Virus record (IMG/VR): IMGVR_UViG_3300012039_000012 | Span: 1-47,977 of that record | Strand: one strand, 5' to 3' | DNA from: a virus | Length of the DNA: 47,977 bases | Part shown: piece after piece, positions 1 through 47,977 of the stretch | How the letters are laid out: each line of letters starts with the position of its first letter | Numbering within the stretch: position 1 is the stretch's first letter | The notes under the pieces: model-generated | The model's input: the letters and a program-made list of their open reading frames with translations, nothing else | The model's database searches: none | Told to the model about the DNA's origin: nothing | Program-made: the position numbers and the translations under genes

Positions 1-93
1 CATGACGTTCTTCTGGATCTCCCAGCAGTCCTGCTGGCCTTCCATGTATTGCGACTTCGCCCTGAACGGTCCAGCGACGTAGACGACCTTCAT
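1..93 (-). CDS. Nucleoside deoxyribosyltransferase-like protein, N-terminal part
   Basis: Only the first 31 codons are inside the window; the gene runs off the left edge. The start MKVVYVAGPF matches the opening beta strand and glycine turn of the small nucleoside 2-deoxyribosyltransferase-like proteins (DUF4406 type) that phages often carry for nucleotide salvage. The ATG at 93 fits that family's start. A GTG at 102, overlapping the stop of the upstream membrane gene as GTGA, would add three residues. The neighbouring dNMP kinase supports a nucleotide-metabolism role. The function is inferred from a short N-terminus only. Confidence 0.55.
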   Translation of the reverse strand, partial: MKVVYVAGPFRAKSQYMEGQQDCWEIQKNVM

Positions 94-98
94 GTCTC

Positions 99-317
99 TC
101 ACGCTGCCTCCTGGCCCCACTTGGCGTAGCTCCGCGCGGCGAGCGCCGCGAACACGATGCAGATGACGAACAGGTCCCATTGCGCGCGCTGCCACGACGC
201 GACGAGCCAGCACGACTCGCCGACGACGCTCAGCAGGAACGCGCGCCGCCACTTGTTGCCGATGCCCCACAAGCCGCCGACGATGAACGCGTTGCCGATC
301 CAGCCGAAGATGCTCAC
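99..317 (-). CDS. Small two-segment membrane protein
   Basis: A 72-residue protein starting at GTG (317), two bases after the upstream stop. It has a hydrophobic stretch near residues 3-18, a second around 27-42, and a third rich in I, F, V and A near 49-62, with basic residues (KWRR) between. The overall look resembles short PnuC-like phage membrane proteins, but no diagnostic motif is visible. It lies between a hypothetical protein and a deoxyribosyltransferase-like gene, so a role in nucleotide-precursor uptake is possible but unproven. A holin-type role cannot be excluded. Confidence 0.6.
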   Translation of the reverse strand: MSIFGWIGNAFIVGGLWGIGNKWRRAFLLSVVGESCWLVASWQRAQWDLFVICIVFAALAARSYAKWGQEAA

Positions 318-318
318 G

Positions 319-675
319 TCAGTCGGTCCAGGTTTCGGGCCTGTTGCCGCGCTGGCTAGCGTTGACCTCGCCGACCCACTGCCTGCCAGGAGACGCCTTG
401 CTGTCTGTCGGCTTGTAGTGCGCGTCCGGGTGGCGCGGGCGCATGAACTCGATCATCGCGAAGTTCGCGACATCCATGAGCCACTCGGTATTCCCGTCGC
501 GCTCGTATTTCTCGAGCCGCTTCTTGAGGCTAGCGATCGCGTCGACGCGATGCGGATACGCGTCCGCGACCGCGCCGTATTTGCAGAAGCTCACGGTCAT
601 GCGGTCGGCCATGCCTTGCGCGAACTTCTCGCTGAACTCGGTCTCTGGAACGTTCGGCGCCGTCTTTATGTTCAT
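319..675 (-). CDS. Conserved phage hypothetical protein
   Basis: An 118-residue soluble protein. The ATG at 675 overlaps the TGA of the dNMP kinase gene (ATGA). The middle is alpha-helical and charged (SLKKRLEKYERDGNTEWL), followed by DVANFAMIEFMRPRHPDA, a segment that looks like those found in small phage proteins of unknown function. There is no signal peptide or membrane segment. The adjacent nucleotide-metabolism genes hint at a related role. I do not recognise a named family with certainty. Confidence 0.7.
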   Translation of the reverse strand: MNIKTAPNVPETEFSEKFAQGMADRMTVSFCKYGAVADAYPHRVDAIASLKKRLEKYERDGNTEWLMDVANFAMIEFMRPRHPDAHYKPTDSKASPGRQWVGEVNASQRGNRPETWTD

Positions 676-1202
676 GCCCCGTCCTCGTTGTGGCGGTTGA
701 CGATGTCGCGGTAGGTGCGCAGCACGGCGTCGCGGAACGCGCCGAGCTGGCCGCTGACGTTGTCGACGGTGTAGTCCGGCGCGATGCCGTCCATTGCCGT
801 CTCGCTGCCGTGGTGCGGGTCGCGGTCGCCGCACAGGAACGGCGAGCCGTCGGCCTCGGTCCGCACGACGCGAATAATGTAGCCGCCCATCGACCGGACC
901 ATCTCGGCCTCGTTCGCGTAGCGGACGCCGCTGACGAGCGCGACCGGCGCAGCGTGGTCGGCGATCGCGCCGCGCACGACGTCGATCCAGGCCGTCAGGT
1001 TTCGCCCGCGGATCTCGGTGCCGACGCGCTGCAGAATGACCGGATCGCGCGCCGTCATGAGGCCGAGCGCCCGCGCGTAGGCGGCGACGCCGTCCGAGAA
1101 CGCGTAGCGCCTCGCGCCTGGCGCAATGCTGGCGATCAGCTCGCACGCGAGATCCTTGCCGTGCCGCGCCTTGCCGGTGAACCCGATTACGAGCGTGCTC
1201 AT
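672..1202 (-). CDS. Deoxynucleoside monophosphate kinase-like protein
   Basis: A 176-residue P-loop protein. Residues 5-16 read IGFTGKARHGKD, a Walker A loop ending in GKD as in phage dNMP kinases (T4 gp1 type), which phosphorylate dNMPs to supply precursors for replication. Further fragments such as SGVRYANEAEMVRSMGG and IIRVVR fit the core strands and LID region. Its length is near that of compact phage members. The start ATG at 1202 overlaps the upstream TGA. Family assignment is good; substrate range is unknown. Confidence 0.8.
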   Translation of the reverse strand: MSTLVIGFTGKARHGKDLACELIASIAPGARRYAFSDGVAAYARALGLMTARDPVILQRVGTEIRGRNLTAWIDVVRGAIADHAAPVALVSGVRYANEAEMVRSMGGYIIRVVRTEADGSPFLCGDRDPHHGSETAMDGIAPDYTVDNVSGQLGAFRDAVLRTYRDIVNRHNEDGA

Positions 1203-1660
1203 GCGTACCAGTCCTCCTTGTCGTCCTTGCCGTGAAGCGTCAGCAGCGCACCGGCGCGGTAGCCGTAGTGCTTCAGGAACTGCCCGGCGTCGAGCCACAG
1301 CTGGCGCCGATCGGCCTTCGGCTCGACGACGCGTCCGCCCCAGAGATAGACGACGTGGCTCGTCTCGCGTATTGGCCGGTGCGACTGGTAGACGTGCAGA
1401 ATGCCGGTCGACTCGTCGAGATCAAACGTCCCGGCGCGCTGCTTCCGCACGCGGTAGCCGAGCAGCTTCGCGGCCTTCGGTACCTCGGTCAGCCACATGC
1501 CCTCGCTCAGAATGTTCGGGCAGACGCGCACCGACGCCGCGAGCGCCGTCTCATAGCTGACGCCGCAGGCCAGTTCCAGCGCGGCGACGACGCAGTCGCC
1601 GTGGTCGCCGGATCGTGACGACCAGCGCAGGACGTCCGGAGGCGCCGTGACCTGACTCAC
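1199..1660 (-). CDS. C39-like cysteine peptidase-fold protein
   Basis: A 153-residue protein whose N-terminal part (SGDHGDCVVAALELACGVSYE) has the D-C-x-x-x-A-L pattern that opens papain/C39-type peptidase folds, with Cys near residue 20 as candidate nucleophile. Downstream are a candidate His in TSHVVYLWGG and an Asp/Glu-rich segment (VVEPKADRRQ). It could be a lytic or processing peptidase, or a catalytically inert fold relative. The GTG start at 1660 overlaps the upstream TGA. The assignment rests on this pattern alone. Confidence 0.5.
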   Translation of the reverse strand: MSQVTAPPDVLRWSSRSGDHGDCVVAALELACGVSYETALAASVRVCPNILSEGMWLTEVPKAAKLLGYRVRKQRAGTFDLDESTGILHVYQSHRPIRETSHVVYLWGGRVVEPKADRRQLWLDAGQFLKHYGYRAGALLTLHGKDDKEDWYA

Positions 1661-1737
1661 TCGTGCCAGTGCCCGCAGTAAATGCAGACGCGCTCCTCGC
1701 CGCCCATGTCCCGGCCGCAGGCCTCGCAACGGTTCAC
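1657..1737 (-). CDS. Micro zinc-ribbon protein, 26 residues
   Basis: A very short ORF starting at GTG (1737) that overlaps the TGA of the gene before it, and whose own TGA overlaps the next GTG. It contains CEAC and CIYC pairs separated by 12 residues plus two His, so it could bind one zinc ion. Perfect stitching into the overlapping gene chain on both sides is the main argument that it is translated. Function unknown. Confidence 0.5.
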   Translation of the reverse strand: MNRCEACGRDMGGEERVCIYCGHWHE

Positions 1738-1838
1738 CAGATCCTCCACGGCCGGCACCACCAGCACGGCCCGATCGTCACCGCCCGCCACTTCGACGCG
1801 TAGACGCCGATGCCGAAGCAGAGCCAGCAGCGCCTCAC
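1734..1838 (-). CDS. Micro Cys-pair protein, 34 residues
   Basis: It starts at GTG (1838) overlapping the stop of the metallophosphoesterase gene and ends at a TGA overlapping the next GTG. It holds CWLC and CWWC pairs about 20 residues apart and is rich in Trp and basic residues. It is likely a small zinc-binding peptide, or possibly membrane-associated through the FGIGVY stretch. Support comes from the gene-chain overlaps rather than from homology. Confidence 0.45.
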   Translation of the reverse strand: MRRCWLCFGIGVYASKWRAVTIGPCWWCRPWRIW

Positions 1839-2731
1839 CGCAGGGTGAGTTCCCACTTCCCGTCGGCCTCGAGGACCGCGCGCGCCATCATCACGTCAGA
1901 CCCGGCGTAGCCGGCGACCTCGCCGTAGGTGCCCCACGTCTCGAGGAAGCTCGTGCCGATCGCGCCGATGGTCTTCTGCAGCTTGACGCGCTGCCGGTCA
2001 GTGTCGCGGATCTCCTTCCAGTCCGGCAGCAGCACGGCCTGGTGCAGGTGGCCCATCAGGTAGAGCTGCGCGTCGCCCTGGCCCATGAACCGGTGCAGCA
2101 CGTTCGTAACCGCCCCCTTCGACCGCGACGCGCCGACGCCGTGCCAGAGCGCGACCTTGAATGGCTGGTGCTTCCCGAACCGGATGTCGACGAACTGCCG
2201 CCCGTTCGAGTAGGGCACCTTCAGCAGCGTCGCGATCAGGATACCGAGGTCGCCGAAGCCGGGGATCGCGCGCCGCTCGTGGTTGCCGCCGACGTAGCCG
2301 AGGATGCGGTGCCGTGCCGGCGCCCAGACCTCGCAGAACTTGAACACCTGGCTTTGCGGGTCCGCGATCTGGTCGAACGCGCGGCCGGGCGACCACATAG
2401 CCCAGGCGTCGACGTTGTCGCCGGTCCAGAGCATGAACCGGTTCGGCTCCTTCAGGATCCAGTCGCGGTACTCGATGACGCGGTCGTACTTGCAGTGCAC
2501 GTGGCCGAACTGAACGTCCGTCACCTGCAGCAGCTCGACGTGGTCGAACTTCTTCGCCGGCAAATCCCAGGCGACGTACTTCGCCTGCTCGCCGTAGAGC
2601 ATCCCGCTCGTCATGCGGTGCTCGTTGCGCGGCATCGACGCCGCGAGCTTGTCCATATAGGACGTCGTCGACTGGATCAGATCCTCGAAGCAGAGATTCT
2701 TAGCCGGCGCCTGTAGCTCCGACTTCGCCAT
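1835..2731 (-). CDS. Calcineurin-like metallophosphoesterase
   Basis: A 298-residue protein with the family's ordered metal-binding motifs: VTDVQFGHVH (near 70-80), TGDNVDAW (near 103), GGNHERRA (near 148) and LMGHLHQAV (near 227). These correspond to the D-x-[HQ], GDxxD, GNHE and GHxH signatures that bind two metal ions for phosphoester hydrolysis. The substrate is unknown; phage members may act on nucleic acid ends or nucleotides. The start ATG at 2731 lies 55 bases inside the preceding zinc-finger gene in another frame, an unusually long overlap for this genome. Confidence 0.85.
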   Translation of the reverse strand: MAKSELQAPAKNLCFEDLIQSTTSYMDKLAASMPRNEHRMTSGMLYGEQAKYVAWDLPAKKFDHVELLQVTDVQFGHVHCKYDRVIEYRDWILKEPNRFMLWTGDNVDAWAMWSPGRAFDQIADPQSQVFKFCEVWAPARHRILGYVGGNHERRAIPGFGDLGILIATLLKVPYSNGRQFVDIRFGKHQPFKVALWHGVGASRSKGAVTNVLHRFMGQGDAQLYLMGHLHQAVLLPDWKEIRDTDRQRVKLQKTIGAIGTSFLETWGTYGEVAGYAGSDVMMARAVLEADGKWELTLR

Positions 2732-3039
2732 CTATGATGCTCCCGCGTTAGCGGCTTGTCGCGGTACCGCTTATCGCGCGCGCGGTTTTTTGCGCTCGCG
2801 TAGTACCGCGCCATGCCGGGCCGCGCCTTGCGGCATTTACGGCAGAACGACAGCCCCTGGCCGACCCAGATGTATCTCGGCACAGGCTTCCCGCACTCCC
2901 GACACGCCTTCCTGACGCCGTCCGTCCATCGCTGCGCGCGCGCCCGGACCGCACGCGCATACCTGCATGGCTGGCAGGTAAGTCGATGTCGCCGGCTCGT
3001 GACGCGCCCGCAATGGACGCACGCTCGCGCGACCTTCAC
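2677..3039 (-). CDS. Basic zinc-finger protein with four Cys pairs
   Basis: A 120-residue protein starting at GTG (3039). It has CVHC, CQPC, CREC and CRKC pairs spread over residues 7-68, followed by an Arg-rich tail. This looks like two treble-clef or ribbon zinc sites with a nucleic-acid-binding basic extension, and resembles the HNH-associated zinc proteins of phages without a visible catalytic HNH. The last 18 codons overlap the metallophosphoesterase in a different frame, so the C-terminus may be shorter in reality or the sequence may hold an indel. Confidence 0.6.
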   Translation of the reverse strand: MKVARACVHCGRVTSRRHRLTCQPCRYARAVRARAQRWTDGVRKACRECGKPVPRYIWVGQGLSFCRKCRKARPGMARYYASAKNRARDKRYRDKPLTREHHRWRSRSYRRRLRISASRI

Positions 3040-3296
3040 GGCTCGAAGACGCTGACCTGCACCTTCTTCCCGACGAGCGCCTTCAGGTTCGGGTAGAGCG
3101 GGCTGCGGATCGGAGTCGCGAGAATCAGGTCCTTCGCGCCGACGTCCTCGGCGTTGACCAGCTCGAAATAGCCGCCCTCGGCGTCGGCGCCGCCGAGATG
3201 CCCGACCACGTGGACGCCGCCGTCGGCCGTTACGCCCTTCGGCGTAACGGTTACGCCGATCAGCGTAGCGAGCAGGGCGCGGCGCGTGACGTTCAT
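3036..3296 (-). CDS. Small exported protein
   Basis: An 86-residue protein. MNVTRRALLATLIGVTVTPKG at the N-terminus combines a twin Arg with a short hydrophobic core and looks like a secretion signal, possibly Tat-like or a lipid-free Sec signal. The mature part (GGVHVVGHLGGADAEGG onward) is beta-rich, without cysteines. The ATG at 3296 overlaps the upstream TGA. Its function is not recognised. The nearby genes are also small and unknown. Confidence 0.6.
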   Translation of the reverse strand: MNVTRRALLATLIGVTVTPKGVTADGGVHVVGHLGGADAEGGYFELVNAEDVGAKDLILATPIRSPLYPNLKALVGKKVQVSVFEP

Positions 3297-3466
3297 CGTC
3301 TGCTCCTCAGTGCCGGGTGCGACTTGTTCGTGGGCGCCCACGCGACGACCTTCCCGGTGTCGCCGATCCGGTAGGCGATCCAGCACAGGCCGCAGACGAC
3401 CCACCCGTAGTCGAGCCGCTCGTGGGCGCCTCGGTGCCCGCAGGACGGGCACGCGTGCTGCGGCAC
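3293..3466 (-). CDS. Small zinc-ribbon protein, 57 residues
   Basis: It starts at GTG (3466) and ends at a TGA overlapping the ATG of the exported protein. It has CPSC at residues 6-9 and CGLC at 25-28, a classic short ribbon spacing, followed by a basic C-terminus. The sequence MPQHACPSCGHRGAHERL looks like a genuine zinc-ribbon start. Function unknown; one of about sixteen such small Cys-pair proteins in the window. Confidence 0.6.
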   Translation of the reverse strand: MPQHACPSCGHRGAHERLDYGWVVCGLCWIAYRIGDTGKVVAWAPTNKSHPALRSRR

Positions 3467-3469
3467 GGC

Positions 3470-3790
3470 CTACGTCTCGCCCTTGCCGTTTGCGCGCTCC
3501 TCGCGGTAGAGCCACCAGTTCTTCCGCCGGCGCGCGCGGATGGTCCGCGTCGCGGCGCGCTGCGACGGGATCGGGCTCGGCGTGTGCGTGCACCAGTCGC
3601 TGCGCTCGACGGCGACCACGACGGCGCCGCGCGCGAGCGCGACCGCGACGCAGTCCTGCCCGTCGGCGGTCGTCTCGATGCACGACGGTGACGCCTCGTC
3701 GCCGTCGTTGTAGAGCGGGTTCGGCGTGTCAGGCCACAGGACGAGCGCGTAGCGCGCGTCGTCCCGGCGCGGCGCGTCTGCTGCTGCCAT
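3470..3790 (-). CDS. Hypothetical protein
   Basis: A 106-residue protein with an acidic N-terminal half and a strongly basic C-terminal segment (RTIRARRRKNWWLYREERANGKG). Its stop is four bases from the next GTG start. ORF length, neighbour spacing and codon use like that of adjacent genes support it. No motif is recognised. The pattern GQDCVAVALARGAVVVAVERSD is beta-hairpin-like. Confidence 0.6.
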   Translation of the reverse strand: MAAADAPRRDDARYALVLWPDTPNPLYNDGDEASPSCIETTADGQDCVAVALARGAVVVAVERSDWCTHTPSPIPSQRAATRTIRARRRKNWWLYREERANGKGET

Positions 3791-3811
3791 CTACCGCCTC
3801 CGTCTGTAGCA

Positions 3812-3827
3812 CCTGCCCCTCGGCAGG
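3812..3827 (-). terminator. Short GC hairpin between genes
   Basis: CCTGCC and GGCAGG form a perfect 6-bp stem around a 4-base loop in the 60-base spacer after the coiled-coil gene. No T tract follows on the minus strand, so it may be a pause, processing or rho-assisted site rather than an intrinsic terminator. Confidence 0.35.
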
Positions 3828-3850
3828 CGCGCCCACCGTCGCCGCGTCAC

Positions 3851-4342
3851 CTACTTCGACGTCTCCAGCGTCCGCTCGATGCGGTCGAGGCGCGGCAGGA
3901 TGCGCTGCGTCACGGCGGCCGCGAACTCGGACCGCGTCACGGTGTTGTTGATGCGGTCGTCGAGCACGCTCGTCGTCCGGCGTAGCGTGTCCGTCTGCAC
4001 CATCAGTTCGTCGACGGTCGCGTTCTGCGACAGGAGCAGCTCACCCTGCTGCTGCACCAGCGTCGACATCGACTGCATCTGGTGCGACAGATGCGCCTGC
4101 TGCTGCGTGACCGCCTTCTCGCGCACGGCGAGCGAGTCGAGCTGCGAGCGGACGTTCCGCACCTCGCCGCCAAGCTGGTAGACGAGCAGGAACGTCAGCA
4201 TCACGCGCTCGGGCGTCACGATGCGCTTGATGTATTCGAGCGCCGTGTCGCCGTTCTTCTTCAGGCCGTGTATAGCGGCCAGCTCCTCGCGAATCGTGGC
4301 GCGCAATCTCGATGTCGTTGCGTCGTCGTCATCGCGCTTCAT
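3851..4342 (-). CDS. Coiled-coil protein with possible membrane segment
   Basis: A 163-residue protein. After an acidic, basic-flanked start there is a hydrophobic stretch (RVMLTFLLVYQLGG, near residues 47-60), then a long heptad-rich region dense in Gln, Leu and Ser up to the end. This resembles spanin-like or tail-associated coiled-coil proteins that anchor in a membrane, but no specific family is identified. It sits directly after the tail-tip genes, a common place for lysis functions. Confidence 0.6.
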   Translation of the reverse strand: MKRDDDDATTSRLRATIREELAAIHGLKKNGDTALEYIKRIVTPERVMLTFLLVYQLGGEVRNVRSQLDSLAVREKAVTQQQAHLSHQMQSMSTLVQQQGELLLSQNATVDELMVQTDTLRRTTSVLDDRINNTVTRSEFAAAVTQRILPRLDRIERTLETSK

Positions 4343-4368
4343 GCCGGGACCTCCCCATCAGAATCGGC

Positions 4369-4977
4369 TTATCCGAACGACGGCCAGTGGATCGTCTTGT
4401 AGCAGGCGGCGTGACGCGGCTTGAAGTACCAGTTCGCGCTATTCACTGGCACGTTGAGCGCGAGCGTCACGAGGATGTCGCTGGTGAAGTTCGTCGGCGT
4501 GAAGACGATGAACCCCTGCCCTGAGTCGAAGCGCTGGGTGTTAGTGATCAGGTCGTCCGGTGAGCCGGTCTGATGGTCCGTCCCCTCGGACCATCCGGTC
4601 GTCGGGACGTAGACGCTGCTCCCGCCGCGGAACATCGGGACGTGACCGAAGTTGCGGAACTCGGTCGCGCTGTCCGTCCACGTGTTCGGCCCGCCGATCG
4701 TAGTCAGCGCGGCGCCGGTGAACGACAGGCGGATCGTCGTGTCCTGCGGGCTGCCGGTGTTGTTCTTCCGCAGGGCGATAATTCTGGCGATCACGACCTC
4801 CCCGTCGCGCCACGTGCCGCCAGGCACCGTGAACGAGCAGAATGTCTGGTCGCCGGTCATGCTAATCAGGTCGGCGAGCGTTGGCGTGAACATGGCGTCG
4901 TACTGACCGGCCGGGACGGCGACGCCGTTCCAGAAGACCACGTCGGCCGGCGTCGGCCCTGTGCGCGAGATCGCCAT
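4369..4977 (-). CDS. Tail-tip associated protein
   Basis: A 202-residue beta-rich protein starting at ATG (4977), 19 bases after the preceding tail gene. It is rich in Thr, Gly and Asn with strand-like segments (QTFCSFTVPGGTW, IRLSFTGAALTTIGG, FTSDILVTLALNVPV). This composition and its place after two other small tail proteins suggest a host-contact or fibre-type component. No catalytic motif is visible. The assignment comes mainly from gene order. Confidence 0.55.
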   Translation of the reverse strand: MAISRTGPTPADVVFWNGVAVPAGQYDAMFTPTLADLISMTGDQTFCSFTVPGGTWRDGEVVIARIIALRKNNTGSPQDTTIRLSFTGAALTTIGGPNTWTDSATEFRNFGHVPMFRGGSSVYVPTTGWSEGTDHQTGSPDDLITNTQRFDSGQGFIVFTPTNFTSDILVTLALNVPVNSANWYFKPRHAACYKTIHWPSFG

Positions 4978-4996
4978 ACTGTCTCCTTCTCCCTAG

Positions 4997-5791
4997 CTAC
5001 GGAGTCGCGTATTCGACCGGCGTCACACGGAACGCGACGACCGCGCCGGTGCTCGCCTTCGCCTGAATGAAGTCGCCTGGCTCGAGGATGAACGGTTCGA
5101 GCACGTCGCCCATGAACAGCGTGTCGCCGGCCCGCAGGCTGCCGGTGAAGATGTTGTAGCGGTTCGCCTGCGCCTGCCCGGACGGGATCACCGCGATTTC
5201 CACGTCGACGGCGGCCGTGTGCGTGTTGCACGCGAGCACGATCGCGTTCGAGTGCTGGACATTCGACGCCGGGCACGTGTAGTAGGTCGCGAACGACGTC
5301 GTCAGCGCGTCGCCGTCGTCGACGATGCACGTGACGCCGGCCGGGTGCCCGGTCCACTCCTCGTAGTCGATGCGCAGGCTGAGGTCCGTGCCGCTCGCGT
5401 CGGACGAGATCGACCGAACGGTGTCGCTCGGGTCTATAAAGAACGGTCCCGACAGGCTGACCGTCTCCTTCAGGTAGAGCGTCCCGAAGTAGATGGCGTT
5501 CGCGGCCTGGCGTGACCCGCCGTTCGGCACGAGGTGCACGCGGGCGGTGTTCGATCCGGCCTCGTGGTTGGTAATCGTGATGTTCTTGATTACCGAGACG
5601 GAGATGCCTGACCCTGCTGTGTAGTGCGTCGCCTCGCCGGTCGTGACGTAGTTGCCGTCTGCCGGCGCGGCCGAGGCCGTGACGCTGCCGCCGTTCGCGA
5701 TGTCGAACACCGGCATCAGCAGGCGGAGCGGCCCCCACTCGCGGTTGCGGCGCTTCTCGGTGTGGTTGTCGCCGGTTGCCCATCCAGCCAT
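4997..5791 (-). CDS. Tail-tip or receptor-contact protein
   Basis: A 264-residue protein; the ATG at 5791 (MAGWATGDN) is chosen because it overlaps the upstream stop as TGATG, rather than an ATG five codons earlier. The body is beta-strand rich (SGISVSVIKNITITNHEAG, TARVHLVPNGGS) and ends with a segment (EPFILEPGDFIQAKASTG) like the beta-sandwich domains of phage baseplate accessory proteins. No enzyme motif is visible. Located in the tail-tip block. Confidence 0.6.
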   Translation of the reverse strand: MAGWATGDNHTEKRRNREWGPLRLLMPVFDIANGGSVTASAAPADGNYVTTGEATHYTAGSGISVSVIKNITITNHEAGSNTARVHLVPNGGSRQAANAIYFGTLYLKETVSLSGPFFIDPSDTVRSISSDASGTDLSLRIDYEEWTGHPAGVTCIVDDGDALTTSFATYYTCPASNVQHSNAIVLACNTHTAAVDVEIAVIPSGQAQANRYNIFTGSLRAGDTLFMGDVLEPFILEPGDFIQAKASTGAVVAFRVTPVEYATP

Positions 5792-6231
5792 CAGGCGGCA
5801 CTCCATGTAAGCGTCCAGACGAACAGAACGGCGATGCCTGACGTCTTGACGATAGGGTCGAGCAGGACGCGCGCGTGCATCGTGCCTGAGACCGCGGCAT
5901 CGAACAGCCCGGCCTCGCTGAGCGTGTAGCCGTTCGCGGTCACTGACGTCAGGAAGTACTTGTATTCGACGGAGGCGGTGCTCTTCGATTTCGTCGCGAA
6001 CACGTCGCGCCAGATCTCGTTGACGAGCGACGTATCGCCGTCCGCGACGGCGGTGTTCCCGGTCCCGAGCGCGAACCGAATCGGCGGCGAGATCGTGCCG
6101 TCGTAGACGGCGTCTCTGATCTGGTTCCGCCCGGTCGTAACGACGCGGTTCGCGACGCGCTGGTGGCGCAGCAGCGCGCCGGTCGCGGCGTCGAGTACGA
6201 AGACGTCGACCTCTCCCCTCGCTGCCGTCAC
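5791..6231 (-). CDS. Tail protein downstream of hub
   Basis: A 146-residue protein starting at GTG (6231), overlapping the hub gene stop. The middle, ISPPIRFALGTGNTAVADGD and SVEYKYFLTSVTANGYTLSEAGLFD, is a pattern seen in phage tail fibre N-terminal adaptors and tail-collar-like proteins (small GTG, then an 'EAGLF' strand). It probably joins a distal receptor-contact protein to the hub. This is inferred from the motif and gene order. Confidence 0.6.
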   Translation of the reverse strand: MTAARGEVDVFVLDAATGALLRHQRVANRVVTTGRNQIRDAVYDGTISPPIRFALGTGNTAVADGDTSLVNEIWRDVFATKSKSTASVEYKYFLTSVTANGYTLSEAGLFDAAVSGTMHARVLLDPIVKTSGIAVLFVWTLTWSAA

Positions 6232-7961
6232 GGCGTCACTCCTGTCTCGCTGAGGCCGACCAGCGCGAAGCCGACGCGCGTCTCCTTGGCGTACGTCGCG
6301 GCGTCGGTCACGATCGCCTCGGCGGCGGCGACGTCGTCCCTATGCATACGCAGCATTTGGAGCAGCTCGTTGTCGGTCGACACGCTCTGCCGCCTGAGCG
6401 CCATCAGCTTCTGGTAGAACGCGATCCATCCGCCGACGGCGTCACCGTCGATGACGGTCGCCGTGTAGCGCAGGAACTGCGCGTCCACGTCGCGCGCGCG
6501 TACGGCCTGGATCAGGTAGTAGCCGGAGACGTTGTGCTTCGTCGCGTCGATGCGCAGCAGATAGCCGGACCTGAGCCCGCGCATGTCGGTCTCGACAGTG
6601 ATCGTCTGCTGAATGCGGCCCTCGCGCCGCAGCTTGGCGAGCGCGGCGTCGAAGGCCGTGTCGGCGTCGTCGATCTCCGGGATGTCCTCGATGGTCTCGT
6701 AGAGCCCGGACCCGCCCTCGACGGCGGCGCGCGCGGCGACCTCGACGTCGTCCTGCGCCTGGACCAGCACGGGATAGAGCCCGCGGAACACGACCACGAG
6801 CGCGTCGGTGACGGAGATCGGCGCCGCGGCACGGCGCTGCGAGATCTCGTTCGAGTCCTTGTTCCAGTACCAGTCGAACGCCGTCTCGTCCTCGACGTTC
6901 CTGATGCCGACCGTCTGCGGGCTCCCGTTGAGCGTCACCGTCGGCTCGGTGCCGATCGGAAGGCTGACCGTGAACGTCTGCAGCGTGCCGTCGCCCTCGA
7001 ACGACTCGGTCAGCGGGTCGGTTAGGTCCTTGCCTGCGCGAACGTAGTGACGGTTCCGGTAGCGCGACCGCGACGTCTTGACCGTAAGCTTACGCGCCGT
7101 CGAGTTGTCCAGCGTGACATCGAACGGCGAGTAGAGCGAGTCGCGCGGAACAAAGTAGAACTTCTTGTCGTAGTCGATCCACCAGGCGTAGCCGGTGTCC
7201 TCGCTCAGCTGGTTCAGGCACTCGGCCGCCGTGACGTAGTTGAACGTCTTCCGCGTGAACGTCGGGCCGTCCGACGAGATCGACTCGACCGTCACGCCGT
7301 CCTGCGCCAGGTACGACGACACAATGTCGCTCGCGATGGCGGTGAACGTCTGGTTGTCGTACGACTCGGCGACGATGTGCCGGTCGGCGACCTGGTTGTA
7401 GTCGACGGCCGTGACGCGGACGAACATCGGCGCCTGGTCCTGCGCCATGTAGGACGACTCCTCTGGCTCTTCGATCGTGCCGGCGAACAGTCGCGTGACG
7501 CCATCCTGGTCGTAGAGCACGACGTCCTCGCCGACGTCAGGGTGCAGCGTGCCGAGCCTGTCGTAGAGCGTGAACGTCAGCGTGTTCCGCGCGTTCATGT
7601 CGTCGGTCAGCGACAGCGAGTTCTTCTGGACCTTCCGCGTCTGCTCGACGCCGCCAATTGTCAGCCGGATCGGGCCGACCGACGGCGACACGGTGCCGCC
7701 AAGGATCGATACGATCGGCACGCGGCCGGTCGTCGTGACCGCGCCGACCTGCAGCTGCCGCTTCACCGTGACCGCGAGCAGCCCCTGCGCGCCTGAGACG
7801 ACGAGCGCGCCAGCGGGGATAGCGATCTGCCGCAGGTTTGTCGAGACGACCGGCGCGTGGCCGGAGAACGCGACAGCTCCGGCGCTCGCGTTAGAGAACG
7901 CGACGCCGACGTATGTGCCGGCGAGCGCGACCGAGCCGACTTGGAGCGTGATCGACGGCAT
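6228..7961 (-). CDS. Tail hub-like protein with N-terminal P-x-G/TG repeats
   Basis: A 577-residue protein just downstream of the tape measure, the usual place of distal tail or hub proteins. From about residue 110 it reads IRLTIGGVEQTRKVQKNSLSLTDDM and FTLYDRLGTLHPDVGEDVVLYDQDG, the opening of the beta-domain found in baseplate hub proteins. Residues 1-100 are different: three or four copies of a roughly 21-residue repeat (PAGALVVSG, VGAVTTTGRVPIVS), the same repeat that fills the 946-residue protein at 45042. Such a repeat domain on a hub is unusual. Confidence 0.7.
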   Translation of the reverse strand: MPSITLQVGSVALAGTYVGVAFSNASAGAVAFSGHAPVVSTNLRQIAIPAGALVVSGAQGLLAVTVKRQLQVGAVTTTGRVPIVSILGGTVSPSVGPIRLTIGGVEQTRKVQKNSLSLTDDMNARNTLTFTLYDRLGTLHPDVGEDVVLYDQDGVTRLFAGTIEEPEESSYMAQDQAPMFVRVTAVDYNQVADRHIVAESYDNQTFTAIASDIVSSYLAQDGVTVESISSDGPTFTRKTFNYVTAAECLNQLSEDTGYAWWIDYDKKFYFVPRDSLYSPFDVTLDNSTARKLTVKTSRSRYRNRHYVRAGKDLTDPLTESFEGDGTLQTFTVSLPIGTEPTVTLNGSPQTVGIRNVEDETAFDWYWNKDSNEISQRRAAAPISVTDALVVVFRGLYPVLVQAQDDVEVAARAAVEGGSGLYETIEDIPEIDDADTAFDAALAKLRREGRIQQTITVETDMRGLRSGYLLRIDATKHNVSGYYLIQAVRARDVDAQFLRYTATVIDGDAVGGWIAFYQKLMALRRQSVSTDNELLQMLRMHRDDVAAAEAIVTDAATYAKETRVGFALVGLSETGVTP

Positions 7962-7964
7962 CTG

Positions 7965-10900
7965 CTACGGCCTGACGCCCATCTTCGCCAGCACGTCCGG
8001 CAGGTTCTCCGCGACGACGCGCGCGACCTCGCGTCCGTCCAGGTAGACCGGGACCTCGATCCGCGCCACGCCGCCGCCGGTCGACTCGCCCTCGGTCATG
8101 ACGCGCTCCTTGCCGTGGAGCCGCACGGTCTGACCGGCGCCGAAGTCGACGAACTTCCCGTGCGTGCCGCCCGCGTAGCCGGGGATTCCGAGGGCCGACC
8201 CGATGCGGTGCTCGTCGCCAGGGTTGTCGCGGAGGAACTCGGCGATGCGGTCCTCGTCGCTGCGGTTGTCGCCGTGGCTCGGACCGCTTATGCCGCCCAT
8301 GTTCTCGATCGCGTCGGCCAGGTCGTCGACCGCGTCCATGGTGTTCTCGACCTCGTTGCGCAGCTGGTCGAAGAACTCCGTGACGTTGCTGACCGCGATG
8401 TCCGATCGCGACTCGAACTCCTCGACCTGGTCGCCGGCGTCGCCGAAGACGCGCTCAAGGACGTCTGCGACGCGCTCCATCGCGGCCGCCAGGCGCTCCT
8501 GTGCGCGCTGCGCCTTCTCGCTCGCGGCGCGGTGCGCCTCGCCGACAATGCCCGCGTTCTTCGCCTGCTCGATCAGCTCCATGGTCGCCGCGTCGACTTC
8601 GAGACCGAAGTCCTCCATCAGCTCCCAGACGGTCTGCAGCGTCGGCTGCATCAGCGCCAGCGCCTCCTCGGCCGTCGCGCCGTTTTGCACGAGCGCGTCG
8701 AATGCCTGACGGATCTGCCCAGTCAGGCCAGCGAACATCTCCTGGCTCAGGAGGCCCGTGTTGTTCAGCCCGATCAGCGCGTCGTTAAGGCCGGCGACGC
8801 TCTCGAGAATCGGCCCGGTGATCTCGCCTGCCGCCAGCTCGGCGAGGCGCGCGATCTTGTCGAACGCCGCGCCGCCACTCAGGCCGGTCGCCTCGAGCTG
8901 CGCGCGCAGGTCGTCGACCGCCGGCGCGATGGCCCGAAGCGCGTCGGCGAATCCCATGCCGCGCTCGACCATTATGGCGAAGGTCGCCGCGATCGCGTTG
9001 CCGAACGCCATCGCAGAGGCCGCGTTCGTCACGCCGGCGCCGCCGATGATGCTGCGCTGCTTGTCGATCTCGGCGGTCAGCTCGCGGACCTTGTCGATCG
9101 CGTCGTCGTACTCGTCCGACCCGACGCCGAACCGCTGGCGCGCCTCGTTCAGCGCCTCTTGCGCCTTGCGCAGGTCGTCGGTCCGGTCCTTGAGCGTTCG
9201 CGTCGCGTCGGCGCCGGCCTTCAGCGCGGCCGCGAGCCCGCCAGACGCGCGGTTCGCCTGGCCGAGGAAGAACTCGTTAATGGCCTCCGTGGCCGGACCC
9301 ATTCGCTCGAGCGTCGTTAGCATGTCGCGGAACTCCGCGGTCACGAGCCCGCCAGACTTGGCGACCTCGTCGAGCGCGGACGGCAGCACGTCCTCAAAGA
9401 ACGCCGTCAGCCGCTTCTGCTCCTCGAACGCGACGTTGATCTCGTCGATGACCTTCCTGACCGCGTCGGCGCCCTGCTTCTCGGCGCGCCACAGGCGCTC
9501 CGCAATCGCGTTCGCGTCTGCGGCCGTCCGGCCGACGGCGAGGTAGGCGTCGCGGATCGCGATCAGCGACATCTTCCACCGATCGTTCCCGGCCTCGGTG
9601 CGCTGGCTGTCGTTAAGGCCATCCTCGAGGCCCTTGCGAAACTGGTCGGCCAGCTTGCGCCCAGCCTTCTCCGCCTCGCTGACGCCGCCGAACAAGCCGC
9701 CGAAGATCTTCTTGACGCCAGAGACGATCGCGCCGGCGAACTGCGACAGAAACTCGCCGATGACCGGGACCATCTTCAGCAGGTTCGACGTGACCTTCGT
9801 CGCGAACGACTGAATCGCCCCGCCGACACCGCCACCGCCCTCGAACGCGCGCATAAAGATGTCGTTCAGACTGCCGAGGTTCGACTGAAAAATGCCCTTG
9901 ACCTGCTGCCACATGCCCGGCGGCGCGATAGTCTCCGGCGTCGCGTCGCCAATCTCGCGCATGACATCCAGCCACTGCTCCTGCGCGGCGCGCGCGCCGG
10001 CCATCGACTGCAGGCGGATATTTTTGACGTCGAAGAAGACCGGTGGCGGCGGCATGTGGCTGAGCGAGTCGAGCGTCGGGCCGATCTCCTTCAGCGTCTT
10101 CAGGAACAGCGTGAGTTCGGTCTCCGCCTTGTCGGCCGCCATCTGCGTCAGGCCGAGCGCGTTCGCGTGGAGGCGCTCTGCGCGCTCGACCTGCGGCAGC
10201 TCGAAGCGCAGCGCCTGGTACTTCAGGAGCAGGTTCTCGGCGGTCGGGCCGGCGAGCTTCAGCTTCTCGATCGCCGCGTCGAGCGCGTCGGCGTAGGCCA
10301 GCTGCTCGTCGCGCGTCAGCTGCGTAATGCCGCCGACGCTCTCGACGGCCGAGACGTAGTCCGCCGCCGCCTTCTTGATGTCCTTGCCGAGCGAGTCGGC
10401 GAGCTTCTGGGCCTCCTCGTTCAGCTTGACGAGCTTCACGCCCTCGGTCGCCTTCTTCACGTCGCGCAGGCCGCCGGCGACGACGCCGCTCAGCGTCACG
10501 CCGAGCTTCGCGCCCTGGTCGGCGAGCGCCTTCGCGCGCGTGTAGAAGGAGTTGAACTGCTCGGCGGTCGGGCGGACCGAATCGGTCAGGTGGTTGAACT
10601 CGGCGGTCAGCTGCGCGACCTGGCGGTCCAGCTGCATCGCGACCCACTGCTTGTTGACCTCCTCGGCGGTGCCCTGCAGCATGCTCGACATGCCGTGGAC
10701 GCTCGACGTCACCTTATTCGTCGTGCTCACGACGGCGGTCCCGAACTCGCCGACCGCGAAGGCGCCAGACTCGGCCCACTTGTCGATGTCGGACTGGCTC
10801 ATCGTGAACAGGCCGTGGAGGCCGTAGGCCGCGGCGGCGAGCGGCGCGATCAGGAAGCCGAGCGCGGTCACGAGCGTGCCGACGCCGACTGAGGCTGTCG

Positions 10901-12422
10901 CCGCGGCCGTGCCGACGGCGGTCGTCGCTGCGCTAGTCGCGGCCATGGCGCCGCTCAGCGGCAGGAGCATCTGCGACCCGGACGCCGCCATGAAGTTGAA
11001 CGCGAGCTGCTCACCAGCGGCAAACTTAAGCGCCTTCGCGAGTCCGTCCTGCGCGATCGCGGCGGCGCCAGCGGCGATGGCGTTCGCGCCGAGCGCGCGG
11101 CTGCTGAGCCCGGCGGCGCCGGCCTGCACGGTGAACGCGCCAGCGACCGCGCCGATGACTTTCGTCACGCCGCCGGCGATGGCCATCAGGTTCCCGAGCA
11201 GGTAGGTGAGCGGACCCAGCGCCGCCACGAGCGCGAGGAACGCGACCGCGGCCGTCTGCACGCCAGGCGGCAGCGTCGAGAACCACGAGACGACCCGCGA
11301 CAGCCAGTCGACGAGAGCCGAGACGTGCGGGATGACGTCGCGGAAGACCGGCGCGATCGCGTCGCCGAACTGGATGGCGAGCGCCTGCGCCTTCGCCATC
11401 GCCTGGTTCCACGAGAACGCGATCGTCTTCGACGTCTCCTTGAACGCCTCGTCGGCCTCGTTGCTCGCGCCGGAGATGCTCCGCAGGACCTCGGCGTAGG
11501 CCTCGCCCTGCGCGCCGGCCGTGCCCATGACGCCGGCGAGGGCGCGGACGTTGCCGAACACCTTCGCCATCGCGTCCTCGTTGCCCCTGAACGCGACGAC
11601 GAGGTCGCCGAGGGCGGCCTGCAGGCCCTTCTCCTTGACCGACGCGCGCAGCTCGTCGACGGACGTGCCGACCTTGAGCAGCTCCTCGGCGGCCTCCTTT
11701 GACGGGTCGGCGAGCGTGCCCAGGATGCCGCGCAGCGCGGTTGCGGCCTCGGACGCGTTGACGCCGAGGCGCGTGAACGTGGCCATTGACGCCAGGACCT
11801 CGTCGAAGGACACGCCGACCTGCGACGCGATGCCGACCACGCGGCCGAGCGTCCCGGCGAACTCCGTCGCCTCGGCGCCGCCTTCCTTGACGGCGACGAA
11901 CAGCTTGTTGGTGGCCTCCTCGGCGGTGATGTTCTCGATGCCGTAGGCCTTGATGGCGGACGTGACCGCACGGGCGACGTCCTTCGTGTCGCCGAGGCCG
12001 ATCGCCGACGCCTTCGCGGCGGCCGTCAGGACGGCGACCGCATCGGCGCCCTTGAGTCCGGTCGACGCGACGACGAGCAGCGCCTCGGAGAGCGGCGTCG
12101 GGCCGATGCCGACCGTCGGCGCGAGGTCGAGGATCTCCTGCCGCATGTCGGCGATGCCGTCGATGCCGATGTTCGTGATCGTGCCGACCTTCGTCATCGC
12201 GCTCTCGAAGTCGGCCGAGAACTTCAGCGCGGCGCCAGCGCCGGCGACAAGTGGCGCCGTGATGCCGACGGTCATGGCGGAGCCCAGCTCACGCACCTCG
12301 GTGCCGGTCCGGCGCATGGTCGAGCCGAGCTGGACTATGTCGTCGGAGACGCGCTTCAGCGTCGGCGTGAGTTCGTCACGCAGCCTGAGGACTGCCTCGA
12401 TGGTGCCGATGGAGATCGCCAT
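7965..12422 (-). CDS. Tape measure protein
   Basis: At 1485 residues it is the longest gene, lying after the frameshifted tail chaperone, both hallmarks of a siphovirus tape measure. The N-terminal third carries the TP901-type pattern (MTVGITAPLVAGAGAALKFS, then SADFESAMTKVGTITNIG and Ala-rich helices), with hydrophobic helices near residues 390-545 that may form the membrane-penetrating part. The rest is coiled coil. By the usual 1.5 angstrom per residue rule the tail would be about 220 nm. The C-terminus ends in a compact charged region. The start ATG (12422) abuts the chaperone stop. Confidence 0.95.
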   Translation of the reverse strand: MAISIGTIEAVLRLRDELTPTLKRVSDDIVQLGSTMRRTGTEVRELGSAMTVGITAPLVAGAGAALKFSADFESAMTKVGTITNIGIDGIADMRQEILDLAPTVGIGPTPLSEALLVVASTGLKGADAVAVLTAAAKASAIGLGDTKDVARAVTSAIKAYGIENITAEEATNKLFVAVKEGGAEATEFAGTLGRVVGIASQVGVSFDEVLASMATFTRLGVNASEAATALRGILGTLADPSKEAAEELLKVGTSVDELRASVKEKGLQAALGDLVVAFRGNEDAMAKVFGNVRALAGVMGTAGAQGEAYAEVLRSISGASNEADEAFKETSKTIAFSWNQAMAKAQALAIQFGDAIAPVFRDVIPHVSALVDWLSRVVSWFSTLPPGVQTAAVAFLALVAALGPLTYLLGNLMAIAGGVTKVIGAVAGAFTVQAGAAGLSSRALGANAIAAGAAAIAQDGLAKALKFAAGEQLAFNFMAASGSQMLLPLSGAMAATSAATTAVGTAAATASVGVGTLVTALGFLIAPLAAAAYGLHGLFTMSQSDIDKWAESGAFAVGEFGTAVVSTTNKVTSSVHGMSSMLQGTAEEVNKQWVAMQLDRQVAQLTAEFNHLTDSVRPTAEQFNSFYTRAKALADQGAKLGVTLSGVVAGGLRDVKKATEGVKLVKLNEEAQKLADSLGKDIKKAAADYVSAVESVGGITQLTRDEQLAYADALDAAIEKLKLAGPTAENLLLKYQALRFELPQVERAERLHANALGLTQMAADKAETELTLFLKTLKEIGPTLDSLSHMPPPPVFFDVKNIRLQSMAGARAAQEQWLDVMREIGDATPETIAPPGMWQQVKGIFQSNLGSLNDIFMRAFEGGGGVGGAIQSFATKVTSNLLKMVPVIGEFLSQFAGAIVSGVKKIFGGLFGGVSEAEKAGRKLADQFRKGLEDGLNDSQRTEAGNDRWKMSLIAIRDAYLAVGRTAADANAIAERLWRAEKQGADAVRKVIDEINVAFEEQKRLTAFFEDVLPSALDEVAKSGGLVTAEFRDMLTTLERMGPATEAINEFFLGQANRASGGLAAALKAGADATRTLKDRTDDLRKAQEALNEARQRFGVGSDEYDDAIDKVRELTAEIDKQRSIIGGAGVTNAASAMAFGNAIAATFAIMVERGMGFADALRAIAPAVDDLRAQLEATGLSGGAAFDKIARLAELAAGEITGPILESVAGLNDALIGLNNTGLLSQEMFAGLTGQIRQAFDALVQNGATAEEALALMQPTLQTVWELMEDFGLEVDAATMELIEQAKNAGIVGEAHRAASEKAQRAQERLAAAMERVADVLERVFGDAGDQVEEFESRSDIAVSNVTEFFDQLRNEVENTMDAVDDLADAIENMGGISGPSHGDNRSDEDRIAEFLRDNPGDEHRIGSALGIPGYAGGTHGKFVDFGAGQTVRLHGKERVMTEGESTGGGVARIEVPVYLDGREVARVVAENLPDVLAKMGVRP

Positions 12423-13171
12423 CTATGCCTTCTTGTGCCCCAGTCTGATATTCGGGTTGCGCTCCACGAACAGCGCCGTCGCGTTCGCCTCGACCGCCTG
12501 CAGCACCGGCCTCATCTCGACGCCGTTGTAGTAGCGCTCGAGCGCCTTCTCCCGCTTCTCCCCGGCTGGCGTCTCGTAGGCGTCCTTGCAGCGCGCGTAC
12601 TCGCGCACGTCGAGCACGGCGAGCGCGATGTGCGACGGGTCGTCCTCCAGCTCGCGCACGGCGACCGACGGCAGGCATCCGAAGTCCTCGCAGACGCGCG
12701 ATACCAGCATCAGCCAGCGCGCCTCGCCGGGCGCCTTCGGGTCCGTCGCGTCGTCTAGGAGCCGGTGGACGCCCCTGAGTATTCCCCCCGCTGCGCCTCG
12801 GCGACCTCCTTCTCCGGAACCGAGAGGTCGATGATGGCGCGGAAGATCTCGTCGGCCGCCGCCGTCTCGAGATCGCCGACCGTGTCCGGCGTGACCTTCT
12901 CCGGCGCCGTCCACGAACGGATGCCGGCGAGCAGGACCTTCTCGCGGTCGTAGCCCTTGTAGCGGTCGCCCGGCTTCGCGGCCTCATCCTTCGCGGTCTC
13001 GCCCATCTCCCTGAACGCGCGCATCATCTCAGGCCCGACGGCGCGCGCGGTCGCAAGCTGGTTCTCGGTGTTCGCCTCGGACGCCTCGCGCAGCTTCTTC
13101 CACGACAGCTTCGCGATCGTGACGACGACGTCGCCGACCTGCACGGTGCCCGTGATCCTTGACGCAAACAT
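12423..13171 (-). CDS. Tail assembly chaperone, long form by -1 frameshift
   Basis: The second frame (to 12423) lacks its own plausible start and continues the first after a -1 slip at the GGGGGGAA run (12782-12789). Zero-frame codons CGG GGG GAA become GGG GGA ATA, giving about 129 residues from the first frame plus 120 from the second, ending NPNIRLGHKKA. This is the conserved lambda G/GT arrangement: the long form recruits the tape measure to the tail tube subunits during assembly. Position between tail tube and tape measure genes is exactly as expected. Confidence 0.85.
12755..13171 (-). CDS. Tail assembly chaperone, short form
   Basis: A 138-residue protein starting at ATG (13171) and ending in a zero-frame TAG just past the slippery run. 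It is mostly helical and charged (KLSWKKLREASEANTENQL), with a short beta-like start (GTVQVGDVVVTIA) typical of lambda gpG-like proteins. It is expected to coat the tape measure during tail assembly and to be made in excess over the frameshift product. Confidence 0.8.
   Translation of the reverse strand: MFASRITGTVQVGDVVVTIAKLSWKKLREASEANTENQLATARAVGPEMMRAFREMGETAKDEAAKPGDRYKGYDREKVLLAGIRSWTAPEKVTPDTVGDLETAAADEIFRAIIDLSVPEKEVAEAQRGEYSGASTGS
12782..12789 (-). other. Programmed -1 frameshift site
   Basis: On the coding strand the run is six G followed by AA, within CGG GGG GAA of the chaperone gene, nine codons upstream of the short-form stop. A slip of one base back re-pairs Gly-tRNA perfectly on GGG. 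The overlapping second ORF opens exactly here. Confidence 0.8.
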
Positions 13172-13241
13172 GATCGCTCTCCCCTAACCGCGAGACCGGC
13201 GCCAACCGCCCTATTGCGGAGGCGCCGAGTCCCTGCGCTAA

Positions 13242-13637
13242 CTACAGCTGGCCCCAGGCGCCGTTCGCGACGAAGCTCGCCGAGACCTCGACGCCCGCGT
13301 CGTTCGCGGTGCTGACCGTGAAGTCGACCCACGCCGGGCCGTACCAGTACTTCGTCGGCGCGTCGCTCGACGGGTAGAGATAGAGCTTGCAGCCGTCGGC
13401 CGAGCGCGACGCGTCGTAGAGGTCGTCCGACGCCGAGTCCCACCAGCCGGCCAGATCGCCCGTGGCGTCAGGCAGACCCTGAACGTACTGCTTGTTCGAA
13501 TCCCCGAACGCCGTGACGTCGATCTTGTCCGTCGGCGAGTTCAGCGACCACGACCGCAGACCGACCGCGGCGATGGCGTTGCCACTGCCGCTGGTCGAGA
13601 TGTAGACGACGCCCTTCTTCCCGTGATAACGAGCCAT
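13242..13637 (-). CDS. Major tail tube protein
   Basis: A 131-residue protein starting MARYHGKKGVVYIS and containing SWSLNSPTDKIDVTAFGDSNKQYVQGLPDATG (given in part), the familiar beta-strand, 'DVTxFGD' and 'G-x-x-D' pattern of small siphovirus tail tube proteins. It lies directly before the chaperone and tape measure genes. It would polymerise as hexameric rings to form the tail tube. The start ATG at 13637 is preceded by a GGAGTG ribosome site. The sugar-enzyme cassette ends just upstream of it. Confidence 0.85.
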   Translation of the reverse strand: MARYHGKKGVVYISTSGSGNAIAAVGLRSWSLNSPTDKIDVTAFGDSNKQYVQGLPDATGDLAGWWDSASDDLYDASRSADGCKLYLYPSSDAPTKYWYGPAWVDFTVSTANDAGVEVSASFVANGAWGQL

Positions 13638-13660
13638 GTGTGCACTCCTCGCGGCGCGTT

Positions 13661-14737
13661 CTAGACCGCTGCCGCGTGTGCTGCCTGGCCTGCCCCGATG
13701 CCCACGGCCTGCAGATCCGACTCGATGCGTGCGGCACGTGCGTGCCACGTGTGCCCCGCCACGGCCTTCGGCAGTTGCGCCTTGACGCGCTCGCGTCCGG
13801 CGTCGTCGGTCAGCCACCTGTCGAGCAGTGGCCTGATCTCGGACGCGTGCGAGAACGTCGGCACGAGGTCGCCGAACGTCTCCGTGACTTCCGCTCTGTA
13901 GTCGCTCACCGTGAAGCACCCGGTCGCCGCGAGTTCGTAGGCGCGAGGGTTCAGGCTCTCCGCGTGGTCGACGCGCGGCGCGTCCTTGCCGAACCCCTTC
14001 GACGACCGGTAGAGGTTCAGGCCGATCTTCGCCTTCCGGTAGAGGGCCGCCGCGAACTTGTTCTCGACGTAGCTCCCGCGCAGGTACTGCCTCAGGTGGC
14101 TCCGCGATCCCATCAGGTCCCACGAGCCGTAGATCCCGAGGTCGATGCCGGTCCAGTCGACGGCCGCCAGCGTCTCGAGCCGCTCGGCGAACCCGGTCCC
14201 GACGAAGACGACGTCGTGCGCCGGGACCTCGCCCTCGTCGACGTCAGGGTCCGCCGTGTGCACCTCGGGCGCCCACGCGTGCGGCATGTAGCTGACGCCG
14301 AGCGTGCGCGCGCTCAGCCGCTCGTTCGTCCACGTCAGGTCGGCGAGGTCGACGACGCGCGCCTGCCGCTCGTCGTCGTAGGGCGACTCGGTTAGTAATA
14401 CCGCGACCTTCAGCCCGGCGCGGCGCAGGAGCACGAAGATGTCCGGGTGCAGATACATCCCGCTGACGACGAACACGACGTCCGGCTGCAGCCGCAGCGC
14501 GCGCGCGATCAGCTCCTCGCCGGCCATGTAGAGGATGTCGGCCGCCTGCGGCTTCAGCTCGTCCTGCTTCCCGCCCTTCCGCCAGTTGTAGGTCAGCCAC
14601 GCGCCGGCCCGCTCGATGCGCGCGTCGAGCGCGTATTCGTAGATCTCGTGACCGCGCGGCTTGAGCCCGGCGAGCAGGCCGTTGTAGACGTCTGCCGTCG
14701 ACATCGACGCGCCCGGATGCACCAGCAGGATTCTCAC
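13661..14737 (-). CDS. CgeB-like GT-B glycosyltransferase
   Basis: A 358-residue protein opening MRILLVHPGASMSTADVYNGL, a GT-B N-terminal strand and glycine turn. The middle (VLLTESPYDDERQARVVDLADLTWTNE) and the C-terminal donor-site segment (SLNPRAYELAATGCFTVSDYR, with the conserved R-x-x-E-x-x-A-x-G) match the CgeB/spore-maturation-type glycosyltransferases. It likely transfers a sugar from a nucleotide donor. It is the last gene before the tail tube gene, so the tube or another virion protein is a natural acceptor, though that is inference. Confidence 0.85.
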   Translation of the reverse strand: MRILLVHPGASMSTADVYNGLLAGLKPRGHEIYEYALDARIERAGAWLTYNWRKGGKQDELKPQAADILYMAGEELIARALRLQPDVVFVVSGMYLHPDIFVLLRRAGLKVAVLLTESPYDDERQARVVDLADLTWTNERLSARTLGVSYMPHAWAPEVHTADPDVDEGEVPAHDVVFVGTGFAERLETLAAVDWTGIDLGIYGSWDLMGSRSHLRQYLRGSYVENKFAAALYRKAKIGLNLYRSSKGFGKDAPRVDHAESLNPRAYELAATGCFTVSDYRAEVTETFGDLVPTFSHASEIRPLLDRWLTDDAGRERVKAQLPKAVAGHTWHARAARIESDLQAVGIGAGQAAHAAAV

Positions 14738-14922
14738 GCCTTATCCCTCAGCTTGATGACGCACTCGCGACCGTGGAGCGCCACGACGACCTTCTCGCCG
14801 AAGTCCGTCCACTCCGGCTTCCACTCGTCCGGCGGCGCGCAGAAGATGCACTTCCCGGTCGCCGTGGTATTGCCCGGCCCGCAGTGCCGCCGGCATTCCT
14901 TGCAGCGCATCACCGCAGCCAT
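14734..14922 (-). CDS. Small zinc-binding protein, 62 residues
   Basis: It starts at ATG (14922) inside the end of the 25-residue membrane ORF and ends overlapping the ATG of the CgeB-like gene. It has CKEC at residues 7-10, a C-G-P turn, and CIFC near 25-28, then WKPEWTDFGEKVVVALHG. A single zinc-ribbon is likely. Its partner is unknown; placement within the glycosylation block may mean it assists one of the enzymes. Confidence 0.6.
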   Translation of the reverse strand: MAAVMRCKECRRHCGPGNTTATGKCIFCAPPDEWKPEWTDFGEKVVVALHGRECVIKLRDKA

Positions 14923-14987
14923 TCAGCCACGAACAGCCCGAGGGTCGCACCGAGAATGACGGCCAGCTGCCTGGCGATCTCCCTCAT
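14910..14987 (-). CDS. Single-span membrane micropeptide, 25 residues
   Basis: The ATG at 14987 overlaps the radical SAM gene stop as ATGA. The sequence MREIARQLAVILGATLGLF is a basic start followed by one hydrophobic helix. Its TGA overlaps the start region of the next gene. Support comes only from overlaps and composition. It might tether the local enzymes to the membrane, but nothing proves it. Confidence 0.45.
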   Translation of the reverse strand: MREIARQLAVILGATLGLFVAEWLR

Positions 14988-16060
14988 ACGAACGCCGCGT
15001 GCGCGTAGTCCGCGAAGACCGGCGCGAGCTGCTGGTTGACGAGATGCAGTCGGCACATCACGCGGCACTGCGAGAAGTCCGTCCACTTGCCGGGGTGCCG
15101 CGCCCAGATCTCCGAGAACGGCTCCGTCGTCAGGTCGCCGAGCAGCGCGTCCCGCACGCCGCGCTTCTGCGGGCAGACCCACATGCGCCCGTCCGGCGTC
15201 ACCGTCGCGCTCATCTTGATCCCGTGGCACGTGTCGTAGTCGCGCCCGGCCCAATCGCGGTAGGCCGCGAACCGTGGCGGGTCGCAGACGACGTCCTCTT
15301 CGGCCGCGAGCCACTCGAGCGTCGGCATCGCCTCGGTCACCCAGCGCCGGTCGTCGTCGCAGTCGGCCGGCCGGTCCGGCGACGTCCGGATCGCCGGACG
15401 GAAGGTCGCGTAGGTCGCGCGGAGTTCGCGCGCGAGGCGCAGCATCTCCGCCGCCCGGTGCCAGTTGCCGCCGTGGAGCAGGAACGAGACGCCGACCGCG
15501 CAGCCCGATCGCGGTTCGGCTACCAGGTGTCGGATCCCGGCGCAGGCCGCCTCGAACCGCTCCGCCGGGACGCCCTTCTCCCGGCCGTAGGTCTCGGCGT
15601 CCGGCGCGTCGAGACTGACGACGACCCAGTCGGCGCACCGGGCCAGGAGTGCCCCTGAGTCCGCCGTCAGCAGGCCGCCAAGGGTATACATGCCCTGCCG
15701 TAGGCCCTGGCTGGCCGTATACGCGACGATCTCGGCCCACTGCGGGTGCGTGGTCGGCTCCCCGCCGCCAGTCCAAATAACGCCTTCTACACCGCTGAGC
15801 TTGGCCTCGCGCAACGCCCGTCGGACCACGTGCCCGTCGGCGAGGTCGCCGCAGGCGTCGAACGCCATCGGCAGCCGCCGGTCCTTCGTGACCCACGGGC
15901 CGCGCGTGTGCGTGTGCGCGAAGTGGCAGTCCTGGCACCCGAGCACGCAGCGGTTCGAGAGATCCCACTCGAGCGTCACCGGCGCCGGCTTCGCCCCGAC
16001 CTTCCAGGCGTGCAGGCGGTCAAGGTGCGCGAAGACCTTTGAGGGCGTGACGTAGCTCAC
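14984..16060 (-). CDS. Radical SAM enzyme with SPASM-like tail
   Basis: A 358-residue protein. Near residue 38 CVLGCQDC gives the C-x3-C-x2-C motif that binds the SAM-cleaving 4Fe-4S cluster, and WTGGGEPTTHPQ supplies the GGE motif. The C-terminal third holds more cysteines (CHGIKMSATVTPDGRMWVC, CRVMC) like the auxiliary-cluster SPASM domain of peptide- and sugar-modifying enzymes. The GTG start at 16060 overlaps the upstream TGA. It sits between a GT2-like and a CgeB-like glycosyltransferase, so it may modify a sugar or a virion protein. Confidence 0.85.
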   Translation of the reverse strand: MSYVTPSKVFAHLDRLHAWKVGAKPAPVTLEWDLSNRCVLGCQDCHFAHTHTRGPWVTKDRRLPMAFDACGDLADGHVVRRALREAKLSGVEGVIWTGGGEPTTHPQWAEIVAYTASQGLRQGMYTLGGLLTADSGALLARCADWVVVSLDAPDAETYGREKGVPAERFEAACAGIRHLVAEPRSGCAVGVSFLLHGGNWHRAAEMLRLARELRATYATFRPAIRTSPDRPADCDDDRRWVTEAMPTLEWLAAEEDVVCDPPRFAAYRDWAGRDYDTCHGIKMSATVTPDGRMWVCPQKRGVRDALLGDLTTEPFSEIWARHPGKWTDFSQCRVMCRLHLVNQQLAPVFADYAHAAFV

Positions 16061-16215
16061 CGGGACACCAGATCGATGCTGCCGGTCATCGGCACCTTCA
16101 TGAACCCGTAGCGGTAGAGGCATCCCGGCCTCCCCGTCGCGCGCCAGACCGCGCGCCAGATCGCGGCTACCGGTCCAGGCTTGAAGTCCCAGAACGCCGT
16201 GACGATTCCCTTCAT
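16057..16215 (-). CDS. Hypothetical protein, 52 residues
   Basis: It starts at ATG (16215) and ends at a TGA overlapping the radical SAM start. The sequence is aromatic-rich and hydrophobic in places (GIVTAFWDFKPGPVAAIWRAVWRATG). It is possibly an amphipathic or membrane-surface peptide. Some radical SAM maturases act on a short peptide encoded next to them, so it could be such a substrate, but it has no visible core or leader pattern. Confidence 0.5.
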   Translation of the reverse strand: MKGIVTAFWDFKPGPVAAIWRAVWRATGRPGCLYRYGFMKVPMTGSIDLVSR

Positions 16216-16802
16216 GGCCAGTCGGTCTCCGGTCGCCCGTTGCTCGCCGCGCCGTCCACCCAGAGGACGTCGCAGAACTCGTGGCGGTAGCCCGCGTCGT
16301 AGAGCACCTTCGCGTGATCGAAGTCGCCCTCGTAGCGCGCGCCGTAGTCGGCCGCGTGCCGCGCGAAGACGTCGGACCGCACGATGTAGCAGCACAGGTC
16401 GACCTCGGCGACCAGCGGCGGGCCGCCCTTGCCGACCTGGCACGTCGGATACTCGAACCCGTTCTTGACGGCCCGGACCACGATCACCTCAGGGAAGTCG
16501 TGCGCCTCGGCGAACGCCTTCACCTTCGCCACGACGTCGTCGGCCGCGAGATGGTCGTCGTCGGCGACGACGGCGACGTAGAGGCCGCGCAGCGCTGGCG
16601 CGTACCACTTGATCCGCCCGAACAGGCCCCACGCGATGCCGTGGCCGACGTGGTCCGGCACGATGACCTGCTCGACGTGCTCGCGCGCCGTCTGCCGCGC
16701 GACGCTCTCGATGTTCCTCACGAGCGCCTGCGGACGGCGGAACGTCGGCGTGTAGAGCGAGACGAACGGCGGCGCGGTCGGCAGCGGCACCGGCGGCCTC
16801 AC
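16212..16802 (-). CDS. GT2-like glycosyltransferase
   Basis: A 196-residue protein opening PFVSLYTPTFRRPQALVRNI, the first strand and helix of family 2 glycosyltransferases, with VVADDDHLAADDVV as the nucleotide-sugar and metal-binding DxD region. It is shorter than full GT2 enzymes, with one C-terminal segment (EFCDVLWVDG) that may hold the catalytic acid. The GTG start at 16802 overlaps the methyltransferase stop. It lies in the cassette ahead of the tail tube gene. Confidence 0.75.
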   Translation of the reverse strand: MRPPVPLPTAPPFVSLYTPTFRRPQALVRNIESVARQTAREHVEQVIVPDHVGHGIAWGLFGRIKWYAPALRGLYVAVVADDDHLAADDVVAKVKAFAEAHDFPEVIVVRAVKNGFEYPTCQVGKGGPPLVAEVDLCCYIVRSDVFARHAADYGARYEGDFDHAKVLYDAGYRHEFCDVLWVDGAASNGRPETDWP

Positions 16803-17371
16803 GCGACCTGCTCCGCGAAGTAGTAGCTGTGCACGTGGTCGTCCCACTGGAAGTCGACCGGATGGCTGTGCACGTAGCCCGCCTCGCGCAGGTCGGCCTC
16901 GAACTCCTCGCGCACCGCCGTCCAGACCGCGACGTCGCCGGTCCCGTCGCCGATGATGATGTCGGCGATCAGCTCGTCCGCCTTTCGCGCGAACGCCGCC
17001 AGGTATGCCCTGCGCTCGTCGCGGCCCATGTGCGTGAAAACCGAGATGCACAGCACGGTCTGGAACTGGCCTGGCGGAAGGTCGTGCGACCCGGTCATCA
17101 GCATGGCCGGGATCTTCTTCCGCTCGCAGTACTCGATCGCCGACGGCGCGATGTCGGTCCCGACGTAGCTCGTGCAGACCTGCGCCGCGCGCCCGGTCCC
17201 GCAGCCGACGTCGAGCACATCCCGCAGCGGCAGCTCGATCACGAGCGCGGCCGCGATCTCCCGCAGGTCCGGCGCGTCGAGCAGGCGCCGTGCGCCGGTC
17301 ATGTCCGGCACGTTGCGCCAGCCGCGATCCCAGTAGGCGGCGTCCACGTGCAGCGTCTTCTGTTCGCTCAT
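16799..17371 (-). CDS. SAM-dependent class I methyltransferase
   Basis: A 190-residue protein. DVLDVGCGTGRAAQV (near residues 50-64) is motif I for SAM binding, VGTDIAPSAIEYCERK supplies the acidic residue of motif II, and FQTVLCISVFTHMGRDE fits motif IV and post-motif. It has no DNA-recognition domain, so a small-molecule, sugar or protein substrate is more likely than DNA. Placed between the tail terminator and glycosyltransferase genes, it may methylate the transferred sugar. Confidence 0.8.
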   Translation of the reverse strand: MSEQKTLHVDAAYWDRGWRNVPDMTGARRLLDAPDLREIAAALVIELPLRDVLDVGCGTGRAAQVCTSYVGTDIAPSAIEYCERKKIPAMLMTGSHDLPPGQFQTVLCISVFTHMGRDERRAYLAAFARKADELIADIIIGDGTGDVAVWTAVREEFEADLREAGYVHSHPVDFQWDDHVHSYYFAEQVA

Positions 17372-17766
17372 GCGGTTGACGACAGCTCCTTCTCGACCGC
17401 GAAGTTAACCACCCACTCGACGCGCCGGTTGTCGTCCTTGCCCCTCGGGAACGGCGCCGCGAGAGGCGTCACCGACAGGAACCGCACCGACGACTGCGAG
17501 AACGCGCCCCAGTTCATCGCCGCCTGGTAGATGCGCTCGGCCGTCAGCCGCGGCCCGTCCGAGTCGTCCGCGAGGCCCCGGACGACGACCTGCACGTTCG
17601 GGTTCTCGACGGTCTGCCCGTCGAACGTCTGCGACGGCCCGGAGCCGCCGGTCTCGGTGACGACGATGACCTTGTCCGGCAGCGCCGGCACCGTGTTGCG
17701 GATCACCGTGTAGCCGGTCGTCAGGCCCTGCGCCGTCAGCCGCGCGCCGAACTCCGCGCTCAGCAC
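17368..17766 (-). CDS. Tail terminator-like protein
   Basis: A 132-residue protein beginning at GTG (17766), next to the gp10-like gene stop. The core (YTVIRNTVPALPDKVIVVTETGG, FDGQTVENPNVQVVVRGLAD) has the pattern of phage minor tail/tail terminator proteins of the DUF3168-like/gpU fold: a strand, a loop and a 'VQVVVRG' strand before a helix. Position after the gp10-like completion protein supports the role of capping the tail tube. Confidence 0.65.
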   Translation of the reverse strand: MLSAEFGARLTAQGLTTGYTVIRNTVPALPDKVIVVTETGGSGPSQTFDGQTVENPNVQVVVRGLADDSDGPRLTAERIYQAAMNWGAFSQSSVRFLSVTPLAAPFPRGKDDNRRVEWVVNFAVEKELSSTA

Positions 17767-18153
17767 CTAGAGCAGCCTCTCGAGCTGGATGCGCCGCGCG
17801 ATGCGCGCCGCCATGTAGGGCCGCGACTCCATGATCACGCTCTCGAGATATTTGCTCTGTCCAACTCTATGGAACGCGTCCATATCCTCGTGCACCTTGA
17901 CCGCGTAGGGCGCCGCCGGCCCGCCGAACCCGAGCGTCACCGAGATGTCGCCGCCGAACGACACGGTCGGGTCGTCGACGTGCCCGGTCGAGCGCAGCGC
18001 ACCGGTCTTGACCGGCGTGCGCCGCTTCGCCTCGGTCATCTCGATCTGCGCCTCCTCGTAGAGGGCGCGCGCGACCTCGTTCGGGAAGCGCGACGCGAGC
18101 CTGTCGAGGCTGGCGCGGACCTTCGCGGTGTCGACCTCGACGCCACTATCCAA
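17767..18153 (-). CDS. HK97 gp10-like tail completion protein
   Basis: A 128-residue protein with SRFPNEVARALYEEAQIEMTEAKRRTPVKTGALRSTG, the typical 'PVKTGALR' region of HK97 gp10-like neck proteins. The only in-frame start near the N-terminus is TTG (18153), which is preceded by a good GGAGG site seven bases away, so a TTG start is proposed. It overlaps the stop of the upstream connector by eight bases. Confidence 0.8.
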   Translation of the reverse strand: MDSGVEVDTAKVRASLDRLASRFPNEVARALYEEAQIEMTEAKRRTPVKTGALRSTGHVDDPTVSFGGDISVTLGFGGPAAPYAVKVHEDMDAFHRVGQSKYLESVIMESRPYMAARIARRIQLERLL

Positions 18154-18538
18154 GCCACACCTCCGCGAAGTAGGAGCGCCCCGTCGTCGACTCCGCGTCG
18201 ACGAGGCCCGTCACGTCGAGGATCGGCCCGGTCGTCCCGTCCGGGAGCACGATCTTGTCGCGCGGGTCGATCGGCTCGCGGCGGCCGGACGCGCCGTTCG
18301 CCGTCGGCAGCGCCAGGAACATCACCCGCGCGCGCGCGACGATCTCGTCCCCGTTCGGTTTCCGGACCAGCCGCTGCTTCATCTCGACGATCGCCTTCCG
18401 GCTGACGCCGCTGCCGTAGGTCGGCGCCGCGGTGTCGTTCTGCCCGGTCCAGGCGTAGTGCGTTACCGTCGCCTGCAGGTCCTTCGTGATCGTGTCGGCC
18501 GTCGCGACCGCGTTCCGGACGATGTTTGCCAGACCCAT
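18146..18538 (-). CDS. Head-tail connector/head closure protein
   Basis: A 130-residue protein starting at ATG (18538). It reads ATVTHYAWTGQNDTAAPTYG, then EIVARARVMFLALP and DKIVLPDGTTGPILDVTGL, the beta-barrel pattern of phage head-closure proteins (SPP1 gp16/HK97 gp7-type). It sits between the DnaT-like adaptor and the gp10-like protein, the usual place. Family naming is tentative; role from gene order is firm. Confidence 0.65.
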   Translation of the reverse strand: MGLANIVRNAVATADTITKDLQATVTHYAWTGQNDTAAPTYGSGVSRKAIVEMKQRLVRKPNGDEIVARARVMFLALPTANGASGRREPIDPRDKIVLPDGTTGPILDVTGLVDAESTTGRSYFAEVWLG

Positions 18539-18540
18539 GG

Positions 18541-19059
18541 CTACCCCCTCTGGACGAGGACGCTGCCGCTACCCGAGCGCGACCGTATCGTGCCGTAGTG
18601 GCTCAGCATCGACTGCACCGCGTCCGGGATCGGCTTCGACGTCACGCTCTCCTTGAACTCGATGTCGACCGAGCCGGCCTTGACGCTCTTGATGCCCTGC
18701 GTCTCGGTGTCGCTGTCGGCCTCGCGGTTGCCGGCGAGCAGCTCGCGCGCGAGTTCGATCGTCCCGTTCGCGATCGCGGCCGGGATCTCGTCGCTCGCCA
18801 GCAGGCGCCCGTCCGGGTCGTAGGCGTCGATGCGCGGCCAGCGCAGCGCCTGCGTGTCGCTCGCGACCGTGCCGACCCAGTCGAACCACGTGTCGAGCAT
18901 CCGCGTCGCCGTCACGAGCGCGCGGCCCTTCTCGTCCTCGCTGGCGTCCTCCCAGGACGTCATGTAGAGATGCGCCTCGTGGTAGGTGTCGCCGAGCGCG
19001 ACGTCGGCGTAGCTGTTCGCCGTCGCGCCGCCGGGCGTGTCGTCGACGACGAGCGCCAT
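18541..19059 (-). CDS. DnaT-like head-tail adaptor
   Basis: A 172-residue protein whose N-terminus (PGGATANSYADVALGDTYHEAH) and helical core (KGRALVTATRMLDTWFDWVG, LRWPRIDAYDPDGR, IPAAIANGTIELARELL) match the DnaT-like domain found in phage head completion proteins. It is expected to join the portal to the closure protein. The ATG at 19059 shares one base with the upstream TAA. Confidence 0.75.
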   Translation of the reverse strand: MALVVDDTPGGATANSYADVALGDTYHEAHLYMTSWEDASEDEKGRALVTATRMLDTWFDWVGTVASDTQALRWPRIDAYDPDGRLLASDEIPAAIANGTIELARELLAGNREADSDTETQGIKSVKAGSVDIEFKESVTSKPIPDAVQSMLSHYGTIRSRSGSGSVLVQRG

Positions 19060-19547
19060 TAGTTAAGCCACCCCTGCCCGCGGTCGGCGTTGACGCCGAC
19101 GCTCTTGCCGCGCACGGCCGTCATCCGGCCCTGCGGCGGGATCGTCAGGATCTCGACGGTGTAGCTCCGGTCGAGCGCCTCCTCGCGGTCGACGCTGACG
19201 ACCTGCACGAAGCAGTCGCCGCAGGCCGGGCAGATCATCGGATCGCCCGACTTCATCTCGCGCAGCGAGGCGACGTGCGCCTGCATCTGCTCGAGCGTCA
19301 TCGACCGCACCAGCGCGAGGATGCCGGCGTCGACGTCCTCGCGGTTCGCCAGCGTCAACAGGTCCTGCACGCTGCACGGCTTGAAGGCGCGCGCCGCCTG
19401 CCCGGCCTTCTCGCCGAGCGAGACGGAGACGTCGAGCCGGAAGACCGGCTTCGAGCAGGCGTTGCAGAGCACGAGGCTCCCCTTCGGGTAGCGCTCGAAC
19501 CCCCTCGCCGGCGTGTGGTCGATCGACTTCTTGAGGCTGTCGCGCAT
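19059..19547 (-). CDS. Zinc-binding hypothetical protein
   Basis: A 162-residue protein with Cys pairs CNAC (near 28) and CPAC/CFV (near 108), embedded in mixed alpha/beta sequence. Residue stretch ILALVRSMTLEQMQAHVASLRE is a helix between the pairs. It may bind one zinc ion. It is placed between small unknown genes and the connector, and its function is not recognised. A minor head component or assembly factor is possible. Confidence 0.6.
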   Translation of the reverse strand: MRDSLKKSIDHTPARGFERYPKGSLVLCNACSKPVFRLDVSVSLGEKAGQAARAFKPCSVQDLLTLANREDVDAGILALVRSMTLEQMQAHVASLREMKSGDPMICPACGDCFVQVVSVDREEALDRSYTVEILTIPPQGRMTAVRGKSVGVNADRGQGWLN

Positions 19548-19730
19548 TTAGAAGTCCCCGTTCGGCGCGGCGTGCTTCTCGCGGTCAGCTTCGGCGGCCT
19601 CTGCCTCGGCGACCTTGTCCTTGATCGTGATGTCGAACTTCTCGCAGCCAGGGCACGACAGCTCGAGCAGCGTGACGCGCGCCTCGAGTTCCATGAACTT
19701 CCGCATGATCTCGTCCTGTGTCATCGTCAT
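19548..19730 (-). CDS. Small helical protein, 60 residues
   Basis: The sequence MTMTQDEIMRKFMELEARVTLLEL is a helix with heptad spacing, followed by a CPGC pair and a charged helical tail. It directly abuts the next gene. It is a probable short coiled-coil protein with one Cys pair. The role is unknown. Confidence 0.55.
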   Translation of the reverse strand: MTMTQDEIMRKFMELEARVTLLELSCPGCEKFDITIKDKVAEAEAAEADREKHAAPNGDF

Positions 19731-19734
19731 GGGT

Positions 19735-19920
19735 TCACCGGTAGTAGCGCGCGTCGCGCGGGTTCTTGCGCGCCGTCGGCCCGGCCTTCGCCGTGCGCGG
19801 GACCGGCTTGTCGTAGGTGCCCTTCCACGGGCTGCCCGCGTAGCAGCCGCCCTGCGATGCGGTGATCGCGTGCGCGCGCTGCGCGGCTTCCCTGCGACTC
19901 TCGAGTGAGGTCTTCGCCAT
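19735..19920 (-). CDS. Small basic protein, 61 residues
   Basis: A Lys/Arg-rich protein starting MAKTSLESRREAAQRAHAIT. It has no membrane segment and one Cys. It is directly adjacent to the CmcI-like gene stop. It may bind nucleic acid or a virion surface, but no family is recognised. Confidence 0.5.
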   Translation of the reverse strand: MAKTSLESRREAAQRAHAITASQGGCYAGSPWKGTYDKPVPRTAKAGPTARKNPRDARYYR

Positions 19921-20622
19921 CTAACTGACCCTCCTTAACCATCCACCCGGATGCATCGTCAGCAAGTAGCGCTCGCCGAGCAGGTCGCACTCGAACTCCG
20001 GGTGCTCCGGCAGCCACTCGTCGACCGCCGGCCCCGGCCCCGGCCCGCCGTTCCAGTCCTGCTCGACCGGCCGCCCGTTCAGGTTCGTGTCCTCGACGAC
20101 GAGGACCTGCCCAGGCGTCACGAGGTCCGCGTAGGCGTGCAGCTCGTCGAGCACGTTCTGCTTGCTGTGGTCCGAGTCGAGCACGACCATCACGCGCGGG
20201 TGCGACGACGCGCACTCCCGGACCGCGGCGACGATGTCCGGCTGCACCGAGAACCCGCGCACGAACTGGATCTTCGGGTGCTTCGGCAGCGCGTCGTGCG
20301 GGTCGCAGTCGATCGAGATCACCGCGCCAGGCCCGCGCTTGTCGAGGCACCGCGCGTAGAACAGCGCCGAGCCGCCGAACGCCGTCCCGGTCTCGATGAT
20401 CAGCGTCGGCCGCAGCTCCCAGATGATTTCCTGCATGACCCACATATCGATCGGGTTCTTCAGGACCGGCACGCCCTCGAACGACGTCATGCACCACGTC
20501 TGCAGGCTGTTGTAGAACGCCTTATGGAACGACGCGATCGCGTCGCCGTGCGCCTCGTAGTCGCCCCGGATGCCGTCGAGCACCTCGTCCTTCGTCCGCC
20601 GCGACGATGTCAGCTGCCTCAC
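19921..20622 (-). CDS. Cephalosporin hydroxylase (CmcI)-like protein
   Basis: A 233-residue Rossmann-fold protein. The sequence WCMTSFEGVPVLKNPIDMW is the N-terminal signature of the CmcI/rhamnosyl O-methyltransferase family, and ETGTAFGGSALFYA (SAM-binding loop), ISIDCDPHD and VLDSDHSKQNVLDEL follow. Family members are SAM-dependent O-methyltransferases or hydroxylase partners acting on sugars and antibiotics. Here it lies in the block after the capsid gene with two glycosyltransferases, so sugar methylation is the likeliest role. The GTG start at 20622 overlaps the upstream TGA. Confidence 0.85.
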   Translation of the reverse strand: MRQLTSSRRTKDEVLDGIRGDYEAHGDAIASFHKAFYNSLQTWCMTSFEGVPVLKNPIDMWVMQEIIWELRPTLIIETGTAFGGSALFYARCLDKRGPGAVISIDCDPHDALPKHPKIQFVRGFSVQPDIVAAVRECASSHPRVMVVLDSDHSKQNVLDELHAYADLVTPGQVLVVEDTNLNGRPVEQDWNGGPGPGPAVDEWLPEHPEFECDLLGERYLLTMHPGGWLRRVS

Positions 20623-20945
20623 GCGCGATACTCCTTCAGGTTCTCGTATTCGCGCGGATCCGAGTAGCGACCACTGCCGGTCTCGTAGCACTCGTCGCAA
20701 ACGCACATATCGGGCTCGATGTCGCCGAACCCGCGCGTCGTGTGATGCCACGGCGTCGCGTTCTGAGACCAGTAGGCGTAGAGCGGCCACCATCTGCCGA
20801 AGCACGTGAGCGGCAACCTGACGCACAAGTAGCCGCCGAACATCCTGACGTTGACCGCGAAGTGCATCGCGTTGCGGCCATAGACCGTAACCGGCCCGAA
20901 CGTGATATGGCCGCCGATCCAGCGGTCGAAACTGTCAAGCCTCAC
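20619..20945 (-). CDS. Hypothetical aromatic-rich protein
   Basis: A 108-residue protein starting at GTG (20945). It has a hydrophobic and aromatic centre (FGGYLCVRLPLTCFGRWWPLYAYW) and a C-terminal CVCDEC cluster. The compact beta pattern GHITFGPVTVYGRN suggests a small jelly-roll or Ig-like domain. It overlaps genes on both sides of the glycosylation block. Function unknown. Confidence 0.55.
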   Translation of the reverse strand: MRLDSFDRWIGGHITFGPVTVYGRNAMHFAVNVRMFGGYLCVRLPLTCFGRWWPLYAYWSQNATPWHHTTRGFGDIEPDMCVCDECYETGSGRYSDPREYENLKEYRA

Positions 20946-21754
20946 GCCGCGTTCTCCCAGACGACCGGCACGCCGTCCGGCGTGTCCGTCCACGTGATCC
21001 GCCCGTGCTGCTGGAACTCGAACCACTGCTTCAGCGGGTAGCCCCTCTGCTCCGCGCGCGAGTAGTGGAAGCCGAACGCGGGCGCGCTCGTGTCGACGCC
21101 TGGCTGGTAGCCGAGCGCGGCCGCCCGCCGCAGGAACGCGACGTCCTCCGTGTGACTGTGGAACGCCGGTGTCCCGTCCGCCTTCAGCACCGGCGCGTCC
21201 TGCTGCGTCTCGAACCAGTTCGGGTTCCCGCGCGCGTCGGTCCCGAGGTCGGTCTCGTCGCGCAGGCGCCGGAACACGTCGGCCTGGATCAGCGTCATGC
21301 CCATGCCGTGCGCCCAGCAGTCGACGATCTCGCCAGGGAACCACTTCGTCTCGACGCCGTCCTCCATGAGCACGAGCGCCTGCGGCACCTGCGTCTTCGC
21401 GAAATAGAGCCCGCCGACGATCGGCCGCGCGTCCGAGAGCAGCTTCAGCAGCGACTCCGGGTGCAGGTAGACGTCGTCGTCGATGAAGAACACGTGCGAG
21501 CAGCGCTTCGTCGGGTCGCTCTTCTCGACGGCGAGCGCCTTCGCGACGATCTCGTTCCGCGCCAGGCCGACCTCCTGACCGAGAATGATGTACTGTCGGA
21601 CGTCGCGGTTCATCGGGTGCCGCAGCATGCCGAACGCCCGCGTCGCCCAGAAGATGTCGACCGTGCCGTAGGTCGGGATGCCGATCGCGATAAACTCCTT
21701 CGGCCCCGACGACCGCCGGACGATCTCGATGCTGTCGCCTGCGCCGCGACTCAT
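20942..21754 (-). CDS. GT-A glycosyltransferase
   Basis: A 270-residue protein with the GT-A nucleotide-sugar site HVFFIDDDVYLHPESLLKLL (triple Asp for the metal) near residue 88 and the catalytic acceptor region HTEDVAFLRRAAALGYQP. The N-terminus EFIAIGIPTYG is the usual first strand. It is followed by a second glycosyltransferase and a CmcI-like enzyme. The start ATG at 21754 overlaps the upstream TGA. Acceptor unknown; context points to capsid. Confidence 0.8.
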   Translation of the reverse strand: MSRGAGDSIEIVRRSSGPKEFIAIGIPTYGTVDIFWATRAFGMLRHPMNRDVRQYIILGQEVGLARNEIVAKALAVEKSDPTKRCSHVFFIDDDVYLHPESLLKLLSDARPIVGGLYFAKTQVPQALVLMEDGVETKWFPGEIVDCWAHGMGMTLIQADVFRRLRDETDLGTDARGNPNWFETQQDAPVLKADGTPAFHSHTEDVAFLRRAAALGYQPGVDTSAPAFGFHYSRAEQRGYPLKQWFEFQQHGRITWTDTPDGVPVVWENAA

Positions 21755-22455
21755 GCCGGCACCGCCTGCTTGAACGCCTCGGCGTATGGCTCGTGGTATT
21801 TCGGGTCGACGACGAACGATGCGATATGCCCGCACCAGAGGTCGGCGTCCAGGTATGGCTGAAACCCGGCCTCGCGCGCGGCCTCAAAGAACCACATGTC
21901 CTCGCTGCGCGACCGCTTTCCGTCAGGCCCGTCCTGGTAGCGGAACCAGTCGTCGCCGATCAGGTCACGAATACGTAGCAGCGCGCGCCGGGACACCAGC
22001 AGGCAGCCTGCGCCGGCTGCGTCGATTGGCAGCAGGCCGGTCACGTCCGGCTCGACCTTCTCGATCGCCTGGTAGTCGGTCGGACCGTCTCCCGTCTTTC
22101 GCATAGCGACGGAGAAGAACGGCGGCTTACGCATCGTGTAGCGTCCCGTCACGACGTCCTTGCCGTGCGCCAGCAGGCGATGCAGCGTGTCTGGCGGGTG
22201 CGACATGTCGACGTCAAGCAACAGCACCCATTCGCTGCGCGGGTCATCGTCGAGAATTAGCCGCAGCATCCGGTTCCGTGCGTGGTCGATCGGGAAGTCC
22301 TGCCCGTAGACGACGTTGACCTCCGTCACCTGCGGTCCGCCTGGCGCGTTCAGCGCGCCAGTGAGCAGCCCCTGCAGCATGCGCGTCCAGCCCATAACGA
22401 ACGGCGGATACATCGCGAACCCGTTCGCCATGAGCAGGCCAATGGCGACGCGCAC
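21751..22455 (-). CDS. GT-A glycosyltransferase
   Basis: A 234-residue protein with VLLLDVDMSHPPDTLHRLL (D-x-D and P-x-x-L, near residue 74) and SEDMWFFEAAREAGFQPYLD, the C-terminal acid/helix pattern. The opening VAIGLLMANGFAMYPPF is the first strand of the nucleotide-binding fold. The GTG at 22455 shares one base with the upstream TAG. It differs from the other glycosyltransferases, so the block holds at least two transfer steps. Confidence 0.8.
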   Translation of the reverse strand: MRVAIGLLMANGFAMYPPFVMGWTRMLQGLLTGALNAPGGPQVTEVNVVYGQDFPIDHARNRMLRLILDDDPRSEWVLLLDVDMSHPPDTLHRLLAHGKDVVTGRYTMRKPPFFSVAMRKTGDGPTDYQAIEKVEPDVTGLLPIDAAGAGCLLVSRRALLRIRDLIGDDWFRYQDGPDGKRSRSEDMWFFEAAREAGFQPYLDADLWCGHIASFVVDPKYHEPYAEAFKQAVPA

Positions 22456-22964
22456 TAGCTCGCCCTCTCGGCCTTCGCCGGCTTCGGCGCCGGGATGCCG
22501 CGCAGCTTCTCCGGCAGCACGAACCCAGGCTCGTACCGGCGCCGGAGGCCCTCGACGGCGTCCGACCCGTAGAGCGCGACGTCCTCCTCGAGCTGCTTCG
22601 CCGCCTGCGTGACCAGTTCGGTCTGGCCCTCGGCGTAGCGCTTGTAGTTCCACGGCCCGCCGGTCTGGTGCTGGTCGAAGTCGTCGATCTTCGTGCCCGG
22701 CGGCAGCGTGCCCGCGCGCGCGGCCGTCCGCAGCGACTCCCGGTTCGCGAGCGTCACGTACTCGAACCCCTTCGAGCGCCAGCGGTTGTGCAGGCGGACC
22801 GGCAGCGGGCCGGTCAGGTCCCAGGTCGGCAGCCCGTTGACGTACTCACGCTGCGTCTCGCCGTAGGCGTCCTCGATGAAGCGCGGCCGCTTGTAGATGG
22901 CGTGGATGTCGATCTTGTCGTGGTCGATCCAGACGTCGCTGAACGGGACGAGCTTCAGACTCAT
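22455..22964 (-). CDS. Hypothetical protein downstream of capsid
   Basis: A 169-residue protein starting at ATG (22964). It contains KIDIHAIYKRPRFIEDAYGETQREYVNGLPTWDLTG and an alkaline C-terminal tail (PAPKPAKAERAS). It is mixed alpha/beta with no catalytic motif. The MCP hairpin and a 159-base spacer separate it from the capsid gene. Position suggests a head-associated or tail-joining role; the family is not recognised. Confidence 0.55.
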   Translation of the reverse strand: MSLKLVPFSDVWIDHDKIDIHAIYKRPRFIEDAYGETQREYVNGLPTWDLTGPLPVRLHNRWRSKGFEYVTLANRESLRTAARAGTLPPGTKIDDFDQHQTGGPWNYKRYAEGQTELVTQAAKQLEEDVALYGSDAVEGLRRRYEPGFVLPEKLRGIPAPKPAKAERAS

Positions 22965-23101
22965 ACGCCTCCCTCGCGCTCGATCGGGACGGCCAGCCCG
23001 CCGGCCCACGGGTCCCCGCGTGATTGCGGGATGGTTAGCGCCTCGTGCGCGCCTGCTGAGCGGCTGCTCCAGCGTGCGCGCACGCCATGCCTCGCGAGAC
23101 G

Positions 23102-23124
23102 AGCCGGGCGAACCCGGCCCGGCT
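23102..23124 (-). terminator. GC hairpin behind the capsid gene
   Basis: AGCCGGGC and GCCCGGCT form an 8-bp stem around a 7-base loop, its last base touching the capsid stop codon. No T tract follows on the minus strand. It may attenuate transcription or protect the capsid mRNA 3' end. The spacer behind it (22965-23101) carries a second small hairpin and no gene. Confidence 0.5.
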
Positions 23125-24104
23125 TAGTTCGTGGTGTTGCTGTAGAAGAAAACGCCCGCGCCGCCGCGCCCGTTCGTGGTCGCCTGACCGCGGTACTCGA
23201 TCTCGCCCCAGACGCCGGTCGCCACGAGCTGCGTCGCACGCAGGGACGCCTTCCGCTCCGCCTCGATCTGCGGCATCGAGCCCTTAACGCCGAGGCCGAT
23301 CGCCGTCGGATGCATCACGCAGCCCGCGTAGACGGTCGAGGTCGAGACGGTCGCCGTCCGCACGTTGTTCGTCTCGAAGATGAGCACGCCGTAGATCGTG
23401 CCGACCGCGCCCGAGCTGATGATCTCCTGCCCCTGCGCGCCGAACACGTTCGCGTCATCGAACACCGGCAGGAGCGCCTGCCACTGCTTCGCGTGCAGCA
23501 CCGCGACCCGCTGGTCGGTCGGGATGTTGTCGATGTTGAGCTGCGTCACCGCCGCGATGAACAGGGTCTGCGTGAGCGGCCCCGAGTTCGACCCGGTCGA
23601 GGAGTCGAACGCCGAGAACAGCGCGCAGATGTCCTGGTCCTGCAGGCGCTGGAGCGCCTCGCCCGCCGCACGGCCCGCGATCCCGCCCTCGCTGATCGCC
23701 TTCTGCGAGACCATGTTCGACGGCGACATCACGTCCTCGACGGTCGCGCCGACCGAGAGGTCCGTGATCTCGAAGCGGATCGCGTGCTCGCTGACGGACG
23801 CGTCGGCCGAGCCGGTCGTGTCGAGCGCGGAGTTCGTCGTGAAGTCCGACGCCTCCGAGATCGCCGCCGCGCTCACCTTGTCGTAGATCGGGAACCGCGC
23901 GACGAGGGTGTCCTCGCCCGTGATGTCCTTCACCGTGACGAAGCCGCTCACGCCCGGCCGCTCCGCGAAGTAGAGCTGCGAGCTGTTCCACGACGCGTTG
24001 CGCAGCATCTCCGTGAGCGTCGTCGTCGTGGTCTCGCCCGCGAACCCGACGATCGCGCGCCGCGGACCCGCCTTCGGCGTCCACCGCGTCATCGTCCTTG
24101 CCAT
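23124..24104 (-). CDS. Major capsid protein
   Basis: A 326-residue protein whose chain TTTTLTEMLRNASWNSSQLYFAERP, then FVTVKDITGEDTLVARFPIYDK and long helix RAAGEALQRLQDQDICALF, fits a HK97-fold capsid subunit: N-arm, E-loop and spine helix. It follows the scaffold gene and precedes a strong hairpin, both typical. The N-terminus MARTMTRWTPKAGPRRAIVGF resembles that of the scaffold protein (24141), which may mark a shared maturation signal. Confidence 0.85.
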   Translation of the reverse strand: MARTMTRWTPKAGPRRAIVGFAGETTTTTLTEMLRNASWNSSQLYFAERPGVSGFVTVKDITGEDTLVARFPIYDKVSAAAISEASDFTTNSALDTTGSADASVSEHAIRFEITDLSVGATVEDVMSPSNMVSQKAISEGGIAGRAAGEALQRLQDQDICALFSAFDSSTGSNSGPLTQTLFIAAVTQLNIDNIPTDQRVAVLHAKQWQALLPVFDDANVFGAQGQEIISSGAVGTIYGVLIFETNNVRTATVSTSTVYAGCVMHPTAIGLGVKGSMPQIEAERKASLRATQLVATGVWGEIEYRGQATTNGRGGAGVFFYSNTTN

Positions 24105-24140
24105 GTGCCTTAGTCCCTTCCGTGCCGTACCGCCGCGGGC

Positions 24141-24989
24141 CTACTTGCCGCGGTTGCGGAGCTTCGCGAATCCCGGCGCGATCTGGAGGCCGCCTGACGC
24201 CGCCTGCGACTTGCGCACAGCGTCGCGGACCTTCTCGTCGCCGAAGTCGCTCGCCCGCAGCTTGGTCACGTCGATGTCGCCTGACGTGCCGTGGGACCCG
24301 CCGAAGCTACCAGCTCCGACCTTGCCGCTCCCGCGCAGGATCGCGTCCTTTTGCGGGTGGTTGTCGATCAGCTCCTCCATCGCCTTCGCGAACGCCATCG
24401 GCGCGCCCTTGTTGTCGAGGATTGTCGTGCCGGCGTTGTTCCGCACGATCACGCGGCGGACCGTCTTGCCGTTCTGGTCCAGCTTCTCGACGACGACGTT
24501 GCGCCGGAAGTACGTCTCGGCCACCTCGGGAAACCAGATCGTCTTGCCGGTCGGCCCGAACAGCGTCTGCGCCTGCGCGAACTCGCGGGCGATCATCTCG
24601 TTCTCGATGTCGCGCTCGAGCGCCTCGGCCTTGGCGAGCGCGTTCGCGGTCGCCTGCTTGTGGCCGTCGATCTCCTTCTCGTAGCGCGACGTCAGCTGGC
24701 CCTTCAGGGTCTCGAACTCGCCGGCCTTCATCGCGCGGTCCTGCTCGGCCTTCTCGGCCTGCGCCTCCAGCTCGGCCCAGCGCGCGCGCTGCTCGTCGCT
24801 CGGCTGCGCCTTCTTCGCTTCCTCGAGCGCCAGCTTCGCCTTCGCGGCCTCGGCCCTCGCCTGCTCGGCCTCGAACTTTAGCCGCTCGAGCGCCTCGTTC
24901 GCGTCCGGCTGTGGCGGCGGCGGGTCGTCGAACCCGATGACGGCCGCGCGATACCCGAGCCGTGGCGTCCATCGCGTGTGCGTCCTCAT
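24141..24989 (-). CDS. Scaffold protein
   Basis: A 282-residue, highly charged alpha-helical protein. Residues 30-135 are Ala/Glu/Lys heptads (ARAEAAKAKLALEEAKKAQ), then a region IWFPEVAETYFRRNVVVEKLDQNGKTVRR and a flexible Gly/Ser tail, as in phage scaffold proteins of the DUF6651 type. The N-terminal RTHTRWTPRLGYRAAVIGFDD closely resembles the capsid N-terminus. Position between the MuF gene and the capsid gene agrees. Confidence 0.8.
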   Translation of the reverse strand: MRTHTRWTPRLGYRAAVIGFDDPPPPQPDANEALERLKFEAEQARAEAAKAKLALEEAKKAQPSDEQRARWAELEAQAEKAEQDRAMKAGEFETLKGQLTSRYEKEIDGHKQATANALAKAEALERDIENEMIAREFAQAQTLFGPTGKTIWFPEVAETYFRRNVVVEKLDQNGKTVRRVIVRNNAGTTILDNKGAPMAFAKAMEELIDNHPQKDAILRGSGKVGAGSFGGSHGTSGDIDVTKLRASDFGDEKVRDAVRKSQAASGGLQIAPGFAKLRNRGK

Positions 24990-25408
24990 GCCTTCTGCTC
25001 CCCGCCCGGCTCGATGGCCGGACTGACTGACGTCTCGACGAACAGGTCCCAGAGCGGACCTTCCAGGATCGACTTGCGGAACTCGTAGACCTTCCTCGAG
25101 ATCTCGGCCTGGCGCGCGAGTTGCGCCCGCAGCTCGTCGTTCTCGGTGGCGAGCTTGATGCGCTCGACCTCCAGCTCGTTGACGCGCGCCTGCGAGGCGT
25201 CGAGCCGGCCCTTGTACTTCGTGAACCGCGCACGCGCCTCGTCGGCGGCGATGCGCAGGTCCTTCGCCTGCGTCTCGGCGATGTCGAGCCGGATGCCGGC
25301 CTCGATCGCCATCTTTCGCCAGTCGCGCGGCTTCGGCAGGGTCGACGCCGCCGCGGCCGGCAGCACGACGCTCCCGACCGGTAGCTCGATGCGCGCGGTC
25401 TCGCTCAC
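24986..25408 (-). CDS. Coiled-coil head protein
   Basis: A 140-residue protein starting at GTG (25408), overlapping the MuF stop. After a proline-rich segment it is one long helix (RARFTKYKGRLDASQARVNELEVE and onward) ending in LWDLFVETSVSPAIEPGG. It is likely a second scaffold or a minor head component. No other feature is recognised. It overlaps the scaffold gene by ATGA. Confidence 0.6.
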   Translation of the reverse strand: MSETARIELPVGSVVLPAAAASTLPKPRDWRKMAIEAGIRLDIAETQAKDLRIAADEARARFTKYKGRLDASQARVNELEVERIKLATENDELRAQLARQAEISRKVYEFRKSILEGPLWDLFVETSVSPAIEPGGEQKA

Positions 25409-26274
25409 GCGGCCCTCCGTCTCCGTTCCACCGGCACCGACTCGATGCCGATCGCGCACCGGCAGTTCGGGTGCAGCGGCGGCCCGCTCACCTTGCCGAA
25501 CCGCCCGCCGATGAAGTCGTTCCCGACCATTGCCGTCTTGCCGTCCATGCCCAGGCAGAACCGGCACAGCCGATCGTCGTCGGTCACGATCCAGACCTTG
25601 CGGCTGCGCGGCGACAGCAGCCCGCCCTTTACCGCCGCATCCCAGGACGCGAGCGTCCCGGCCGTCGAGGCCCGGACGACCTCGGTGCGCGCGATCATCA
25701 GCGCCCTCGAGCGGCGCAGGTGCTCGGCGTACTTCCGCGCGTCCGACAGCGCCTGCCGCCGCGACGCGCCGCTCGCAATCAGGTCGGCGCGGAGGCTCGC
25801 GACGGCCGTGGCCTGACGCTCGGTGAGACCGATCAGCGGGCGTATGAGCCGTGCCGCCTCCCGCGGGGGAATGCCCTCCGTGTAGGAGCGCGCCACGACT
25901 GCCCTGATCGACTCCCGCGTCTCCCGAGTCACGGCCGTCACCAGCCTTGCCCCGTTCTCGCGCGCGGCCCGCACCGCGTAGGCGTTCACGGCGTCGAACC
26001 GCATGACGGCGCTGACGCGCTCCGAGATCGCGACCTGCCACCCGGCCTTCGCGCCGGCGGTGACTAGCGCGTCGAGCGCCATGACGGTAGCCGCGAGCCT
26101 GGCGGGCAGCGAGCCGGCGAGGTCGTGGATCGCGAACACGTCACGCGTCCGGATGATCTGCTCGAGCGTCGACTCCGGCACGGCCTCCTGCAGCGCCTTC
26201 AGCGCCCGCTCGACCTGCGCCCTGACCTTCGGCTCCGCCGCGTCGACCAGCCGCCGCAGCTCGCGCTGCGTCAC
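25405..26274 (-). CDS. MuF/SPP1 gp7-like head morphogenesis protein
   Basis: A 289-residue, mostly helical protein with the family C-terminal block: ALMIARTEVVRASTAGTLASW, then VTDDDRLCRFCLGMDGKTA and PPLHPNCRC, the motif of the minor head (gp7) family. It is packaged on the inside of the portal vertex and may be ejected with DNA. It comes directly after portal, as usual. Ends by overlap with the coiled-coil gene. Confidence 0.85.
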   Translation of the reverse strand: MTQRELRRLVDAAEPKVRAQVERALKALQEAVPESTLEQIIRTRDVFAIHDLAGSLPARLAATVMALDALVTAGAKAGWQVAISERVSAVMRFDAVNAYAVRAARENGARLVTAVTRETRESIRAVVARSYTEGIPPREAARLIRPLIGLTERQATAVASLRADLIASGASRRQALSDARKYAEHLRRSRALMIARTEVVRASTAGTLASWDAAVKGGLLSPRSRKVWIVTDDDRLCRFCLGMDGKTAMVGNDFIGGRFGKVSGPPLHPNCRCAIGIESVPVERRRRAA

Positions 26275-27848
26275 TCCTCGTCCTCAGGCGCCGACAGCTT
26301 CTCGGTCCGCATCAGGTCGGCCTCCGGGTCGCCGGTGTCGACGCCGCCGCGGTTCGCGATCTCCGCCTTGACCTCCTCCTGGCGCTCGAGGTCCTCGTCG
26401 ATCATCCCGTCGATCTCCTCGTCGATCTCGGCCAGCTCCTCGGCGGTCATGTCCGGGTCGACGCGGCGCGCGGCGCGCTTCTTGATGCGCTTCGTCATCG
26501 TCGGGCCGAGGTCCATCTCGATGGCCTTCGCCCACGCGTCGAGGTCGTTGATCAGCGAGTCGAGAAAGAACTCGTCCGGGTACGTCGCCGTCGGCTCGGC
26601 CGCCTCGAACGCCGCCTGCGCGGCCTCGGGCGTCGCCTCGGTCCACGCGAACCAGGCGCGCGCCATCGCGGTCTCGGCGTTCGAGAGCGCGCGCGAGAGG
26701 CCCTGCAGCATCTCGTTCAGCTCGGCGTACTGCAGCCGGATCGCCTCGCCGCTCTCGGCCGCGAGCGAATCGCGGCGGAACCGCACGTGCGCGGCCCTGA
26801 ACATCTCCTGCACGAGGTACGCGATGTTGTCCCGGATGGCGCCGGGGACGTTCATGTCCGGCGTCTTGTAGTCGATCTCGCCCTTGACGACGATCGCGCG
26901 CGCGGTGCCGACGACGCCCTGCACGTGGCCCTTCGCCTGCTCGACGTCGCCGTCCTTGTCGACGCTCACGGTCAGCAGCGAGAACGCCTGGTTGCGGAGA
27001 ACCTCGTCCTCCTCGGACGCGCGGTTGAACAGCGCGCAGACGACGTTCGCGTTGCTCACCAGCGGCCGCCCGAGCATCAGGCTCGTGTGGCTCGCCTTCG
27101 GCCGCAGGACGACGAACGGCACCATGCCGAGGTTCGGCGTCCCGGCCGACAGCAGCTCGCCCTTCGCCGAGAACCGCGCCCAGCCCTCCTCGTCCCAGAG
27201 CAGCAGCTGGTCGGTCGGCTCCTCCGGGTCCGGCACCTCGTCGATCGGCAGCGGCGGCGACGCCTCGATCAGCTTCACGGCGGCGAGGCCCGTGCCGGCG
27301 AACCGCCAGTCGATGACCGAGATCGCCGTGAACAGGCTCGCGATCGGCCGCGCCGTCTCCTCGGCCCGCGACGGCCCGACCGGCTCGTCCGTCGTCTTGT
27401 CGACCAGCATGCCGGCGTGCCCGCCGACGAGCGAGAGGGCCGTGAACCGCTTCAGGAACTCGTTGACGTGCGTCCCGGTGCCGTCGACGTCCTCGAGCCA
27501 CTCGTTGTAGCCCGTCGACTTCGAGTCGCGCTTGACGCCCTGCGTGAAGATGAACCGCACGTAGAGGTCGACGAGCGTCTCTAGGTAGTTGTGGTACCGG
27601 GCCATCTTCTTCCGCTCGTCGAACCCGGTCGCGGACTCGCGCGGATACGGCCAGAGGTAGGTCCCGTCCAGGAACCCGCCGCGCCCCTCGAAGGCGTCGA
27701 GCAGGACCTCCCATGACGGCTTGTTCGTCACGTAGTCCGGATGCTGCGCCGCGAGCGCGGTCGCACGGTCGTCGGCGTTCTTGCCGACGAGACGCGACGC
27801 GAACGCCGGGCGGCCGCGCGACGACGCCTCTTGGGCGGTGTCAGCCAC
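26271..27848 (-). CDS. Portal protein
   Basis: A 525-residue protein with the stem/wing pattern of siphovirus portals: PSWEVLLDAFEGRGGFLDGTYL, a helical region (NYLETLVDLYVRFIFTQGV), IRLQYAELNEMLQGLSRAL, and a strongly acidic C-terminal tail (EELAEIDEEIDGMIDEDLE). Length is typical of portals without a fused MuF domain. It starts at GTG (27848) without a strong Shine-Dalgarno, after an intergenic region with likely operators. Portal-MuF-scaffold-capsid order supports the call. Confidence 0.85.
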   Translation of the reverse strand: MADTAQEASSRGRPAFASRLVGKNADDRATALAAQHPDYVTNKPSWEVLLDAFEGRGGFLDGTYLWPYPRESATGFDERKKMARYHNYLETLVDLYVRFIFTQGVKRDSKSTGYNEWLEDVDGTGTHVNEFLKRFTALSLVGGHAGMLVDKTTDEPVGPSRAEETARPIASLFTAISVIDWRFAGTGLAAVKLIEASPPLPIDEVPDPEEPTDQLLLWDEEGWARFSAKGELLSAGTPNLGMVPFVVLRPKASHTSLMLGRPLVSNANVVCALFNRASEEDEVLRNQAFSLLTVSVDKDGDVEQAKGHVQGVVGTARAIVVKGEIDYKTPDMNVPGAIRDNIAYLVQEMFRAAHVRFRRDSLAAESGEAIRLQYAELNEMLQGLSRALSNAETAMARAWFAWTEATPEAAQAAFEAAEPTATYPDEFFLDSLINDLDAWAKAIEMDLGPTMTKRIKKRAARRVDPDMTAEELAEIDEEIDGMIDEDLERQEEVKAEIANRGGVDTGDPEADLMRTEKLSAPEDEE

Positions 27849-27917
27849 GTGTTCTGTTGTCTTGGTTGTGTGCGGTCGCGGACGGACGAGCCGCCATCCG
27901 CGTACCCCTGCGTTCGA

Positions 27918-28014
27918 TAGTAAACGCGAGGCGACGCGCGGATGATGAACTTGCGCTATAGCGCTATACCGCGTTACGCGGCGTTACTGCACGACTGCGG
28001 CACGCAGAGGCATG
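27918..28014. promoter_or_regulatory. Operator-like region upstream of portal
   Basis: The 180-base spacer between the tRNA-Lys gene and portal holds a perfect 12-bp palindrome TATAGCGCTATA (27957-27968), two GCGTTAC repeats exactly ten bases apart (27971 and 27981), and a TAGTAAA motif (27918). These look like protein-binding sites controlling the structural operon. No convincing -35/-10 pair is visible. Confidence 0.45.
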
Positions 28015-28015
28015 G

Positions 28016-28029
28016 ATTAACCGGTTAAT
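28016..28029. repeat. 14-bp palindrome, copy 1
   Basis: ATTAACCGGTTAAT, a perfect palindrome, found at three intergenic sites only. This copy touches the encoded CCA end of tRNA-Lys(TTT) and lies about 170 bases upstream of the portal start. See copies at 35144 and 44573. Confidence 0.75.
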
Positions 28030-28031
28030 GG

Positions 28032-28103
28032 TGGGCCGTGCAGGACTCGAACCCGCGTCTCTTCGCTTAAAAGGCGAGACTCTGCCCGTTGAGTTAACGG
28101 CCC
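28032..28103 (-). tRNA. tRNA-Lys(TTT)
   Basis: Acceptor GGGCCGT/ACGGCCC, anticodon loop CTTTTAA, T arm with GGTTCGAGT and an encoded CCA (28029-28031). The outermost anticodon-stem pair is C-A. It ends directly at the palindrome. Confidence 0.93.
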
Positions 28104-28111
28104 GATGCTGG

Positions 28112-28184
28112 TGCGCCCGCCCGGAATCGAACCGGGATCTCGCTGCTTAAGAGGCAGGACTCTAGCCTATTGAGTTACGAGCGC
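28112..28184 (-). tRNA. tRNA-Lys(CTT)
   Basis: Acceptor GCGCTCG pairs with CGGGCGC; loop CTCTTAA gives anticodon CTT. CCA is encoded at 28109-28111. A second Lys tRNA that reads AAG, matching a G-ending codon bias. Confidence 0.93.
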
Positions 28185-28202
28185 GCGGTTAGTAAAAGCT
28201 GG

Positions 28203-28274
28203 CCCTGACGGCAGGATTCGAACCCGCCTCTCCGCGTCTTCAGCGCGGCGCTCGTCCCACTGAGCTACGTCAGG
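28203..28274 (-). tRNA. tRNA-Phe(GAA)
   Basis: Acceptor CCTGACG/CGTCAGG, discriminator G, encoded CCA, perfect five-pair anticodon stem around CTGAAGA, T loop TTCGAAT. A canonical elongator. Confidence 0.95.
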
Positions 28275-28331
28275 CCGACGCGACGATTCTTTCAGCGGTT
28301 ATCGTTGCCGCGCATGAACGCGGCGCGGCCT

Positions 28332-28853
28332 TCAGGCGTCAGCATTATCGTTGCCTCCGTATAGCCACCCGAGCCACGACTTCGGCGCCTTCTTGACGCC
28401 GACGACGACGCGCAGCGCCGCGCCTGGCGCGACCGGCTTGCGCCGCAGCGCCATGCCCGCCTCATCCGGCGTCCGCGCGCCCTTGCGGCGGTTGCAGTCG
28501 AAGCAGGCCGTGACGATGTTCGTCCAGTCCTTGCGCCCGCCCTGCGACTCCGGCACGACGTGGTCGAACGTCAGGTCGCCCTCGCCGCCGCAGTACTGGC
28601 ACTCGTGGTTGTCCCGCGCGTAGATGTTCGCGCGCGTGAACGGCATCCGCTCGATCCGGCGGCGCGTGCGGACGAACCGCAGGAGCCGGACGATCGACGG
28701 CAGCTTGAACGAGAACGAGACCGCGCGCACGGTGACGTCGTGCTCGTCGATGATCTCGACCTTGCCCTGCGCCCAGAGCGTCATCGCCCGCTGCCACGGC
28801 ACGACCGTGACGGGCTCGAAGGTCGCGTTCAGGAGAAGGGTCTGCGCGGTCAT
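28332..28853 (-). CDS. HNH endonuclease
   Basis: A 173-residue HNH nuclease. The N-terminus TLLLNATFEPVTVVPWQRAM is typical of the family, followed by CQYCGGEGDLTFDHVVPESQGG, a zinc CxxC then the D-H of the catalytic HNH, and CFDCNRRKG with N. Phage HNH enzymes cut near cos or act as homing nucleases. The ATG at 28853 overlaps the upstream TGA. It is placed in the tRNA region, so a mobile homing origin is possible but no intron is seen. Confidence 0.9.
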   Translation of the reverse strand: MTAQTLLLNATFEPVTVVPWQRAMTLWAQGKVEIIDEHDVTVRAVSFSFKLPSIVRLLRFVRTRRRIERMPFTRANIYARDNHECQYCGGEGDLTFDHVVPESQGGRKDWTNIVTACFDCNRRKGARTPDEAGMALRRKPVAPGAALRVVVGVKKAPKSWLGWLYGGNDNADA

Positions 28854-28972
28854 TTCTCGTCCTCTCTAGAGACTAGCGCGTAGAATGGCCCGACCTGATA
28901 GCGCCGCCAGTATTCAAAACGCCTACCGAGTTCGACGCGCCACGGACAGTTCCACATGAATCCGAGTCGCAT
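28850..28972 (-). CDS. Hypothetical protein, 40 residues
   Basis: A short ORF bounded by overlaps: it starts at ATG (28972), right after the upstream TGA, and its own TGA overlaps the HNH start. The sequence MRLGFMWNCPWRVELGRRFEYW is rich in Trp and Arg. No motif is recognised. Support comes from neat stitching into the gene chain. Confidence 0.5.
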   Translation of the reverse strand: MRLGFMWNCPWRVELGRRFEYWRRYQVGPFYALVSREDEK

Positions 28973-29209
28973 TCAGCGCCACGCTACGGCGACGCAGTCG
29001 GTCCGGTGCGGCGTCGGCTCGTAGTCGGCGGCGACGGCGACGACATGGACGACTGGCGGCATCGGCGGCGCGTAGACGGTCGGCCCTGGCGGCCCAGGCA
29101 GGACCTCGTAGGCCGTGCGCGCCGGGACGGCGAGCATGCCGACCAGCGCGCCGACCAGCGCGCCGAGCGCGCAGGCGATCCAGCCGAACGTGTAGTCCTG
29201 CTGCCCCAT
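28973..29209 (-). CDS. Small membrane protein with proline-rich tail
   Basis: A 78-residue protein. The ATG at 29209 (MGQQDYTFGW) is chosen over a longer reading because it sits on the upstream stop. It has one hydrophobic helix (IACALGALVGALVGMLAVPA) and then a Pro-rich segment. A holin or membrane anchor is possible. Function unknown. Confidence 0.6.
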   Translation of the reverse strand: MGQQDYTFGWIACALGALVGALVGMLAVPARTAYEVLPGPPGPTVYAPPMPPVVHVVAVAADYEPTPHRTDCVAVAWR

Positions 29210-29424
29210 CAAAACACCTTCCTCGGCATCTTCGTGAGCCACGCGTCAGTGACCGTCGGCGGCACCGGCGCGGTCGTACCGACGAACTGCCAGCCGACGG
29301 CGTCGCGGTAGCGGCGCATGATGCGGCCCTTCGCCGAGTCGAAGGCGCGCGCGTTGACGGTCTCGACGAGCCCGGTCGCCTTCCAGAGCACGCGGAACTT
29401 GTATCCGAGCAGCTGCTGGTTCAT
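29209..29424 (-). CDS. Hypothetical protein, 71 residues
   Basis: It starts MNQQLLGYKFRVLWKATGLV and is basic and beta-strand rich. The ATG at 29424 may be coupled to a short ORF just upstream that ends in ATGA (29422-29425), but that ORF has no clear start. No family is recognised. Confidence 0.6.
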   Translation of the reverse strand: MNQQLLGYKFRVLWKATGLVETVNARAFDSAKGRIMRRYRDAVGWQFVGTTAPVPPTVTDAWLTKMPRKVF

Positions 29425-29587
29425 GCGGCCTCCGGCGAAAGTTGGCAGCGTGCCGGTTCTGACCCGGCTTCGGAATTATGCCGCACCCTGTGACCGAGCG
29501 CCTCAATGGCGACGTGCGGGTCGCCGCTTCGTAACGTGCGTGTCAGGCATCCACGCCGACGCTGCCGCGTCAATTATAGCGAAATGG

Positions 29588-29659
29588 TCGGGACGGACGG
29601 ACTCGAACCGCCGATCTCCTGTTCCCAAAACAGGCGCCTATCCTCTCGGCCACGTCCCG
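29588..29659 (-). tRNA. tRNA-Pro(TGG)
   Basis: Acceptor CGGGACG/CGTCCCG, anticodon loop TTTGGGA with perfect CCTGT/ACAGG stem, T loop TTCGAGT, encoded CCA (29585-29587). Spacer 29425-29587 before it holds no clear gene. Confidence 0.94.
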
Positions 29660-29667
29660 GTAGATGG

Positions 29668-29745
29668 TGGGGAAGGCGGGATTCGAACCCGCGAAGTGCC
29701 CTGCTTCCGACGCAGGTGGCCTAAACCAGACTAGCCCACTTCCCC
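29668..29745 (-). tRNA. tRNA-Pro(CGG)
   Basis: Acceptor GGGGAAG/CTTCCCC, anticodon loop GTCGGAA on a CCTGC/GCAGG stem, T arm GCGGG-TTCGAAT-CCCGC, CCA encoded. A large D arm and a seven-base variable region make it 78 bases. Its 5' 25 bases lie inside the 3' end of the next CDS (29721). Confidence 0.93.
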
Positions 29746-29951
29746 GAGTCGATGTAGCAGCGGACGCGCAGCGGCGTGACCATGCCGTCGGTCGTCAGCG
29801 CCTGCCGCCCGCGGTCGAACGCGCTCGCGCTCATGCCGGCGACGTCGTGCGCGGAGACGACGAACGCCCGGCCGTCCGGCGCGAAGAACTTCACGAACTC
29901 GACGCCGACGAGATACTTCCACGTGCCGCCCGGTGTGGTCAGTGTCCGCAT
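29721..29951 (-). CDS. Hypothetical protein ending inside a tRNA gene
   Basis: A 76-residue protein starting at ATG (29951) with a strong AGGAGG ribosome site five bases before. It reads MRTLTTPGGTWKYLVGVEFVKFF and ends in the tRNA-Pro(CGG) sequence, so the last eight codons are part of the tRNA. The beta-rich body resembles small phage proteins of the RNA- or DNA-binding kind, but no family is recognised. Such overlap would couple tRNA processing and mRNA. Confidence 0.65.
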   Translation of the reverse strand: MRTLTTPGGTWKYLVGVEFVKFFAPDGRAFVVSAHDVAGMSASAFDRGRQALTTDGMVTPLRVRCYIDSGKWASLV

Positions 29952-29969
29952 CTCGTCCTCCTGGCTTGG

Positions 29970-30045
29970 TGACGTCGACGGGACTCGAACCCGCGAGCAT
30001 CCGGTTGAAAGCCGGAGCAGGGATGCCTGCACCCTGAACGACGTC
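29970..30045 (-). tRNA. tRNA-Glu(TTC)
   Basis: Acceptor GACGTCG/CGACGTC, anticodon loop CTTTCAA on TCCGG/CCGGA, T arm TTCGAGT with one G-T pair, encoded CCA. Confidence 0.94.
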
Positions 30046-30052
30046 GCGATGG

Positions 30053-30123
30053 TAGGGCCAGCGGGAGTCGAACCCGCATTTCCTGATAGAGAGTCAGGCT
30101 GCCTGCCGTTAGCGGATGGCCCC
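30053..30123 (-). tRNA. tRNA-Glu(CTC)
   Basis: Acceptor GGGGCCA/TGGCCCT with a G-T first pair, anticodon loop CTCTCTA on CCTGA/TCAGG, T loop TTCGACT, encoded CCA. Position 37 is T, unusual for a Glu tRNA. Confidence 0.9.
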
Positions 30124-30131
30124 GCAGTTGG

Positions 30132-30204
30132 TGAACGCGGAGGGATTCGAACCCCCGTTTGGACTGGGTGTAAACCAGTTGCAATCCGATTTTGCTACGC
30201 GTCC
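30132..30204 (-). tRNA. tRNA-Val(TAC)
   Basis: Acceptor GGACGCG/CGCGTTC, anticodon loop TTTACAC on ACTGG/CCAGT, T loop TTCGAAT, encoded CCA. Confidence 0.93.
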
Positions 30205-30208
30205 GTGG

Positions 30209-30280
30209 TCCACGCGGAAGGAGTCGAACCTTCACCTCGCGGTTATCAGCCGCGTGCTCCGCCTCCTGAGCTACGCGTGG
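30209..30280 (-). tRNA. tRNA-Ile(GAT)
   Basis: Acceptor CCACGCG/CGCGTGG, anticodon loop CTGATAA on a five-pair CGCGG/CCGCG stem, T loop TTCGACT, encoded CCA. Confidence 0.95.
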
Positions 30281-30320
30281 TTACATCGTGAAGTCGATCG
30301 CGCGCCGGTAGTAAAGTTGG

Positions 30321-30394
30321 CTCACAGGGCGAGATTCGAACTCGCACCGTACCGGTTAACAGCCGGGCGTGCTACCTGTTGACACCACCTGTGA
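30321..30394 (-). tRNA. tRNA-Asn(GTT)
   Basis: Acceptor TCACAGG/CCTGTGA, discriminator G, anticodon loop CTGTTAA, T loop TTCGAAT, encoded CCA. Upstream spacer 30281-30320 holds a TAGTAAA motif. Confidence 0.94.
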
Positions 30395-30400
30395 ACGTGG

Positions 30401-30474
30401 TCGACGCGGTCGGATTCGAACCGATCGTCTGCCTCTTATAAGGAGGCTGCTCTGCCTCGTTGAGCTACGCGTCG
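30401..30474 (-). tRNA. tRNA-Ile(TAT)
   Basis: Acceptor CGACGCG/CGCGTCG, anticodon loop CTTATAA on GCCTC/GAGGC, T loop TTCGAAT, encoded CCA. It reads ATA through a TAT anticodon, instead of the usual bacterial CAT-lysidine solution. Confidence 0.94.
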
Positions 30475-30478
30475 ATGG

Positions 30479-30555
30479 CCTCCGCGGCGGGACTCGAACC
30501 CGCATACCGGACCCGTTTAGGAGACGGGCGCGCTGTCCTTTGCGCTCACGCGGAG
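30479..30555 (-). tRNA. tRNA-Arg(CCT)
   Basis: Acceptor CTCCGCG/CGCGGAG, anticodon loop CTCCTAA on CCCGT/ACGGG, discriminator G, encoded CCA. Confidence 0.94.
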
Positions 30556-30561
30556 AGTTGG

Positions 30562-30632
30562 CTGCGACGGCTGGACTCGAACCAGCGTCACTCGGGTCAG
30601 AACCGAGCGTCCTGCCGTTGAACGACGTCGCA
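30562..30632 (-). tRNA. tRNA-Gln(CTG)
   Basis: Acceptor TGCGACG/CGTCGCA, anticodon loop TTCTGAC on CTCGG/CCGAG, discriminator G, encoded CCA. Confidence 0.94.
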
Positions 30633-30638
30633 ATATGG

Positions 30639-30713
30639 TCACGCCGGCAGGAATCGAACCTGCGTCCTCTCGCTTAGAAGGCGAGCGCGTCGATCCGTCT
30701 GCGCTACGGCGTG
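30639..30713 (-). tRNA. tRNA-Arg(TCT)
   Basis: Acceptor CACGCCG/CGGCGTG, anticodon loop CTTCTAA on TCGC/GCGA, T loop TTCGATT, encoded CCA. The permuted tRNA-like element abuts its 5' end. Confidence 0.94.
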
Positions 30714-30788
30714 ATGTGTCCGGCGCTCTGCCCTAAGCTACGCCCACGTCTGGGCGGCGGACTTGGATGAACCGCGTCTCCGGACTCT
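30714..30788 (-). other. tRNA-like element with halves in inverted order
   Basis: Read 5' to 3' on the minus strand, a tRNA 3' half comes first: anticodon-stem strand TCCGG, a T-arm-like GCGGTTCATCCAAGTCCGC, and acceptor strand CGCCCA. A 4-base linker follows, then a 5' half: TGGGCG acceptor, TA, D arm GCTTAGGGCAGAGC and anticodon-stem strand CCGGA. All four cloverleaf stems can form if the ends are joined. The T arm carries a 4-base insertion, and no CCA is encoded in the usual place. It may be a circularly permuted tRNA gene or the relic of a tandem duplication. Confidence 0.55.
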
Positions 30789-30791
30789 TGG

Positions 30792-30862
30792 TGCTCGCGG
30801 CCGGACTCGAACCGGCGACGGCCGGCTTCGGAGACCAGCGTCTGCAGTCCCGCAGCGCGAGC
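30792..30862 (-). tRNA. tRNA-Arg(CCG)
   Basis: Acceptor GCTCGCG/CGCGAGC, anticodon loop CTCCGAA on a stem with two G-T pairs, T loop TTCGAGT, encoded CCA. Confidence 0.92.
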
Positions 30863-30870
30863 GGAGTTGG

Positions 30871-30942
30871 TGGATCTGGACGGAGTCGAACCGACACCTC
30901 CTGCTTGCAAGGCAGGCGTGCTCCCGTTACCACTACAGACCC
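30871..30942 (-). tRNA. tRNA-Ala(TGC)
   Basis: Acceptor GGGTCTG pairs with CAGATCC through a G-T, anticodon loop CTTGCAA on CCTGC/GCAGG, T loop TTCGACT, encoded CCA. Confidence 0.93.
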
Positions 30943-30947
30943 GATGG

Positions 30948-31018
30948 ACGTGCGCCGCGGAGTCGAACCGCGCTACGAGGGTTTGCAATCCTCTACATAA
31001 CCGCCCTGTCCGCGCACG
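30948..31018 (-). tRNA. tRNA-Cys(GCA)
   Basis: Acceptor CGTGCGC/GCGCACG, discriminator T, anticodon loop TTGCAAA, T loop TTCGACT, encoded CCA. The inner anticodon-stem pair is A-C. Confidence 0.9.
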
Positions 31019-31022
31019 TTGG

Positions 31023-31093
31023 TGCGGCTGACCGGATTCGAACCGGCATCTCGACGTTGGCAACGTCGCGTCCTGCCCTTGGACGACAGCAGC
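31023..31093 (-). tRNA. tRNA-Gly(GCC)
   Basis: Anticodon loop TTGCCAA on CGACG/CGTCG, T loop TTCGAAT, encoded CCA. The acceptor GCTGCTG/CAGCCGC has a T-C mismatch at pair 3, also seen in tRNA-Gly(TCC). Confidence 0.91.
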
Positions 31094-31100
31094 GAATTGG

Positions 31101-31170
31101 TGCTCCCGGCAGGAGTCGAACCTGCCTGGCTGGCTTCGTAGACCTGCGTCCTCGGTCCGGAGGCGGGAGC
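31101..31170 (-). tRNA. tRNA-Arg(ACG)
   Basis: Acceptor GCTCCCG/CGGGAGC, anticodon loop CTACGAA, T loop TTCGACT, encoded CCA. The anticodon stem contains an A-A mismatch. Confidence 0.89.
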
Positions 31171-31230
31171 GGATGCGACGACGCCGCGTTATGCCGCGGC
31201 GGCTCCTCGGTGATCGTCCGACGTCGCGTG
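31171..31230 (-). other. T-arm-less tRNA-like element with CAT loop
   Basis: On the minus strand CGCGACG and CGTCGCA would form an acceptor-like stem with a first-position C-A mismatch. Inside are a TCGG/CCGA hairpin and a seven-pair CGCCGCG/CGCGGCG hairpin whose six-base loop is GCATAA. A T arm and a CCA end are missing. It could be a tRNA-Met relic or an unusual structured RNA. The two halves fill the spacer between tRNA-Gly(TCC) and tRNA-Arg(ACG). Confidence 0.4.
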
Positions 31231-31239
31231 GAGACTTGG

Positions 31240-31310
31240 TGCGGGCGACGCGATTTGAACGCGCATCACGAGTTTGGAAGACTCGGGTCCTGCCGTTGGA
31301 CGACGCCAGC
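31240..31310 (-). tRNA. tRNA-Gly(TCC)
   Basis: Anticodon loop CTTCCAA on CGAGT/ACTCG, T loop TTCAAAT, encoded CCA; acceptor GCTGGCG/CGCCCGC with the same pair-3 T-C mismatch as tRNA-Gly(GCC). Confidence 0.92.
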
Positions 31311-31334
31311 GAATTTATTCCCCTTAGGACTACC

Positions 31335-31376
31335 AGTTGACGCGTGGCCGGATGTTACCCGCATGCGACGTCAACT
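31335..31376. repeat. Inverted repeat between tRNA genes
   Basis: AGTTGACG and CGTCAACT are perfect 8-bp inverted arms, 26 bases apart, in the 114-base spacer between tRNA-Gly(TCC) and tRNA-Trp. The middle carries a weak T-arm-like GCGGGTAACATCC on the minus strand. It may be a decayed tRNA or a regulatory hairpin. Confidence 0.4.
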
Positions 31377-31424
31377 CGATACCTCGCCTAACCCCGACCG
31401 GGACTCGTCGGCAGCGTTTCTTGG

Positions 31425-31494
31425 CAAGGGCGGCCGGAGTCGAACCGGCTGCGGTCGGTTTTGGAGACCGATGCGCGCCCGCGCGCTCGCCCTT
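31425..31494 (-). tRNA. tRNA-Trp(CCA)
   Basis: Acceptor AAGGGCG/CGCCCTT, discriminator G, anticodon loop CTCCAAA on TCGGT/ACCGA, T loop TTCGACT, encoded CCA. Confidence 0.94.
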
Positions 31495-31503
31495 GCGTGT
31501 TGG

Positions 31504-31575
31504 GTTGACCGACGGGAATCGAACCCGCGTGCCGCGATTCACAGTCGCGTGCCTAGCCATTCGGCCACGGCCAAC
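31504..31575 (-). tRNA. tRNA-His(GTG)
   Basis: Acceptor TTGGCCG/CGGTCAA with an extra 5' G (G-1) and discriminator C, both His identity marks; anticodon loop CTGTGAA, encoded CCA. Confidence 0.95.
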
Positions 31576-31609
31576 ATGCCTCTACGTGTGCAGTTGTCAA
31601 AGAGCGTGG

Positions 31610-31678
31610 AGCCGCGTGTCGGAATCGAACCGACCACGCCGCGCCTACAATGCGCAGCTGCGCGTCAGCGCTCGCGGC
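31610..31678 (-). tRNA. tRNA-Thr(TGT)
   Basis: Acceptor GCCGCGA/ACGCGGC with one A-A mismatch, anticodon loop ATTGTAG on TGCGC/GCGCG, T arm GTCGG-TTCGATT-CCGAC, encoded CCA. Confidence 0.88.
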
Positions 31679-31686
31679 GAACGTGA

Positions 31687-31759
31687 AGGACCGGGCGGGA
31701 ATCGAACCCGCGACCTCTCGGATACCAGCCGAGTGCGCTACCGTCTGCGCCACCGACCC
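31687..31759 (-). tRNA. tRNA-Thr(GGT)
   Basis: Acceptor GGGTCGG/CCGGTCC, discriminator T, anticodon loop CTGGTAT on CTCGG/CCGAG. The 3' end continues TCA, so this is the one array member without an encoded CCA. Confidence 0.92.
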
Positions 31760-31770
31760 GCGAACTTTGG

Positions 31771-31843
31771 AGGACCGGGCGGCACTCGAAGCCGCAACCT
31801 CTCGCTTACGAGGCGAGTGCTCTACCACTTGAGCTACCGACCC
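31771..31843 (-). tRNA. tRNA-Thr(CGT)
   Basis: Acceptor GGGTCGG/CCGGTCC as in tRNA-Thr(GGT), anticodon loop CTCGTAA on CTCGC/GCGAG, T loop TTCGAGT, encoded CCA. Confidence 0.94.
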
Positions 31844-31853
31844 TCGAGCATGG

Positions 31854-31927
31854 CGGAACCGACGGGCCTCGAACCCGCGATCTCCTGCGTGACAGGCAGG
31901 CGAGGACTCCTGCTCCTCCACGGCTCC
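31854..31927 (-). tRNA. tRNA-Asp(GTC)
   Basis: Acceptor GGAGCCG/CGGTTCC, discriminator G, anticodon loop CTGTCAC on CCTGC/GCAGG, T loop TTCGAGG, encoded CCA. Confidence 0.92.
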
Positions 31928-31940
31928 GCGTAAAGTTTGG

Positions 31941-32013
31941 TTGCGGGGAGGGGACTCGAACCCCCAGCCTCCGGGTTATGAGCCCGGCGCTCTACCAATT
32001 GCGCTACCCCGCG
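31941..32013 (-). tRNA. Initiator tRNA-fMet(CAT)
   Basis: The acceptor opens with a C1-A72 mismatch (CGCGGGG against CCCCGCA), and the CAT loop CTCATAA sits on a stem ending in three G-C pairs (CCGGG/CCCGG), the two marks of bacterial initiator tRNA. T loop TTCGAGT, encoded CCA. It is the first tRNA after promoter P2. Confidence 0.95.
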
Positions 32014-32217
32014 ACACCTACGATCTCGAGCCGCGCGACGGCTCGTCCTGCTTCTCTGGAGGTTCGAGGCGGCCTTGCCTCTATGTGGGGACGACGCGAC
32101 CCGACCCTCCAGTGCTAGCGATTGACGCGATCGGCTTCTGGCCGGATCGCGGTCGCTGTGCACTGCCACGTGCCTCTCGGCATGGCGTGGAAGGTCGGTC
32201 TCGACATCGTGCTACCG

Positions 32218-32246
32218 ATAATACGCGAAGTCGCGCGTGAAGTAAA
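32218..32246 (-). promoter_or_regulatory. Sigma70-like promoter P2
   Basis: On the minus strand TTTACT (32241-32246) and TATTAT (32218-32223) are separated by exactly 17 bases. It lies immediately downstream of the beta-helix gene and drives the tRNA block starting with tRNA-fMet. The 200-base leader 32014-32217 holds no gene that I can support. Confidence 0.7.
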
Positions 32247-32248
32247 AC

Positions 32249-33841
32249 CTACGGCGCCATAACGGTGCCGGTCAGGTCGTGCCCGAGCGCGCGCCAGCCG
32301 TCCCAGTCCTTCGCGCCCCAGTAGCCCGTGAACTCGCCGTTCGGGTCGGTCCACATCCACATCCACGCGCCCGCCGGCACGGTGTAGGCGTTGGCGCGGA
32401 ACCAGTTGCCCTTCCCGTTCAGCACGTAGTCGGCGTAGAAGGTCGGGAACAGCCCGCCGGTGCAGGCGGCGGCGTAGGAGAACGTCGCCGCATGCCCGGC
32501 CATCTGGCGGATGCGGTTGTCGTGCGCGTTGTTCCCCTTCAGATCCGGCGACCAGTGCCATCCCTGCGTCAGGATGCCGCAGTTGATGTAGTACTGGATC
32601 CCGAACTGCCCGTTGTCCGCGATGTCGTTGTCGTAGATGTCGAGGTCCCGCGACGACGAGACGAAGACGCCGCCTCCCGCGTTCCCGCGGCTGACGTTCC
32701 GGCGCATGACCGTCTCGACGCTGCCCTCAAGGTGGAAACCGGCACCGCCGTTGAACTCCGAGACGTTGTCCTCGAGAAGGCATCCCTTCCCGTTCCCGTC
32801 GTTCCACCAGCCGTGGCTGACGTTGTGGTGGAAGTGGTTGCCCCGTACGACGCACGGCGCGTTCGTGTCGAGCGCCTTCTGCAGCCCGTTCACGCCAACG
32901 CTCTGGTTCCTGGCGACCTCGTTGTGCTCGAACGTGAACGGCTTGTCGGGCATGAAGATGCTGTAGCCGCCCTCGCCGTTGTCGTTCAGCTTGTTCCAGC
33001 GGTAGACGACGCCGCTCGTCGTGACCGCGCCGACGCCGCGGTTCCCGGAGAAGTCGTTGTGCTCGAGCGTCCAGTCGTCCGGGCCGCCGGTGTTCGTCCA
33101 GACGCCGTTGATCGAGGCGTAGTCCGGCCACGCGAACACGCCGTGCCACGCGGATTTCCTGACGATGCAGTTGCGGATGGTGACGTAGTCGGCCGCGTTC
33201 GGGCCGATGGCAACAATGATCCCGGACTCGTGGACGTAGCCGGCCGGGTTCTCGAGGAACGCGCCGAACTCGCACGTCAGGAGTTGACCGGCGCGCGGCG
33301 TGATGTGTGTGACGACATGCACGCCGGCGCCGAGGCACACGCTGAGCGAGCCGTTGAGCGCCTGCTGGACGCTCTCGCCCGGCGCGACCCTCGCGGCGTC
33401 GGCCGGGCAGGCAATGTCCGGTGTCGGGCCGTAGCCTGACGTCGGCGGAGGCGGCGGCGTAGGCGGCGGCGGCGGAGGCGGAGGCGGAGGCGCAGCGTCG
33501 ACGTGCACGGAGACCAGGACCGTGACGTGCACGCCGTTCGCCGAGACCGCGAACGACCCGGCGTAGTCGCCGGTCGGCAGCGGCGCGACCGAGACGGTCA
33601 GTGTGCCGCGGTTCGTGCCGGACATCGGCGTCACCGCGATCCATGAGGCCGACGGCGACCCGACGCTCCACTTGAGCGCGCCGCGCCCGACGCGCGCGAC
33701 GTCGACGGTCTTCGGCTGGGCGGCCGTCCCGGCGACGGCGGCGAACGAGAGCGAGGTCGGCGACACGGACAGGGCGCTCTGCGCGCTGGCCGAGGCGGAG
33801 ACGAGCAGGCAGAGGGTGAGCGCGAGAAGGCGGACAGGCAT
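32249..33841 (-). CDS. Secreted BACON / right-handed beta-helix protein
   Basis: A 530-residue protein. Residues 1-20 (MPVRLLALTLCLLVSASASA) are a Sec signal peptide. Residues 24-114 (LSVSPTSLSFAAVAG, SASWIAVTPMSG, DYAGSFAVSANG) match a BACON-like Ig domain, followed by a run of prolines as a flexible linker. From about 140 the chain has the repeat N-x-I and 'DNxI', 'NHFHHN', 'EHNEV' turns of a pectate-lyase-like parallel beta-helix. It may bind or cut polysaccharide. It has a strong AGGAGG site and its own AT-rich leader, and codon use like its neighbours. Confidence 0.85.
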   Translation of the reverse strand: MPVRLLALTLCLLVSASASAQSALSVSPTSLSFAAVAGTAAQPKTVDVARVGRGALKWSVGSPSASWIAVTPMSGTNRGTLTVSVAPLPTGDYAGSFAVSANGVHVTVLVSVHVDAAPPPPPPPPPPTPPPPPTSGYGPTPDIACPADAARVAPGESVQQALNGSLSVCLGAGVHVVTHITPRAGQLLTCEFGAFLENPAGYVHESGIIVAIGPNAADYVTIRNCIVRKSAWHGVFAWPDYASINGVWTNTGGPDDWTLEHNDFSGNRGVGAVTTSGVVYRWNKLNDNGEGGYSIFMPDKPFTFEHNEVARNQSVGVNGLQKALDTNAPCVVRGNHFHHNVSHGWWNDGNGKGCLLEDNVSEFNGGAGFHLEGSVETVMRRNVSRGNAGGGVFVSSSRDLDIYDNDIADNGQFGIQYYINCGILTQGWHWSPDLKGNNAHDNRIRQMAGHAATFSYAAACTGGLFPTFYADYVLNGKGNWFRANAYTVPAGAWMWMWTDPNGEFTGYWGAKDWDGWRALGHDLTGTVMAP

Positions 33842-33921
33842 CGCGTTCCTCCTATGGTTCCGAGGGCGCGCGCGTCGCGTTGTCGCTCTGTGAGGGTGAG
33901 ATTATTTTACGCTAGGTTTGG
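33842..33921 (-). promoter_or_regulatory. Leader of the beta-helix gene
   Basis: An 80-base spacer with an AT-rich patch on the minus strand (TAAAAT at about 33905-33910) and AGGAGG five bases before the ATG. It may carry a -10 element with a weak -35 inside the tRNA-Ser 3' end. Evidence is limited to the patch and the Shine-Dalgarno. Confidence 0.35.
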
Positions 33922-34006
33922 CGGAAGACCGGGGATTCGAACCCCGACGCGTGTTACCGCGGTCACTGCTTAGCGGGCAGGCACGATGCCGTTCTGTCAG
34001 TCTTCC
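33922..34006 (-). tRNA. tRNA-Ser(GCT)
   Basis: Acceptor GGAAGAC/GTCTTCC, discriminator G, long variable arm, T loop TTCGAAT, encoded CCA. The anticodon loop reads CCGCTAA, so the usual T33 is C. Confidence 0.9.
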
Positions 34007-34013
34007 GTCTTGG

Positions 34014-34084
34014 CTGCGCGCCGTGGACTCGAACCACGATCCGCCGATTCAAAGTCGGCTGTCCTGCCGTTGAACGAGCGCGCA
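34014..34084 (-). tRNA. tRNA-Gln(TTG)
   Basis: Acceptor TGCGCGC/GCGCGCA, discriminator G, anticodon loop CTTTGAA on GCCGA/TCGGC, T loop TTCGAGT, encoded CCA. Confidence 0.94.
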
Positions 34085-34090
34085 ATCTTG

Positions 34091-34441
34091 CTACTCGATG
34101 CGCTCCCAGCCGTGCGCGGTGCGCGCCTCGACGCGAATCTTCTCCGGCGTCATCTCCTCCTCGACGCGCTGCTCGAGCGTCTTGCCGGTCATTAGCTCGG
34201 ACGTCACGCGACGATGCCAGGCCTTAAACACCCGGCTCGCGACCATGCGCCGCCACGCGAGCCGCTTGTTCGTGTGCTGGCTGCGCTCGTCGCGCGCCTC
34301 GCCGACGGCGCCGGACGCGCGGTGCACGATGCGCACGCCGCTCGCCGTCTTGTTCTGGTGCTGCCCGCCAGGCCCGCCAGAGGCGAACGTCTGGACGTCG
34401 CAGTCGTCGATCGCCACGGAGAACAGGAGTCGCTTCGTCAT
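34091..34441 (-). CDS. GGQ release-factor-like peptidyl-tRNA hydrolase
   Basis: A 116-residue protein carrying the release factor catalytic loop [18 protein letters not shown] (GGQ near residues 25-27), then [18 protein letters not shown] and a basic C-terminal helix. It lacks the stop-codon recognition domains of RF1/RF2 and is about the size of ArfB/YaeJ-type ribosome rescue factors, but its C-terminal WERIE end differs from ArfB's basic tail. It sits between tRNA genes and may rescue stalled ribosomes or help takeover of translation. Confidence 0.85.
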
Positions 34442-34444
34442 CGT

Positions 34445-34657
34445 TCACCACCCATTACAGTCGCCCTTATAGCCGCAGGCGAGGCAGCGGACGCAGCCCT
34501 TGACCTTCGCGAGCCGCTGCGTCTCGCCGCACCTGTCGCACATGTCGACGCGGCCGTCGTAGTCGACGAGCGCCTCGAGCGTCTTGCGGTGCTTCGCGAA
34601 CATGCGCGCGCACGCCGCGTCGAACTCCTCGCGCGTCGCGTATCTGGTGCCTTTCAT
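34445..34657 (-). CDS. Zinc-ribbon protein, 70 residues
   Basis: It starts at ATG (34657), and a CDRC pair (near residue 40) and CVRC/CGYKGDC pairs (near 55-67) make a zinc-ribbon. The N-terminal half is helical (EEFDAACARMFAKHRKTLEAL). Adjacent to the GGQ gene with a three-base gap, so co-expression is likely. It might be its ribosome-binding partner, but that is guesswork. Confidence 0.65.
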   Translation of the reverse strand: MKGTRYATREEFDAACARMFAKHRKTLEALVDYDGRVDMCDRCGETQRLAKVKGCVRCLACGYKGDCNGW

Positions 34658-34664
34658 AATTTGG

Positions 34665-34748
34665 TGCCGGTGAGAGGATTCGAACCTCTATGGCCTTTCG
34701 GCCGCTGGAGTCTGAGTCCAGTGCGTCTACCTGTTTCACCACGCCGGC
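34665..34748 (-). tRNA. tRNA-Leu(CAG)
   Basis: Class II with a GGCCGAAAGGCC variable arm. Acceptor GCCGGCG/CACCGGC with one C-A mismatch; anticodon loop CTCAGAC on CTGGA/TCCAG; encoded CCA. Confidence 0.91.
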
Positions 34749-34755
34749 GAACTGG

Positions 34756-34837
34756 TGGGAGCGGATGGACTCGAACCATCGCAGGCCGAAGCCGTCGCGT
34801 CTACAGCGCGATGCAGTTGCCGCTGTGCCACGCTCCC
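34756..34837 (-). tRNA. tRNA-Tyr(GTA)
   Basis: Class II bacterial-type Tyr: acceptor GGGAGCG/CGCTCCC, anticodon loop CTGTAGA on TCGCG/CGCGA, variable arm CGGCTTCGGCC, T loop TTCGAGT, encoded CCA. Confidence 0.94.
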
Positions 34838-34845
34838 GAACTTGG

Positions 34846-34928
34846 TGCCGTCGGCCGGACTCGAACCGGCACGGGTTGCCCCACCAGGCTCTCGACCTGG
34901 CGCGTCTACCTGTTTCCACCACGACGGC
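34846..34928 (-). tRNA. tRNA-Leu(GAG)
   Basis: Class II: acceptor GCCGTCG/CGACGGC, long variable arm, T loop TTCGAGT, encoded CCA. The anticodon loop is TCGAGAG, giving GAG with C in place of T33. Confidence 0.9.
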
Positions 34929-34933
34929 CTTGG

Positions 34934-35008
34934 TAGCCCTGGCCGGATTCGAACCGGCACGGTCCCCGATTTTGAGCCGGGCGCATCTACCTGTTGTGCT
35001 ACAGGGCC
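34934..35008 (-). tRNA. tRNA-Leu(CAA) with shortened variable arm
   Basis: Acceptor GGCCCTG/CAGGGCT, anticodon loop CTCAAAA on CCCGG/TCGGG, T loop TTCGAAT, encoded CCA. The D arm is like the other Leu tRNAs, but the variable region is only about six bases, too short for class II. Confidence 0.87.
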
Positions 35009-35020
35009 ACGAGCTTTTGG

Positions 35021-35106
35021 CGGAGGCCAGGAGGGTCGAACTCCTCACCCGGTAAAGGGCCACGGTTTTCGGGACCGCTCGGCGTGCCAGCTGTGCCGAG
35101 ACCTCC
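35021..35106 (-). tRNA. tRNA-Ser(CGA)
   Basis: Acceptor GGAGGTC/GGCCTCC, long variable arm, T arm AGGAG-TTCGACC-CTCCT, encoded CCA. The anticodon loop CCCGAAA again has C at 33. Confidence 0.89.
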
Positions 35107-35143
35107 GCGCGTTGTGCGCGACGGTCGCGAGCCTGCCTGTGCG

Positions 35144-35157
35144 ATTAACCGGTTAAT
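35144..35157. repeat. 14-bp palindrome, copy 2
   Basis: ATTAACCGGTTAAT at the head of the tRNA array, 38 bases before tRNA-Ser(CGA). The flanks CC on one side and C on the other are shared with copy 1. A hairpin (35191-35213) and an isolated TATAAT on the minus strand (35260-35265) lie upstream. Confidence 0.75.
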
Positions 35158-35190
35158 GGGCGGGACTCGTCTCCGTCGCGCGGATCAATA

Positions 35191-35213
35191 GCTCCGCGCC
35201 GCTAGGCGCGAGC
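35191..35213. repeat. GC-rich hairpin ahead of tRNA array
   Basis: GCT-C-CGCGCC pairs with GGCGCG-AGC around a GCTA loop, giving nine pairs with one bulged base. No T tract follows on either strand. It could be a leader structure or the end of an outward transcript. Confidence 0.4.
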
Positions 35214-35242
35214 CTGATTGCGACGACGGCAAGGACGAGCGC

Positions 35243-35437
35243 GTGAACATCGTAGGCCGATTATACGCGTGGACAAGGAACGGCGGGTTCAGGCCGTTCC
35301 ATCGCATGCTTGAGACGTGGTCGACACGTCCGGGGTTACTCGATCGCGACGCGGTCGCGCTTTCGACCGAGATGCGCTACCGGGCGAAGCACGCGAAGCG
35401 TCTCGGGATTACCGTCCCGCCGCGGAAGGGCGTGTAG
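35243..35437 (+). CDS. Possible plus-strand ORF, 64 residues
   Basis: This is the only plausible plus-strand gene, in the 362-base gap 35107-35468 between the early block and the tRNA array. It starts at GTG with a moderate AAGGA upstream. About 80 percent of its third positions are G or C, and the protein MNIVGRLYAWTRNGGFRPFHR is not repetitive. It could be a divergent regulator, but the minus-strand TATAAT lies inside it, so it may equally be chance. Confidence 0.4.
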   Translation: MNIVGRLYAWTRNGGFRPFHRMLETWSTRPGLLDRDAVALSTEMRYRAKHAKRLGITVPPRKGV

Positions 35438-35468
35438 AGCCACGGCGGCTCGGCGCCCGCGAGCGAAC

Positions 35469-35717
35469 TCATCCGACCCACTCGATCACCGACGGCCCTG
35501 TACCGCTCGCGATCGGGCCGGACAGGACGGTTCCGGGACCGAGCGTGATCACCGTGCCGATGCGGTAGGTGCTGCCGCCATGCAGGTAAACCCTCCCGCC
35601 CTTGTTGATCAGCGCCTGGAGCCAGGCCGTGTCGTCGGGCGCGGCGTAGGCCTCGAGCGGCGCCGACGCGACGCCGAGCGCGCCAGGCTTCAGATACAGG
35701 CAGACTTCTACGCTCAT
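35469..35717 (-). CDS. Small glycine-rich beta protein
   Basis: An 82-residue protein starting at ATG (35717), overlapping the HTH gene's stop. It reads KGGRVYLHGGSTYRIGTVITLGPG, suggestive of one or two beta-helix turns like tail-spike or pectate-lyase-like caps. It has no enzyme motif. Its function is unknown, and it ends the early gene block. Confidence 0.55.
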   Translation of the reverse strand: MSVEVCLYLKPGALGVASAPLEAYAAPDDTAWLQALINKGGRVYLHGGSTYRIGTVITLGPGTVLSGPIASGTGPSVIEWVG

Positions 35718-35917
35718 GACTTCGCCCCCGGCGTCTCCTCAAAGTGCCGCGCGGCCTCGGCTTCGGTGATCCGCACGCGCCCGAACGGCCCGACGCGAAC
35801 GCAGCCGATCAGGCCCTTCCGGACCCACTGGCGGACCGTCACGCGGTGCACCCGGTACTTCGCCGCGACCTCGTTCACCGTGAGCAGGCGCCCGCTAGTC
35901 GGCAAGTCCGCGTGCAT
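35714..35917 (-). CDS. Excisionase/MerR-like HTH protein
   Basis: A 67-residue protein with LLTVNEVAAKYRVHRVTVRQWVRKG, the helix-turn-helix 17/excisionase pattern, followed by a wing IGCVRVGPFGRVRITEAE. It is likely a DNA-bending or regulatory protein. It overlaps the metalloprotease-like gene by 23 bases. The palindromes in this window are candidate targets, but there is no direct evidence. Confidence 0.8.
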   Translation of the reverse strand: MHADLPTSGRLLTVNEVAAKYRVHRVTVRQWVRKGLIGCVRVGPFGRVRITEAEAARHFEETPGAKS

Positions 35918-36350
35918 AGGCCTCCCTCCAGAACTGCTTCGTCAGGGTCTCGACGACGTCCGCGTACTGCTCCTCGTTCTCGTTCGTCCACTCGAGGCCG
36001 GCGTCGTCCTTGCGCCGGTCGGAGTGAATGATGTGGACGCCCGAAGCGTCGGCCGTCCGGAACCCGGCGTGCACCAGTTCGTGCGCGACGATGCCGCTCC
36101 CCATGCGCTCGCGCGCGAAGAACAGGAAGCCGAGCAGCCCGGCGTAACGCGCGTTGTCCTCGGCCGAGACCGCGTAGCAGCACGCGAGCACGTCGGCGGC
36201 GTCGAGGCCGAGCGTCGCGCGCATCGTCTCGCGCATCTCGTCGAGCGTCCAGCTGATGTGGACGATGAAGTAGAACTCCGGGTCGTCCTCGAGCGGGTAG
36301 ACCCGGAACGTCTCCGGCAGCGCCTCGTCGGCCGCAACCTTGAGGCCCAT
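35895..36350 (-). CDS. HExxH metalloprotease-like protein
   Basis: A 151-residue protein with GSGIVAHELVHAGFRTAD: HELVH is the HExxH zinc-protease signature, near residue 90. The flanking FYFIVHISWTLDEMRETMRA and ENEEQYADVVETLTKQFW may supply the third ligand (Glu). No signal peptide is present, so it acts in the cell. It might be a processing or anti-host protease. It starts at ATG (36350). Confidence 0.65.
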   Translation of the reverse strand: MGLKVAADEALPETFRVYPLEDDPEFYFIVHISWTLDEMRETMRATLGLDAADVLACCYAVSAEDNARYAGLLGFLFFARERMGSGIVAHELVHAGFRTADASGVHIIHSDRRKDDAGLEWTNENEEQYADVVETLTKQFWREAYARGLAD

Positions 36351-36610
36351 CAGGTGATCAGTCCCTGCGCCACCATCTCGAACCAGCGGCGCATGTTCGG
36401 CGCGACCTTCTCGATCGTCAGCTGCGACTCCTTCGGCAGCACGCCGTGCGTCTCGCAGGCGGCCGCCCAGATCGCCTCCTCGATGCTGTAGGCGAGGACG
36501 TCCTTGTCGACCGAGGTCGGCGGGCCGTCCTCGCCCATCGACACGCGGAGCGTCACCGTGTAGGGCAGCGGCGCGTGCCGCTTCAGCTTGTCCCGGCCGC
36601 CGATGCTCAC
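36350..36610 (-). CDS. Hypothetical protein, 86 residues
   Basis: It starts at GTG (36610), overlapping the upstream stop. The sequence has KRHAPLPYTVTLRVSMGEDG (a beta hairpin) and a C-terminal helix (MRRWFEMVAQGLIT). No family is recognised. It is part of the stitched early block. Confidence 0.55.
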   Translation of the reverse strand: MSIGGRDKLKRHAPLPYTVTLRVSMGEDGPPTSVDKDVLAYSIEEAIWAAACETHGVLPKESQLTIEKVAPNMRRWFEMVAQGLIT

Positions 36611-36858
36611 GGCTTCACCGTCTCGAGCGGCAGCGCGAGCTGCGCGCCGGGGACGACCTTCGGCAGGCCGCGCTGGCCGAGAATGTTCGACATCCCCTGC
36701 AGGTAGCAGCCGTGGCAGACCCGGAGATCGACCGGCCCGTCCGGCTTCGGCAGGCCGAGCGACTCGACCGTCTTCGGGTCCGCGTGGATCGTCGTCCAGC
36801 GGATGAAGCCGACCTGCCCGCACATCGCGCACGCGCCCGGTACTTCGGTCACTGTCAC
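36607..36858 (-). CDS. Zinc-binding protein, 83 residues
   Basis: It starts at GTG (36858). Pairs CAMC (near 10) and CHGC (near 48) could coordinate one zinc. Between them lies a segment KTVESLGLPKPDGPVDLRV. It resembles small phage zinc-ribbon proteins without a catalytic motif. Confidence 0.6.
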   Translation of the reverse strand: MTVTEVPGACAMCGQVGFIRWTTIHADPKTVESLGLPKPDGPVDLRVCHGCYLQGMSNILGQRGLPKVVPGAQLALPLETVKP

Positions 36859-37349
36859 TGGATGTCCTCCCTGTATTCGGCCGTGCAGACGTGGCGCCTG
36901 CCGTAGCTAATCGCGCCAGGTGTCGACCAGAACGCGTCGTCGTGTGGCCCGTAGCTCTCGCGCCTGACGTCCCGCAGCACGAACCGGCGAACGCGAACCG
37001 CCGGCAGCGTCGGGTCGTCGATAAACGTCGTCACGGAGACCTGCCCATGCAGCGCGAGCCTGATCTCGTGCGGTGGCGGATCGCTGACGACGATCTCGCG
37101 GCGGCACCCGCACGCCGTCGTCAGGAGCGCACCCATCTTGCCGTCGCTGCCATGCGAGTAGTCGGAGACCTCGCCCTTCGGCCACGACTGGCGGCTGGCC
37201 GCGTAGTCCCACGCGCGCGCGCGATTGTTGACCGCCTTGACCTCGACGAGCGCGCCCTTCCCGAACTGGTCGACCTCGGCGTCGCTCGCCTCGACGACCA
37301 GCCGTCCGAACTCGCCGGAGAGCACGATGCCGCGCGCGTGAATGCTCAT
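36855..37349 (-). CDS. Hypothetical protein
   Basis: A 164-residue protein starting MSIHARGIVLSGEFGRLVVE, weakly like the RAIALDGL start motif of nearby genes. Middle: WDYAASRQSWPKGEVSDYSHGSDGKMG, then beta-rich C-terminus with FVLRDVRRESYGPHDDAFW. No known motif. Overlaps its upstream neighbour as ATGA. Confidence 0.6.
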   Translation of the reverse strand: MSIHARGIVLSGEFGRLVVEASDAEVDQFGKGALVEVKAVNNRARAWDYAASRQSWPKGEVSDYSHGSDGKMGALLTTACGCRREIVVSDPPPHEIRLALHGQVSVTTFIDDPTLPAVRVRRFVLRDVRRESYGPHDDAFWSTPGAISYGRRHVCTAEYREDIQ

Positions 37350-37813
37350 CCCTGGTCGAACCCCAGGATCGGCCCGCCCTCTGCGAACTGGAGCGTCAGC
37401 GTGTTGCCGGCGAGCAAGGTGCCGACGTTGAGCAGGAGCTTCGTGTGCACGCCGTCGCCCGGCCAGTCGAAGAGCGCGTAGGCCGGGATCGCGGTCGCCA
37501 TCATCTCGCACCGGACGTAGCGGTCGACGCCATGTAGGCCGCTAGTGTTAATCCGCGCCCTGAACGCGCCATGCGCGACCATCGTGCCGTGCGGCGCGTG
37601 CGCGGCGCAGATCATCACGCCGATCATCCGCTCGTGCTCAGGCCCCGAGTAGGTGATGCCGTGCGTCACCTTGCCGGCGGCCGGCGGCGGCGCGACGACG
37701 AACGTCGTCGGCTCGAACGCCGGCAGCCCGCCCAGCGCGATCGCGCGCGTCTGCGGCGGCCGCGCCTGCGCCTGCAGCGCGCGCCAGTGCTCGAGTAGCT
37801 CGCTCGTGCCCAT
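37346..37813 (-). CDS. Protein with RAIALGGL motif
   Basis: A 155-residue protein. After a short helix it reads TRAIALGGLPAFEPTTFVV, the motif shared with 41592, 40990 and 37827. The rest (ITYSGPEHERMIGVMICAAHAP, GVHTKLLLNVGTLLAGNTLTLQF) looks like a beta-rich structural domain. The function is unknown. Confidence 0.6.
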   Translation of the reverse strand: MGTSELLEHWRALQAQARPPQTRAIALGGLPAFEPTTFVVAPPPAAGKVTHGITYSGPEHERMIGVMICAAHAPHGTMVAHGAFRARINTSGLHGVDRYVRCEMMATAIPAYALFDWPGDGVHTKLLLNVGTLLAGNTLTLQFAEGGPILGFDQG

Positions 37814-37826
37814 TCCGTCCCTCCCG

Positions 37827-38066
37827 CTACGCCTTCACGACGATGTAGCCCTCGAGCGTCACCTCGACCGCCCGGTTGGAACGGCACGACATGGTCGCCG
37901 TCCGGACGCGCAGGACCTCGTTCCCGTCCTTGTCGTAGAGGCCGTCGCCGCCGATGATGCTCTTGAACGCGTCGACGGCCTCGGCGGTCGGCCGCGTCGT
38001 GTTGCCGCGTACGGGCGTGAACGGCGTCACGAGGCCGTCGAGCGCCATCGCGCGGTCAGTCGACAT
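37827..38066 (-). CDS. Small protein with RAMALDGL motif
   Basis: A 79-residue protein starting MSTDRAMALDGLVTPFTPVRG. It overlaps the upstream gene's end by 11 bases. The C-terminal half is a beta hairpin (RVRTATMSCRSNRAVEVTLEGYIVV). The motif links it to three neighbouring genes; its function is unknown. Confidence 0.6.
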   Translation of the reverse strand: MSTDRAMALDGLVTPFTPVRGNTTRPTAEAVDAFKSIIGGDGLYDKDGNEVLRVRTATMSCRSNRAVEVTLEGYIVVKA

Positions 38067-38259
38067 TGTCCAGCTCCGCCTGCTGCTTCTTCTTCCGCTT
38101 CCGGTGCTCGTTCGCGTCCCCGATGTAGGGGAAGGCGACCGACGAGAAGAACGACAGGCTCATGCGCGGCAGCTCCCTGACGCAGGCGTCGTAGAACCCG
38201 TCGCGCGGCGCCCGCGTCCACCAGTCCGCGTTAGTCGGTCCGTGCTTCGGCCAGGCCAT
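38056..38259 (-). CDS. Hypothetical protein, 67 residues
   Basis: It starts at ATG (38259), six bases after a clear AGGAGA site, inside the end of the KGG-repeat gene. It reads WWTRAPRDGFYDACVRELPRMS, then a basic segment EHRKRKKKQQ. No family is recognised. The ribosome site supports translation despite the 29-base overlap. Confidence 0.55.
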   Translation of the reverse strand: MAWPKHGPTNADWWTRAPRDGFYDACVRELPRMSLSFFSSVAFPYIGDANEHRKRKKKQQAELDNVD

Positions 38260-38455
38260 CGGCGGTCTCCTGCTGCTGCTTCGCCCTCCGCTTCGACTCG
38301 GCCGACCGGAGGCCGCCCGTGCGCCCGGCCTCCTTCGCCGTGAACGTGTTCCACTCGTGCGCGCCGTGCTTGTGCGCGGCCTTCCCGCCGAGCGAGGCGA
38401 TCGCGCTGCGCTTCGTGGCGTCCATCGACGCGAACCCCCTGCGCCCTGTCCCCAT
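38231..38455 (-). CDS. KGG-repeat stress protein-like
   Basis: A 74-residue protein with RRGFASMDATKRSAIASLGG and KEAGRTGG, the GsiB/Con-10 type 'SMD..K...IAS.GGKAAH' repeats known from general stress proteins. Phages carry such short proteins rarely. A GGGAGG site precedes the ATG. It may bind nucleic acids or protect proteins. It lies just downstream of the terminase large subunit. Confidence 0.8.
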   Translation of the reverse strand: MGTGRRGFASMDATKRSAIASLGGKAAHKHGAHEWNTFTAKEAGRTGGLRSAESKRRAKQQQETADGLAEARTD

Positions 38456-38471
38456 CTTGGCCGTCCCTCCC

Positions 38472-39950
38472 TTATCGCCTGAAGTACTGCGACCGCCAGT
38501 CCGTCTCGGAGACCGGCGTGATTGACGCCATCGTCGGCCCGCGGTCGACGTAGGCCGTCAGCTCGTTGAACGCGAGCGCGACGCTGTCCGCCTGGTCGTC
38601 ATGGGACCCGTAGGGCACCGTAATCAGCTCGTCGAGCCACGCGCGGTTCCAGGCGCCCTTCGCGAGCCACATGTTCCCGGCCTCGGCCTGCACCAGGAAC
38701 GGCCGCCACTGCATCGTCTTCTCGCCGCTCGCGCGGATGCCCTTGTAGTCGTAGCCGGCGAACATGCGCGTGTGCGCCGCGATCACCGACTTGCCAGCCG
38801 CTCCGGGGTCCTCCCACTCGCGGATCTGTACCGCGCGCCCGTCCGAGGCCGCCGTCTGCCGCATGACCTTGTCGACCGTGCCAGGCGTCTCGCGGACGCG
38901 GACCACGTGCTCGATGCCGTAGGTGCCGTCCAGGCACTCGCAGAGCAGCGTGCCGACCGTCCAGTCCGGCTCCTGCCCGGACGTCTCCTGCGTCGCCGCG
39001 AGGTCCCACGCGCGCACGCGGCGCCGGACCTGCGCGTGCGCCTCCCGGATCGGGAACCACTCGAGCTTCGCCATCGCGCCGCCGGGCGGCACCGGCTGCT
39101 GCTGGTAGAGCGCCGACCAGTCGTAGACGCCGGAGCCGAGGCGCTTCGCCTCGAGCCACTGCGCCGAGAAGCGCCCCGGCCAGAGCGGGTCGCCGACCTT
39201 TCGCGGGTCGCCCGGCGTCTCCGCGACGCAGAACGCCGGGAAGCAGACCACGTCCCACTGGTCGGCAGCCGCGTGCTCGGCCGCGACCTTCAGCAGCCGT
39301 CCGGCGAGATCGTCCGTGTGCCAGCGCGTCTGCACGAGCACGACGGACGTCGCGTCGCCCATCATGCGCGTCGAGAAGTCGTTGACGTACCAGCGCCAGA
39401 CGGCGTTACGGTAGGTCTCGCTCTCGGCCTCGGCGCGGCTCTTAATCGGGTCGTCGATCACGCCGATGTTCATCGACTTGCCCGTGATACCGCGATTGAC
39501 GCCGGCCGCCTCGTAGCCACCCTGGCGTCCGACGATCTTAAACTTCGCCGCCTGACGGACCTCGACGTCCTTGTCGCCCGACAGGCGCGTGCCTGGGAAC
39601 AGCATCCGGTATTCCGGCTGCTCCATGACGGCCTGCACGTCGCGCGACATGTCGATCGAGAGGTCCGAGTTGTAGGAGCAGCTGATAATCTTCCGGTCCG
39701 GGTTGCGCCCGAGCGCGAACGCCGGAAACCGCCGCGTAACCAGCTCCGACTTCCCGTTCTGCGGCGGCATGAACACCATCAGCCGCTTGCAGGCGCCGCG
39801 CTCGACCTCGTCGAGCTTCTCCGCGAGGCGCTGGTGATGCCAGTTCGCCTGGTACTGGCGGTTCGTCCAGGACGTGAAGTCGGCCATATAGCGGCGCGCC
39901 AGCTCGGCGCCGGAGGCCGCATACGCGAGCAGCGCCTCGTCGCGGGTCAC
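38472..39950 (-). CDS. Terminase large subunit
   Basis: A 492-residue protein starting at GTG (39950). ATPase: MVFMPPQNGKSELVTRRFP (Walker A, near 55) and IGVIDDPIKSR (Walker B). Nuclease: RAWDLAATQ (first Asp), and a C-terminal DDQADSVALAFNEL (last Asp). It cuts and pumps DNA through the portal. It comes a few genes after the small subunit, though separated by small genes. Confidence 0.9.
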   Translation of the reverse strand: MTRDEALLAYAASGAELARRYMADFTSWTNRQYQANWHHQRLAEKLDEVERGACKRLMVFMPPQNGKSELVTRRFPAFALGRNPDRKIISCSYNSDLSIDMSRDVQAVMEQPEYRMLFPGTRLSGDKDVEVRQAAKFKIVGRQGGYEAAGVNRGITGKSMNIGVIDDPIKSRAEAESETYRNAVWRWYVNDFSTRMMGDATSVVLVQTRWHTDDLAGRLLKVAAEHAAADQWDVVCFPAFCVAETPGDPRKVGDPLWPGRFSAQWLEAKRLGSGVYDWSALYQQQPVPPGGAMAKLEWFPIREAHAQVRRRVRAWDLAATQETSGQEPDWTVGTLLCECLDGTYGIEHVVRVRETPGTVDKVMRQTAASDGRAVQIREWEDPGAAGKSVIAAHTRMFAGYDYKGIRASGEKTMQWRPFLVQAEAGNMWLAKGAWNRAWLDELITVPYGSHDDQADSVALAFNELTAYVDRGPTMASITPVSETDWRSQYFRR

Positions 39951-39955
39951 GCGTG

Positions 39956-40171
39956 CTACTTCCCCTTCCTGCGTCCGGGGTTCTTCAGGACGACGCGGCG
40001 CACCCAGCGCGCGTCCTTCGGCCCGATGAACTTCTCGAGCCGCTCCCCGAGCTGCTGGCACGAGACGCAGCCGCCGAACGACGCCGTGTGGTTAGTCCAA
40101 TACATCGCCAGCCACTCGTAGATGTGGACGGCGTCGACCTCGGAGAAGGAGATGCGCCTGTGCCTCCTCAC
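39956..40171 (-). CDS. Hypothetical basic protein, 71 residues
   Basis: It starts at GTG (40171). It contains YEWLAMYWTNHTASFGGCVSCQQLGERLEKF with a CVSC pair and a basic C-terminus (NPGRRKGK). It directly precedes the terminase gene. It may be a DNA-binding helper, but no family is known. Confidence 0.55.
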   Translation of the reverse strand: MRRHRRISFSEVDAVHIYEWLAMYWTNHTASFGGCVSCQQLGERLEKFIGPKDARWVRRVVLKNPGRRKGK

Positions 40172-40177
40172 GTGTGC

Positions 40178-40498
40178 CTACTTCACGAACCGCCGCACCA
40201 GCAGCAGGCCAATTACGCAGCCGCCGAGCGAGGCCGCTAGTATCAGGATCCCCGGCCGCGTCGGCCTCTTCGATCCGCTTCTCGCCTGCGCGTATTGGAA
40301 CGCCTCGGTCAGGCGGGCGATCTCGGCCTGCGCCAGTTTCAGATCGTCGTCAGCATGAACCGCCTCGCACATCGGACACGGGACGTCAGGCTGCAAGCTG
40401 TCGTAGCCGTGTGCTTCGCAGAACAGTCCCCGCAGGCGGGCGATCTCGGCTCTCGCCTCCCCGATTTCAGCGGTGATCGCTGTCTCTGGGTTGCTCAC
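40178..40498 (-). CDS. Coiled-coil protein with C-terminal membrane anchor
   Basis: A 106-residue protein starting at GTG (40498), which overlaps the upstream stop. It has helices (AEIGEARAEIARLRGLFCEA), a CPMC pair, another helix and a C-terminal hydrophobic segment ILILAASLGGCVIGLLLV followed by RR. Topology resembles a spanin or tail-anchored protein. No lysis neighbours are evident. Confidence 0.6.
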   Translation of the reverse strand: MSNPETAITAEIGEARAEIARLRGLFCEAHGYDSLQPDVPCPMCEAVHADDDLKLAQAEIARLTEAFQYAQARSGSKRPTRPGILILAASLGGCVIGLLLVRRFVK

Positions 40499-40668
40499 TG
40501 GTCTGTCTCCTGGGGCGCCGCCGCCTGACATTGGTTCCACAGCCCACAGCCGTCTACAATACAGACCAAGCGACAGCCGTGACGGTTCGCGCCGTTGTTC
40601 GCGTACGTGCGGTGCTTGTCGAGTCGATGCCCGCAGCCAGTGCAATACGCTGCCTTCTGCTTCTTCAT
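40495..40668 (-). CDS. Zinc-finger protein, 57 residues
   Basis: It starts at ATG (40668). Pairs CTGC (9-12) and CIVDGC (near 35-40) with His residues between (HRLDKHR, HGC) indicate a zinc finger. It is rich in charged and polar residues. It is stitched at both ends. Function unknown. Confidence 0.6.
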   Translation of the reverse strand: MKKQKAAYCTGCGHRLDKHRTYANNGANRHGCRLVCIVDGCGLWNQCQAAAPQETDQ

Positions 40669-40778
40669 GTCTGCGCTAATCGCCCATACTCCTGCGCAAT
40701 GGCCCACGCTTCTTCTTTCGTCATCGCCATGCGGAGATCATGGATTAGGGTTGCGACGTTCTCTAATGGCTCGCTCAT
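40665..40778 (-). CDS. Helical micropeptide, 37 residues
   Basis: It starts at ATG (40778), overlapping the upstream stop, and ends overlapping the next ATG. The sequence SEPLENVATLIHDLRMAMTK is an amph. helix. Stitching on both sides supports it. No family. Confidence 0.5.
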   Translation of the reverse strand: MSEPLENVATLIHDLRMAMTKEEAWAIAQEYGRLAQT

Positions 40779-40987
40779 GCGCCTTTCTCTAGGCGATAAC
40801 CGCATTGTTTGCAGTCTCCGCTTTTTAGGAACCAGCGATCACACATCCCGCAATACCACTTATTGGTCTTGGAGTTGGCCTGTGGGGCTTCAGCGCCACA
40901 TGTACAACGCGTATGTTCCGGCTGGTTCCTGACCACGACGTCATAGTCACAGTCCGGCCCGTGGGCCTGTGGGGCTTCGGCGTCCAT
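40775..40987 (-). CDS. Zinc-ribbon protein, 70 residues
   Basis: The ATG at 40987 is favoured over GTG at 40993 because an AGGAG site lies eight bases before it. It has CTCG, CGMC and CKQC pairs, with KWYCGMCDRWFLKSGDCKQC forming a complete four-Cys ribbon. Likely nucleic-acid binding. Function unknown. Confidence 0.65.
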   Translation of the reverse strand: MDAEAPQAHGPDCDYDVVVRNQPEHTRCTCGAEAPQANSKTNKWYCGMCDRWFLKSGDCKQCGYRLEKGA

Positions 40988-40989
40988 CG

Positions 40990-41595
40990 TCACTTCTCCT
41001 TCTTGGTCGCCGCGTAGCAGGTCCAGCAGAGGCCGCCGCGCACCTGCTCGGTCTGGCGCTTCGGCGACAGGACTTGGCACTGCGTGCAGGGGACCCATTC
41101 TGTCGTCGGCTGCCAGGCATTGGCGCAGTCAAGTTTACGCATGACGCGCTCGGCGACGAGCGCGCCCGGCTTGCTGAACAGGTCGAGCGCGCGCTGCGCG
41201 AGCGACTTCCAGGCGGTCTTGGCCTTACCGGGCGCCTCGAGCGCCTCGAGGCCGGCATTGGCGCACGACTCGCAGCAGTAGTCGTCGGCGACGACCTCGT
41301 CCGAGAGCGGAACTGGCGGCAGCTCGCCATCCTTGCGCGCGGCCTCGCACGACCAGTAGCTGCAGTTGTCGACTTCCGACGCGTAACTGTCGTAGTGGTC
41401 TGGGACGAAATGGTTGCTTGCGTCCTTGAGCGACGTGACGTCGATCCAGTTGCTCGTTATCGCCGTCGCGCACTGGTAGTAGCCGGTCTCGCTGGGCTGG
41501 GACGGCGGCCCTGACGCCTCTGCCGGCTTCGGTTCTGGCTTCGGCTCTGGCTCCATCGCCGGCAGGCCGTCGAGGGCGATCGCGCGGCGCGTCAT
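40990..41595 (-). CDS. Zinc-binding protein with RAIALDGL motif
   Basis: A 201-residue protein starting MTRRAIALDGLPAMEPEPKP, with a Pro/Glu/Lys linker, then four Cys clusters (CSYWSC, CCESC, CTQC, CWTC). The first cluster differs from the other ribbons. The start motif is shared with three nearby genes. It lies three small genes from the terminase. The function is unknown. Confidence 0.65.
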   Translation of the reverse strand: MTRRAIALDGLPAMEPEPKPEPKPAEASGPPSQPSETGYYQCATAITSNWIDVTSLKDASNHFVPDHYDSYASEVDNCSYWSCEAARKDGELPPVPLSDEVVADDYCCESCANAGLEALEAPGKAKTAWKSLAQRALDLFSKPGALVAERVMRKLDCANAWQPTTEWVPCTQCQVLSPKRQTEQVRGGLCWTCYAATKKEK

Positions 41596-41996
41596 GACTG
41601 CCGTTCATCCATCTCTGGCAGGCCGACGCGCGCGACGTGGGGACCGAGATGGTCAGCCTTGAGCGTGCAGAAGACCGTCTGCCCGTCACACAGCGCGTAC
41701 ATGCCGCACTGCGCGAGGGCGGGCAGCGCCGGAGGCGGCTCCACCTGCGCCTCCGTCAGCGGCGGGCGCACGAACTCGAGCGTGATGTTCTCCGGCAGCG
41801 CGACGACCTTGCACCGGAAGGCCTGCTCGAGGTACTCGACGAGCATCCGCATGTCCTCCCACGCCGTGCCGACCGGCACGTGCGCGACCAGGACGCTCCC
41901 CTCGGCGACGGCGACCTCGGTCACGCGCGCGACCTCGTCCGCCTCGACGCCGGGCGGTGTCTGCAGGAGGCCGCCGAGCGAGATCGCGCGGATCAT
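41592..41996 (-). CDS. Protein with RAISLGGL motif
   Basis: A 134-residue protein starting MIRAISLGGLLQTPPGVEAD. It continues VTEVAVAEGSVLVAHVPVGTAWEDMRMLVEYLEQAF, a beta-alpha pattern like a small GT-like or ferredoxin-like fold, and CTLKADHLGPHVARVG near the end. No enzyme motif is recognised. Joined by overlap to genes on both sides. Confidence 0.6.
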   Translation of the reverse strand: MIRAISLGGLLQTPPGVEADEVARVTEVAVAEGSVLVAHVPVGTAWEDMRMLVEYLEQAFRCKVVALPENITLEFVRPPLTEAQVEPPPALPALAQCGMYALCDGQTVFCTLKADHLGPHVARVGLPEMDERQS

Positions 41997-42166
41997 ATCG
42001 AGAGCCACAGGTAGCGCGCCGCCGCGAGGAACGCGAGGCCGATCGAGACCGGGATCGCCAGGTAGGCGACGGCCGCGATGACGAACGCCAGCAGGGCCAC
42101 CGCGGTCGCGCCGACGACCATTACGGACGCGACCAGCAGCTCGGCGACCCCCCGCAGCCATCTCAT
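41993..42166 (-). CDS. Small hydrophobic membrane protein, 57 residues
   Basis: It starts at ATG (42166), overlapping the stop of the terminase small subunit, and ends overlapping the next ATG. Almost the whole chain (VAELLVASVMVVGATAVALL and on) is hydrophobic, with two potential membrane spans and a basic start. It is a holin candidate. Nothing beyond hydropathy and gene stitching supports that. Confidence 0.6.
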   Translation of the reverse strand: MRWLRGVAELLVASVMVVGATAVALLAFVIAAVAYLAIPVSIGLAFLAAARYLWLSI

Positions 42167-42909
42167 TCCGTGCCTCCGTTCCGCTTCCGCAGCACCTCGG
42201 CGTAGCGCTCCTCCGGGGTCGGCTCGGCCGCCGGCAGCGCCGGCTGCTCCGCGACGACCTCGCCGTCGAGGACGCGCTTGCTGTTCACGAACAGCCGCCT
42301 GACCTCAACGTCGTCGAGCTTCGACAGGTCGGCGTAGGCATGCAGGTGCGCGTGCGCGACCGTCCCCGCGTGCTCGTGCTTCGTCTGCTCGCCGTACTTC
42401 TCGCGCCAGTTGCCCTTCATCATGAACATCGACAGCTGCGGGTAGAACTCGCGCTTCGTCCCGACCAGCCGCCCGCCCTGGAACACCGGGACCTCGACGC
42501 CCTCGAGGCCCTGCCGCCACAGCTCGCTCTCGGCCCGCATCAGCCCGAGCCGCTCGGCGACCTGCAGCTGCGCCTGCCAGGCCGGGTCCGGGTCGTGCCG
42601 CCAGTTGTAGGCGGTCTTCGCCGAGATGCCCGCCATCTTCGCCGCCTTCCCGTGCCGCGGCGTCACCGCGAGCGCCTGCAGGAACAGCCGCTTCTTGGGC
42701 TCGGAAATTTCGGTAAAGTCCGTAAACGGCTCAGGTTCGTCGCTGGCCTCGGAGAGCCGGCCGGCGCGCACGAACTCCGGCTGGTCCTTCTTGCCCTTAG
42801 CACCTGAGCCGTTAGAATCGCGTTTGCGGCCTTCCGGTCTCCCGGCAGGCTTACCCTTAGCCCGCGTGCCGATCGCCGCGCCTGCGGCAGCCTGGCGCCG
42901 TCTAGCCAT
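42163..42909 (-). CDS. Terminase small subunit-like protein
   Basis: A 248-residue protein. A basic N-terminus (RAKGKPAGRPEGRKRDSNGS) is followed by an HTH LAVTPRHGKAAKMAGISAKT, AYNWRH, a pattern of terminase small subunits that recognise packaging DNA. The C-terminal half is helical. It has an AGGAGG site nine bases upstream of the ATG at 42909. It is separated from the large subunit by about 2.2 kb of small genes, which is unusual. Confidence 0.75.
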   Translation of the reverse strand: MARRRQAAAGAAIGTRAKGKPAGRPEGRKRDSNGSGAKGKKDQPEFVRAGRLSEASDEPEPFTDFTEISEPKKRLFLQALAVTPRHGKAAKMAGISAKTAYNWRHDPDPAWQAQLQVAERLGLMRAESELWRQGLEGVEVPVFQGGRLVGTKREFYPQLSMFMMKGNWREKYGEQTKHEHAGTVAHAHLHAYADLSKLDDVEVRRLFVNSKRVLDGEVVAEQPALPAAEPTPEERYAEVLRKRNGGTE

Positions 42910-42923
42910 GCTTCTCGGCCTCC

Positions 42924-43097
42924 TCACGCGCGGCGCGGCGCAGGATCAGGGCGATCCGCTCGCCGGCCGGCAGCTTGCGCCACCTCGCCGGTCAGCTTCG
43001 GCGCGCTGTCCCAGTGGAAGTGGCCGGGGTGGTTCTTTAGGCAGGTCTTGCCCTGGCACTCGCAGCAGTGGCAGGACGTCCCGAACGTGATCGTCAT
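42924..43097 (-). CDS. Zinc-binding protein, probably frameshifted
   Basis: It starts at ATG (43097) with CHCCECQGKTCLKNHPGH, then WDSAPKLTGE. After that the current frame drifts into low-GC3 sequence and stops at 42924, whereas the other frame continues RKLPAGERIALILRRAAREE to a stop at the next start codon. That points to a one-base indel in about 42985-43000. The zinc-binding N-terminus is real; the C-terminus is uncertain. Confidence 0.5.
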   Translation of the reverse strand: MTITFGTSCHCCECQGKTCLKNHPGHFHWDSAPKLTGEVAQAAGRRADRPDPAPRRA

Positions 43098-43098
43098 C

Positions 43099-43308
43099 TC
43101 AGTGCACCGCCTTCCCGCCCACGTGCGGCGCCTGCAGGTGCCGCTGGGCCGCCATCTCGAACCGCGCCTCGGCGATCGCGTGCAGCGCCTCGCGCAGGGC
43201 GTCCTTGAGCCGCGCGGCGTAGAGCCGCCAGCAGGCCCGGCAGCTGCCCGTCGGCTCGCGCTGGGCGCTGTAGCGCGGGTGCTCGCGGCAGCGGTTCCGG
43301 CGGCTCAT
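43099..43308 (-). CDS. Helical Cys protein, 69 residues
   Basis: It starts at ATG (43308), overlapping the upstream stop. It has a C-x2..C pattern (RNRCREH, CRACWRLY) and a helix RLKDALREALHAIAEARFEM. It might be a small DNA- or protein-binding factor with one zinc. No family is known. Confidence 0.55.
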   Translation of the reverse strand: MSRRNRCREHPRYSAQREPTGSCRACWRLYAARLKDALREALHAIAEARFEMAAQRHLQAPHVGGKAVH

Positions 43309-43514
43309 TGCCGTCTCGCGACCGCGCGGCAGTTCGCGCAGAGGTCCCGCCCCTTGTAGCGGGCGAGGGCGATCGGCTTGCCCTCCCAGTGGCCCCGGCC
43401 GCACGCGCCGCAGCGCGGCAGGTCGGCGCGCTTGTCGGTCGTCACCGCGCCGCACTTGCAGGCGACCGCGCCGCGCGCGAAGGCGTGGGAGCCCGGCAGG
43501 CACTCCCGCGTCAC
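43305..43514 (-). CDS. Zinc-ribbon protein, 69 residues
   Basis: It starts at GTG (43514), overlapping the upstream stop. CKCG, CGAC and CANC clusters make one or two zinc sites, with a basic C-terminus (VARRQ). Similar in outline to DksA/zinc-ribbon proteins of phages, but shorter. It could act on transcription. Confidence 0.6.
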   Translation of the reverse strand: MTRECLPGSHAFARGAVACKCGAVTTDKRADLPRCGACGRGHWEGKPIALARYKGRDLCANCRAVARRQ

Positions 43515-43690
43515 GGCAGCTCCCGCGACACCGCGTACTTCAGCATGCTGACGTGCCGCAGGAAGACCGTGTAGTCCTCGCCCAGCGGCGTCGTGAACGT
43601 GGCGCGCGTGTCGATCTCGCGCCACGTACCGAACTTGACCTCGTGCCAGCTGCCGTCGACGCGCACGCCGACGACCGACTTCACGTTCAT
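43511..43690 (-). CDS. Small beta protein, 59 residues
   Basis: It starts MNVKSVVGVRVDGSWHEV and continues FTTPLGEDYTVFLRHVSM, a three-stranded beta-sheet with a C-terminal helix. Its stop overlaps the following GTG. It resembles small OB-like phage proteins, but no known motif is identified. Confidence 0.5.
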   Translation of the reverse strand: MNVKSVVGVRVDGSWHEVKFGTWREIDTRATFTTPLGEDYTVFLRHVSMLKYAVSRELP

Positions 43691-43698
43691 AGGCGCCC

Positions 43699-44139
43699 CT
43701 ACTTCGTCAACCCAAAAAACCTGGGATCCGTCGGCGCCGGGTTGTCAACGGCGACGGTTAACGATAAAGGGTTTGACAGGCCGCTCAGTTGCGGCTGCTG
43801 CGTGAACTGGTTCAAGTTGTAGACCCGGACCTGGTACTGGTAGACGCCCTGCGGCAGGCTGACCGTCTTCGGCCCCTCGTAGAGCGCGAAGCCGGAGGCG
43901 CCGGCGGCGACCTTCATCGTCATCGGCAGCAGGTCCACCGCCTGCGTGCCGTTGACCACCCGCACGAAGCCCTGGACGTTGTCGACCGGCTTCGCGCAGA
44001 ACTGCTCGGCATGGTTCGCGTTCGCCTGGATCGTCTGGGTCGTCGGCACGACCGCGTCGCACGGGTGCGTCTGCGCCTGCGCGGCGGTCGCGGCAAGCAG
44101 CAGCAGGAACGTGAGCGCTAGCGTGATCGCGTGTCTCAT
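43699..44139 (-). CDS. Secreted small protein
   Basis: A 146-residue protein with a Sec signal peptide MRHAITLALTFLLLLAATAA (cleaved near QAQT). The mature part has CDAVV, CAKPVDNVQGFVRV and a beta-sandwich-like body VYQYQVRVYNLNQFT. It may be exported into the periplasm or be a virion surface component. The ATG at 44139 overlaps the zinc gene's TGA. Confidence 0.7.
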   Translation of the reverse strand: MRHAITLALTFLLLLAATAAQAQTHPCDAVVPTTQTIQANANHAEQFCAKPVDNVQGFVRVVNGTQAVDLLPMTMKVAAGASGFALYEGPKTVSLPQGVYQYQVRVYNLNQFTQQPQLSGLSNPLSLTVAVDNPAPTDPRFFGLTK

Positions 44140-44334
44140 CGGTCTCCTTCTTTCGTGGGGGATGTTTTCCGCCGGAGCGACTCGAACGCCTTCGCCGCGG
44201 AGACGAGCGCCTTGTGGCAGTCCGGGCAGGCCCACGCGCGCAGCGTCATCTTGCCCCGTCGCGTAGACGCTCAGCAGCGTCAGGCGCGACGCGTCGCAGG
44301 TCGCGTCGCAGAGCGGGCAGGCGGCGTCAGCCAC
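44136..44334 (-). pseudogene. Zinc-ribbon gene interrupted by a one-base shift
   Basis: It starts at GTG (44334), overlapping the previous gene's stop. The first frame gives CPLCDATCDASRLTLLSVYATG, and the second frame after a run of four G (44254-44257) gives KMTLRAWACPDCHKALV, ending at 44136. Removing one G makes one CxxC...CxxC protein of about 65 residues. Either an assembly error or a real inactivation. An internal ATG (44249) could still start a 37-residue fragment. Confidence 0.55.
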
Positions 44335-44560
44335 GCCGCACCACGCCTCCCATCGCCTCGGCCGCGACGACGCCGCGCGGCGGCACCGGGATTGACAGGT
44401 GGATGGCGTGCACGGCCGGCGGGCGCGCGATCGGCACCCGGCCACCCTTGCGATACCGGTCGTAGCAGATGGACTTGCAGAAGTCGCCGGTCTGGCGCGT
44501 GCTGCGCTTGCGCCAGCCGAACAGGTGGCGGCAGTACTTGCAGATGCGAGTCGTCGTCAT
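44327..44560 (-). CDS. Zinc-binding protein, 77 residues
   Basis: First gene after promoter P1 and palindrome copy 3. It starts MTTTRICKYCRHLFGWRKRS, with a CKYC and a later CKSIC cluster, then a basic proline-rich tail. It looks like a treble-clef or zinc-ribbon DNA-binding protein. Its leader after the palindrome is only about 12 bases. Confidence 0.65.
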   Translation of the reverse strand: MTTTRICKYCRHLFGWRKRSTRQTGDFCKSICYDRYRKGGRVPIARPPAVHAIHLSIPVPPRGVVAAEAMGGVVRRG

Positions 44561-44572
44561 ACGCCAGCCTGT

Positions 44573-44586
44573 ATTAACCGGTTAAT
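44573..44586. repeat. 14-bp palindrome, copy 3
   Basis: ATTAACCGGTTAAT 12 bases before the ATG of the first early gene, about 23 bases downstream of the predicted start site of promoter P1. An operator or post-initiation control site is the simplest reading. Confidence 0.75.
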
Positions 44587-44615
44587 CGGCCCGACGTGGT
44601 TAGTAAAACCGCTTA

Positions 44616-44644
44616 ACTATAGCCGAACCGTATCGGCCGGTAAA
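44616..44644 (-). promoter_or_regulatory. Sigma70-like promoter P1
   Basis: On the minus strand TTTACC (44639-44644) and TATAGT (44616-44621) are 17 bases apart. It lies in the 94-base spacer between a structural-type gene and the early block, followed by a TTTACTA motif (44601-44607) and the palindrome. It is the best promoter in the window. Confidence 0.75.
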
Positions 44645-44654
44645 CAGAAAACCG

Positions 44655-45032
44655 CTAGGCCTTGTGTACCGCCTTCGTCAGCGTGAAGGCGCCGTAGGAC
44701 AGGATCGCCTCGTTGTCGGCGTTCGTGCGCTTCAACTCGTGAAAGTAGCTGCCCGACGCGAGCGTTTCCGTGTTCGTGTCCAGAATCGCCACGCGGACGA
44801 CCTGCGTGTTGATCGTCGGATCAGAGTTGAAGGTCCCGGCGACCGTGATGCCGGAGACGGTCGTCTTCGTGATCTTGGCGTCGGCGTCGAGGTGCGATTT
44901 CGACTTCTTCAGCATCCACGACAGCGCCCAGCTCGAGACGTCGACCGCCGCCGTCTCAGCGTCGTTCAGGACCGTGAACTCGATCGTCACGTCCGTCCCC
45001 TGGAAGATCTCGAGCGCGATCTCCTTCGCCAT
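44655..45032 (-). CDS. Small structural-type protein
   Basis: A 125-residue beta-rich protein (EIALEIFQGTDVTIEFTVLND, VSSWALSWMLKKSKSHLDAD, VAGTFNSDPTINTQVVRVAI). The opening resembles the BppU-like N-terminal domain of phage baseplate/upper proteins, which bind fibres. It follows the 946-residue repeat protein. It probably works with it. Confidence 0.6.
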   Translation of the reverse strand: MAKEIALEIFQGTDVTIEFTVLNDAETAAVDVSSWALSWMLKKSKSHLDADAKITKTTVSGITVAGTFNSDPTINTQVVRVAILDTNTETLASGSYFHELKRTNADNEAILSYGAFTLTKAVHKA

Positions 45033-45041
45033 GGCTCCCCC

Positions 45042-47882
45042 CTAGACCGTCGCCGTCGCCGTGACGGCCGACTCGTATGTCGCGGTTGCCGTCACCGTCG
45101 GCGAGTAGGTCGCCGTCGCCTGGATGACGTCAGGCACCATGTGCAGCGCGAGCGGCGCGTGCCCGGTGAGAACGAGCGGGTACGCCTCGATGATCAGTCC
45201 GCCGACGAACGGCAGGATCGCGTCGCCGCCGAGCGTGACCTCGCCGACCGGCACCGCCAGCAGGTAGCTCGTGCCGACCGCCGGCGCGAGGCCGGTGACC
45301 GTGACGGCGCCGAGACTGACGACGATCGCGCACGCGACGACAGGCGCCTGCCCGGTGCACGCGATGCTGCCGACAGGGACCGCGCAGGCGAACGCCAACG
45401 AGGGCGCGAGCCCGGTGCAGGCTAGCGAACCGACTGGCAGGTCCACGCCACGCGCGACGACGGCCGTGGTTCCGGTGAGCGTGACGGTGCCGGCGCCAGG
45501 CAGGACGCTGACGTTCGGCGAGGACGACGGCGCGTAGCCCGTGACGGCGAGCGCGCCGGTCTGAATGGCGCAGGCGAGCGCGAGCGTCGTCGTCGAGCCA
45601 GCGAGCGTGACCGTGCCGGTCGGGATAGCCTGCGAACTCTCGGTGGACAGCGCCGGGACGCGCCCTGTCAGCGCGATCGCGCCAGCCGGCACCGGAAGGA
45701 CGGACGACAGGACGGTCGCCGTGCCTGTCGCGACGACTGAACCGGCCGGTACAGCGAGCGTCTGGCCGCCAGCCTGAACCGAGACCGTCGGCGCGTAGCC
45801 GGTGAACGTGACGACACCAGGCGCGTCGCTCGTCGCCTCGAACGAGATTGCGACGTACTGCGGAACGAACGCGATCGCGGCTGCCGGGACGCCGATCTGA
45901 TGCGACGGGCCGAAGACGACCGTCGGCGCCGTGCCGGTCAGCGTGACCGCGCCCGCCGGGATCGGCAGCGTCGGCGTCAGCGTGACGGTCGTGCCTGAGA
46001 CGGCAATGGAACCGGCCGGGATCGCCTTCGCGTACGCCAGTACGGGCGCGGTGCCAGTGAGCGTGACCACGCCAGCCGGCGGCGCGATCGTCGTGCCCGA
46101 TTCCGCGATGACCGTCGGCGCGTAGCCGATGAACGTGACCGCGCCCGCAGTCGGCGTGTGGAAGACGACCGCGACGAACTTCCCGTCGAGCGCGATGGCG
46201 CCGGCCGGGACCTCAAGGAGGCGCGAGACCGACACGACCGGCGCGGCACCGGTCAGCGTGACGGCGCCGGTCGGGACGGCCTGCGCGTACGCGAGCACCG
46301 GCGCCGTGCCGGTCAGCGTGACCGCGCCGGTCGGAATTTCGCCGGCCGTGAAGACGAACGGCGCGTGGCCGTTCAGCGTGAGGACGCCACGCTCTGGCCC
46401 CTCGAAGGCGGCACCGACGCTCAGGCCGGTCAGCGTGGCGGTGCCGACCGGCACGGCGATTGACTGCAGGCCCGCGATCGACGGCGCGTGGCCGGTCAGC
46501 GCGACGCCGCCGATCGGGACGTCTGCCCTGAAGGCGAGCGCCGGCGTGAGGCCTTGCGCGGACAGCGCGCCCGCAGGCACCGCAACCGACATCGTCGCGG
46601 CCGCGACCGGCGCCAGTTCGGTCAGCGCGATCGCGCCAGCCGGGACGCTGGCCGTGAACGCGAGCGACGAAACCGTGCCCGTTGCGGCGAGCGCGCCTGC
46701 CGGCGTGTCGATGACCGTAGCGCCGCTAAGGGACGGCGCCAGGCCCGTAAACGTCACGTCGCCGACGGCGACGTCCGACACGAACGCGAGCGGCGTCGCC
46801 GTGCCAGTCGCCGTAACGGCGCCTGCGGGAACGGGCAGGTCATGCGCGAGCGAGGGCGCGAGGCCGGTGCACGTGCCGGCGCCTGCCGGAACCGCGATCT
46901 CGAGCACCGCTAGCGCGGTCGGCGCGTAACCGGTGAGCGCGATCGCGCCAGGTACCGGACCGTCGAAGCCGACGCCAGCGTCGGTTCCGGCCACCACGAA
47001 CGCGCCGTCAGGCACCACGATCGTCGTGCCTGACGCCGCCGAGACGGTCGGCGCGTGGCCGGTAATGGCGACGGTGCCGTGGTTCGGGCCGCTGAACGCC
47101 GGGCCGATCGACAGGCCCGTGACCGCGACCGCGCCGAGCGGCATCGCGAGCAGGACCGGCACGAGCACCGACGCGGCGAGGCCGGTCAGCGTAGCCGCGC
47201 CGATCGGCATGTCCGGCGCCGGGATCTCCTTGACCGCGAACGTGACGATCGCACGGTCGTCCGACGTGCCGGACGAGAAGCCGACCGAGCGGCTGCCCTG
47301 CCCGGCCGTGGTCTCGCGGACAGTCTGGAAGCAGGTCGCGCCGGGATCGGTCGTCGTCCGGCCGGTGCTGCTCGCGCCGGTGGTAGGCGGCGTCTGGTGG
47401 CCGAAGTGCGCGGCCGCGTAGCGCAGGCTGTTCCCGCCCGGCGTCGGCGAGCCGTCGTTGATGGCGATCTCGGCGACCGTTGAGTCGCCGGTCGTCAGGT
47501 CGATGCCGTGGATGGCCGTGTTGAACCCGGTCGCGGCCGTGAACGTCGTCGAGACGGCCGTCATCGACGTCGCGTTATTCGTGCGGTTGACGACGACGTT
47601 GTTCGTGCCCTGCAGGAGCGTCGGGCCGGTCAGGAAGAACGTGGTGACGACGCCAGGCTCGCCGGTGCCGTCCACGGCCTCGCCGCCGGAGACGGCCGGG
47701 ACCGTGACGCCGCCGTAGGTGACGGAGGTAACGATCGACGCGGCGGCGTTCGTCCAGACGGAGACGAGCAGGCCATTGACGCCCGAGGATGCGCCGACGT
47801 GGCTCCACGTGAACGACGCCTCCGAGGCGGAGACGTTGTTCCCGCTGTGGGCCTTCGTGGTTACGTCATGGGCGACTGCCAC
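45042..47882 (-). CDS. Large repeat protein of about 33 P-x-G...TG-x-AP units
   Basis: A 946-residue protein starting at GTG (47882). Residues 1-230 form a beta-rich head (ASEASFTWSHVGASSG, VTSVTYGGVTVP, DDRAIVTFAVKE). Residues 235-920 consist of about 33 imperfect units of 20-22 residues, consensus P-x-G-[AST]-[VIL]-x-[LVF]-T-G-x-A-P-x-[VL]. The end is Thr/Ala-rich. It is likely an extended fibre or decoration protein. The same unit occurs in the tail hub gene at 6228. Confidence 0.75.
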   Translation of the reverse strand: MAVAHDVTTKAHSGNNVSASEASFTWSHVGASSGVNGLLVSVWTNAAASIVTSVTYGGVTVPAVSGGEAVDGTGEPGVVTTFFLTGPTLLQGTNNVVVNRTNNATSMTAVSTTFTAATGFNTAIHGIDLTTGDSTVAEIAINDGSPTPGGNSLRYAAAHFGHQTPPTTGASSTGRTTTDPGATCFQTVRETTAGQGSRSVGFSSGTSDDRAIVTFAVKEIPAPDMPIGAATLTGLAASVLVPVLLAMPLGAVAVTGLSIGPAFSGPNHGTVAITGHAPTVSAASGTTIVVPDGAFVVAGTDAGVGFDGPVPGAIALTGYAPTALAVLEIAVPAGAGTCTGLAPSLAHDLPVPAGAVTATGTATPLAFVSDVAVGDVTFTGLAPSLSGATVIDTPAGALAATGTVSSLAFTASVPAGAIALTELAPVAAATMSVAVPAGALSAQGLTPALAFRADVPIGGVALTGHAPSIAGLQSIAVPVGTATLTGLSVGAAFEGPERGVLTLNGHAPFVFTAGEIPTGAVTLTGTAPVLAYAQAVPTGAVTLTGAAPVVSVSRLLEVPAGAIALDGKFVAVVFHTPTAGAVTFIGYAPTVIAESGTTIAPPAGVVTLTGTAPVLAYAKAIPAGSIAVSGTTVTLTPTLPIPAGAVTLTGTAPTVVFGPSHQIGVPAAAIAFVPQYVAISFEATSDAPGVVTFTGYAPTVSVQAGGQTLAVPAGSVVATGTATVLSSVLPVPAGAIALTGRVPALSTESSQAIPTGTVTLAGSTTTLALACAIQTGALAVTGYAPSSSPNVSVLPGAGTVTLTGTTAVVARGVDLPVGSLACTGLAPSLAFACAVPVGSIACTGQAPVVACAIVVSLGAVTVTGLAPAVGTSYLLAVPVGEVTLGGDAILPFVGGLIIEAYPLVLTGHAPLALHMVPDVIQATATYSPTVTATATYESAVTATATV

Positions 47883-47883
47883 T

Positions 47884-47977
47884 TTATGCCTTCTTGATCA
47901 GGACCAGCGGCGACGTCGAGTAGAACGGGTCTGGAACGTACGGCATCAGGATCGGGGTGTCCGTAATGTTCGAGCCC
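47884..47977 (-). CDS. C-terminal end of an upstream gene
   Basis: Thirty codons in frame at the right edge, reading GSNITDTPILMPYVPDPFYS and ending LVLIKKA at a TAA (47884-47886) that overlaps the next GTG. The rest lies outside the window. No family can be assigned from this fragment. Confidence 0.6.
   Translation of the reverse strand, partial: GSNITDTPILMPYVPDPFYSTSPLVLIKKA

What the first reader, a model, noticed from the sequence alone, without database searches (positions are those of the whole stretch)
30714..30788. Circularly permuted tRNA-like element
Between two intact tRNA genes the minus strand carries a tRNA 3' half followed by a 5' half. The acceptor strands (CGCCCA/TGGGCG) face each other across four bases, the anticodon-stem strands TCCGG and CCGGA are perfect complements at the outer ends, and D- and T-arm sequences are recognisable. 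Permuted tRNA genes are known from algae and archaea; I know of no established case in phages. If the ends were joined, bases next to the junction could read CAT. The T arm has a 4-base insertion, so it may be a relic of a tandem duplication.
Basis: partly seen in the sequence, partly recalled or inferred. Interest (0 to 1): 0.72.

Follow-up and report, generated by a model that had tools for sequence, protein, structure and literature searches.

The report
Permuted tRNA mimic in phage array
The element is a real tRNA-like fold with its two halves in swapped order and no anticodon; it resembles the tRNA-mimic part of bacterial Y RNAs, looks slightly decayed in this phage, and turns out to be one of dozens of such elements sitting unnoticed among phage tRNA genes.

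Summary
On the minus strand, 30788-30714 folds as a circularly permuted cloverleaf: anticodon-stem 3' strand, T arm, acceptor hairpin closed by GACG, D arm, anticodon-stem 5' strand. Only 2 of 20,000 shuffles form both helices. An independent contig of the same phage carries it unchanged.

It is not a decoding tRNA split like those of algae or archaea. It has no anticodon arm, the would-be position 33 is A, the T loop has 11 bases, and the CAT is just the leader before the next tRNA's first base.

Scans of IMG/VR show that the layout recurs: in two sets of loci, 26 of 108 and 32 of 69 neighbouring 3'-half/5'-half pairs match, against 0.1 and 1.2 expected. Some carriers are cultured mycobacteriophages, where stems co-vary at one conserved site. 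The same order defines the tRNA-mimic module of bacterial Y RNA (YrlA), which in Bixzunavirus lies beside a Ro60 gene.

Best reading: a YrlA-type tRNA-mimic module without the Ro60-binding stem, partly degenerate here. Strict YrlA membership fails: no basal stem, no Ro60 gene in about 62 kb, low model score. A duplication relic remains possible. Twelve other elements encode complete tRNAs in permuted order, and these are the more surprising lead.

The parts
30714..30788 (-). whole permuted tRNA-like element (5' end at 30788)
   Evidence: fold; shuffles; identical in a second contig
30780..30785 (-). GTCCGG, 3' strand of the anticodon-stem-position (closing) helix, preceded by AGA
   Evidence: pairs with 30718-30723
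30757..30775 (-). T arm GCGG-TTCATCCAAGT-CCGC: 4-bp stem, 11-nt loop (4 extra bases)
   Evidence: ARAGORN accepts the joined halves only without the 4 extra bases
30751..30756 (-). CGCCCA, acceptor-stem 3' strand
   Evidence: pairs with 30741-30746
30747..30750 (-). GACG, four-base loop capping the acceptor helix
   Evidence: sequence. Other elements have UUCG or GNRA caps
30741..30746 (-). TGGGCG, acceptor-stem 5' strand
30725..30738 (-). D arm GCTTAGGGCAGAGC
   Evidence: matches the permuted model R1 at 28.7 bits, (model not specific)
30718..30723 (-). CCGGAC, 5' strand of the closing helix
30714..30717 (-). ACAT tail, directly before base 1 of tRNA-Arg(TCT); leader-like, not an anticodon
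   Evidence: comparison of tails
30636..30713 (-). downstream neighbour tRNA-Arg(TCT)
30790..30863 (-). upstream neighbour, tRNA-Arg(CCG)-like, parsed by eye
   Evidence: sequence; not called or 3

Best explanation
The element is a tRNA-mimic module of the YrlA (bacterial Y RNA) type embedded in a phage tRNA array. Shown: T arm, then a loop-capped acceptor hairpin, then D arm, closed by a helix at the anticodon-stem position, with no anticodon and no free acceptor end. Inferred: as the array transcript is cut (3' maturation of the upstream tRNA; RNase P at base 1 of tRNA-Arg(TCT)), the roughly 75-nt piece is released as a compact tRNA-like RNA that cannot be charged or decode. It could occupy elbow-binding tRNA enzymes or nucleases, or host Ro60/PNPase, as YrlA does. 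In this phage the basal Ro60-binding stem is missing and the T loop is broken, so this copy is probably a stripped and partly decayed member rather than a fully working one.
For: Permuted cloverleaf fold, 2 of 20,000 shuffles. The same layout recurs: 26 of 108 adjacent 3'-half/5'-half pairs score >=20 against 0.1 expected; 32 of 69 in new loci have matching acceptors against 1.2 expected; T-arm-blind count 34 against 6.0. Members share a short linker, often a stable tetraloop (cUUCGg, GNRA), and no anticodon; several, like the window, begin GA(G) right after the previous tRNA. At one site in cluster M mycobacteriophages (MrMagoo, Aziz, Rey, Reindeer) T, acceptor and closing stems change with compensation and the element is cleanly absent in Bongo. 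The order equals RF02553 positions 23-87 (alignment), and review PMC8394870 describes YrlA as D, T and acceptor arms on a basal stem. A permuted element lies just upstream of Ro60 in FrayBell, and a YrlA-model hit lies beside Ro60 in G021.
Against: The YrlA model gives the window element 23.7 bits (gathering score 69), below ordinary tandem-tRNA junctions in the same window (30.4-32.4), so the score does not discriminate, and cmscan of 30700-30800 does not report YrlA. No TROVE/Ro60 gene in G000 or G001. No basal helix: leader and trailer are neighbouring tRNAs. T loop is 11 nt. Expression is unknown. The phage scans were targeted at truncated tRNAs, so they give no frequency.
Confidence: 0.58

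Rival explanations
1. Relic without function: a tRNA was duplicated in tandem (or a nested tRNA-in-tRNA unit was rearranged) and the outer halves were lost, leaving 3' half and 5' half side by side.
For: Broken T loop, 4-bp T stem, no encoded CCA. Nested tRNAs (a complete tRNA inside another tRNA's anticodon loop) exist in phage arrays, e.g. L023, and a rearranged nested unit would look permuted. L305 looks like an upstream 3' half left beside an intact copy of the same tRNA.
Against: Two deletions would have to end in the same anticodon loop and exactly at both neighbours. The layout recurs in many arrays with intact T loops and stable acceptor caps, and co-varies in cluster M phages.
Confidence: 0.28
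2. Functional permuted gene for elongator tRNA-Met: ends sealed by an RNA ligase, acceptor opened by RNase P, CCA added.
For: The only CAT tRNA called by ARAGORN in the window looks like an initiator (31938-32013, C1xA72, three G-C pairs), and the bases next to the junction read CAT. Ends liberated by neighbour processing would suit a phage RNA ligase.
Against: Position 33 is A, nine bases lie between the 5-bp stems, the T loop has 11 bases, and no complete anticodon arm can be assembled. RNA ligase families PF09414 and PF09511 give no hit in G000 or G001; across large contigs ligase presence does not separate carriers from controls (8 of 12 against 7 of 15). The set also lacks tRNAs for UCN serine codons, so a missing isoacceptor is not telling.
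Confidence: 0.06
3. Spacer or processing aid: the module only keeps two neighbouring tRNAs apart and supplies a leader for RNase P.
For: Its ends coincide with the neighbours' processing sites; tails of such elements mostly end in T before the next tRNA.
Against: Most tRNAs in this array sit 1-10 bases apart without any such module; a spacer would not need conserved D and T arms.
Confidence: 0.08

Closest known systems
YrlA, bacterial Y RNA with a tRNA-like module (RF02553; Salmonella structure PDB 6CU1 as cited in PMC8394870)
   Same: Same order of arms: closing helix, T arm, capped acceptor hairpin, D arm, closing helix; no anticodon; an RNA that looks like tRNA without being one (alignment).
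   Different: No basal Ro60-binding helix, no Ro60 gene in the known 62 kb, broken T loop, sits inside a tRNA array, model score far below gathering.
Circularly permuted tRNA genes of red and green algae and archaea (PMC3978253, PMC3218864)
   Same: 3' half precedes 5' half; acceptor strands joined by a short linker.
   Different: Those carry a full anticodon arm and a bulge-helix-bulge at the ends and mature through a circle; none of this is found here.
Complete permuted tRNAs found here in other phages (Mycobacterium phage FrayBell tRNA-Ala(TGC), Ruegeria phage RpAliso tRNA-Ile(GAT), L104, L225, L029, L192)
   Same: Same permuted order and linker position.
   Different: They have a full anticodon arm split after position 28 or 29, and several have a paired leader and trailer.
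Two-piece (permuted) tmRNA
   Same: Permuted order around a tRNA-like domain.
   Different: No tag-encoding region; D arm is of ordinary tRNA type. Compared from memory only.

Membership tests
YrlA / bacterial Y RNA | tRNA-like module in the order T arm, capped acceptor hairpin, D arm, on a closing helix | tested here: met
YrlA / bacterial Y RNA | basal helix from paired 5' and 3' flanks (Ro60-binding stem) | tested here: not met
   flanks are tRNA genes; best leader/trailer match is 6 bp inside a tRNA acceptor stem
YrlA / bacterial Y RNA | score above the Rfam gathering threshold | tested here: not met
   23.7 bits against 69
YrlA / bacterial Y RNA | Ro60 (TROVE, PF05731) gene nearby | tested here: not met
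   none in G000 or G001; the genome may be incomplete
YrlA / bacterial Y RNA | T and D loops modified by tRNA enzymes (TruB, DusA) | not testable with these tools
   needs RNA; the 11-nt T loop makes TruB use doubtful
Circularly permuted tRNA gene (algae, archaea) | complete anticodon arm once the halves are joined | tested here: not met
   window arm: none; ARAGORN finds no tRNA in the joined halves
Circularly permuted tRNA gene (algae, archaea) | bulge-helix-bulge motif at the ends | tested here: inconclusive
   none seen by eye in the flanks; no motif program was run
Circularly permuted tRNA gene (algae, archaea) | circular RNA intermediate and charged product | not testable with these tools
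   needs RNA from infected cells
Array-embedded permuted tRNA-like elements described here (class 1) | acceptor complementarity across a short linker, located between intact tRNAs, no anticodon | tested here: met
   compare
Array-embedded permuted tRNA-like elements described here (class 1) | normal 7-nt T loop | tested here: not met
   11-nt loop; nearly all other members have TTCRA and a 7-nt loop

The most novel reading that the evidence does not exclude
Phages carry two linked kinds of permuted tRNA gene: complete ones with an anticodon arm split after position 28 or 29 that could be converted into working tRNAs, and anticodon-less, Ro60-independent tRNA mimics inside tRNA arrays, of which the window holds one, serving as decoys against tRNA-cutting host defences or as tethers for host RNA-decay proteins.
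Probability: 0.25. Interest if true: 0.82.

Novelty: new variant of a known kind. Interest (0 to 1): 0.57.

Why it matters
YrlA-type tRNA mimics are known mainly as partners of Ro60. Finding the same permuted module repeatedly inside phage tRNA arrays, mostly with no Ro60 gene found, and co-varying in cultured mycobacteriophages, suggests a use independent of phage-encoded Ro60, for instance against tRNA-cutting defences. ARAGORN does not report such elements and the cultured phages' records do not annotate them. Complete permuted tRNAs, including one conserved in about 190 Bixzunavirus-type genomes beside a Ro60 gene, make a direct laboratory test possible in M. smegmatis.

Tried and rejected
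RNA ligase as partner (PF09414, PF09511, RtcB): no difference between carriers and controls, 8 of 12 against 7 of 15; RtcB was not searched in the window phage. Covariance model R1 of permuted elements: not specific, because it also matches the junction of any two ordinary tandem tRNAs; its pair counts are partly circular since pairing was a selection criterion. Close relatives through portal and TerL: only the same phage and a short fragment of it, plus one 35% TerL relative without tRNAs. Exact acceptor pattern: no second case. Rfam on ten carrier loci: no family at gathering score explains the flanks. Literature: no held paper describes permuted tRNA genes in phages; the 2014 YrlA paper is not held. 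My first idea that neighbour processing plus ligation makes a working tRNA-Met was dropped when the anticodon-less members and the YrlA match appeared. One call by a guessed DOI returned an unrelated paper, and one PDB search had no bearing.

Full report
What is there. The window is an IMG/VR virus record of 47,977 bases, GC-rich, with a terminase of the Terminase_6 type and ARAGORN calls for more than 30 tRNA genes on the minus strand. Between tRNA-Arg(TCT) at 30636-30713 and a tRNA-Arg(CCG)-like gene at 30790-30863 lie 75 bases that read, on the minus strand, AGA-GTCCGG-AGAC-GCGG-TTCATCCAAGT-CCGC-CGCCCA-GACG-TGGGCG-TA-GCTTAGGGCAGAGC-G-CCGGAC-ACAT. The predicted fold is a permuted cloverleaf. 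A simple test (outer helix of at least 6 Watson-Crick pairs plus inner hairpin of at least 6) is met by 2 of 20,000 dinucleotide shuffles. A second, independently assembled contig of the same phage has the identical element.

Not a decoding tRNA. When the halves are joined, ARAGORN finds no tRNA unless the four extra T-loop bases are left out, and then it reads an odd loop ACATAGA. Position 33 is A, nine bases lie between the 5-bp stems, and no complete anticodon arm can be assembled. The only CAT tRNA that ARAGORN calls in the window looks like an initiator, so an elongator tRNA-Met is missing, but tRNAs for UCN serine codons are missing too, so the gap is weak evidence. The second contig adds about 14 kb beyond the window with no further credible tRNA.

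The layout recurs in phages. Three pattern scans of IMG/VR for truncated or close-set tRNA arms gave about 320 loci. After masking ARAGORN tRNAs, 26 of 108 adjacent T-arm-to-D-arm pairs in the first set reach a pairing score of 20, against 0.115 expected from re-pairing across loci, maximum 1. In the 98 new loci of the third scan, 32 of 69 have complementary acceptor strands, against 1.2 expected, maximum 5. A count that ignores the T arm gives 34 against 6.0, and nearly all true cases have a normal T loop. The scans were aimed at such arrangements, so these numbers show that the elements are real, not how common they are.

Two kinds. Kind 1, like the window, is squeezed between tRNAs or chained one after another (L273, L280, L320, L050, L097); it has no anticodon, and its acceptor hairpin is often capped by a stable tetraloop such as cUUCGg (L267), GGAA (L026, L269), GTAA (L204, L250) or GAAA (L246, L319). 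Kind 2 has a complete anticodon arm split after position 28 or 29; 12 of 62 elements qualify, against 3.25 expected, and ARAGORN reads the joined halves as ordinary tRNAs for Pro, Thr, Asn, Ile, Ala and Ser. Several kind-2 elements have a leader and trailer that pair (for example AGGATGGT/ACCATCCT in L104, GGGGAGGCAG/CTGCCTCCCC in FrayBell); helices of at least 7 bp occur in 19 of 62 elements against 7 expected.

Cultured phages. Mycobacterium phage FrayBell has a permuted tRNA-Ala(TGC) at about 127,560-127,640, and 190 of the records matched hold most of the same 301 bases. Ruegeria phage RpAliso has a permuted tRNA-Ile(GAT) at about 3,380-3,470. The cluster M phages MrMagoo, Aziz, Rey and Reindeer carry a kind-1 element right after tRNA-Asn. 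Between them the closing stem changes from GCGGG/CCCGC to GTGGA/TCCAC, the T stem from GGTGG/CCACC to GCCGG/CCGGC and GTCGG/CCGAC, and the acceptor from AGTGAGC/GCTCGCT to CACGGGT/ACCCGTG; Reindeer's acceptor keeps five of seven pairs. Bongo, PegLeg and SirSheldon lack the element cleanly. Compensated change at one locus is the best evidence that kind 1 is under selection, though it comes from other phages, not from the window.

Identification. A permissive Rfam search showed why the layout looked familiar: RF02553 (YrlA, Y RNA-like) positions 23-87 have exactly this order, closing helix, T arm, capped acceptor hairpin, D arm (alignment; first seen). A review describes YrlA as D, T and acceptor arms on a basal stem that binds the Ro60 orthologue Rsr, with PNPase bound by the tRNA-like domain (PMC8394870); Hughes et al. 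suggest the tRNA-like domain might inhibit an anticodon nuclease (PMC7790460). In FrayBell the permuted tRNA lies just upstream of a TROVE/Ro60 gene (127,897-128,928), and in G021 a YrlA-model match lies beside one; only 3 of 50 records searched have TROVE, and the window phage does not. That phages carry Y RNAs near Ro60 was, from memory, reported by Chen et al. 2014 (RNA 20:1715), which is not in the library.

How it most likely works. Shown: sequence, predicted fold, recurrence and, in relatives of kind 1, compensated change. Inferred: release by processing of the neighbouring tRNAs, and action as an uncharged tRNA mimic for elbow-binding proteins, tRNA nucleases, or host Ro60/PNPase. For the window copy the 11-nt T loop would weaken the D-T elbow, so I think it is partly decayed.

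Verdict. It is not filed as a YrlA member, because the basal stem, the Ro60 neighbour and the score were tested and not met; it is filed as a YrlA-like, array-embedded tRNA mimic, probably degenerate. A relic of duplication is the main rival. The wider set, above all the complete permuted tRNAs of kind 2, deserves more attention than the window element itself.

Noticed in passing
L371 (Mycobacterium phage FrayBell MK359317, about 127,560-127,640): Complete permuted tRNA-Ala(TGC) with a 10-bp leader/trailer helix directly upstream of a Ro60 (TROVE) gene; 190 phage records hold most of the same region.
   Followed up: partly
L366 (Ruegeria phage RpAliso OR257569, about 3,380-3,470): Complete permuted tRNA-Ile(GAT), perfect 7-bp acceptor, no gene annotated there; the YrlA model also hits a second place at 3242-3307.
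   Followed up: partly
L023 4979-5132; also L070, L127, L199 (two places): Nested tRNAs: inserts of 83-89 nt in the anticodon loop of another tRNA (a complete tRNA-Phe inside a tRNA-Thr(TGT)-like gene in L023).
   Followed up: partly
L246 6981-7055 and orthologues in Rey, Aziz, Reindeer: Anticodon-less permuted element after tRNA-Asn in cluster M mycobacteriophages; a GOLLD RNA lies about 350 bases downstream (L246 7397-7814).
   Followed up: yes
window 31607-31678 (-): tRNA-Thr(TGT)-like gene missed by ARAGORN and by Rfam at gathering score.
   Followed up: no
window 34091-34441 (-): RF-1 domain protein (release-factor or ribosome-rescue type) inside the tRNA array; an HNH endonuclease lies at 28332-28853.
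   Followed up: no
L199 / G021 129,563-130,707: YrlA-model match next to a TROVE gene in a phage that also has nested tRNAs.
   Followed up: no
L204 (- strand), about 2,290-2,600 of the reverse complement: Order Phe, permuted element, Pro, permuted element, Ala within one array: two permuted elements alternating with intact tRNAs.
   Followed up: partly
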